Virus record (IMG/VR): IMGVR_UViG_3300025872_000199
Coordinates: 1 to 31,279 of that record
From: a virus
DNA: 31,279 bases
Strand: one strand, 5' to 3'
Both the position numbers and the translations under genes were made by a program. The notes under the pieces were generated by a model. It did not search any database. It worked only from the letters and a program-made list of their open reading frames with translations, and was not told where the DNA came from. Positions 1 through 31,279 of this stretch are shown one piece after another; the stretch's first letter is position 1, and the number at the start of each line of letters is the position of its first letter.

Positions 1-14
1 CCCGCGCGATCACC
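1..14. repeat. Terminal direct repeat, left copy (cos end or circular junction)
   Basis: CCCGCGCGATCACC here is identical to 31265-31278 at the other end. The copy contains GCGCGATCA, which pairs with TGATCGCGC at 31244-31252 to form an inverted repeat once the ends are joined. A filled-in cohesive end would appear this way; a circular assembly overlap would too. Confidence 0.7.
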
Positions 15-28
15 TGCGTATTAGACAT
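1..28 (-). CDS. Start of a short leader ORF that runs off the left end
   Basis: On the minus strand an ATG at 28 follows AGGAGG (38-43) with a 9-nt gap, one of the best Shine-Dalgarno sites in the window. It reads MSNTQVIAR and then leaves the window. If the two 14-bp terminal repeats are overlaid, the frame continues through 31264 and stops at a TAA near 31225, giving 22 codons ending just before the gene at 31213. It could be a leader peptide of the packaging operon, or the SD may serve another start. I recognise no family. Confidence 0.35.
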
Positions 29-51
29 AGGCGGGAGCCTCCTAACGCAAT

Positions 52-80
52 TGCAATACGCGATGCGATTAGGTATTGCA
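52..80. promoter_or_regulatory. Inverted repeat upstream of the packaging operon
   Basis: TGCAATAC (52-59) and GTATTGCA (73-80) are perfect 8-bp inverted arms separated by 13 nt. They lie in the 119-bp non-coding stretch between the last early gene and the left end. A -10-like GATAAT (80-85, minus strand) touches the second arm, but no good -35 box is present. An operator for a dimeric protein is a reasonable reading. Confidence 0.4.
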
Positions 81-107
81 TTATCACTACACTTACTGAC
101 ACAAAAA

Positions 108-118
108 CACGCGAAAAC
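108..118. repeat. 11-bp intergenic repeat CACGCGAAAAC, copy 1
   Basis: CACGCGAAAAC here is repeated exactly at 7488-7498. Both copies are in non-coding gaps, each ahead of a transcription unit. A shared regulatory site is possible; an 11-bp match alone is modest evidence. Confidence 0.35.
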
Positions 119-119
119 A

Positions 120-557
120 CTAGGATTTTGCACGATTTGTCCTCTTGGTTACTGTCGTATGCTTACGCACAGTCGCTTTGCTTGGTAGATCAATTGGCTT
201 TATGTCTAGCTCTTTGAGCTTACGTTGTAGCACAATTTCCTCTCCTCTGTGTAAGATTTGAGTGATGCGAGCAATTCCAACCTTCATGAGCTTTGCGATG
301 GCGCGATACGTCATGCCTTCCTGACGTCGTTGGTAGGCAAGCTCGCAGTCGTATTTCTTGAGCCACTCGGTGAGGTCTTCTTCATCGCGCTGGACATAAG
401 CGTTTGCAGGGTACGAGATCCAACCTTTAGCGACCGCATCGGTCACGATCTTTGGGGCTTGATTGAGCAGCGTGATGCGAGCTTGAGTCTCCAAGATGTC
501 AGCCTTAGTGATCTCTCCATCTTGCACCTTACGACAGAGATAATGCTTTGAAGCCAT
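120..557 (-). CDS. Small helix-turn-helix protein, last gene of the early region
   Basis: A 145-aa basic protein. Its middle section (about residues 75-115, QEGMTYRAIAKLMKVGIARITQIL) has the spacing of a helix-turn-helix of the sigma-70 region 4/Sigma-like kind, and the C-terminal 30 residues are Lys/Arg/Thr-rich. It lies one base downstream of the preceding gene, at the end of the replication block and just before the region leading into the packaging operon. That position would suit a late-gene activator or a terminase-type regulator, but this is inference from position and fold only. No enzyme motif is visible. Confidence 0.75.
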   Translation of the reverse strand: MASKHYLCRKVQDGEITKADILETQARITLLNQAPKIVTDAVAKGWISYPANAYVQRDEEDLTEWLKKYDCELAYQRRQEGMTYRAIAKLMKVGIARITQILHRGEEIVLQRKLKELDIKPIDLPSKATVRKHTTVTKRTNRAKS

Positions 558-558
558 G

Positions 559-765
559 TTAGCAGCCAGTGAGACGTTCCAGTTCTTCTTCTAGCTCATA
601 GATACGACGACGCTGGACATTGGTCTCGCGCTCTAGCTTGCGAGCAAAGTGCATTGCCAAGAACACCAGCGACTCGGGGTATTGTTTCTCAATACGTCGA
701 AGTTCTTGATCGCAGCGTGGAGTGTCGGTTTCTGGGTCTTCCCAGAACGTCTCAGTGTTAGTCAT
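559..765 (-). CDS. Small acidic coiled-coil protein with a TPR(C/T)D motif
   Basis: 68 aa. It carries TDTPRCD near residue 15 followed by an F-A-R-K-L-E-R-E helix and a Glu/Arg-rich coiled coil at the C terminus. The same order (TPRTD, then FAR-LEREL) occurs in the proteins encoded at 5555-5803 and 5181-5558, so this looks like a dispersed third paralog. The family is very common in phage genomes and has no known function. The start (ATG 765) is preceded by the A/C-rich AATACCATG context seen at 6860 and 7129 rather than by a Shine-Dalgarno site. Confidence 0.75.
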   Translation of the reverse strand: MTNTETFWEDPETDTPRCDQELRRIEKQYPESLVFLAMHFARKLERETNVQRRRIYELEEELERLTGC

Positions 766-787
766 GGTATTAAATGGTTATTGTATA

Positions 788-1075
788 TCAAAAGGGAATG
801 TCATCTTCGGGACCAATAGGATCTCTAGCACTAACTGTCTTTTGTTTTGGCTCGTTGTGTCGTTGGTCCATATCAACATAATTACCGAGAATAGGTCCTT
901 TCTTTCCTTCTTGTCTGGCTTGTTTGCTCACTGATTGAACGATCATTCCATCATTGCCGTATTGATCGCGGCCAGACTTGTTTGGGATAAGCGCAACGTC
1001 GAGATAAGTTCCAGACTTGCCTTTGAACAGAAACGATTTGTCGATCTTCGTAACGTCAATCTTGCCAATGTGCAT
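788..1075 (-). CDS. SSB-tail protein of the replication block (small phage protein)
   Basis: 95 aa. It ends in an acidic stretch closed by EDDIPF, which is the classic C-terminal tip of bacterial single-stranded-DNA-binding proteins, used to recruit partner enzymes. The body (IDVTKIDKSFLFKGKSGTYLDVALIPNK) predicts short beta strands and resembles a small protein often found beside phage replication genes; it is shorter than a canonical SSB. It is the first gene behind the promoter at 1109-1136 and follows dnaB. I infer ssDNA binding or replisome tethering; the fold itself is not proven here. Confidence 0.75.
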   Translation of the reverse strand: MHIGKIDVTKIDKSFLFKGKSGTYLDVALIPNKSGRDQYGNDGMIVQSVSKQARQEGKKGPILGNYVDMDQRHNEPKQKTVSARDPIGPEDDIPF

Positions 1076-1108
1076 GGTGTTTGTGGGGGATTTGTACCGT
1101 CGCGGGTC

Positions 1109-1136
1109 AGTTTACAGACTTGGTTTATGGTGTCAA
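1109..1136 (-). promoter_or_regulatory. Predicted sigma-70 promoter for the SSB-tail gene
   Basis: On the minus strand TTGACA (1131-1136) is followed by a 16-nt spacer and TAAACT (1109-1114), which gives a start about 25 nt before the ATG at 1075. The -35 box overlaps the right half of the palindrome at 1135-1150, so a protein bound there would block it. Confidence 0.55.
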
Positions 1137-1150
1137 CCCATCGTTGGGTT
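1135..1150. promoter_or_regulatory. Operator-like palindrome, copy 3 (one mismatch)
   Basis: AACCCATCGTTGGGTT differs at one position from the perfect 16-bp palindrome at 10665-10680. It begins directly after the dnaB stop and overlaps the -35 box of the promoter ahead of the gene at 788-1075. Confidence 0.6.
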
Positions 1151-2446
1151 TTAGGTATCAATCGGAGGTTCAGAGAATCGGCAGAATTGCCCATCGTACC
1201 AGAGCTTTACGATGCCGCACTCACCGTCTCTTTGCTTTGCGATGACGATTGAAGCTTCGCCTTTGGCTTCTTTGCGGTCTCGGTCTAGGAGCATCACTAG
1301 ATCAGCGTCTCGTTCGATCTGACCGGAGTCTGCTAGATCAGTCAGCCGAGGTTGTCTGCCTTTGTCTTTCTCGTTCTCGCGGTTCAACTGAGCCAATGAA
1401 AGAAGGGCCACTCCGGTCTGGACTGCAATGTCTTTGAGCTTTCCACTGACCTCTGCGACCTCATAGGTGCGCTTCTCTGACTTCTCCGCTGCTTTGACCT
1501 TCTGGAGATAGTCGATAATGACGAGACGCACTTTGTGCTTACGAACCGCTCTACGGATGTTGGCGGTGATGCTGGCGATGCTTTGAGAGCTTGAGCCATC
1601 CAAGAACCAGAGCGGACTGGATGCGAGCTTTCCAGAAGCTTGAGTCATGGAGCGCATATCGCCTTCTGAAAGGTTTCCGCTCTTAAGGTTATGCATCGGG
1701 ACTCCACCGAGTGAAGCGACGGATCGTCTGAAGATAGCCTCCTTCGACATCTCAAGCGAGATGAAGAGCGTCGGGATCTTGGATTTGACCGCTGCGGCTT
1801 CTGCGATGGCGATTGCGATCGCCGTCTTGCCTATAGATGGACGAGCCGCAATTATCGCAAGCTCGCCATGCTGGAGACCATCGGTCTTGTCGTCGAGCCA
1901 ATGGAAGCCGGTAGTCACTCCTGAGAGCGCACCTTTTCGACTGAACCGCTCCTGCATCGCGTCGATGAACGACCCCGCGACCTGTTTTGAGGTTGAGAGC
2001 GTCTCCTTAGAGACCTCAATGCTGAGTCCTGCTTCGGCATTAGAGACGATTTGATCTGTCGGGAGTGTCAGGACAGCGGACTCGCGTATAAGGCGATCTC
2101 CTGCGAGCCGTAGCTGGCGACGGTGAGCGGCTTCTGAAATGCCTTTGACGTAGTAGGGAAGGTTTGCCGGTGATGGGCAGACTTCCATTGCGCGGTTCCA
2201 GTCCTCGAAAGGGATGGGCTGGTTGCCGTTCAGCTTCTTCCATTCCTTCCCAAGCTCGGGAAGGCTGGGAGCGCGATTCTGTTGTGTCATCGACTTGATG
2301 ACATCGTAAGTGTCTTTCAGCGATTGGGTTTCGATCCAATCGACTCGCACTTCTGCAAGCGCATCAGCGCAAGTGTCCAGAGTTCCAGTCAGACAAGCCC
2401 CAATCAGACCAAACTCGTCTTCTTCAGCAAAGTAAGGGTTGCTCAC
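1151..2446 (-). CDS. dnaB: Replicative DNA helicase, DnaB family
   Basis: 431 aa, the usual length for phage DnaB-type helicases that unwind the fork 5' to 3' as a hexamer. Residues 1-100 form the alpha-helical N-terminal domain. The RecA-like C-terminal domain carries Walker A ARPSIGKT (201-208), a Walker B strand ending in IDYLQ (311-315) and the SLAQLNRE and DLADSGQIERDAD segments typical of DnaB motif 4. The start is GTG at 2446, overlapping the initiator gene stop by four bases (GTGA) behind a GGAGGG Shine-Dalgarno site, so the two genes are translationally coupled. The initiator upstream probably loads it. Confidence 0.95.
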   Translation of the reverse strand: MSNPYFAEEDEFGLIGACLTGTLDTCADALAEVRVDWIETQSLKDTYDVIKSMTQQNRAPSLPELGKEWKKLNGNQPIPFEDWNRAMEVCPSPANLPYYVKGISEAAHRRQLRLAGDRLIRESAVLTLPTDQIVSNAEAGLSIEVSKETLSTSKQVAGSFIDAMQERFSRKGALSGVTTGFHWLDDKTDGLQHGELAIIAARPSIGKTAIAIAIAEAAAVKSKIPTLFISLEMSKEAIFRRSVASLGGVPMHNLKSGNLSEGDMRSMTQASGKLASSPLWFLDGSSSQSIASITANIRRAVRKHKVRLVIIDYLQKVKAAEKSEKRTYEVAEVSGKLKDIAVQTGVALLSLAQLNRENEKDKGRQPRLTDLADSGQIERDADLVMLLDRDRKEAKGEASIVIAKQRDGECGIVKLWYDGQFCRFSEPPIDT

Positions 2447-3192
2447 AGGCTGTCCCTCCAGTCGATTTCCTTTTTGCGCTGCGGTTGTGTTTGAAGCTCA
2501 AGCTGGCTCTTGGGCCTGAAGAGACCTTTCCACCCAGAAGCGATTGAGTGCTGAACAATCACCGGAAACTCTTGTGCTGAGAACTCATTAGCCCATTTGG
2601 TCAGCGATGCGCTAAGTCCCGTCTTCTTGTATCCCTGACGCATCTCGGACTTGTACTGGAGCCAAAGGAGGGCTGCCTGATGGCAGTCCTCATTCTTCAG
2701 CGAGTCTGGCATCTCAAGACCGAAAGCAACCTCCCATGGCGACCTCGGAGCCTTCGTCTTTTCTGTCTTTTCTATCTTATCCATCTTCTCTTCTCTATCG
2801 GTTACCCCGTGGGTTACCCGTGGGATAACCTGATCGTCTTCTGGGTTAACCCGTGGGTTATCTCTGGGTTTCTTTGGCCTCCCCCCTTTCCCGCCGTTTG
2901 ACCAAGAAGCAATGAGGCTTGCATTAACCTCGTGCCATTGGTGAGCAACCAGACATCCGTCTTCTACCTTGCAATATGTCTGGAGCATGGCGTTCCAGAA
3001 GGTGCTGGAGTCACCGTTCCACTTGCAGACGGCGGATAAAATCTCAGCATTCCAGTCTGGGAATCGGCTGGTCTTTCGCGTCTGGCAATGTGACCAAAGC
3101 CTTAGAACGTGAATTGGTGCTGTTTCGGTGTTAAGAAGACGGATTAAAAGTCTCGTCTTCCAGTGGTCCAAGAAGTCAGTTTCTACGATCAT
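2443..3192 (-). CDS. Replication initiator / helicase loader-like protein
   Basis: 249 aa. The N-terminal 95 residues look like a winged-helix initiator domain (aromatic and Leu-rich helices, LRLWSHCQTRK), followed by a low-complexity linker with GGKGGRPKKPRDNP and a Lys/Glu stretch (about 130-155), then a helical C-terminal domain (WLQYKSEMRQGYKKTG...SLTKWANEF) as in DnaD/DnaT-type phage replisome organisers. It sits directly upstream of dnaB and overlaps it by four bases. The linker-coding DNA holds iteron-like repeats (2800-2862), the arrangement of lambda O. Function is inferred from this context; sequence identity to O is not visible. The start codon is ATG at 3192, with no clear Shine-Dalgarno site. 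Confidence 0.8.
   Translation of the reverse strand: MIVETDFLDHWKTRLLIRLLNTETAPIHVLRLWSHCQTRKTSRFPDWNAEILSAVCKWNGDSSTFWNAMLQTYCKVEDGCLVAHQWHEVNASLIASWSNGGKGGRPKKPRDNPRVNPEDDQVIPRVTHGVTDREEKMDKIEKTEKTKAPRSPWEVAFGLEMPDSLKNEDCHQAALLWLQYKSEMRQGYKKTGLSASLTKWANEFSAQEFPVIVQHSIASGWKGLFRPKSQLELQTQPQRKKEIDWRDSL
2800..2862. repeat. Iteron-like repeats inside the initiator gene (candidate replication origin)
   Basis: Three related units share the core ACCCGTGGG/ACCCCGTGGG: GGTTACCCCGTGGGTTA (2800-2816), GGTTACCCGTGGGATAACC (2812-2830) and GGTTAACCCGTGGGTTATC (2844-2862). The first two overlap with a 12-bp step and the third is 32 bp further on. A fourth, partial TCTGGGTT follows. They encode the linker of the initiator protein, the same location as the lambda origin within gene O. 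Confidence 0.6.
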
Positions 3193-3286
3193 GTATCAAA
3201 CAGAAACCCCATCCAGTCCGTGGTAGGAACTCGCGCACAAGCAACGCGACGTACACGGAAAGGATGGGGATAAATTGGTTGAACAT
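3176..3286 (-). CDS. Possible 36-aa hydrophobic small protein
   Basis: An ORF of 36 codons starting MFNQFIPILSVYVALLVREF, with a hydrophobic N-terminal helix, in the 152-bp gap between the gene ending at 3345 and the initiator. It overlaps the initiator start by 17 bp. Its ATG is preceded by ACCATACCACAAGCC, similar to the CATACCATCAAATACC leader at 7129. This is the only support besides the hydrophobic profile; it may instead be untranslated leader. Confidence 0.3.
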   Translation of the reverse strand: MFNQFIPILSVYVALLVREFLPRTGWGFCLIHDRRN

Positions 3287-3344
3287 GGCTTGTGGTATGG
3301 TTTGTCCTCGCTCGCTTCCTACGGCTCGCGCTGACTTCTTACTG

Positions 3345-3527
3345 CTAACTCGGCTTCGGTCCTTCGTCCAGTGAAAACTTGTCGTAGAACTCAGCTTTCG
3401 GTCGAACGTAGAAGTAACCTTCCCGTTCGTAGACGACGCATAACCGCTTGGTCTCACCGATGCGGAGTTGGGCTTCAGAGATGAACTCCACGATGACGTT
3501 TTGGTTGGCTTTAGATCGGAATCTCAT
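3345..3527 (-). CDS. Small hypothetical protein
   Basis: 60 aa, beginning MRFRSKANQNVIVEF. It predicts alternating beta strands (VIVEFI, RLCVVYEREGYFYVRP), with an aromatic-rich centre and no recognised motif. Its ATG overlaps the stop of the upstream gene by four bases (ATGA), which supports the start and suggests coupled translation. Function unknown. Confidence 0.6.
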   Translation of the reverse strand: MRFRSKANQNVIVEFISEAQLRIGETKRLCVVYEREGYFYVRPKAEFYDKFSLDEGPKPS

Positions 3528-3784
3528 TGTTTTTCTCGGTAGTGTACGGTTGGGAATGTTCCACGGTTGCGGGTCATCACTCTGAACTTTTTAGACTCCA
3601 TCGTTCCAATTCGGACTGAGCGAGAGAGCAGAATTCCTGCGGCATTTGGAGTCATCTTCCAGATCTCGGCCCATTGGTTGGCGGTATGCCAGCCTCTGGG
3701 GACATCTTCTGGTTGATTGGCTATTGCTGATCTAAGCCGCTTTAGAAGCTCGGCAGGTGCCAATTCTGTTCGTTCTGAGGCCAT
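3524..3784 (-). CDS. Small HTH-like hypothetical protein
   Basis: 86 aa. The centre (GWHTANQWAEIWKMTPNAAG, about residues 31-50) has the tryptophans and helix spacing of a winged-helix or HTH segment, and the end (FRVMTRNRGTFPTVHYRE) could form the wing. It overlaps the end of the metallophosphoesterase-like gene by 43 bp. A DNA-binding accessory role in replication control is possible but not shown. Confidence 0.6.
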   Translation of the reverse strand: MASERTELAPAELLKRLRSAIANQPEDVPRGWHTANQWAEIWKMTPNAAGILLSRSVRIGTMESKKFRVMTRNRGTFPTVHYREKQ

Positions 3785-4491
3785 TGGTGGAGGTAGAGTT
3801 GGGCGTCGTCTTCGGTGTATTCACCGAACACGATGCCGTGAGACCATGCTAGTGTTGATCGTCGTTTTCCTGCGTAATCCATCGCAGGAATGTTTGCCAA
3901 AGTACCAACACAAAAGCCCATCGGATTTCCCATTGTTCGACCAGTCGCTTGACCTGCTCGGTGAGCATGAGCCACAACGCAGTTGCCAAAAGTCTCGGCG
4001 GAGTCACGCAGGAAGTTCTCACCAAACATGACTCCATGTCCCCACCGAAATCCGCCCAACTTGTAAAACGATCTGTCATGGCAGTCATTGTGTTTAATGA
4101 ACGTGTGGCAGTGTTTTTCGATTGGCTTGAGCATTCGTTCCCATACAGCCTCTGCGAATCCACGCACAACAGCGTTGTGATGGTTCAAATACTTCTTGGC
4201 TCGTTCGTCATGGTTCCCAATGGTGAACACAGTGGGTCGAAGATCGTCCAGAAATTTGGCCCCCTCTTGGATGTCGTCGAGATAGTCATCGGCTTGGTCC
4301 GAGTCTTGAGGGTCTCGGAGTGATCCGCTGCGTAATGATGCAAGATCGTAGGCGTCTCCCAAATGAATCAACTCGTCTGGTTTGAATCTCTCTCGGAATA
4401 GCAAGACCGCAGCGAGTGCATCTTGATTGGCTCGGTTCCCATGGCTGCAACCAATCGCCATGACTCGGCGGCGGTGCTGTGTGATGTTCAC
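3742..4491 (-). CDS. Calcineurin-like metallophosphoesterase (phage type)
   Basis: 249 aa. Motifs of the binuclear metallophosphoesterase fold appear in order: GCSHGN (14-19), GDAYD (45-49), GNHDE (92-96), WGHG and AHAH toward the C terminus. These ligate two metal ions and hydrolyse phosphoester bonds; phage relatives act on nucleic acid or nucleotide phosphates, but the substrate cannot be read from sequence. The first motif normally reads D-x-H; here the Asp position is Cys15, so the first metal site may be altered. The start is GTG at 4491; an internal Met at residue 11 is an alternative. A 57-bp gap separates it from the upstream HTH gene. Confidence 0.85.
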   Translation of the reverse strand: MNITQHRRRVMAIGCSHGNRANQDALAAVLLFRERFKPDELIHLGDAYDLASLRSGSLRDPQDSDQADDYLDDIQEGAKFLDDLRPTVFTIGNHDERAKKYLNHHNAVVRGFAEAVWERMLKPIEKHCHTFIKHNDCHDRSFYKLGGFRWGHGVMFGENFLRDSAETFGNCVVAHAHRAGQATGRTMGNPMGFCVGTLANIPAMDYAGKRRSTLAWSHGIVFGEYTEDDAQLYLHQWPQNEQNWHLPSF

Positions 4492-4548
4492 AATGGTTAA
4501 TAATCACAAGCGTAACGCTCAATCAAGACACACTCGCTCGGTGTAGTG

Positions 4549-4827
4549 TTAATCTTTCCGCAACTTACCCTTTCGGACCATCATGACCCAATAGGGAGAG
4601 ACGCCGTACTTCGCTGACAATTCTCGTACTGTGAATGTCTCATGGGCTGACCTGACAGCCTCCACGATTGACTGGTCGATTCTTCGCCCAACCGGACGCC
4701 CACGCTGACGCTTTTTTGGCTTAGTCTGTCTGGATGTAAGGACGGGTTGCGTTTCGACGGTCTTGTGGACTCCCAAGAGTCTTGAGATGGCGTCTTTAGT
4801 GAGTCCGAGTGTTTTCAGTATGCTCAT
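4549..4827 (-). CDS. Small DNA-binding protein with C-terminal HTH
   Basis: 92 aa. An N-terminal helix pair (LTKDAISRLLGVHKT) is followed by a strongly basic linker (TKPKKRQRGRPVGRR, an AT-hook-like GRP core) and a C-terminal helix-turn-helix (FTVRELSAKYGVSPYWVMMVRKGK). It overlaps the upstream gene by 32 bp and is the last gene of the tiny-gene cassette. It is one of two plausible regulators that might bind the intergenic palindromes. Confidence 0.75.
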   Translation of the reverse strand: MSILKTLGLTKDAISRLLGVHKTVETQPVLTSRQTKPKKRQRGRPVGRRIDQSIVEAVRSAHETFTVRELSAKYGVSPYWVMMVRKGKLRKD

Positions 4828-4981
4828 TGAATATTTCTGGGTGAAATGTTAGGACGTGGAAATCTAGGACGTGTCGGAGATATGCTCCCCAAGATTTGAA
4901 ACCAAGCTTCTCTGCTTCTTTCTGCAATAGTGTCAGTGTTTTGTAATCTAACTCAAATGATGTATTAACTTTATGGCTCAC
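4796..4981 (-). CDS. Small hypothetical protein (ribbon-helix-helix-like)
   Basis: 61 aa from a GTG at 4981. The start was chosen because it overlaps the upstream stop (GTGA) behind a GGAGGG site; a longer frame to 5005 exists. The pattern VNTSFELDYKTLTLLQKEAEKLGFKSWGAYLR, a strand followed by two helices, fits a ribbon-helix-helix DNA-binding fold. No partner toxin is visible. Function unknown. Confidence 0.6.
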   Translation of the reverse strand: MSHKVNTSFELDYKTLTLLQKEAEKLGFKSWGAYLRHVLDFHVLTFHPEIFNEHTENTRTH

Positions 4982-5184
4982 GGCAACGGCCCTCCATTCT
5001 CCCACAGCAGCAGATCGGCTCGGAGAGCGTCGTTCTCTCGCTCTAGTTGGGTGATGCGCATATGCTGTTCCTCCAGTCGCTGCGCTGCTTCAGCAATGAC
5101 AGCGTTCGCTACTCCATCCTCGGATTGGATTTCTGAATCCAATACACGCAATGCGTTGATCAACGATCTGGTTGATGTTCTCAC
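4978..5184 (-). CDS. Small coiled-coil hypothetical protein
   Basis: 68 aa. The C-terminal half (AAQRLEEQHMRITQLERENDALRADLLL) is a leucine-heptad coiled coil. It begins with GTG, overlapping the upstream stop (GTGA), behind AAGGAGG, which is a strong ribosome site. It belongs with the neighbouring coiled-coil proteins but lacks the TPRTD motif. Function unknown. Confidence 0.65.
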   Translation of the reverse strand: MRTSTRSLINALRVLDSEIQSEDGVANAVIAEAAQRLEEQHMRITQLERENDALRADLLLWENGGPLP

Positions 5185-5558
5185 GGCTTGGCCTCCTTGG
5201 CATACATTTCACGCAGCGAATCAATCGCTTCATTTTGCCGTTTGTTCTGCTCTTTCAACCGTTCGTTCTCTCGCTCAATCTCGGAGAGGTGTTCTTCCTG
5301 CAACCTGAGATGCTCCAAGTGGCACTTCCGTTCTCCTTCCAGCTTGTCCCACAGAGCGCGGAGACGGTTTTCGAGTTCGGTGACGTAGTTCTCCGACTTG
5401 GCCTTTTCAGTCGCCAGCCAGACGACATCCTTGCGCTTCTCCTCAATCTCAATGTTCGCTGCGTTGAGTTCGCGTTCAATTCGTTTCATTTCAACGATAA
5501 AGTCATAAACTGATGGAGTGGTTTTCCATGCAGCATCCGTCCTCGGTGTGTCGCTCAC
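5181..5558 (-). CDS. TPRTD-family coiled-coil protein (paralog 2)
   Basis: 125 aa starting SDTPRTDAAW after a GTG start that overlaps the upstream stop (GTGA) behind AAGGAGGGG. Residues 25-115 are almost entirely predicted helix with heptads (ERELNAANIEIEEKRKD...LRLQEEHLSEIERENERLK). The family is widespread in phages without a known role; oligomeric scaffolding or host-factor binding is a guess. It is paralogous to the next gene upstream. Confidence 0.75.
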   Translation of the reverse strand: MSDTPRTDAAWKTTPSVYDFIVEMKRIERELNAANIEIEEKRKDVVWLATEKAKSENYVTELENRLRALWDKLEGERKCHLEHLRLQEEHLSEIERENERLKEQNKRQNEAIDSLREMYAKEAKP

Positions 5559-5803
5559 GGCTTCCCCTCCTTGGATTGGTGTTGCTGCATCCAGTTGTCG
5601 ATGGCATTCAAGACATGAGCGTGACTGTTTTCTACGCTCTCCAGCCGCTTAATGCGTTGTTGAGCGGCATTTAGTTCGCGTTCCAATGTGCGAGCAAAGT
5701 CTGCGTCGCAAATGTTATACTTTGCCTCAGGTGGAAAGAATGCCTCCTTATCCGTCCTCGGTGTCTCGCTGACCATTTTGTTGGTGTCACCAAGATGGTT
5801 CAT
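5555..5803 (-). CDS. TPRTD-family coiled-coil protein (paralog 1)
   Basis: 82 aa from the ATG at 5803, chosen because it overlaps the upstream stop (ATGA) behind GGGAGG. It contains SETPRTDKEAF, then DADFARTLERELNAAQQRI, the full family signature, and a short coiled coil. A start at Met-Val-Ser (5776) would give the usual family N terminus MxSETPRTD and cannot be excluded. Confidence 0.75.
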   Translation of the reverse strand: MNHLGDTNKMVSETPRTDKEAFFPPEAKYNICDADFARTLERELNAAQQRIKRLESVENSHAHVLNAIDNWMQQHQSKEGKP

Positions 5804-6021
5804 TTCGCCTCCCTCGCTCGGATCATTGCGTCGGCTAACGCGTATGCACATTGTGCGTCAACGTCCCAAGTTGGGCCACCTCCATCAGCCAACAACCCCT
5901 GCAACGCCGCCACCGCGAAGTAGTCTCTAATTGTCATTCCGAATTGATCAGCCCTGTTTCCTCCGGGGTGATATCCCATCGGAAACGCCGGTCCTCCGTC
6001 GTTGATTGGTTGGTTGGTCAT
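5800..6021 (-). CDS. Small conserved phage protein (GMT/SxRDYFA family)
   Basis: 73 aa. It contains DGGPAFPM near the N terminus and GMTIRDYFAVAALQGLLA with a C-terminal AYALADAMIRAR. This pattern recurs in many phage and prophage genomes as an uncharacterised small protein. The start overlaps the upstream stop (ATGA) with a very strong GGAGGAGG site. Function unknown. Confidence 0.8.
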   Translation of the reverse strand: MTNQPINDGGPAFPMGYHPGGNRADQFGMTIRDYFAVAALQGLLADGGGPTWDVDAQCAYALADAMIRAREAK

Positions 6022-6212
6022 TTCGCCTCCTCCTCCACCTGCACCATCGGAACGAAATCCAGCCGGTTGCTCTCGTCGATTGCGATGCCCCAGTTATTGC
6101 GGCGGCAGCACAGCTCGGTTGCGTTGTAGACCTCCTTCATCTTCGCTTCTGGCAGATAGATGGACAGCAACCCCTTAAACGTGAGGCGCATGGTTTCTTT
6201 GTTGTCGCTCAT
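6018..6212 (-). CDS. Small hypothetical protein
   Basis: 64 aa from ATG 6212, chosen for the ATGA overlap with the upstream stop; a frame open to 6236 is ignored. It starts MSDNKETMRLTFKGLLSIYL and contains paired cysteines (ELCCRRNNWG). No domain recognised. Confidence 0.65.
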   Translation of the reverse strand: MSDNKETMRLTFKGLLSIYLPEAKMKEVYNATELCCRRNNWGIAIDESNRLDFVPMVQVEEEAK

Positions 6213-6346
6213 TTCGCATCCTTCTTGTCCATCCACTCGCGGATGATCCGGTCAATTTGATGGTTCATTTTTAACCCTTCTCGTTTGCACAGTTCCTTCA
6301 GTCGAACGTGCGTTGTCTCAGTGATGAATACGGTCTTTGATTTCAC
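6209..6346 (-). CDS. Tiny ribbon-helix-helix-like protein
   Basis: 45 aa from a GTG at 6346 that overlaps the endolysin stop (GTGA). The frame is open to 6418, which would overlap the endolysin by 76 bp, so the short form is preferred. The pattern KTVFITETTHVRLKELCKREG followed by HQIDRIIREWM is a strand and two helices as in ribbon-helix-helix repressors. It could autoregulate the cassette; no target is evident. Confidence 0.6.
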   Translation of the reverse strand: MKSKTVFITETTHVRLKELCKREGLKMNHQIDRIIREWMDKKDAK

Positions 6347-6669
6347 AGGTGCTTTTTGACTTTGTTCCAATAGGTAGTGGTCGCTGACTTCCGGTGACCA
6401 GTCGGGCCACCGTTCCAAATTCTCGCTGCTTCTTCGTTGGTCTTACCGGCAGCGTATCGGCTCAGATAGATCTCGCAAACTCGACGAGCCGCGATCCGAT
6501 TGGTCATTTGCTGGTGGGTGTAGCTGGTGCCAGCGATGCGGTTAGCGTCGATCACAACGCTCTTGTGGATCTGCAATGCGCCAATGGCTCGCCCACCGTC
6601 ACCGATTGCCATGTCGTTTCCGTTGGACTCCACAGTGATCAGAGCCGCAATGAGTGGTCCCAGATTCAT
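6343..6669 (-). CDS. Endolysin, lytic transglycosylase / lysozyme-like
   Basis: 108 aa. The order of motifs fits the SLT/goose-lysozyme-like fold: a catalytic-type Glu at residue 14 (ITVESNGND), GxxIGALQI (about 27-34), a helix with NRIAARRVCEIYLSRYA and a terminal AARIWNGGPTG. Such enzymes cleave the glycan strands of peptidoglycan during lysis. There is no signal peptide, so a holin is needed to release it. It sits in the middle of the early tiny-gene cassette rather than next to the holin-like genes at 20 kb, and is joined to both neighbours by 4-nt overlaps. Confidence 0.8.
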   Translation of the reverse strand: MNLGPLIAALITVESNGNDMAIGDGGRAIGALQIHKSVVIDANRIAGTSYTHQQMTNRIAARRVCEIYLSRYAAGKTNEEAARIWNGGPTGHRKSATTTYWNKVKKHL

Positions 6670-6860
6670 CGGAGACCTTTCAGCCAGACGGCGGCTTTGT
6701 GTTGGATGATCTCTTCAGCCTCAAGCAACCGTCCGCTCTCGTCAGTAACACCGATTAACTCAATCGTATGGTTCCAGACGTCTCTAGCGCGGAGGGCTTC
6801 TTCAATGCTGCGGTGAATGCTGAGGACTTTGTTGTCCTTATTTCTGCAATGGTACTTCAT
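6666..6860 (-). CDS. Small hypothetical protein
   Basis: 64 aa beginning MKYHCRNKDNKVLSIHRS, likely mixed alpha/beta (ELIGVTDESGRLLEAEEII). It is the first gene of the overlapping chain that includes the endolysin. Its start has no Shine-Dalgarno site but shares an exact 15-base context, CCATCAAATACCATG, with the gene at 7129. Confidence 0.65.
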   Translation of the reverse strand: MKYHCRNKDNKVLSIHRSIEEALRARDVWNHTIELIGVTDESGRLLEAEEIIQHKAAVWLKGLR

Positions 6861-6922
6861 GGTATTTGATGGGTGTTTATAATTCTGAGCGTTTAACGTA
6901 TGCGCTCCCCACGTTCAGATTG

Positions 6923-7129
6923 TTATGCGGTGAAAACGACTGCTTCTCCTTCAATTTGAAACTGGATTTTTCCGGTAAGCAGTTGAGTGGCTATTGACTC
7001 AGGAAGGTTGTACCCTTCAACAAGAAGGTTAAGGCTCCACATTGGCTCAAATAAGAACTGTTCCTTAGCCATCTTGATTATGTTTGGAGTGTAGACCAAT
7101 TCGGTTGAGTTCAGTCGATAAGTATTCAT
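6923..7129 (-). CDS. Small hypothetical protein
   Basis: 68 aa, mixed alpha/beta, with no cysteine and no recognised motif (MNTYRLNSTELVYTP...). The start is supported by the 15-base CCATCAAATACCATG context shared with 6860. It is separated from its neighbours by gaps of about 60 bp on each side. Confidence 0.6.
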   Translation of the reverse strand: MNTYRLNSTELVYTPNIIKMAKEQFLFEPMWSLNLLVEGYNLPESIATQLLTGKIQFQIEGEAVVFTA

Positions 7130-7186
7130 GGTATTTGATGGTATGAGTTATGGTTGCGCGTTGGAGAGTCGCGCCCCTCTTCAATT

Positions 7187-7375
7187 TTACTGCCAAACAG
7201 GACCGGTAGAGATGATGAACGGGTTGGATGCGGACTTTGCAGCATCTTCAAAGATCCACCCGCTTTTGGAAAGAAGGTGGGAAGCGATTTCGGCTGCTTG
7301 AAACTTCGTCACCTTAGCCTTTGGGAAGCTGTAGACGATTTCGGTGATTTTGTTGAGTTTGGTTTGCTTGTTCAT
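7187..7375 (-). CDS. Small hypothetical protein behind the 7.4-kb regulatory gap
   Basis: 62 aa from ATG 7375 with GGAACGA upstream; longer readings to 7465 would run through the palindrome at 7429 and are rejected. The basic N-terminal third (NKQTKLNKITEIVYSFPKAKVTKFQAAEIASHLL) is helical and could bind nucleic acid. Being first behind an operator-like site, it may be an early regulator or host-takeover factor; this is only positional inference. Confidence 0.6.
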   Translation of the reverse strand: MNKQTKLNKITEIVYSFPKAKVTKFQAAEIASHLLSKSGWIFEDAAKSASNPFIISTGPVWQ

Positions 7376-7428
7376 TTTATTCGTTCCGTTTTTCTCGCGG
7401 CTTGATCGCCGTCGATGGAGATACCCTA

Positions 7429-7444
7429 AACCCAACGTTGGGAT
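7429..7444. promoter_or_regulatory. Operator-like palindrome, copy 2
   Basis: AACCCAACGTTGGGAT; the inner 12 bp CCCAACGTTGGG (7431-7442) is a perfect palindrome. On the minus strand it begins two bases after TTGCAA, the same distance as the palindrome at 10665 has from TTGACG. Confidence 0.6.
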
Positions 7445-7487
7445 ACTTGCAACAGGAAAATGCATTTTTTCGCATCTTTTTTTCGAT

Positions 7488-7498
7488 CACGCGAAAAC
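7488..7498. repeat. 11-bp intergenic repeat CACGCGAAAAC, copy 2
   Basis: Exact match to 108-118. Both copies lie upstream of minus-strand transcription units. Confidence 0.35.
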
Positions 7499-7589
7499 CT
7501 GCGAAATCCTTAGGAAAATGCGGTGTTTCTTGAGGTGAACCAAACCCGTCGCGTGATCTCCACGCGCACCATGCCGCACTTTCCGAGGG

Positions 7590-8012
7590 CTATTCAGCGT
7601 TGATTCTCACGCTGCATCCAGAGTGCTGGAGAGCGTAAGTCTTCGTCGCTGTGATCTGGTAGACCTGCGAGTCGTCGAGCCAGACTCGCTGAGTGTCGGT
7701 GATCGCATCGGTCACCGCTTTGATGAGGTTGTCCAAGTCTGGTTTCTTGGGATGCCAGACCGGAGATTTCGGCTTAGGCCAGCCATGCTTGTCCAGATGC
7801 GCTTTGGGTCGCGGAAGGAAGAAGTCTAGCTGCAACCTAATCGGACCCGTCATAAGCGATTCTGGAGCGTTTGCGATGGCTTCCTGACGAACCGCTTGCT
7901 TCCACGCATCGGCTGAATCTGGAGTGTAGACTCCAGCGTGATTCCCACGTCGGAACGCTTTGACTCTGGGTTGAGCCTTCGGGATTCCTGAAACGTGGAA
8001 GTCAAGATGCAT
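7590..8012 (-). CDS. rusA: RusA-family Holliday junction resolvase
   Basis: 140 aa, the normal length for RusA, a homodimeric metal-dependent endonuclease that resolves four-way junctions. The N-terminal V-SGIPKAQPRVK strand and the acidic active-site motifs KPDLDNLIKAVTDAIT (D92, D94) and VWLDDSQV (D113, D114) are all present. It overlaps the SSB-like gene by 11 bp and closes the recombination block, where it would process branched DNA left by Bet annealing before packaging. Confidence 0.95.
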   Translation of the reverse strand: MHLDFHVSGIPKAQPRVKAFRRGNHAGVYTPDSADAWKQAVRQEAIANAPESLMTGPIRLQLDFFLPRPKAHLDKHGWPKPKSPVWHPKKPDLDNLIKAVTDAITDTQRVWLDDSQVYQITATKTYALQHSGCSVRINAE

Positions 8013-8322
8013 GGCTTATCTCGTGGATGCGGCCAGTCACGCGAGGGTTTGCGTACCACCAGCCGGTCTGGCTCTTGTCGGCGGTCGCGTCGCAGTCTCC
8101 GTCGAACATGACGTAGGTGCCAGCGACTAACTGATCCACGATCTCCATGTCGTCGCGGTCGAATGATCGGAACTGGACCCGTTGAGAGTACGGCTTCCCG
8201 TTCCCCAACGTGCGCTGTTCAAACTCGATGACGGCCAGCAGGAACGTCTTTCCGTCGTCGGTGGTGATCAGTTCAGCGTCTCGGTACAGCTTGCCAAAAC
8301 CTCTGGCCCATAGATGTCTCAT
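8002..8322 (-). CDS. OB-fold, SSB-like protein
   Basis: 106 aa. Strand pattern and motifs (WARGFGKLYRDAEL...TFLLAVIEFEQR...VQFRSFDRDDMEIVDQLVAGTYVMFDGDCDA) match a single OB fold as in SSB proteins, with the typical G-x-x-V-x-F-D-G turn near residue 72. It lacks the acidic C-terminal tip that the 95-aa protein at 788-1075 carries. The start overlaps the upstream stop (ATGA) behind GGAGGG. Next to Bet, exonuclease and RusA it probably coats ssDNA during annealing. Confidence 0.75.
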   Translation of the reverse strand: MRHLWARGFGKLYRDAELITTDDGKTFLLAVIEFEQRTLGNGKPYSQRVQFRSFDRDDMEIVDQLVAGTYVMFDGDCDATADKSQTGWWYANPRVTGRIHEISHAS

Positions 8323-8753
8323 CGCGTGTATCCCTCCAGTCGGGCCGGTGAATAGGACGGACTCTTTACGATCTTGCCGTCACTCCTGCGGACAATGTGG
8401 CGGTTGTCCCCAACTCGGACAGACCGGCAGTCAGCGGGGATGGAGTCGATCTCGTCGTCGCTCCAACACTTCGACATATTGCTTCGGTGGATTTCGCAGA
8501 ATGCTGCATCGACTTGATGCGGACTGAATCCAGCAGCCAATGCGGCTCCATAGACGACGTAGAGCAAGTCCCCAACAGCGTCGAGATACTCAACCTTATC
8601 GGTGGCTTCGTTGAGTTCTTGGGCTTCCTCGTCAATCAGTCGGTACCTGAGATTTTGCGTCACCGGATCGGGCATGACTGGCGATGACGGGACGTATTGC
8701 TGAAACGTCCGCATGAACTCGCGGACTAGTTCCATTGGGTGAGTCTGGTTCAT
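8319..8753 (-). CDS. MazG/HisE-like NTP pyrophosphohydrolase
   Basis: 144 aa from ATG 8753, chosen for the ATGA overlap with the exonuclease stop (the frame is open to 8798). RLIDEEAQELNEA (38-50) followed by EYLDAVGDLLYVVYGAA (55-71) is the E-x-x-E ... D-x-x-x-D metal-binding pattern of the all-alpha NTP-PPase superfamily. These enzymes hydrolyse NTPs/dNTPs to monophosphates; in phages they may tune nucleotide pools or (p)ppGpp-related signals. A C-terminal extension (about 95-144) with beta-hairpin character (RSVRVGDNRHIVRRSDGKIV) is of unknown purpose. Confidence 0.85.
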   Translation of the reverse strand: MNQTHPMELVREFMRTFQQYVPSSPVMPDPVTQNLRYRLIDEEAQELNEATDKVEYLDAVGDLLYVVYGAALAAGFSPHQVDAAFCEIHRSNMSKCWSDDEIDSIPADCRSVRVGDNRHIVRRSDGKIVKSPSYSPARLEGYTR

Positions 8754-9853
8754 TTGATTCGAGTCAGTGTGGGTTGAGAGGCTTTCGATTCGATGCATCC
8801 GTCGAGCAGAGCCGTAAGCTTTGCGTCGAGTTCCTTTCCTTTGGTCTCGGTCGCCACTTTCAACGCATCTTTGAGCTTCGTCTTGTTGATTGTGATGGCT
8901 GGCATGATGTCCTCGTAAGTACCACCACTTTCGATGAATCGAAGGTAAACGGTCTCGGTGTCTTTGATGGTCTCACGCACCGCACCCTCCTTCAGCGTCC
9001 ATCCTTCGATTGAGTCGCCTTCCGCAAGCCTCCGTCGCGCTTCAGCGCGGCAAGCCTCAATGACAGCCTCCGCTTGTGCTGCACGCTCCAAGAACGCTCC
9101 AAGCGTCTGGTTCGTCAGTGTGGCGGCTATAGCGTCTGGCGTTATACCTTCTGGCGTGTTGGTCAATGGACCGGCTACGGCCAAATCTCGCGCTTCTGGG
9201 CAGAACGGTTTCCCTTTGCAATACTTGCAAGCGGACTCTGAGGGAGTGCGCGGATGTCCAAGCTTCTGAATCTGCTCCATCAAGTCGGCAGATTCAGCGA
9301 TTGCGCTGCGGATATCCGCTGACTCGTAGACAGCGACACTCGGCAGTCCTGCAAGAGGTTGCACAATTGCCACAGTGATGCGGTCGAAGGTGAAACCAAA
9401 GTTCTCGTCCAGAAGAGCGACCAAGCACCGCAACTGAAGGTTCTCGGCAGCGTTCTCGACCGCACCGCGACCGGACTTGTAGTCGATAATGAGACCAGCG
9501 GAGCCGACAACGTAGATCACGTCTGGCTTTCCGCTCCACAGCTTGACCCCACGATCGTCGATGGACCACAGACGTTTCTCGCGCCATACATTCGGCTCTT
9601 CGGTGGATTGAGGGAACGTCGCTTTAACCAATTCTAGTTCCTGCTCGCGGCAACGGTCAATCGTCCACGTCTCGTCTGAGGTCAGGTTCTCCACCGGCTC
9701 CATCGCAAGAGCGGCGTGGATGCGGTTTCCAATGGTCGCATCATTCGTCGATGCACCTTCTGCGATCTGCTTCTCAAGCTGCCAGCTACCGAGACAAGCA
9801 GCGTACCGGCTCGCAGACGATGCGGACGGAAGACCTAAGCGTTCGTCACTCAT
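8750..9853 (-). CDS. PD-(D/E)XK exonuclease with four-cysteine (Fe-S type) motif
   Basis: 367 aa. SGKPDVIYVVGSAGLIIDYKSG supplies the nuclease acids D111 and D124-x-K126. Cys20 near the N terminus and the cluster C209-x2-C212-x5-C218 (CKYCKGKPFC) match the split four-Cys pattern that holds an iron-sulfur cluster in AddB/Cas4-type nucleases. A helical C-terminal part (270-367) follows. It overlaps the Bet gene by 8 bp, so the pair likely works as a resection/annealing recombinase like lambda Red. Start ATG 9853 with AAGGAG upstream. Confidence 0.88.
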   Translation of the reverse strand: MSDERLGLPSASSASRYAACLGSWQLEKQIAEGASTNDATIGNRIHAALAMEPVENLTSDETWTIDRCREQELELVKATFPQSTEEPNVWREKRLWSIDDRGVKLWSGKPDVIYVVGSAGLIIDYKSGRGAVENAAENLQLRCLVALLDENFGFTFDRITVAIVQPLAGLPSVAVYESADIRSAIAESADLMEQIQKLGHPRTPSESACKYCKGKPFCPEARDLAVAGPLTNTPEGITPDAIAATLTNQTLGAFLERAAQAEAVIEACRAEARRRLAEGDSIEGWTLKEGAVRETIKDTETVYLRFIESGGTYEDIMPAITINKTKLKDALKVATETKGKELDAKLTALLDGCIESKASQPTLTRIK

Positions 9854-10508
9854 TGGTCGCTCCTTCCTCTGTCACGGGTTGAGCGTTGGTCTCGACACTT
9901 ACACTCGGGATGACAACCGGAGGCTCGACAGTCGGCTCCAACTTGCTGCGGAAGATGGGCCGAGACGGAGTGACGTTGAGCGCGACTTGCGGGACAGCTT
10001 CTTCGTCGTCGCTGATTCCAGAGAACCCAAACGCAATGCGAGCGCATTGGATGAGAGCTTTGTGTCGAAGCATTCGACGAGGGTTGACCTTCCACGGCTC
10101 GGTGTTGCGTGAACATTCCGAGAAATACTCGGTGACCTCCACCGGATGGGCGCGATCTTTGACGTGGATGGTAGCGGTTACGCTGAACGGCTTGCCGTCT
10201 TTGTCTTCCGTCGTGAACTGGATGCCATCGAAGCTCGGATGGCTGTTCATCATCTTGATCCAGCCATCAACGCTGACCACCGGCTGGATGCCGCCATTGC
10301 GAGCGGGAAAGGCGTAGATCTCTCGCGTGAACGGGTTCAACCCGTACTGGTTAGCGGTGACGACGAAGCTGAGAAGCTCTTCGTTGGACGCTTTGGGCAT
10401 CAACGTAGCCTTCAGCGTCTCCAGCAAACGGGCTGGCTCAACGTTGAATTTGCTCGCCATGATTGCGAGCGCGGACTGCTTCTGACTTGGGATCAACTCT
10501 TGTTTCAT
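9846..10508 (-). CDS. bet: Bet/RecT-family single-strand annealing protein
   Basis: 220 aa from ATG 10508; a longer frame to 10619 overlaps the upstream gene and is not needed. The family signature NQYGLNPFTREIYAFPARNG (53-72), then PVVSVDGWIKMMNSHPSFDG, is clear and is closer to lambda Bet than to RecT in wording. It anneals complementary single strands exposed by the exonuclease encoded next. The C-terminal 40 residues (after GISDDEEAVPQ) are Pro/Val-rich and probably disordered. Confidence 0.93.
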   Translation of the reverse strand: MKQELIPSQKQSALAIMASKFNVEPARLLETLKATLMPKASNEELLSFVVTANQYGLNPFTREIYAFPARNGGIQPVVSVDGWIKMMNSHPSFDGIQFTTEDKDGKPFSVTATIHVKDRAHPVEVTEYFSECSRNTEPWKVNPRRMLRHKALIQCARIAFGFSGISDDEEAVPQVALNVTPSRPIFRSKLEPTVEPPVVIPSVSVETNAQPVTEEGATNE

Positions 10509-10647
10509 AGGTCTTCTTTGGCCTCCCACCGCGCTTTCCATTTGCGCGAGCAGTTTTGGCCTTTGCCGGTGAAGACTTCCGTCCCATCTCTTGAGCGATC
10601 TCGCGCAAGCTAACGGCAAAAATATGCTGACAGGACGGACATTTCAT
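10438..10647 (-). CDS. Small basic protein with CPxC motif, first gene of the recombination operon
   Basis: 69 aa starting MKCPSCQHIFAV; a CPSC pair (C3, C6) is followed by GRKSSPAKAKTARANGKRGGRPKK, a strongly basic stretch common in small phage proteins. It overlaps the Bet start by 71 bp in another frame. It directly follows the operator-like palindrome at 10665, so it may be the first product of this transcription unit. DNA or RNA binding is likely from charge; function unknown. Confidence 0.65.
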   Translation of the reverse strand: MKCPSCQHIFAVSLREIAQEMGRKSSPAKAKTARANGKRGGRPKKTYETRVDPKSEAVRARNHGEQIQR

Positions 10648-10659
10648 CGGCTGGACAGA

Positions 10660-10688
10660 CAGTTAACCCAACGTTGGGTTTCCGTCAA
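10660..10688 (-). promoter_or_regulatory. Possible promoter of the recombination operon, palindrome in the spacer
   Basis: Minus-strand TTGACG (10683-10688), a 17-nt spacer filled almost wholly by the palindrome, and TAACTG (10660-10665) as a poor -10. If used, transcription would start about 6 nt before the ATG at 10647. The weak -10 makes this uncertain. Confidence 0.4.
10665..10680. promoter_or_regulatory. Operator-like palindrome, copy 1 (perfect)
   Basis: AACCCAACGTTGGGTT is a perfect 16-bp palindrome in the 37-bp gap between the end of the late genes (10685) and the first recombination gene (10647). Related copies stand at 7429 and 1135. No T-run follows on the minus strand, which argues against a terminator. 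Confidence 0.65.
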
Positions 10689-13429
10689 GCGGAGAGTTCG
10701 TTGGGAAGTCGAAGGCTGACATACCGAACGGCTCGGTAATACTGCTGACCTAGAACATCGTCGTAATAACTGGCAATCTCGACGGTCTCGCCAACGCCAT
10801 ACGCTCTCAGCGGAATCCATGCTGTCGCAGCAATAGGCGTGACGAGGTTTGGTTGCGCGTTGGTCGCGTCAAAATTGTAAGCGTTGAAGCCCTTCGATCC
10901 GCAGTAACCAGCAAGCGCGGACTGGCTGACGTACCAGAAGGGATTCCCAGACGGATCATCTGCGGTCTGCGAGACGATTCCGTTTGCCAAGCAGACGTTG
11001 TGCTGTGCTTCAGAGAGGTAGAAAACCGCTTGCCCACCTTCGATGCCGGTGGTCGTCAGGTCTTTCGGGATTTGGATTCCGAGTCTCGACGATTCAAGAT
11101 TTCCGCTTCCATCGAAACCATTGATTGGGCAAGCGACTTCTCCCAAGCATAACGGAATCGCTCGCGTCCATGCTCTTACGGTCCACTCCAGCAAGTTCCA
11201 CAAATAAGCAGTCTTCGGGATCTTGTGGTAGAAAGCTCCGTTGAGCGTGTAGTTGATCGCGTCGGACTGAACGACGTATGGCAGGTTGAAATATTGATCG
11301 GTATCCCGCCAACGAATCTCGGCCAGATGCGACTGATTAAAGCCAGTGTTTGCCGTGATTGATCCGGTCCACGGTGCAAGACCAGCCATTGTCGGCGCAT
11401 TGAGATCTTTGAAGATGTCATCAGCGACCAGATCTGGCGTTGCGGTCGTCGTCTGAACCGGCAATTGCAGCGTCTGGTTTGGCTGACCCAAGATCCGCAC
11501 CGTAGCGTCAACACCACCTGCACCGCCCCACTTGTTCACCCAGAAATCTGACCCGTGGACGTTCTCAATCACCGGATCATTCGGGTCCGTTGAATAGACC
11601 CGAGAAAGGTTCGCATCGTAGACGCTAGACGAGAACCCCCACGGTCCACCCACCGGAACATAACCACAGTCAACGGCGGGGAAGTAATCGGAAGCAGGAA
11701 CCGACAAGTTAGGGAAGGCGTGCTTGTACCAGCCATTGGAACTCGCTGGAGTCTGGAGGTAATAGACCTTCACGCCTGACGTGTACCGTGTTCCGCTCCA
11801 GCCAATCGCAGGTGAAAAACCGGCGGCTTGCGATTCGGTCCAAAGCTCAAACTTGTTTGCCGTTCGCTCGTAGCTTGGCAGATCGCTCATGGCGTTGGCA
11901 TCAAATGACAAGATGCCGACAGCAGTCGCAGCGCGGACCATCAAGCCAAGCGGAGTCAAAGCGATCCGAGATACCTTCTCTTCGGAGATATCCACTTCGT
12001 CGTCGTAGGCGTTAAGAAAGCCTTCTTCGACGGCAACACGGCGGCGCAACGTCCGCATTGTCTCAAACCAATCTGGCTCGTTTCCAGCAGTCCACGATGT
12101 CGCGGAAAGCGGATTCAACAGGTTCTGAGTCCACACTTGCTTAGGATAGACAGTCGAAAAGTAAGAGAGCGTTGTACTGATTTCCCAATAGGGAAGCGTG
12201 TCGGTAAAGAACACGTTGCAATCCACCGGATAGATCCGAATGCCGGTGTTTCCTTCGACCGTCCGCAGCCCCAACGCACCGCCGATCTGCTCAACCTCAA
12301 CGCCAATCGACCGCAGAGTTTCAACGAAGAGATTGGTGTCGCGGAAAACCTTCATGTAGTCCGCAATGACTGCATTGGTCAGCGTGTTGTAGACCTGAAC
12401 CCTAGCTCTACCCCAAGTGAAAATAAGATCGCCAATTGGCGTGTTTGCGTTCTCTGGGTCTCCGTAAACGTCGGGGTACGTCTGCCGAATATCGAACGGT
12501 ATGAACGGGTCATGCCAGCCCCCCAACGCTCGGAACCATTGAGTCAGAACAAACGGGTTTGCGACGTTGTTTGCTCGCTCTGACCGCTCATGCGCGACGA
12601 ACGGAGACACCGGCCAATCGTACATCGGCGGCCCACCTGCAAAGTATGGGACATCTCCCTTGAAGAACGGGAAGAAGTACTGACACTGAGACCCACTCGG
12701 CCAAGTCGTAGCCCACGTCCCATCGGCTTTGCGTCGGAATGAGCGGCAACCATACGGACCAACTGACTCGCGCTGGCTAGAGCCGTCTGGATTCTGCAAG
12801 AATACCGTCGCGGTGTTCTCGCTCAGATTGTGAATCCGCCAGCAATCAAACCGCTGGTAGGTATTGAAGATTCGGAACTCTCTCGGACCTTTTAGTTCGA
12901 TTTCAGCAACAGCGACTTTGTGCTTGTGGATGCGACCGGGAGGGAGCGTCGGAGCATCAGCACCAAGACTTCCTCGGACGTATGAGTTCAACGCTCCGTT
13001 CTCGTCCCACCCCAAGTGGACATCATAGAGAACACCGTCAACCTCTCGTCGCAACAGTTCAAACGAGAAGTGAATCTGCTTCACGTCGCAGGTGAACGAC
13101 TCCCCTGCAATGGGGTATTTGTCCACATAGATCTGACCATCAGCAGTATCAAGGTGGGCGTTCTCTAGCTTTGAAAGCTCAACATAGGCTTGCGCTTGGT
13201 CGTAGTTCTCAAGATACGCCCCCTCAGTGGTCAACGTGTAGGTGTATGTCACGCCATACGGGACATCTAACCCAAACTCAAACTGACTCGGCTCGTCGTA
13301 TGGTTTCTTCGCAACCTTCGGACTCTTGCCATCTAAGACTCTGGCGCACTTCTGGTCGAAACGAGCATACAACCCGTTGAGGTTGCGAGCGTTGAACATC
13401 CGATCCCGCTTATCCAACGCGAACGGCAT
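10685..13429 (-). CDS. Large uncharacterised structural protein, probably distal tail / host recognition
   Basis: 914 aa, the largest product of the window, rich in Trp, Tyr, Asn and Pro with many short hydrophobic strands and no collagen-like or coiled repeats. No domain is recognised. It is the last gene of the tail module, after the tape measure and the small tail proteins, where siphoviruses encode tail-tip, hub or receptor-binding proteins. It starts at ATG 13429, three bases after the previous stop, and ends just before the operator-like palindrome. A tail-tip or adsorption role is inferred from size and position. Confidence 0.7.
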   Translation of the reverse strand: MPFALDKRDRMFNARNLNGLYARFDQKCARVLDGKSPKVAKKPYDEPSQFEFGLDVPYGVTYTYTLTTEGAYLENYDQAQAYVELSKLENAHLDTADGQIYVDKYPIAGESFTCDVKQIHFSFELLRREVDGVLYDVHLGWDENGALNSYVRGSLGADAPTLPPGRIHKHKVAVAEIELKGPREFRIFNTYQRFDCWRIHNLSENTATVFLQNPDGSSQRESVGPYGCRSFRRKADGTWATTWPSGSQCQYFFPFFKGDVPYFAGGPPMYDWPVSPFVAHERSERANNVANPFVLTQWFRALGGWHDPFIPFDIRQTYPDVYGDPENANTPIGDLIFTWGRARVQVYNTLTNAVIADYMKVFRDTNLFVETLRSIGVEVEQIGGALGLRTVEGNTGIRIYPVDCNVFFTDTLPYWEISTTLSYFSTVYPKQVWTQNLLNPLSATSWTAGNEPDWFETMRTLRRRVAVEEGFLNAYDDEVDISEEKVSRIALTPLGLMVRAATAVGILSFDANAMSDLPSYERTANKFELWTESQAAGFSPAIGWSGTRYTSGVKVYYLQTPASSNGWYKHAFPNLSVPASDYFPAVDCGYVPVGGPWGFSSSVYDANLSRVYSTDPNDPVIENVHGSDFWVNKWGGAGGVDATVRILGQPNQTLQLPVQTTTATPDLVADDIFKDLNAPTMAGLAPWTGSITANTGFNQSHLAEIRWRDTDQYFNLPYVVQSDAINYTLNGAFYHKIPKTAYLWNLLEWTVRAWTRAIPLCLGEVACPINGFDGSGNLESSRLGIQIPKDLTTTGIEGGQAVFYLSEAQHNVCLANGIVSQTADDPSGNPFWYVSQSALAGYCGSKGFNAYNFDATNAQPNLVTPIAATAWIPLRAYGVGETVEIASYYDDVLGQQYYRAVRYVSLRLPNELSA

Positions 13430-13432
13430 AAA

Positions 13433-13648
13433 TCAATAGAACCAAGAATCCTCGGACGTCTGCACAACCGTCGTTCCAACTGGCTGTTTGATCTTCAAAA
13501 CAGTACCATTTGGCGTCTGCTCAATCGCTTGATCAGGTCCAGCCACAAGCTGGATCTTGCGGACGACATCAATCAGTTGATTGATGGCGCGAGCGTGTTC
13601 TGTCTTGAGTCCACGCTCTGCAACCTTAGCTGGTAGAGAGACAGCCAT
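13433..13648 (-). CDS. Small tail-module protein
   Basis: 71 aa (MAVSLPAKVAERGL...DSWFY). A helix (HARAINQLIDVVRKIQ) followed by a short beta region. Small proteins of this kind commonly sit ahead of large tail-tip genes in metagenomic phages. Its start shares one base with the stop of the preceding gene. Role unknown. Confidence 0.65.
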   Translation of the reverse strand: MAVSLPAKVAERGLKTEHARAINQLIDVVRKIQLVAGPDQAIEQTPNGTVLKIKQPVGTTVVQTSEDSWFY

Positions 13649-14025
13649 TAGATCTCGCAGAATTGAGCAAAGATTTTCAGACTAGATCCAGCAGTCATGC
13701 ATTTGACGTACATGGTTGTATTGACGTACGGCAACACGATGAACTGTTGCGGAGGCACCTGAAGCCACCAAACACCGCTGACACTGGAGCCAACATCGCC
13801 AACCCCCAGATACGCTGTCAGATCCATGTTATAGATCAAGACTTTGTATGGAAGCGATAGGTCAGCGGTGATGTCTAACGTCTCAGAAGCTGCACCAACC
13901 TCTTGAGTCTGCTGGCCCATATCGGTGCCAGTCATGTTCGCAACCGCAGTGTATGTTTGCGGGTTGATTGATGCGCCATTCTTGGCCGCATACAATCGCG
14001 CTGACATCTGGATTTCGTCGGCCAT
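13648..14025 (-). CDS. Small structural protein, duplicate B
   Basis: 125 aa. It begins MADEIQMSARLYAAKNGA and ends FAQFCEI; the next gene upstream begins MADEIQMTARLYAAKNGA and ends QATFCEV. The shared ends, shared GTDMG-QTQ and SETLD motifs and equal length show a tandem duplication. Predicted mostly beta, as in decoration or tail-tip accessory proteins. Start preceded by CCTGACCTATGGC, the same as at 22072. Confidence 0.75.
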   Translation of the reverse strand: MADEIQMSARLYAAKNGASINPQTYTAVANMTGTDMGQQTQEVGAASETLDITADLSLPYKVLIYNMDLTAYLGVGDVGSSVSGVWWLQVPPQQFIVLPYVNTTMYVKCMTAGSSLKIFAQFCEI

Positions 14026-14036
14026 AGGTCAGGTGG

Positions 14037-14411
14037 TTAGACTTCGCAGAACGTCGCTTGAATCGTAACGGCAGAGGTGTTGGCGATCAGATAGAGATTC
14101 GTGTTGATGTACGGAATCAACATCGTCTCACCAGCGGGAAGGCGCATCGTTCCAGCACCGGCAAGAAAACCACTCGTGAACGAAAGCTCGACGTAATTAG
14201 TGTTATCCAGATTAGAGATCAGCAGCTTGTATGGGCTGGTGACATCAACTGGAACGTCAAGCGTCTCAGACGAACTGGTGCCGATGGATTGGGTCTGAGA
14301 ACCCATATCGGTCCCCACCATCGTCGCGGACTTGGTGTAGGTCACACTCGGGAGATACGCTCCGTTTTTCGCAGCGTACAAGCGAGCCGTCATTTGAATT
14401 TCGTCAGCCAT
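14037..14411 (-). CDS. Small structural protein, duplicate A
   Basis: 124 aa, paralog of the protein at 13648-14025 (same N terminus, GTDMGSQTQ, SSETLDVPVDVTSPYKLLI, C-terminal FCEV). All-beta prediction. The ATG is preceded by an A/C-rich leader (AATCTAACATAACATG) like those before the major tail protein and the inner capsid start, which suggests high expression. Confidence 0.75.
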   Translation of the reverse strand: MADEIQMTARLYAAKNGAYLPSVTYTKSATMVGTDMGSQTQSIGTSSSETLDVPVDVTSPYKLLISNLDNTNYVELSFTSGFLAGAGTMRLPAGETMLIPYINTNLYLIANTSAVTIQATFCEV

Positions 14412-14417
14412 GTTATG

Positions 14418-15299
14418 TTAGATTGTTGTTGCTGGTATGTTGAGAGGGTATACGAAGAGATCCCAAGCGGCAAAGGTCCAAGTCTCGTTTCTTTCGACCT
14501 GATTGGTTTTGATGACCAAAGAAGTTGAATCATTTACCTTCAACCATGTCCAGCGAGTTCCTTCTGGGGTCAGATTTGGATCTGCTGGAGGTTTTGGCAT
14601 CATCGACCTCACCGAATTCGGAAAGTTGTTGTTAACCGCCAAAACGGTTCCGTCATATACGACAGGAATAATTGGCGGTGTTTTTGGAAGCCCATTCAAT
14701 CCAGAATACGATGATATTCTGGTAAGAGAAACTCTGGAGGTCTGGAAACTTGTCTGTCCACGGGCAAGCTTGGTGACGAGTTCTCCAGCAATCGGCCAAA
14801 GCGTTGTTGAAAAGGGCAGCTTGTTGTTTTTCGGGTCTTCTGCTGCCAGTTTGATTTCTGAAAAGTAGTCTGCCTCAGAAGAAGCCAAACCGAGTGACAC
14901 ATACTTCTTGGCCTCAGCCCTTACTTTACCAAGCTCAAACAATGAAGCGTCAATGTATTCAGTTCTGAACTCAAAACGAGTTGATGGCGTCTCTTCTTGA
15001 AGCGTTTGCTCTGTTACTGGTGCAGGTGTCGTAGCAGCACCGTCATTGTTAGCATATTGAATTGGAACAACTGTTCCGCTGTAAGTGACAGTCGCTTCAG
15101 AGTAAGGGCCATTCTCGGTTATCTGATACTTGCCACCAGCAGCAACCCAACCAAGAGACGCTAGACGCAAAGCATCTTTGCTTCCCCTGTATCTATACGT
15201 CAGAACAAGACCAGTTCCGTCTCCATTGGAGTATTCACGCGATACTTCAACGTATTGATACTGATCAGGATTTATTACTGAGCTTTTGACTGTTGCCAT
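14418..15299 (-). CDS. Tail-module protein of unknown type
   Basis: 293 aa from ATG 15299 (MATVKSSVINPDQYQYVEVS), chosen because the tape-measure stop is immediately upstream. Mainly beta N terminus (YRYRGSKDALRLASLGW...), a helical middle (KVRAEAKKYVSLGLASSEADYFSEIKLAAED) and a beta C terminus. Position after the tape measure suggests a distal tail protein. The base composition is lower in G+C than in the tail genes to either side, as also in the tape measure. Confidence 0.7.
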   Translation of the reverse strand: MATVKSSVINPDQYQYVEVSREYSNGDGTGLVLTYRYRGSKDALRLASLGWVAAGGKYQITENGPYSEATVTYSGTVVPIQYANNDGAATTPAPVTEQTLQEETPSTRFEFRTEYIDASLFELGKVRAEAKKYVSLGLASSEADYFSEIKLAAEDPKNNKLPFSTTLWPIAGELVTKLARGQTSFQTSRVSLTRISSYSGLNGLPKTPPIIPVVYDGTVLAVNNNFPNSVRSMMPKPPADPNLTPEGTRWTWLKVNDSTSLVIKTNQVERNETWTFAAWDLFVYPLNIPATTI

Positions 15300-15300
15300 A

Positions 15301-16407
15301 TTATTCTTGAGAAAGCTTTTGGGCAGTCTTCCCAGTGTTTGCAGCAATCAGTTTCAGTTGAATAGTTTGCTCTATTGCTTGTTTGATGGCAGTGTCTTGA
15401 CCTCTTTGAAATCCAGTGAAACCGCCAATGCGAGCAAGCGAGTCTTGAGACCCACCTAAAGAAAACATTCTTGATCTGGCTTGTTCAAATTGAGGCTCTC
15501 CAATTGGTGGCGGACCCTGTTCTGAAGCAGCAGCAGCTCCACCTTTTTGTTTCTTCAATCTAATGCCAAACAATGACGGAATGACACTGCCGGGACCGGC
15601 AAATGTTTTAGCAAGAAACGATGCAGCACCGCTAAGATCAAGGCCTCTGATATTATAATAGGTGTTTTTACCTTTTGCGAAATCAGCCATTGCCATCATC
15701 TCATTGTAATTCTCAATGAAACCAGCAAAGTATCCTGTCGTTTTTGCTGCTGCTGGAGCAGAAAGAACCTTTAGCTGCCTTATCGCTTCTTCAAGTTCTA
15801 CGTTTGCTTTTGCAAGGTCTCTTATATTGTCTTTCGATATTAGACCCCTATCTGCTGTAGTTTGGAAATCAGCGAATGCCGCTGCTGCCGTTTTCAGTTT
15901 GATTCCGAAAACGTCGATCATCGCTGCCGTCGTCTCTGCTGATCTTCCAGATTCTTTGTAAGCTGTTGCGGCTTTAACAGCACCAGCGATTGTATCCATC
16001 TGTGGATCTCTTAATTGATCCAAAGACAGTCCAAGCGCACTTAACGTCTTGATTGCATCTTCATCTCCAGATGTAGCCTTTAGTCTTACCTGTTCAAACT
16101 TAGCTAAAACAGAAGCAAGCTTTTCAAAAGAAACACCTGTTTCTCCAGCAAGAATTTGAAGCCTCTGGATATCGTCAGTGCTTACATTAAGTTGTTCCGA
16201 TAGGTCTGATATGTCATCGGCAGCTTTGACAATAGAATGAGCAAACCCAGTAACCGCAGCAATTGATAACGCTCCAGTCAATCTGCTTGTCACGGCAGAC
16301 TTGAAACTTGCACCAAACTTTTCGCCCATGCTTTGGGCGCGTTTGATTCCCATTTCAAAGTTGGTGGAATCAACACCAAGCTTAACAAGTAGAGAAAGAA
16401 CGCCCAT
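15301..16407 (-). CDS. Tail tape measure protein (short)
   Basis: 368 aa from ATG 16407. The opening LLVKLGVDSTNFEMGIKRAQSMGEKFGASF, the Ala-rich membrane-like segment and the long helical stretch (ISDLSEQLNVSTDDIQRLQILAGETGVSFEKLASVLAKF) are typical of tape measure proteins. The protein sets tail length and lines the tube. At 368 residues it is short, so a tail of roughly 50-60 nm is expected from the usual 1.5 Angstrom-per-residue rule. No separate lysozyme or peptidase domain is visible. Confidence 0.88.
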   Translation of the reverse strand: MGVLSLLVKLGVDSTNFEMGIKRAQSMGEKFGASFKSAVTSRLTGALSIAAVTGFAHSIVKAADDISDLSEQLNVSTDDIQRLQILAGETGVSFEKLASVLAKFEQVRLKATSGDEDAIKTLSALGLSLDQLRDPQMDTIAGAVKAATAYKESGRSAETTAAMIDVFGIKLKTAAAAFADFQTTADRGLISKDNIRDLAKANVELEEAIRQLKVLSAPAAAKTTGYFAGFIENYNEMMAMADFAKGKNTYYNIRGLDLSGAASFLAKTFAGPGSVIPSLFGIRLKKQKGGAAAASEQGPPPIGEPQFEQARSRMFSLGGSQDSLARIGGFTGFQRGQDTAIKQAIEQTIQLKLIAANTGKTAQKLSQE

Positions 16408-16408
16408 T

Positions 16409-16960
16409 TTATACCTCTTGTTGGCTCTGCCAAACAGCCTCACTTCTATCGTCCCACAGTTGAACGTGTCCCATCATCTCGGCGTGAGCTAGAATCAGCC
16501 GCTCCGCATCACCAAGAGGCATTTGTACCGCATCGTCAGGAGCAATGCCGATGTTGAGACATCCAACCAAGACTCGCTCGGGCCATGGCATTGCAGGAGC
16601 TTTAGACTTGGTTCCAGCTTCAATCAAGACCTCTGGTGCTGTTGATTGATCTTTCAGCCAAACGTGGAACTTGTCGGATTCAGCCAGCAAGTTGAGCTTT
16701 GCGATTCGCTTTCCCCACAACCACAGAACAAGACCGCTCCACCGAGACTTGATGGAGCGGATAGATTCCAGCGGAGACTGTGAGCAAACGGTCACAGCCT
16801 CCACCAGATCGGTTGGCGCGATCTCTCCGCCCATGACAAACGGAGAGCGCAACCTTTGCAGCACGATGGCGTGTCCTACGGTGTAGGGAACAAGTCGAAC
16901 CCCAAGCACAACAGGTGCTTGAGGTCCAGTCTCTGACAGGATCTTTGCAAGATCGGCCAC
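16409..16960 (-). CDS. Tail assembly chaperone candidate
   Basis: 183 aa between the major tail protein and the tape measure, the usual slot for the tail assembly chaperone. Opens with a GTG at 16960. Largely helical, with Trp-rich patches (WSGLVLWLWGKRI). In many siphoviruses this gene is extended by a -1 frameshift; here the tape measure begins after the stop and no extended overlapping frame is seen, so a single product is likely. The assignment rests on position. Confidence 0.6.
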   Translation of the reverse strand: MADLAKILSETGPQAPVVLGVRLVPYTVGHAIVLQRLRSPFVMGGEIAPTDLVEAVTVCSQSPLESIRSIKSRWSGLVLWLWGKRIAKLNLLAESDKFHVWLKDQSTAPEVLIEAGTKSKAPAMPWPERVLVGCLNIGIAPDDAVQMPLGDAERLILAHAEMMGHVQLWDDRSEAVWQSQQEV

Positions 16961-16963
16961 AGA

Positions 16964-17431
16964 TTACAGCGTGTAAACCGTGGCGGAACCGGTCAGCGAG
17001 GGGAACTTGGTGACGGTCATTGTAACCATCGCTTTTCCGCTGTTGGTGAACTTGACGCTTCCACCGCCAGAATAGACGTAGTCACCGTTAATGGAAACAC
17101 CGCCGTAGGTCGTAGCCTTAGCGTCAGTGATCTTGACGTAGCTGTTGACACCGGGGAGAGAAGCTCCAGTCAACGCTGCGGCGGCGTCAGTCGCGCTGCT
17201 CGGGATAAATGTGATGTTAAGCGAAATGCGCTCATTGGCGGAGACCTGAGCGACGACCTCACCTGAACCGTTCTTGATCTGCTCAACGTCCGCCTCGTGC
17301 GTCACGTCGTAACTCTCAATGGTGCTGATCGCACCGCTCAAAGCTGTACCGGGACCGGCTCCGGTTTGATTGTAGAGGGTGATAGTTCCGCCTGAACCGT
17401 AGACTAGAGCAAGACCTTTTGATGTTGCCAT
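16964..17431 (-). CDS. Major tail (tube) protein
   Basis: 155 aa, Gly/Ser/Thr-rich and all-beta (SYDVTHEADVEQIKNGSGEVVAQVS...SLNITFIP), with the E-Q-I-K-N-G-S-G-E/V element seen in several siphovirus tube proteins. Sits between the tail terminator candidate and the chaperone, as expected. The ATG follows the A/C-rich AACAACAACACAACATG rather than a Shine-Dalgarno site. Confidence 0.82.
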   Translation of the reverse strand: MATSKGLALVYGSGGTITLYNQTGAGPGTALSGAISTIESYDVTHEADVEQIKNGSGEVVAQVSANERISLNITFIPSSATDAAAALTGASLPGVNSYVKITDAKATTYGGVSINGDYVYSGGGSVKFTNSGKAMVTMTVTKFPSLTGSATVYTL

Positions 17432-17443
17432 GTTGTGTTGTTG

Positions 17444-17929
17444 TTAGATTGAGTTTGCTGCTGCAAAGATTGTCATCGACCGTGAAAAAGTTCTAGCCCT
17501 TTCGCTGGTGTCATTGACCCCAAAGTCAGTCGGAGTTGCAAAGAAGGCTGTGAACCCACCAGACGGGTCGTCATCTCCGGTGTTCAAATCCGAGATGTTG
17601 TCATCGACGAACAGCGGTTGGAGAATGTTTTCAAACGCTGCAACAGTCAGCAGAGCGTCAGATTCCGAGGTGTCATCAGCGGATAACTGAAGCGTTGCGG
17701 TGACATCAAGCTCACAAGTCCGATCAATCGGATGGACCGGAACCGCAGTTGAAGAGCGGATCACGATGCGCGGAAAGTCGGGCATCCGATCTTCCAAGTC
17801 GGGATCGTTGAACGCGCCATGTCCGTAGCTGGTAAGACAAGCAGGAGTCCCGAGCGGAGACGCTGACCAGTCTTGAGCAGCCAGCCAATCGGCCAACGCT
17901 CGCTCGGTACGCATTGCGACACCATTCAT
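17444..17929 (-). CDS. Tail terminator / neck protein candidate
   Basis: 161 aa with an N-terminal helix (RTERALADWLAAQDW) and a beta-rich middle (PRIVIRSSTAVPVHPIDRTCELDVTATLQL), the pattern of tail terminator proteins that cap the tube. It is directly upstream of the major tail protein and overlaps the previous gene by four bases (ATGA). Assignment by position and secondary-structure pattern. Confidence 0.6.
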   Translation of the reverse strand: MNGVAMRTERALADWLAAQDWSASPLGTPACLTSYGHGAFNDPDLEDRMPDFPRIVIRSSTAVPVHPIDRTCELDVTATLQLSADDTSESDALLTVAAFENILQPLFVDDNISDLNTGDDDPSGGFTAFFATPTDFGVNDTSERARTFSRSMTIFAAANSI

Positions 17930-18708
17930 TGGACGACAATTCCTTTCGACTCGGACCCATCAAACGCTTCGGCCAGCTTGGCGGCAATGTGGATTTCAAG
18001 CTCACGCGCTTCGTCGTCGTAAGCTTGTTGCATCGCTTTGGAGTAGATGCTCTCCACCTTACCAATCTGATCGTCAGCAAGACCGATGTTCATTCGGACG
18101 TGCGAATGCGGGTTGAATCCAGCCTTCGCATTGTAAGCGTAAGCGGAAGACCCACGGTGCATTGACACGTTCTCGTAAGGCAAACCGTACTGGTTGGCGA
18201 GGTTGACCAATGCTTGATTGGCGGCAACAGATCTAACTTGAGTTGAACCCTTCTTGGCACGTCGAGTTCCGCCAAATTGCTGAAACGACGGAGAGAGCTT
18301 CTTGATTCCCTTAGTCACGCATGACTTGAGGTATCCAACGGAACCGGCAGCGCGACGACGAAGCTTTGCAGCAGCGTCTTTCATCTTTTGACCGTAAAGC
18401 CCCTCGTTTCCAGCTTTCGCGTTCTTGGCTTGAGCGATCAAATGCACCAAGCGCAACTGACGAGAGCGACCCACCTTCTTTCCGGTCTTCTTGTCAAAAC
18501 GAGCAGCACCAATGGGCCGGTTGTAGTAGTCGAGAATCTTGTTCCGCGCTGCTTGCGGAGACTTCGGGGGCAACAAGCAGTACAGCCGCAGCATCAAAAA
18601 GAACGTGCGAGCATTGACCGCATCAGCCAAAGACCGCTTCGTCTTGGGTAGATACTCCTTCCAAGCAGCGTCAAACCGAGACGTGTCGACTGTGACCGTG
18701 GGCCTCAT
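17926..18708 (-). CDS. Neck / head-tail joining protein candidate (HK97 gp10-like position)
   Basis: 260 aa. N-terminal TVDTSRFDAAWKEYL and long basic helical middle (KKTGKKVGRSRQLRLVHLIAQAKNAK ...). HK97-gp10-type proteins occupy this slot but are about half as long; the extra length here is a Lys/Arg-rich middle insertion. Overlaps both neighbours by four bases. The function is positional inference. Confidence 0.6.
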   Translation of the reverse strand: MRPTVTVDTSRFDAAWKEYLPKTKRSLADAVNARTFFLMLRLYCLLPPKSPQAARNKILDYYNRPIGAARFDKKTGKKVGRSRQLRLVHLIAQAKNAKAGNEGLYGQKMKDAAAKLRRRAAGSVGYLKSCVTKGIKKLSPSFQQFGGTRRAKKGSTQVRSVAANQALVNLANQYGLPYENVSMHRGSSAYAYNAKAGFNPHSHVRMNIGLADDQIGKVESIYSKAMQQAYDDEARELEIHIAAKLAEAFDGSESKGIVVQ

Positions 18709-19160
18709 TTGGTCTTGGCCCCCAATTCCAGAACGTAATACGCACCGGTACCGTCTCGCTTTGCGGATATGATTCGCAGCGTTCGCCCATCGTAGGTCAA
18801 CGTGCGACCCACCACTGGAATCATTTTTCCGAACGTCAGTTGGAGAGCGTCGGTGTTCTCTTGGAGAATCAGACTCCCGCTCTCTTGCAAGAGTCGGTCA
18901 GCAGTCGATCCAACGTCAGCACTCCAGACGGTCGCGTCTACGGTCACCAGCGTAGAGTCAGCCAATCTCCAGTCGGCCAGCTTGACCAGCAGACGGACCT
19001 GCACGTTGTCTTGGAACCCACCGTTGATGACGTTGTTGGCGTCAGTGATCGCAGCAGGAATGCAGCGGACAAGCGATCCCTGCCAGATAAACGACGGATT
19101 TCCCATCGCTCCCTGAAGGACCGTCATTCCCAACTGAAGACTGGTTGCGATCAGGTTCAA
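18705..19160 (-). CDS. Head-closure / connector candidate with LQE repeat
   Basis: 151 aa starting with TTG at 19160, overlapping the upstream stop (TTGA). The C-terminal beta segment (VVGRTLTYDGRTLRIISAKRDGTGAYYVLEL) resembles a head-closure or small tail-adaptor beta fold. Residues 88-110 hold LLQESGSLILQENTDALQL, a doubled LQE unit also seen in the 52-aa product at 22084-22242. Role uncertain. Confidence 0.6.
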   Translation of the reverse strand: MNLIATSLQLGMTVLQGAMGNPSFIWQGSLVRCIPAAITDANNVINGGFQDNVQVRLLVKLADWRLADSTLVTVDATVWSADVGSTADRLLQESGSLILQENTDALQLTFGKMIPVVGRTLTYDGRTLRIISAKRDGTGAYYVLELGAKTK

Positions 19161-19663
19161 ACGGCGTGGAAGTAGACTCCAGTAACAATCAGAGAAGATC
19201 CAGCTTGAACGTGTGAAGCCAGAGAACTCGTCGAGCCGTTCTCGTAATGCACGATCTCTGCGTAAGACTGACCCGCCACAGCGTTGCCTTCAATCTCGGT
19301 CTTGGCGTTTGAAGCTAGACCGTTGGCTTGAACGCAAACAGCAGCAGCGTAAGTCGCAGAGTCTGGGATGCTCAATCGAAGCGATCCAGTTGCGGTTCCA
19401 GAAGCAGCAGAGACTGACAACGCAACCGAGAACCAGCGAAGATTTCCGATCTCGGTATAACGAGCGGAGGTGATCGTGTAAGTGTACGTCCTGCCACCAC
19501 CAGAATCGGTCAACGTCGGGACGTAAGCAGTCGCGTCATTGAGAGCCGAAATTTCGGTGTAAAGCTCCGTGAAGTTGTCGTTGGCCTTCTGCCAACTAGC
19601 GCGGAGCGTGTCTCCGGTGTTGTCGTTGGCGGTCGTACCCGTGTTGATGACTTGTTGAGCCAT
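19157..19663 (-). CDS. Tail fibre-like / decoration protein
   Basis: 168 aa. N-terminal VINTGTTANDNTGDTLRASWQKANDNFTELYTEI is the recurrent phage tail-fibre and structural-protein opening, ending in a short helix. The rest (tandem TYTYTITSARYTEIGN, SGTATGSLRLSIPDSATYAAAV) is all-beta and ends in a hydrophobic VTGVYFHAV, like a trimeric fibre tip or collar protein. Start at ATG 19663. Confidence 0.75.
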   Translation of the reverse strand: MAQQVINTGTTANDNTGDTLRASWQKANDNFTELYTEISALNDATAYVPTLTDSGGGRTYTYTITSARYTEIGNLRWFSVALSVSAASGTATGSLRLSIPDSATYAAAVCVQANGLASNAKTEIEGNAVAGQSYAEIVHYENGSTSSLASHVQAGSSLIVTGVYFHAV

Positions 19664-19666
19664 AGT

Positions 19667-19897
19667 TCAATCTTTTGGCAATGCGTACCAACCCTCTGAC
19701 AACGTAATTCGATTGCTGGAGCGTACGGAAACACCGTCCGCTCCTTTGACCCAGACTCGCGCTTGGACGCTCTCAGCGAGCCTCACAGGCTCACCGTGAG
19801 GCACCATGACAACGCGAGTTCCACAGCCACAGCTACCCACCAGCGCGGTCAATGCGATCCAGCAGCTTCTTTTTAAGCTCTGGGTCTTGTTTTGCAT
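19667..19897 (-). CDS. Small lipoprotein, possible outer-membrane spanin-type
   Basis: 76 aa from ATG 19897 (a TTG two codons earlier is possible). After a short basic end (KTQSLKRSC) comes a hydrophobic stretch and VGSCGC, a lipobox with Cys as the probable lipidated residue. The mature part has VMVPHGEPVRLAESVQARVWV and ends SEGWYALPKD, a sequence pattern often found in small phage proteins. It overlaps the 47-aa gene by about 65 bp in another frame, as Rz1 does with Rz. Lysis through an outer-membrane link is plausible but unproven. Confidence 0.65.
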   Translation of the reverse strand: MQNKTQSLKRSCWIALTALVGSCGCGTRVVMVPHGEPVRLAESVQARVWVKGADGVSVRSSNRITLSEGWYALPKD

Positions 19898-19976
19898 CTT
19901 CAACGGTTGGTGGGGTTTTCGCCAGACCAGTCAACCATTTGAGAATGGCTGTGACGATCTGTTCGATGATGTTCAC
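19833..19976 (-). CDS. Tiny amphipathic protein of the lysis-like cluster
   Basis: 47 aa from a GTG at 19976 that overlaps the upstream stop (GTGA). An N-terminal amphipathic helix (NIIEQIVTAILKWLTGLAK) is followed by a charged tail with EDAKQDPELKKKLLDRID. Too short and too weakly hydrophobic to be sure of a membrane segment. Partner of the overlapping lipoprotein or a holin modulator are both possible. Confidence 0.55.
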   Translation of the reverse strand: MNIIEQIVTAILKWLTGLAKTPPTVEDAKQDPELKKKLLDRIDRAGG

Positions 19977-20155
19977 TCGGGCTTCTTCTTTTCCGCATCC
20001 TTTGCGGCGATCAAACCGAAACCAACCGTCACAGCGGCAATGGTCGCGGTCAGATCAATGTTGGTGGCAGGGTCACCGTCGAAGAGAGCCTTCAAAGCTC
20101 CGCCCACGGCAACCATGATCGCGCCAACACCAGCAGCAGTAGTTTTCCAGTTCAT
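19973..20155 (-). CDS. Small membrane protein, holin-like
   Basis: 60 aa from ATG 20155 (ATGA overlap). Two hydrophobic segments (TAAGVGAIMVAVGGALKALF and TIAAVTVGFGLIAA) separated by a short acidic loop and a Lys-rich tail (KDAEKKKPE): the layout of class II holins. It directly follows another two-segment membrane protein. Either could be the holin and the other an antiholin. Confidence 0.65.
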   Translation of the reverse strand: MNWKTTAAGVGAIMVAVGGALKALFDGDPATNIDLTATIAAVTVGFGLIAAKDAEKKKPE

Positions 20156-20325
20156 TTTTTGATGGCTTTGTAGAGTCCAATTGCAGCAGCAATGAAAGCC
20201 AACACAGCGGCTCCAAGTTGGAACCACTGTGTCAGTTGAGGGAGAAACGAGACCGCACCAGCAGCGGCGGCTGTTGCAAGAGAGATTCCCACTCCACTTC
20301 CGCTGTTGGTGCTGTCGTGTTGCAT
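20152..20325 (-). CDS. Small membrane protein, holin-like
   Basis: 57 aa. A Ser/Gly-rich N terminus precedes an Ala-rich hydrophobic segment (ISLATAAAAGAVSFL) and a second strong one (LGAAVLAFIAAAIGLYKAI) ending Lys-Lys. The ATGA overlap with the next membrane protein indicates coupled expression. Holin or antiholin by size and topology. Confidence 0.65.
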   Translation of the reverse strand: MQHDSTNSGSGVGISLATAAAAGAVSFLPQLTQWFQLGAAVLAFIAAAIGLYKAIKK

Positions 20326-20328
20326 GAG

Positions 20329-20475
20329 TTACTGAGGTTGAGCAGCAGACTTGATTTTCTCTACCAGTGGCAGAGCGACGGCAGCGTTAGCAAGACCACC
20401 GGCTTTGACCGCGATGTCGATCAGAGCAATCAGGTTATTGGCTTCGGTTTCGTTCAGCTTGATAGTAATTTCCAT
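20329..20475 (-). CDS. Small hypothetical protein of the lysis-like cluster
   Basis: 48 aa (MEITIKLNETEANNLIALID...). A short beta strand followed by two helices, the second moderately hydrophobic (VKAGGLANAAVALPLVEKIKS). Similar tiny proteins occur beside phage holins. Function unknown. Confidence 0.6.
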   Translation of the reverse strand: MEITIKLNETEANNLIALIDIAVKAGGLANAAVALPLVEKIKSAAQPQ

Positions 20476-20476
20476 A

Positions 20477-20863
20477 TCAGGCGGAAGCATCGACGACAGC
20501 CTCAACCGGCGCAATAACAACCGGCGGCAACCACGGCAGCGGCGGAGCGATGACCGGAGGGTTGATCTGGTTTTCGATCTGCGCGGCGACGTTCGCCTCA
20601 ATCGCGCTCTGATCGACGCCATTGGCATAGCACCAGCCGAGAACCTGATCCTGCGTCAGATCGGGATAGGGCGTGAAGTTCTCGGTCGGCGGCGCGAACG
20701 ACGCGCTGCCGTAGCAGGTGCCGCTGTAGGTCTTCGCGTCGTCGCCGGTGCCGGTGGTTTCGGTGCCGTTGCAACGCCAGTCGGCGGTGATGACGACATC
20801 GGTGAGCGAGCCTTCGGTCGGCTTGACCAACAGGCGTTCGATGATCCAAGAGAGTGTAATCAT
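20477..20863 (-). CDS. Small tail-associated protein with TDVV...YxDLTQDQVLGW motif
   Basis: 128 aa. N-terminal beta segment (LTDVVITADWRCNGTETTG), then FTPYPDLTQDQVLGWCYANG, an IEANVAAQIENQINPP helix and a Pro/Val-rich end. The same arrangement recurs in small proteins next to tail fibre genes of several phages, including cyanophages. Its DNA is visibly richer in G+C than the genes on both sides, which suggests recent exchange. Function unknown; probably virion-associated. Confidence 0.7.
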   Translation of the reverse strand: MITLSWIIERLLVKPTEGSLTDVVITADWRCNGTETTGTGDDAKTYSGTCYGSASFAPPTENFTPYPDLTQDQVLGWCYANGVDQSAIEANVAAQIENQINPPVIAPPLPWLPPVVIAPVEAVVDASA

Positions 20864-20869
20864 GGGATA

Positions 20870-22072
20870 TTAGGCTTCCAGAGCGGCAACACGGGTGCGG
20901 AGCGATTGGATTTCGGCAATCAGCAGAGGGACAAACGATGAGACATCCATTTGCTGGTACTTAGGGTTACCATCAGCATCAACCTCGTCCTTTTGTCCGG
21001 TAACAGAATAAGGAGCAACGATCTGAGCTTCGTGGGCCACAAGCATCGGGCGTTCAACCGAAGCCCCCTTCATCTTGCCGATGTACACCTTCAGAGAATC
21101 AATGACAGATCCGCTGTTGGAAACAGGGCCAATGATATCCTTGGCTCTGTAATCGGATGTCGTGTTGTATGCGACAAGACCACCGGATCGGTTGTAGGTG
21201 ATTGATCCGCGAGCGGTGAATGTTGAATCAGTCCCAAAGTTGATGAACGAATTGTCGAGGCTTCCGGTGTTCCAAAGTTCTTCAACAAACACGGAAGAAC
21301 CAGCAGACGATTTGAGTCCTGATGCAACTCCAGCGGAACTATCAACCGAAAGTTTACCACCTCGGATCTGACTCGTCGTCCCCACCAACAGATTCCCGCT
21401 GCTATCAACAACCAAAACATCCGTATTCCAAGCGTTGTTCGCCGCACGGGTTGAGATGCGGAAGTCGCCGCCGTAACCAGAACCACCGCCAGCACCAACA
21501 GCACGAAAGCGAACGCGAGCGTTGTTGCCGATTGAATAAGTAGAAAACAGGTAAACGTAATTTTCGTTTCCGTTTACAGCCAAGTCGCCAGAAACGTCCA
21601 ACTTGTACGAAGGCGTAACCCCCAAGCCCAGCCCCGTGGAGTTCAGGGTCATGGCAAGAGTACTATTTACCGAGAATCCAACCTCGTTGGTTCCAGAGTT
21701 GTAAACACCGTTACCAGCAGAAACAGCCAGAGCAGGAAGCGACGCACTAGATGAAGATGAAAGGAAGCGAGCCGCAGTAACACGACCATTGACATCAAGA
21801 GTGTCGGTAGGAGTAGCCGTACCAATACCCACCCGATTGTTCGCCGAATCAACCTTCAGGGTCGAGGTGTCGACGGTCAGATCGCCGGTGATGGTGGCGG
21901 ATGCGAGGGTGGCGGTGGGAGACGTAGCGAGAAGCTGATTGAGGCTGACCTTTTTCGTCGTTCCGGTCGCGGCCATTGAGCCATCGGAAACATCGACGAT
22001 AACCATTTGGTCAAGCACCGGATCGGTGCTAGTTCCGATGCTCGTCAGGGCTGTAATCTTAGAGTCTGCCAT
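20870..22072 (-). CDS. Tail fibre with C-terminal S74-type chaperone domain
   Basis: 400 aa. N terminus MADSKITALTSIGTSTDPVLDQMVIVDVSDGS is the recurrent virion-attachment opening; the centre has fibre repeats (VDSANNRVGIGTATPTDTLDVNG). The last 100 residues (TSDYRAKDIIGPVSNSGSV ... IAEIQSLRTRVAALEA) match the intramolecular chaperone (peptidase S74) domain, which trimerises fibres and then cleaves itself off using a Ser-Lys pair; the Ser and Lys in SDYRAKD are present. The coiled-coil end fits trimer formation. Host recognition is the likely role. Confidence 0.88.
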   Translation of the reverse strand: MADSKITALTSIGTSTDPVLDQMVIVDVSDGSMAATGTTKKVSLNQLLATSPTATLASATITGDLTVDTSTLKVDSANNRVGIGTATPTDTLDVNGRVTAARFLSSSSSASLPALAVSAGNGVYNSGTNEVGFSVNSTLAMTLNSTGLGLGVTPSYKLDVSGDLAVNGNENYVYLFSTYSIGNNARVRFRAVGAGGGSGYGGDFRISTRAANNAWNTDVLVVDSSGNLLVGTTSQIRGGKLSVDSSAGVASGLKSSAGSSVFVEELWNTGSLDNSFINFGTDSTFTARGSITYNRSGGLVAYNTTSDYRAKDIIGPVSNSGSVIDSLKVYIGKMKGASVERPMLVAHEAQIVAPYSVTGQKDEVDADGNPKYQQMDVSSFVPLLIAEIQSLRTRVAALEA

Positions 22073-22083
22073 AGGTCAGGAAG

Positions 22084-22242
22084 TTAGTCGGTGGAGAGTG
22101 AGAAAATGATTTTAGAAGTGCCGTCCTCTTGGAGAACGAATGACGTGCCGTCCTCCTGCAACATCCAACGGTCCATCGCAGGATATGCCACCTCAATGGC
22201 ATCATCCGACGTGGACAGTTGCAGTGAGAGCGCGAGTGTCAT
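22084..22242 (-). CDS. 52-aa protein with tandem LQEDGTS units
   Basis: 52 aa; its ATG at 22242 overlaps the upstream stop (TGATG). Residues 28-43 contain two LQEDGTS copies separated by FV, encoded by a short DNA repeat (GTGCCGTCCTC twice). A similar doubled LQE motif occurs in the protein at 18705-19160. Probably virion-associated from its neighbours. Too short for the usual 60-codon cut-off. Confidence 0.6.
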   Translation of the reverse strand: MTLALSLQLSTSDDAIEVAYPAMDRWMLQEDGTSFVLQEDGTSKIIFSLSTD

Positions 22243-22511
22243 CAGGTGGTGGCGCGAGCGAAATAGGCGATGACCGCACCGCTCGTCAGCGTAAAGCTGG
22301 AGATCTTGCCCACGATGGTGATGCCAGCGGGAATGGTGGTGCCACTCCACGTTCCGGTGATACCAGTGCCAGCAATGGACGAGATCACGGTCGCGGTGAT
22401 GGTCTGGATTGCGATGTAACCGCTGGTCTGAGCGGATGTTCCGGTTACCAGAGTGAAACCCTGATGACCCATCGAATCCTGTGTGGCTACGTCTGACTGG
22501 TATGCGGACAT
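22242..22511 (-). CDS. Small Thr/Gly-rich structural protein
   Basis: 89 aa, nearly all beta, rich in Thr, Gly, Ser and Ile (TGTSAQTSGYIAIQTITATV..., TGTWSGTTIPAGITIVGKI), with no Lys/Arg-rich region. This composition suits a decoration or fibre-accessory protein. It follows the capsid genes and precedes the fibre. No family recognised. Confidence 0.65.
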   Translation of the reverse strand: MSAYQSDVATQDSMGHQGFTLVTGTSAQTSGYIAIQTITATVISSIAGTGITGTWSGTTIPAGITIVGKISSFTLTSGAVIAYFARATT

Positions 22512-22571
22512 TGTGAGATCTGGTTAGAGGGGAGGCCACCGGAACTTTCCAGCAGCCTCCCCAATTTTAGG

Positions 22572-22748
22572 TTAACCTTTTCGGACTTTTGGTGCTAAGG
22601 CTCCCTGTATCCACAGGATGAGCTTGCCTCCTTCGGGGACAGAAGCAGTGTTGAAGTTAGTGCGTTGGAGATCCGCACTAACATCGGGACCAGACACCAG
22701 CTTAGACTTGCCGGTCTTGTCCACTGCAATGGTGGTTGCGATACGCAT
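22572..22748 (-). CDS. Small hypothetical protein after the capsid gene
   Basis: 58 aa, too short for the usual 60-codon cut-off, reading MRIATTIAVDKTGKSKLVSG and ending in ALAPKVRKG. The ORF begins 12 bp after the capsid stop. Strand-rich N terminus and a basic C terminus. Possibly a capsid accessory or decoration protein by position. Confidence 0.6.
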   Translation of the reverse strand: MRIATTIAVDKTGKSKLVSGPDVSADLQRTNFNTASVPEGGKLILWIQGALAPKVRKG

Positions 22749-22759
22749 CTCCGTTAGGA

Positions 22760-24895
22760 TTAAGCGGTGATCAGAACCTCAGCTTGCGTCTTATCAGCAG
22801 CAGCCGCGCCAAACATGATGTCGTAAGACGCCATGTGCGAGCGGGTCGAGCGGCTGTACCAGACAGACAGCAGGACCGACAGACCGTTGGTGGACTCGAC
22901 GGTGCGCTGTTCGATGAACTCACCGGCGATCATTCCAACCGGCAAACCGGCAGCAATGGCGATGGCGTCCTGACCGCAGACGAAGCCAGCGGTGTTGGCG
23001 ATAGCACCAGTCCAGTCGTTCTGCTCCAAGATGTTGGAGAAGCCAAAGAAGCCGTTGTTGAGCGGGCCGTAGCGAGCATCAGGGAACGTGTTCGCAGCGG
23101 CAGAGAACTGGAGGCGAGCCAGATGTCCACCATCCAGCAACAGCAGCTTCTGGCGGTAGTTCTTAGCCAGAGCCAAGATCGCAGGGAGGTCGCTGGTGTC
23201 GAAGTTAGCAGCGGTGCCGATGGTGGTTCCCGCGCCGTAGTTGGCGGAGGTCATCACAGCGGTGATCTTCTTGGAGATGCCAAGAGCGAACACGTCAGCC
23301 GAACCGGCAGCAAGGTCAGCCAAAGCGAACCCCTGATTCAGTTCCTGCTGAGTCACAGTGAACAGCTTGCTGATCTGGTTAACCGTGACAGAGGTAGCAT
23401 CAAGCTGCGAGTCGTTGCTGGTCTCAAAGTTGGTCGCGTTATCAACGGTGGCAGAGGCACCGGACTGAACGAACTTTTTGACCTGCACCGTAGCGCGGGG
23501 GCGGAGGTTATCCAGACCCACGTTGCGAGTGAAATTGCCAACCATCGCCAACTTGGTCGCCATCTCGGTGATGACAGCATCGGCGAGGTAGTCAACGATC
23601 AGACCAGCGGCAAAAGTGTTGCTGTTCTGGGGAGCCAGAATGCGGTTCTGACGGAGAAGCTCGCTGTGGTTCTCCACAAGGAACTTGCGACGCTCAGCAC
23701 CAGCGCGGAGGCTCCGGTGCTTCTCCAGCAGCGGGTTTCCGAGGTTCTCAATGACGGGACGCACCGGCTCGGGAGCAGGAGCAGCGGCGGGAGTCTTCAA
23801 CGAAGCTTCCAGAGCGGAGAGCTTCGCCATAATGGACGCGAGGTCAACGGAAGCGGCAGGAGCAGCCGCAGCCGTCACAGTAGTGCTATCGGACATATTT
23901 GTGTCGGGTTGTTGTGTTGGTTGCGGCAAAGGAGCTTTGCCATTTTCGCTGACGGCGTTGTTGCCATCCGCAGAAATCTTGTCTTCTGGTTCCGTAAGCT
24001 CTTCCTCTTGGTCCAACTGGACAGCAAGAGCGGTGAACCAATCGCGTCCAGCCGCACCACCCCAAAGGTTGGCGGCAACATCAGCAGGAGTGTTAGGCTC
24101 GGCCTCAAGGAAACGCTCGTTCCTAGCCCACCAAGCGACAGCCTTCTTGATCTTCTGAGGACTCGGCTCCTCGCCTTTAACGAGATTGCGAGCATCAATG
24201 ACGGTGGCTTCCTCAAGCCCATCACCGCCGAGACCTTCCTCGTATTGCTCAATTCCGCGCTGAAGGTTGCTCTTGACCGTAGGAGGAGCGGTCTTGGTAA
24301 CAGCGCGAGGGTGCCACTTCGCGGCCATTGCAAGCTGTTTGATGGGCTTATCCACCAGACCGAAAGCCAGAGCTTCAGCGGTGGTGAACCAAGTCTCCGC
24401 TTTCATCGCAGCGCGGATGGACTCTGGCGACTTGCCGGTCTTCTTGGCGTACACCCCAACCAACACTTCGGCGTGTTGATCAAGAGCATCAGCCATCTTC
24501 CGCATATCCTCGGAAGTGCCAGAAGCCATTCCGCTCGGATCGTGAATCATCATTAGAGCGGCATCGGCCATCTCGACGCGATCACCTGCAAGAGCAATGA
24601 TGGAAGCAATCGAAGCCGCAATGCCAACCACTCGGGTCGTAACAGGAGCTTTTCGACCGCGAAGCTGGTTATAGATCGACAACCCATCCCAAACGTTGCC
24701 ACCGGGAGAATTGATCTCAACCAAGAGCGGACCATTGCCGATCTCGTTGAGAACGTCCGAGAACTGCTTTGCAGACAGTCCAGCACCACCAAACCAGTCT
24801 TCGCCAATCTGATCGAAGATCTGGATGGTCGAAGTCTCACCGGCAGCGTTTGCCGGTGCGTAATAGAGCCAATCTGATTTCTTGGTGAAGCTCAT
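22760..24895 (-). CDS. ClpP-like head protease fused to major capsid protein
   Basis: 711 aa in one frame. Residues 20-190 are a ClpP-type protease: NSPGG (62-66), nucleophile Ser95 in GIAASIAS and His118 in MMIHDP. Residues 220-290 form a second module with PSPQKIKKAVAWWARNERFL and NLWGGAAGRDWF. Residues 295-380 are an Ala/Pro-rich, coiled-coil scaffold-like linker. From about 385 on, the sequence (RKFLVENHSELLRQN ... VTQQELNQGF ... MFGAAAADKTQAEVLITA) fits a HK97-fold major capsid protein. An internal ATG at 23896 (residue 334) may start a separate capsid product. The start overlaps the portal stop (ATGA). Confidence 0.9.
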   Translation of the reverse strand: MSFTKKSDWLYYAPANAAGETSTIQIFDQIGEDWFGGAGLSAKQFSDVLNEIGNGPLLVEINSPGGNVWDGLSIYNQLRGRKAPVTTRVVGIAASIASIIALAGDRVEMADAALMMIHDPSGMASGTSEDMRKMADALDQHAEVLVGVYAKKTGKSPESIRAAMKAETWFTTAEALAFGLVDKPIKQLAMAAKWHPRAVTKTAPPTVKSNLQRGIEQYEEGLGGDGLEEATVIDARNLVKGEEPSPQKIKKAVAWWARNERFLEAEPNTPADVAANLWGGAAGRDWFTALAVQLDQEEELTEPEDKISADGNNAVSENGKAPLPQPTQQPDTNMSDSTTVTAAAAPAASVDLASIMAKLSALEASLKTPAAAPAPEPVRPVIENLGNPLLEKHRSLRAGAERRKFLVENHSELLRQNRILAPQNSNTFAAGLIVDYLADAVITEMATKLAMVGNFTRNVGLDNLRPRATVQVKKFVQSGASATVDNATNFETSNDSQLDATSVTVNQISKLFTVTQQELNQGFALADLAAGSADVFALGISKKITAVMTSANYGAGTTIGTAANFDTSDLPAILALAKNYRQKLLLLDGGHLARLQFSAAANTFPDARYGPLNNGFFGFSNILEQNDWTGAIANTAGFVCGQDAIAIAAGLPVGMIAGEFIEQRTVESTNGLSVLLSVWYSRSTRSHMASYDIMFGAAAADKTQAEVLITA
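23894..23896 (-). promoter_or_regulatory. Candidate internal translation start for the capsid protein
   Basis: In-frame ATG at residue 334 of the fusion (MSDSTTVTAAAAP). It follows ACAACCCGACACAAAT, an A/C-rich leader like those ahead of the major tail protein (17431) and the protein at 14411. Initiation here would give about 378 residues with the scaffold-like linker and capsid domain but no protease, as lambda Nu3 is made from within gene C. Confidence 0.5.
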
Positions 24896-26463
24896 TCGGT
24901 TTTCTTGGCTCGCGGCTTGCGTTGCTTTTTGACTGAAGCGGTCACTTCGGTTTGTTCTACGACAAGCGGTTGTGATCCACCTTCAGACGGAGCAACTGGC
25001 GACGGAGATTCAGAAGAATTGTCTTCAGTGTCAATAGCAGGTGCAGCACTAGCCGCAGGACGTTCTTTCTGAATCACAGAAATCTCAGAGACATCTACTC
25101 CGTATTTATCAGCGAGTTGACGCACAAACAAAGCTTGTTGGGCCTTAGCCTCAAGAGCAGAACGCCAATCAAGACCTCGCGCTCCGTAGACTTCATCGTA
25201 AGTCACAACACCGGCTTCAAGCTCTGCAAGTTGAGCCGCCGAGTTACGGCCAACGTCAACATTGGGCGAGCGCGGAGCAGTGATAGAAACTTCGTACCAG
25301 TCAGATGGAGCATCATTCAGAATCGGATCGCTCTTAATCGCGTACTCCATGACGTACTCGTAAATACGACGAGCAGCAGAAGCCATCACTTGATGACGCG
25401 AGCGGAACCAAACAGCGGACATATCTAAGGCTCCGCGATATACCGTTCCCTGCATAGACTCGGGATAAACCAAAACGTAAGGAATACCGACACCAGCACA
25501 GACTTTCTCAGTCAATTGCCGCCAGTACTCACGCATATTGACACCGGGACGCTCGGTGGCGAACTGCTCGAAAGAATCGCCGTTCTTGAGAACTTTAACT
25601 GAAGAACCAAACACCTGCTCGTAATACGTCTCGGCAGTGTTAGGAGTGACATTCGCTCCAATGCCAGCGCGGAGACTGGATGCTTGGATCTCACCGCTTA
25701 CTGTCTTAACGATCTGAGCGACTGAAGCCCCAAGCTTGCAAGCCTCCATCTCCAGCTTCTGGAGGTCGTCGAGGTCGTGGAGATCATTGATAACCGCACT
25801 GACGAACGGGAGTCCGCGAAGTTGTCCGGGACGGTTAGGCTCGTAAATGTGAACGACCGAATCAGCAGGAATGGAGCGAACATCGACTAGATTTCCCTGC
25901 GTTTTCTCGGAACCAATGAAATAAGAAACAGCGCGTCCAGTCTTAGGGTCAAACCGGATACCGTCAAACACAGTCAGGTCAGACTCCATTCCCACCGGAG
26001 TTGCGATGGATTGAGCCTCAATCAACTGCAAGCGCGGTTTCCCGCTCTCTCCACGGGTAAGCAGAATGAAGCTTTCCCCATCATAAAACCACCCACGGGC
26101 AGCTTGACCCATGAGCGTCGAGAATGACTGACGGGAGCCGATATCGGGATATCTGCACCAGATATCGAACCACTTCTTAGCCTTAAGATTCCAAGCGGGA
26201 TCGCTAGAAGCAGGTTGAACGGAGAACGAAGAGCCAACTGTGTAAGACTCAAACAGATCTCCCAATCTGTTCATTATCGCGTTGTTCTGTTCAAAGAAAC
26301 GCGACTTTCGGACAATGGCTTGTCGGGTAGAACTGGTAACGTCGAAACGAGCAGACGTGTAAGACGTGTCGAGATACGAACGGCGCAAAGACTGACTCGC
26401 TCCCTCGTACTTGTTAGCAGGAGCAGCAAAGAGCTTCTCTCGGATGGTGGCTAGGATTCCCAT
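24892..26463 (-). CDS. Portal protein, lambda family
   Basis: 523 aa, the normal portal length. The N-terminal SYTSARFDVTSSTRQAIVRKSRFFEQNNAIMNRLGDLFESYTVG and the later YWRQLTEKVCAGVGIPYVLVYPESMQGTVYRGALDMSAVWFRSR match lambda gpB-type portals. It forms the dodecameric vertex ring through which TerL pumps DNA. The C-terminal 60 residues are Pro/Ser/Lys-rich and probably disordered. It abuts the gene at 26464 and overlaps the capsid gene by four bases. Confidence 0.93.
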   Translation of the reverse strand: MGILATIREKLFAAPANKYEGASQSLRRSYLDTSYTSARFDVTSSTRQAIVRKSRFFEQNNAIMNRLGDLFESYTVGSSFSVQPASSDPAWNLKAKKWFDIWCRYPDIGSRQSFSTLMGQAARGWFYDGESFILLTRGESGKPRLQLIEAQSIATPVGMESDLTVFDGIRFDPKTGRAVSYFIGSEKTQGNLVDVRSIPADSVVHIYEPNRPGQLRGLPFVSAVINDLHDLDDLQKLEMEACKLGASVAQIVKTVSGEIQASSLRAGIGANVTPNTAETYYEQVFGSSVKVLKNGDSFEQFATERPGVNMREYWRQLTEKVCAGVGIPYVLVYPESMQGTVYRGALDMSAVWFRSRHQVMASAARRIYEYVMEYAIKSDPILNDAPSDWYEVSITAPRSPNVDVGRNSAAQLAELEAGVVTYDEVYGARGLDWRSALEAKAQQALFVRQLADKYGVDVSEISVIQKERPAASAAPAIDTEDNSSESPSPVAPSEGGSQPLVVEQTEVTASVKKQRKPRAKKTE

Positions 26464-26865
26464 TTAAGACATCCTTACAGTTGGCTCCCTGCGGAACTGA
26501 GTGAAATCTCCGTAGTAACGAGCGGTCGCAATCAAGATAGCACCAAGCATCTTGTTGTAGATCTGTAGGTCAGTCGGACTAGTGATTCCATCGCCAGACA
26601 ACAAAGTCACAGCGTAATCGTAATCTCCCAACAGAGATTCCCACATTTCCAACATCTCAATTGGAGCTGCAGTCCCCTTTCCGGGTTCAGCGAATTCAAC
26701 TGAAACGTCACTGCTAGAGGTCTGTCTGACAATCTGACCGGACTCTTGCGAATTAGCCGAGACCGTCAACTTAGCGGTCAACGCTTCCAGCAGCGTCAAA
26801 GCACCTTTGCTTGCGTAGGTTGTACGCAAGTAAGCTCTCTTTGTCGCTACTGTGTAAGTGAACAC
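26464..26865 (-). CDS. Small head protein between TerL and portal (gpW slot)
   Basis: 133 aa starting at GTG 26865. Helical (TYASKGALTLLEALTAKLTVSANSQ; IEMLEMWESLLGDYDYAVTLL), no recognised motif. In lambda the position between gpA and gpB is filled by the head-tail joining protein gpW, which is about half this size. The equivalence is by position only. Confidence 0.6.
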   Translation of the reverse strand: MFTYTVATKRAYLRTTYASKGALTLLEALTAKLTVSANSQESGQIVRQTSSSDVSVEFAEPGKGTAAPIEMLEMWESLLGDYDYAVTLLSGDGITSPTDLQIYNKMLGAILIATARYYGDFTQFRREPTVRMS

Positions 26866-26897
26866 TTGCGCGGACTATCCACAGAGCAGCGAGTCTG

Positions 26898-28748
26898 TCA
26901 ACCACCAGAAATTTCTGCGGTGCTGGACGCCAGATCATTCCACAACATCACCATTGCCAATTGCATAAGCTCGCAGTCGTGCAAGTGATCGGGCCAGCGA
27001 GTGTTGCGCTTGCACCAAAGATGTTTGATTCGACCCGCTCTGTTAGCCGTTGGCTTCAAAACGTGAGAGTCCAAATGCTTCCAGTATGTGTCAGCATCAG
27101 CCGCAAATGCTCCTTCAGCCTCAAGCGGTGCAGGTAGGCTGCAGACAGTCCATTGGTTAGAATCAGAGCCTTTGCGGAGCCGCTGAAGCACTTCTCGCAT
27201 ATGCTCGGTGTCGAACACCAGCAGCGGTTGAACCGCATCGGTTCGCATTGAGGTTGAGGTTGTGATGCCGAACGGATGGATTGCTCCGGTCTTGCTGGTG
27301 AATCTTGCTCCAGTCTCTCGACCTTTCATTGGGAGCCAACCGATCAACATCGGCTTGCGGAGGCCGCCTTCGGGCGGGTACCGGAGGCCGCACGGGTAGG
27401 TTATCGGGTTGCTGCTTATTAAAGAGAACCCGCCACAAGCGTCGTAAACGGCTTGTGTATTAAAGCCAGAATCAACTCCAACATCCATGTCATGCACGTT
27501 GTATTGCAGTTGAACCCGTCGAAGTGCTGCGAAATCGTCAGCGTGACCGGCAGCAACCAAACGCGAGTTGCCTTTGCTCCACTCTCGGCAGACCCACCAA
27601 ATAAACGGTGCGGCGGCTTGAACGTCAGCGGTTAGGTATCGTCGAGCCTCTGGCAGACCCGAGTCCGAGACAACTTCGACCCGCTCTTGCTGGCTGTCTT
27701 GATTCTCCCACGGTTCCGCGAGCATACCGTTCACAAAACCCTGAAGCCCCATCATTGAAGCTTTGGCTTCCAAGAATGAGACAGCCAAATGACCCCAAGT
27801 GCATTTACGATCCGGTGAGTAGAGGCTCGACAGGTGGTAAGAGCGAACGCTTGGGAGGCTCGCTTGATTTTCAGAAATCCACTTACCGTTTCGTAACCCT
27901 GCAACCTTCTGGCTGTCAGATATCTTTCCCTGACAAAGCTGGCAGACGTAGTGAGCGGATGACCGAATGCGCTGCCAGTCGGGTCGTCCGTCTTCAGTCT
28001 TCGCGTTGTCCCAAGTCACTTGCCGCCACTCCAGCTTGATATACTCAGAGCAATGCGGACATGGGATATAATACCGTCGCTGGTCTCCTCGTAGGAACCG
28101 CTGCCAGATTCGACCCTCAGAAGTTGTGGGAGTGCTGGTGAAGAACGCTTTGGAACTGCTGAACGCTTTAAGTCGCTGCTCTGCAAGGTCCAATGCATCC
28201 GCTTCTTTGGCTGTCGCCTCTGCGAATTTGTCCACTTCGTCAGCGACCAAGATTCGGACGGGACGAGACGCCAGATTTGCCGGTGAGTTGGAGCCGACAA
28301 AAGTGAGTGTGCAGCGGTCAAATTGCTGCTCCAGATTGGTCATCTGGTCCTTATCCGCAGGGAATCGCTTAACCAGCGCGGGGCAGTCTTCAAGCAGTGG
28401 GAGCCATCGACTCTTTGAAAAGCTGCGAGCGAGATTCTCACTTGGCATCAACCACAGCGTGGGACTCGGTTCTGTGTCGATAGCCCATGCAAGACCAGCC
28501 ATGAGTGTTGTTGTTTTGGAGGTTTGTGAACCCCAACACAACGTGACCTCAGACACTGATGGATCTTTCCAGCATTCCAACGGCTCGCGGCAATAGGGTC
28601 TCACCGCAGTGCTGAATGGGCCGGGATGCTCAGTCTGCCGTTGAGTCAACGTGAGATTCGACTCGCTCCATTCAACCACAGTCTGACGTGGGGACGGGCG
28701 GTAGATCTGACGACGGAACTCTAGGATTTCACGCTCAAGATCTCGCAT
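26898..28748 (-). CDS. Terminase large subunit, GpA family
   Basis: 616 aa. ATPase motifs: adenine-region Q (RPSPRQT), Walker A GSQTSKT (73-79), Walker B VADEVD (168-173) and FTSTP (203-207) coupling motif. A zinc-ribbon follows (C230-x2-C233 and C269-x2-C272), as in lambda gpA-type terminases. The C-terminal half (MDVGVDSGFNTQAVYDAC ...) holds the nuclease that cuts concatemers. It is the packaging motor. GpA-type enzymes usually make cohesive ends, which matches the 14-bp terminal repeat. Start ATG 28748 overlaps the nuclease-like gene stop. Confidence 0.95.
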   Translation of the reverse strand: MRDLEREILEFRRQIYRPSPRQTVVEWSESNLTLTQRQTEHPGPFSTAVRPYCREPLECWKDPSVSEVTLCWGSQTSKTTTLMAGLAWAIDTEPSPTLWLMPSENLARSFSKSRWLPLLEDCPALVKRFPADKDQMTNLEQQFDRCTLTFVGSNSPANLASRPVRILVADEVDKFAEATAKEADALDLAEQRLKAFSSSKAFFTSTPTTSEGRIWQRFLRGDQRRYYIPCPHCSEYIKLEWRQVTWDNAKTEDGRPDWQRIRSSAHYVCQLCQGKISDSQKVAGLRNGKWISENQASLPSVRSYHLSSLYSPDRKCTWGHLAVSFLEAKASMMGLQGFVNGMLAEPWENQDSQQERVEVVSDSGLPEARRYLTADVQAAAPFIWWVCREWSKGNSRLVAAGHADDFAALRRVQLQYNVHDMDVGVDSGFNTQAVYDACGGFSLISSNPITYPCGLRYPPEGGLRKPMLIGWLPMKGRETGARFTSKTGAIHPFGITTSTSMRTDAVQPLLVFDTEHMREVLQRLRKGSDSNQWTVCSLPAPLEAEGAFAADADTYWKHLDSHVLKPTANRAGRIKHLWCKRNTRWPDHLHDCELMQLAMVMLWNDLASSTAEISGG

Positions 28749-29245
28749 CAGAAAAGCTCCGTTTGATTGTCCACGATGCGGTGCCTTCGAGCCTCACTCA
28801 TGCTCAAGAATGCCATGCGCTCTTCCACTCCATTCCATAGCTTGTTACGCAACTGCACGTCGCAACCCCACGTCGCATTCTCGTTGAAGATTTCAACCAT
28901 CAGCACCAGACCGTCAGGCTCCAAGTGCAACACTCCCCAGAATGGCAGCTTTGTGTGCTTGGTGATATCAAGCGCGGCTTGAAGCTTAGACCATGAAATC
29001 ATCCATTCGTTGCTGTAGGTCGATTGCAGCTTCTCCAGTCCGTAGGCCCGAGATTTTACCTCATAGATTCCGGTGATTGTGTTGGTGTTCTGGTTCCAAA
29101 TGAACCCGTCGATGCGTGACGGTTTGTCGTCTGCAATCGGCAGGAATTTGAGAACGGTGTCACGCTCAATGGCTTTTAGAGCGATTCGATTTTGCCGCAG
29201 AGCCTCCAACCCTTGCGGCTTTTGGCAGTTCAAGATTTCCATCAC
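28748..29245 (-). CDS. PD-(D/E)XK nuclease-like protein
   Basis: 165 aa from GTG 29245 (ATG 29242 is equally possible; both touch the methyltransferase stop). SRIDGFIWNQNTNTITGIYEVKSR carries D46 and the E62-V-K64 triad spaced as in PD-(D/E)XK nucleases. It sits between a DNA methyltransferase and TerL, so a restriction-like partner of the methyltransferase, or a homing or packaging nuclease, are possible. Target unknown. Confidence 0.7.
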   Translation of the reverse strand: MMEILNCQKPQGLEALRQNRIALKAIERDTVLKFLPIADDKPSRIDGFIWNQNTNTITGIYEVKSRAYGLEKLQSTYSNEWMISWSKLQAALDITKHTKLPFWGVLHLEPDGLVLMVEIFNENATWGCDVQLRNKLWNGVEERMAFLSMSEARRHRIVDNQTELF

Positions 29246-30393
29246 GCCTTTTCAAGAACCGCCTTCTTGCCGGTGAAGTCTTCCCAACGCTTTACGATCA
29301 CGTCGCAATACTTGGGATCAAGCTCCATGACAAAAGCTTTTCGTTTCATTTTTTCACATCCAATCAACGTACTTCCGCTACCACCAAACAAATCGAGTAT
29401 GTTTTTGGCGTTTCTGTGGTTTGAAATGGCGCGTTCAGACAGCTCAACTGGCTTTTGGGTTGGATGAACATAGTTTATATCCTTTTTGACATTCCAAAGA
29501 TCGGACTCGTCTTTTATATCTGAATCAATGTCTCCATTGAATAGACAGAATTCATGTTGGTGCCGATAATTGTTTCCCATTCCAAACACGTTTTTTGCCC
29601 AAACAATACAAGCTTTGTATTCAAGTTCTCGCTGCAAAGTTGCATAGAACTTCCAATTGCACCAGATGTAATAAGCTGGAGGATTAATTGCCTTAATTGT
29701 TCTTAACACTTCTCCAATAAATTGATCAAAATCTTCTTTTGTAAGATTGTCATTTGCAATAACATCGTGCTTTCCTGATCTCCCATTAAATGCCACATTA
29801 TACGGAGGATCGGTGAATACCAAGTCCACTTTATTTCCATTCATCAATCTGATCACAGCATCGATGCTCGTACTGTCACCGCACATCAGCCGGTGATTCC
29901 CAAGAATCCAAACATCTCCAAGCTTTGTGATCGGCTCGACTGGAACTTCTGGAGTCTGGTCTGGATCGGTTTCTCCTTCGACAACTTCTGGTTCAAGCAA
30001 CTCAGCAAGCTCATCATCCGAGAATCCGGTGAGACCCATGTCAAAACCATCTTCCTGCAAAGACTCCAGTTCAGACCGCAACATCTGGTCGTCCCATCCA
30101 GCATTGAGAGCCAGCTTGTTATCGGCAATGACGTAGGCTCGGACCTGAGATGGAGTTAGGTGTCCGAGTCTGATGCATGGAACTGTTTCAAGCCCAAGCT
30201 TCTTTGCCGCCATAACTCGACCGTGACCGGCAATGATTGTTCCATTTGCATCAATCAAGACTGGATTGGTGAATCCAAACTCTCTGATGGAACCGGCAAT
30301 CTGCGAGACTTGCTCGTCAGAATGCGTTCTGGAGTTGCGAGCATAAGGAATCAGCGTTGAGACCGAGACCTGTTCGATTTGGTGTTGTGTCAT
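29242..30393 (-). CDS. ParB-domain / DNA methyltransferase fusion
   Basis: 383 aa from ATG 30393 (ATGA overlap with TerS; a TTG two codons upstream is ignored). Residues 5-95 are a ParB/Srx-like domain (IPYARNSRTHSDEQVSQIAGS, then IIAGHGRVMAAKKLG 53-67). Residues 155-380 are an N4-cytosine/N6-adenine methyltransferase with TDPPYNV (194-200) before DLFGGSGSTLIG (334-345), the beta-class motif order, and an HPTQKP motif (310-315). Such fusions protect phage DNA from restriction. Its second half is visibly AT-richer than the neighbours. Confidence 0.93.
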   Translation of the reverse strand: MTQHQIEQVSVSTLIPYARNSRTHSDEQVSQIAGSIREFGFTNPVLIDANGTIIAGHGRVMAAKKLGLETVPCIRLGHLTPSQVRAYVIADNKLALNAGWDDQMLRSELESLQEDGFDMGLTGFSDDELAELLEPEVVEGETDPDQTPEVPVEPITKLGDVWILGNHRLMCGDSTSIDAVIRLMNGNKVDLVFTDPPYNVAFNGRSGKHDVIANDNLTKEDFDQFIGEVLRTIKAINPPAYYIWCNWKFYATLQRELEYKACIVWAKNVFGMGNNYRHQHEFCLFNGDIDSDIKDESDLWNVKKDINYVHPTQKPVELSERAISNHRNAKNILDLFGGSGSTLIGCEKMKRKAFVMELDPKYCDVIVKRWEDFTGKKAVLEKA

Positions 30394-31004
30394 TTCCAAG
30401 GATCTGTCTGGTGGAGTGTCTTAAGGCAAACTTCCTGAACCCATCTTTCCAATTCGTTCTCGGCGTGTTCTGGATCGTGAGGAGCAATTCGACCTGCAAG
30501 CTGTTTCGGCATCGACTTCAGCAGTTGAGCAACCGCTCCATCGTGGTCTTGCATGGTCTTCTTGACCCAATCACCGGAGACTAGCCGCTTCTCTCGTTCT
30601 GCGAGGTCGAGAACGTCTTTGCGAGCGTTGATAAGATTCTTTGCTGCGGTCGCGTGAACCGAGACCATACGGGCGGCATCCAGAGACTTTGAGCGTAGCG
30701 ATTGAACCGCGAGACCGTAAGAAGCTCGCTCAATCTGTTTCTGGCGTTCGTATGCTCCCTGCGGAGTGCTTTCGGCGACAATGGAAGGGTTGACTGGGGC
30801 TTCTGATTCTGGAGGCCGATACGGTCCCTCAGAAGGCTCTGAGCGAATATGGCTCGCTTCAATAGCAGCTTTGCGACGTTGAGCCGATGACCCACGCCAA
30901 GCGTCTGCTGCCTCTGCCGAATCCAAAGGCATACCCTTTGAAACCAACTGAGAGACTCGACCTTTGGTTAGGCCAGAGTGTTTGACGTACTCGCTTTGAG
31001 TCAT
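30390..31004 (-). CDS. Terminase small subunit, Nu1-like
   Basis: 204 aa. The N-terminal SEYVKHSGLTKGRVSQLVSKGMPL is a helix-turn-helix like that of lambda Nu1, which binds the cos region. The middle is a Pro/Ser/Glu linker, and the rest a long helical part (KQIERASYGLAVQSLRSKSLDAARMVSVHATAAKNLINARKDVLDLAEREKRLV) for oligomerisation and TerL contact. Start overlaps the preceding stop (ATGA). It lies less than 300 bp from the terminal repeat, its likely binding region. Confidence 0.82.
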   Translation of the reverse strand: MTQSEYVKHSGLTKGRVSQLVSKGMPLDSAEAADAWRGSSAQRRKAAIEASHIRSEPSEGPYRPPESEAPVNPSIVAESTPQGAYERQKQIERASYGLAVQSLRSKSLDAARMVSVHATAAKNLINARKDVLDLAEREKRLVSGDWVKKTMQDHDGAVAQLLKSMPKQLAGRIAPHDPEHAENELERWVQEVCLKTLHQTDPWK

Positions 31005-31213
31005 CGAAGAGTTTCAGGAAGATCTTCGGATTTCGCCTTCAACAGGTCAGCCAAACCCTTCGCAATCGTGCGTCTAGCGGGGTTGTCATCATCCGGTGCG
31101 TAATGCGCGGCAACCAGATCGCAGGTTGTGCGATTTGCGCGGATCTGAGCGAGATGCCAACGCAATGTGTGATGCCCAAAATTCAGCATGACGTATTGTG
31201 CAGCGTTTGTCAT
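31001..31213 (-). CDS. Small first protein of the packaging operon
   Basis: 70 aa from ATG 31213 (a TTG at 31234 would add seven residues). Begins MTNAAQYVMLNFGHHTLRWHLAQIRANRTTCD and ends in a Lys/Glu-rich helix. No family recognised. The stop overlaps the TerS start (ATGA). It lacks a visible Shine-Dalgarno site, and the promoter at 31226-31254 would place the ATG only a few bases after the transcription start. Confidence 0.6.
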   Translation of the reverse strand: MTNAAQYVMLNFGHHTLRWHLAQIRANRTTCDLVAAHYAPDDDNPARRTIAKGLADLLKAKSEDLPETLR

Positions 31214-31225
31214 AAAGTGGCGTTT

Positions 31226-31254
31226 ATAATACAATAGCGGGTTTGATCGCGCAA
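31226..31254 (-). promoter_or_regulatory. Predicted sigma-70 promoter of the packaging operon
   Basis: Minus-strand TTGCGC (31249-31254), a 17-nt spacer and TATTAT (31226-31231), the best -10 in the window (5 of 6). The -35 box lies in one arm (31244-31252) of a 9-bp inverted repeat whose other arm is at 31268-31276. The ATG at 31213 follows about 6 nt after the expected start. Confidence 0.55.
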
Positions 31255-31276
31255 GATGATCGGCCCCGCGCGATCA
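31244..31276. repeat. 9-bp inverted repeat at the terminus
   Basis: TGATCGCGC (31244-31252) and GCGCGATCA (31268-31276) are perfect inverted arms separated by 15 nt; the right arm belongs to the terminal direct repeat. This symmetry could be a terminase or repressor binding site. Confidence 0.6.
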
Positions 31277-31278
31277 CC
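31265..31278. repeat. Terminal direct repeat, right copy (cos end or circular junction)
   Basis: Second copy of the 14-bp repeat at 1-14. The last base of the window (A, 31279) does not match position 15 (T), so the identity stops at exactly 14 bp. The packaging genes begin about 50 bp away, as expected for a cos site next to the small terminase gene. Confidence 0.7.
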
Positions 31279-31279
31279 A

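Follow-up and report, generated by a model that had tools for sequence, protein, structure and literature searches.

Introduction

In lambda-type phages, initiator-binding repeats directly followed by an AT-rich unwinding tract lie within the central part of the initiator gene (PMC7466680; PMC3349717). Inside gene O, the origin of lambda itself comprises four iterons of 18 bp each, to which an AT-rich sequence of 38 bp is attached (PMC3349717), and the number of iterons differs between phages, with four in lambda and six in Stx phages, the latter adding 13 amino acids to the protein (PMC7466680). In SPP1, oriL combines direct repeats within gene 38, which encodes the origin-binding protein, with an AT-rich DNA unwinding element, and this phage has its own DnaB-family helicase, gp40 (PMC6316719).

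Here, we analyzed a 31,279-bp phage record from IMG/VR, referred to at its full length as the window, in which the minus strand carries nearly all clear genes. Within its replication initiator gene we describe a repeat array, and we propose, with a probability of roughly 0.85, that the DNA coding for the initiator's linker is the replication origin of the phage, at which the N-terminal domain of the initiator would bind the iterons, a neighboring tract would open, and the C-terminal module would recruit DnaB. Our searches of the open-licence literature of PubMed Central, a collection outside which most subscription papers fall, turned up no description of this origin. All features of the initiator and helicase genes described below are on the minus strand, and coordinates are those of the window.

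Results

Replication genes of the window

The replication initiator gene (2443 to 3192) was assigned from its open reading frame of 249 amino acids, stop included, from PHROG matches, and from about 100 relatives. It lies directly upstream of a DnaB-type replicative helicase gene (1151 to 2446; Pfam DnaB_C, E=3e-75; PHROG 19, E=3e-82), which overlaps the end of the initiator gene by 4 bases. The initiator has three parts in order: an N-terminal domain with a modelled winged-helix fold, a linker, and a C-terminal module. Amino acids 4 to 150 matched PHROG 9474, "replication initiation protein" (E=3e-7), and the C-terminal half resembled PHROG 678, "replication initiation O-like", weakly over amino acids 131 to 245 (E=4e-4). 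Relatives were gathered as a first group of 20, which were 96 to 49% identical over their best segment, and then some 80 more. Three of them belong to Verrucomicrobiota/Kiritimatiellota-type genomes (a Pontiellaceae MAG, a Verrucomicrobia MAG, and Pontiella sulfatireligans), and the hosts of this uncultured phage family are probably Verrucomicrobiota-type bacteria.

The N-terminal part of the initiator matched PHROG 9474 in the window protein and in all 10 of the relatives scanned. Coverage was incomplete and E values were moderate (about 5e-6 to 4e-10) in all but relative L087, which matched over almost its full length (E=1e-30); neither iterons nor an origin are mentioned in the entry as shown. 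The initiator had been noted at the outset to look different from lambda O, and this was borne out, as the best BLASTP comparison with lambda O gave E=1.1 and hhalign a probability of 0.1. Likeness to O-type proteins is limited to the weak PHROG 678 match in the C-terminal half.

Elsewhere in the record, an exonuclease-like gene (8750 to 9853; PHROG 69) adjoins a gene for a Bet-like single-stranded DNA annealing protein (9846 to 10619; PHROG 252), so that positions 8750 to 10619 hold a lambda-Red-like pair. The sequence CCCGCGCGATCACC is present at both ends of the record (1 to 14 and 31265 to 31278) and may be a short end repeat or a chance occurrence.

An iteron array in the linker DNA

The array spans 2800 to 2868 and was delimited by repeat pattern matches, core spacing, and frozen synonymous codons in 12 relatives. 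The initial annotation of this DNA had described three copies of one unit. Two are exact (GGTTACCCCGTGGG at 2800 to 2813 and GGTTAACCCGTGGG at 2844 to 2857), whereas the middle copy (2811/2812 to 2824) is one base shorter, and a better description of the unit, read on the coding strand, is a set of four palindromic cores resembling GGTTAACC plus a degenerate fifth. The cores are GGTTAACC (2844 to 2851), GGTTATCC (2823 to 2830), and two copies of GGGTAACC (2812 to 2819 and 2800 to 2807), with the degenerate core AGATAACC at 2856 to 2863. Two groups of cores are separated by a spacer (2831 to 2843) that is constant in length in most relatives and variable in sequence. As had been proposed, the repeats code for the initiator's own linker; the whole array lies inside the open reading frame at 2443 to 3192 and encodes the linker peptide DNPRVNPEDDQVIPRVTHGVTD.

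With up to 3 mismatches allowed, the unit pattern matched the window 13 times against an expectation of 4.6 +/- 1.9, a number reached in 0 of 100 shuffles, and every match with up to 2 mismatches fell at 2800 to 2857. An independent repeat search returned a 25-nt direct repeat (2800 to 2824 and 2844 to 2868) at 84%. Core centers in the window are 11, 11.5 to 12, or 21 bp apart; across the relatives they are 10.5 to 12 or 20 to 23 bp apart, which is about one or two helical turns, and some of these spacings are not multiples of three. The density of cores is 60.5 per kb in the linkers and 0.49 per kb outside the linkers of these genes.

Loss of the repeats in close relatives with a conserved initiator had been named beforehand as an outcome that would speak against the array, and the repeats were kept in all 20 first-round relatives. 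The cores also persist in most of the 45 distinct linkers. Their copy number varies among relatives and is raised in L018, L019/L030, and L068 to L080, while the array is degenerate in divergent members L082, L093, and L094 and distant members carry altered repeats (GGTAACCCAACGGTAACC in L115 and a GGAACC type in L122). A strict array pattern run over whole relative records missed even the array of the window, and its result is therefore uninformative. The repeats are real and not an accident of protein sequence.

Codon freezing and the use of three reading frames

Synonymous variation was examined by aligning the codons of 12 divergent members; in this alignment, the linker corresponds to columns 107 to 143 (window residues 107 to 134). 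Among pairs with the same residue, different codons were used in 5% of cases in the linker vs 38% in the N-terminal domain. Counted by residue-invariant columns, 1 of 17 varied in codon in the linker compared with 59 of 66 in the N-terminal domain (Fisher p=7e-11, a nominal value because the relatives share ancestry); the real evidence is the contrast in codons between adjacent parts of the same genes. The freeze begins sharply at codon 107 and is interrupted by a 4-codon spacer (columns 118 to 121), which varies freely in both residue and codon (0.28 codon difference) although its flanks do not. When five neighboring genes were included in the comparison, the windows of lowest synonymous variation were those of the linker.

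We also recorded the position within the codon at which GGT(T)WACC starts in the 45 distinct linkers. It starts at codon position 3 in 108 cases (giving the peptides VNP, VTH, and VTD), at position 1 in 33 (GNP and GYP), and at position 2 in 11 (GLP). Because all three frames are used to read one DNA unit, it is the DNA and not the peptide that is conserved. Selection on the peptide cannot explain this three-frame use, and selection on the DNA can.

A purine-rich tract beside the array

A stretch beginning with GATAGAGAAGAGAAG directly follows the last core and is the most purine/pyrimidine-biased of the 31-kb record. Judged by stability and purine bias, the purine-rich, easily melted tract GATAGAGAAGAGAAGATGGATAAGATAGAAAAGACAGAAAA (2759 to 2799) is a putative DNA unwinding element, and it ranks as the fifth least stable distinct 40-mer of the record. 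The purine tract was the site of the gene's least stable 40-mer in every one of the 27 genes first examined (that of the window and those of 26 relatives). Among 62 distinct genes it lay away from the tract only in L048, L078, L081, and L122, a count of four made by inspection of the listing; the adjacency rule of our script scored 41 of 62 as adjacent and flagged 21 of 62, with most flags arising where the loose core pattern matched C-terminal sequence. The purine fraction of the least stable 40-mer averaged 0.81 in the 62-gene set.

The lambda O gene, with its annotated iterons, was scored by the same script and gave the same order of iterons and then least stable 40-mer. Its iterons occupy CDS positions 349 to 433 and its least stable 40-mer 437 to 476, which is 4 bp after iteron 4 and has a purine fraction of 0.70; in the window gene, the cores end at CDS position 393 and the least stable 40-mer spans 395 to 434. 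The resemblance to the lambda layout that had been suggested at the start holds, with repeats in the initiator linker, an easily melted purine tract immediately downstream, and the helicase gene next.

The initial annotation had also predicted a GC-skew minimum at 2.8 kb, which did not appear, as the cumulative minimum fell at 30,099 and the detrended minimum at 16,743. Skew is a poor test of an origin here because the phage is only 31 kb long and has nearly all of its genes on one strand.

Initiator domains and exchange of C-terminal modules

The N-terminal domain (amino acids 1 to 108; 2869 to 3192) is predicted to be a winged-helix DNA-binding domain from an AlphaFold model built with 23 sequences (pLDDT 82.7, pTM 0.72). 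Its elements follow the order H-H-E-H-H-E-E-H, which is that of winged helices and supports a DNA-binding role for the modelled domain, short of proof. The closest solved structures were MarR/CRP-type winged helices and the initiator chains 4pql/4pt7, all at modest Z values of 5 to 6. Foldseek alone, searched with this domain, returned nothing at E<=0.001 (its matches had E>0.2), and comparisons with Pfam and PDB sequences gave no convincing homology. A model of the full-length protein from 8 sequences was poor (pLDDT 52).

The C-terminal module (2446 to 2743) is swapped among relatives, with at least three unrelated types found after near-identical linkers. These are a PHROG 18589/678 type, a PHROG 15768 type, and an LRSRINKW... 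type that had no match; a further type, in L087, matches primosomal and DnaD-like profiles. In the pairs L069/L071 and L076/L077, the same or nearly the same linker is followed by different C termini, which places the swap point just after the purine tract. Such swaps fit a protein in which a DNA-binding half is tied to its own sites and the other half, which would face the helicase, is exchangeable. Relative L006 joins an N-terminal domain and linker of the window type to an L007-type C terminus, and its DnaB is only 63% identical to that of the window, a mosaic that indicates modular exchange within the replication operon. L007 and L013 have similar DnaBs and different C termini, and among L006, L007, and L013 we saw no obvious tracking of C-terminal type with DnaB lineage.

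A second codon-frozen element in dnaB

A codon-frozen stretch of dnaB (codons 121 to 144) provides a second frozen element, placed at 2024 to 2086, the core of which is GATCAAATCGTC (2045 to 2056; codons GAT CAA ATC GTC). Across 51 dnaB genes, dereplicated and with an amino acid identity of at least 55%, this core showed zero synonymous differences. In the 12-codon window around it 14% of codons differed, against 49% over the gene, which puts this stretch about 3.9 standard deviations under the window mean. Its sequence differs from that of the iterons, a search for it in the window with up to 2 mismatches found no over-representation, and the element is lost in divergent clades. An origin in two parts, in which the initiator-gene array would work together with GATCAAATCGTC about 0.75 kb away, is a speculative and rather unlikely extension, and we make no claim that the dnaB element belongs to the origin. 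If it were true, each of the two genes of the replication operon would have, in coding sequence between domains, a signal that acts in cis on replication.

Discussion

The layout of this locus suggests how replication of the phage could begin. The N-terminal domain, a predicted winged helix, would bind the palindromic GGTTAACC-type iterons, whose spacing of one or two turns would set them on one face of the helix. The bound initiators may then strain and open the adjacent purine-rich tract, and the exchangeable C-terminal module would recruit or load the phage DnaB for theta replication. If the initiator binds its own gene in this way, the origin and the DNA-binding domain would for that reason travel as one recombination unit.

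Several other explanations of the repeats were weighed against this proposal. They could be nothing more than a low-complexity protein linker (N-P-x-V with charged E/K residues), with repetition in the DNA simply following repetition in the peptide. The encoded peptide is indeed rich in proline and charge, and flexible repetitive linkers are common between the domains of replication proteins. Synonymous sites are frozen, however, one DNA unit encodes different peptides in three frames, and the 11-bp spacings do not fit whole numbers of codons. This codon and frame evidence largely refutes a pure protein linker, which is highly improbable. A joint for recombination, kept identical by homologous swapping of C-terminal modules, would seem to be suggested by the C-terminal types that switch right after the tract while the linkers stay near-identical, as in L069/L071 and L076/L077. 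From such swapping one would not expect the cores to be retained on both sides of a variable spacer, the freeze to start abruptly at codon 107, or the unit to survive changes of frame, and there is little chance that swapping explains the frozen linker; recombination at the linker may act in addition to origin function.

Selection on the nucleic acid could also reflect a role other than replication. One such role would be in RNA, with the palindromes pairing as hairpins in the mRNA of the initiator and controlling how dnaB is translated or transcribed. Compared with shuffled sequences, the coding strand has a better fold (z -2.6), and a consensus fold with 14 pairs was obtained, but both sides changed in only 1 of the 14, which is almost no covariation, in columns so nearly invariant that they leave little room for it. 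An RNA element would not be expected to show spacing by helical turns or to adjoin a tract of low stability, and we saw no terminator- or promoter-like site at the array; we regard this role as very unlikely. Another protein might instead use the array as an operator or partition-like site, or the initiator might act there only as a repressor, in which case there would be no origin here. Winged-helix domains are common in repressors, and iteron-binding initiators often autoregulate. Against this, the array sits in mid-gene with no promoter-like site nearby, and the adjacent melting tract and helicase gene fit an origin better, which leaves a purely regulatory site with only a slim chance of being correct.

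Read as an origin nested in its initiator gene, the locus can be set beside the described systems. Repeat copy number varies between phages in this family as it does between lambda and the Stx phages. Lambda iterons are 18 bp long with starts 20 to 24 bp apart, whereas the cores of the window are 7 to 8 bp long and lie one or two turns apart. The window phage encodes its own DnaB, in contrast to lambda, whose P protein engages the DnaB of the host (PMC3640518). In this respect, and in having repeats inside the initiator gene beside an unwinding tract, it resembles SPP1 with its oriL, as compared by layout. The SPP1 system also includes oriR as another origin and gp39 as a loader of its own (PMC6316719), to which we encountered no counterpart here. 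On the sequence evidence, the locus is very probably a theta-type origin of the nested layout known from lambda and SPP1 in a new initiator family with no detectable sequence relation to lambda O.

These results provide a predicted origin, initiator, and binding site for uncultured phages, for whose replication annotation is otherwise the only source of information. They indicate that the lambda-style placement of an origin within its initiator gene has arisen, or has been kept, in proteins for which no sequence relation to lambda O could be detected. Codon freezing, together with the reading of a single DNA unit in three frames, offers a simple computational test for nested origins in other phage initiators.
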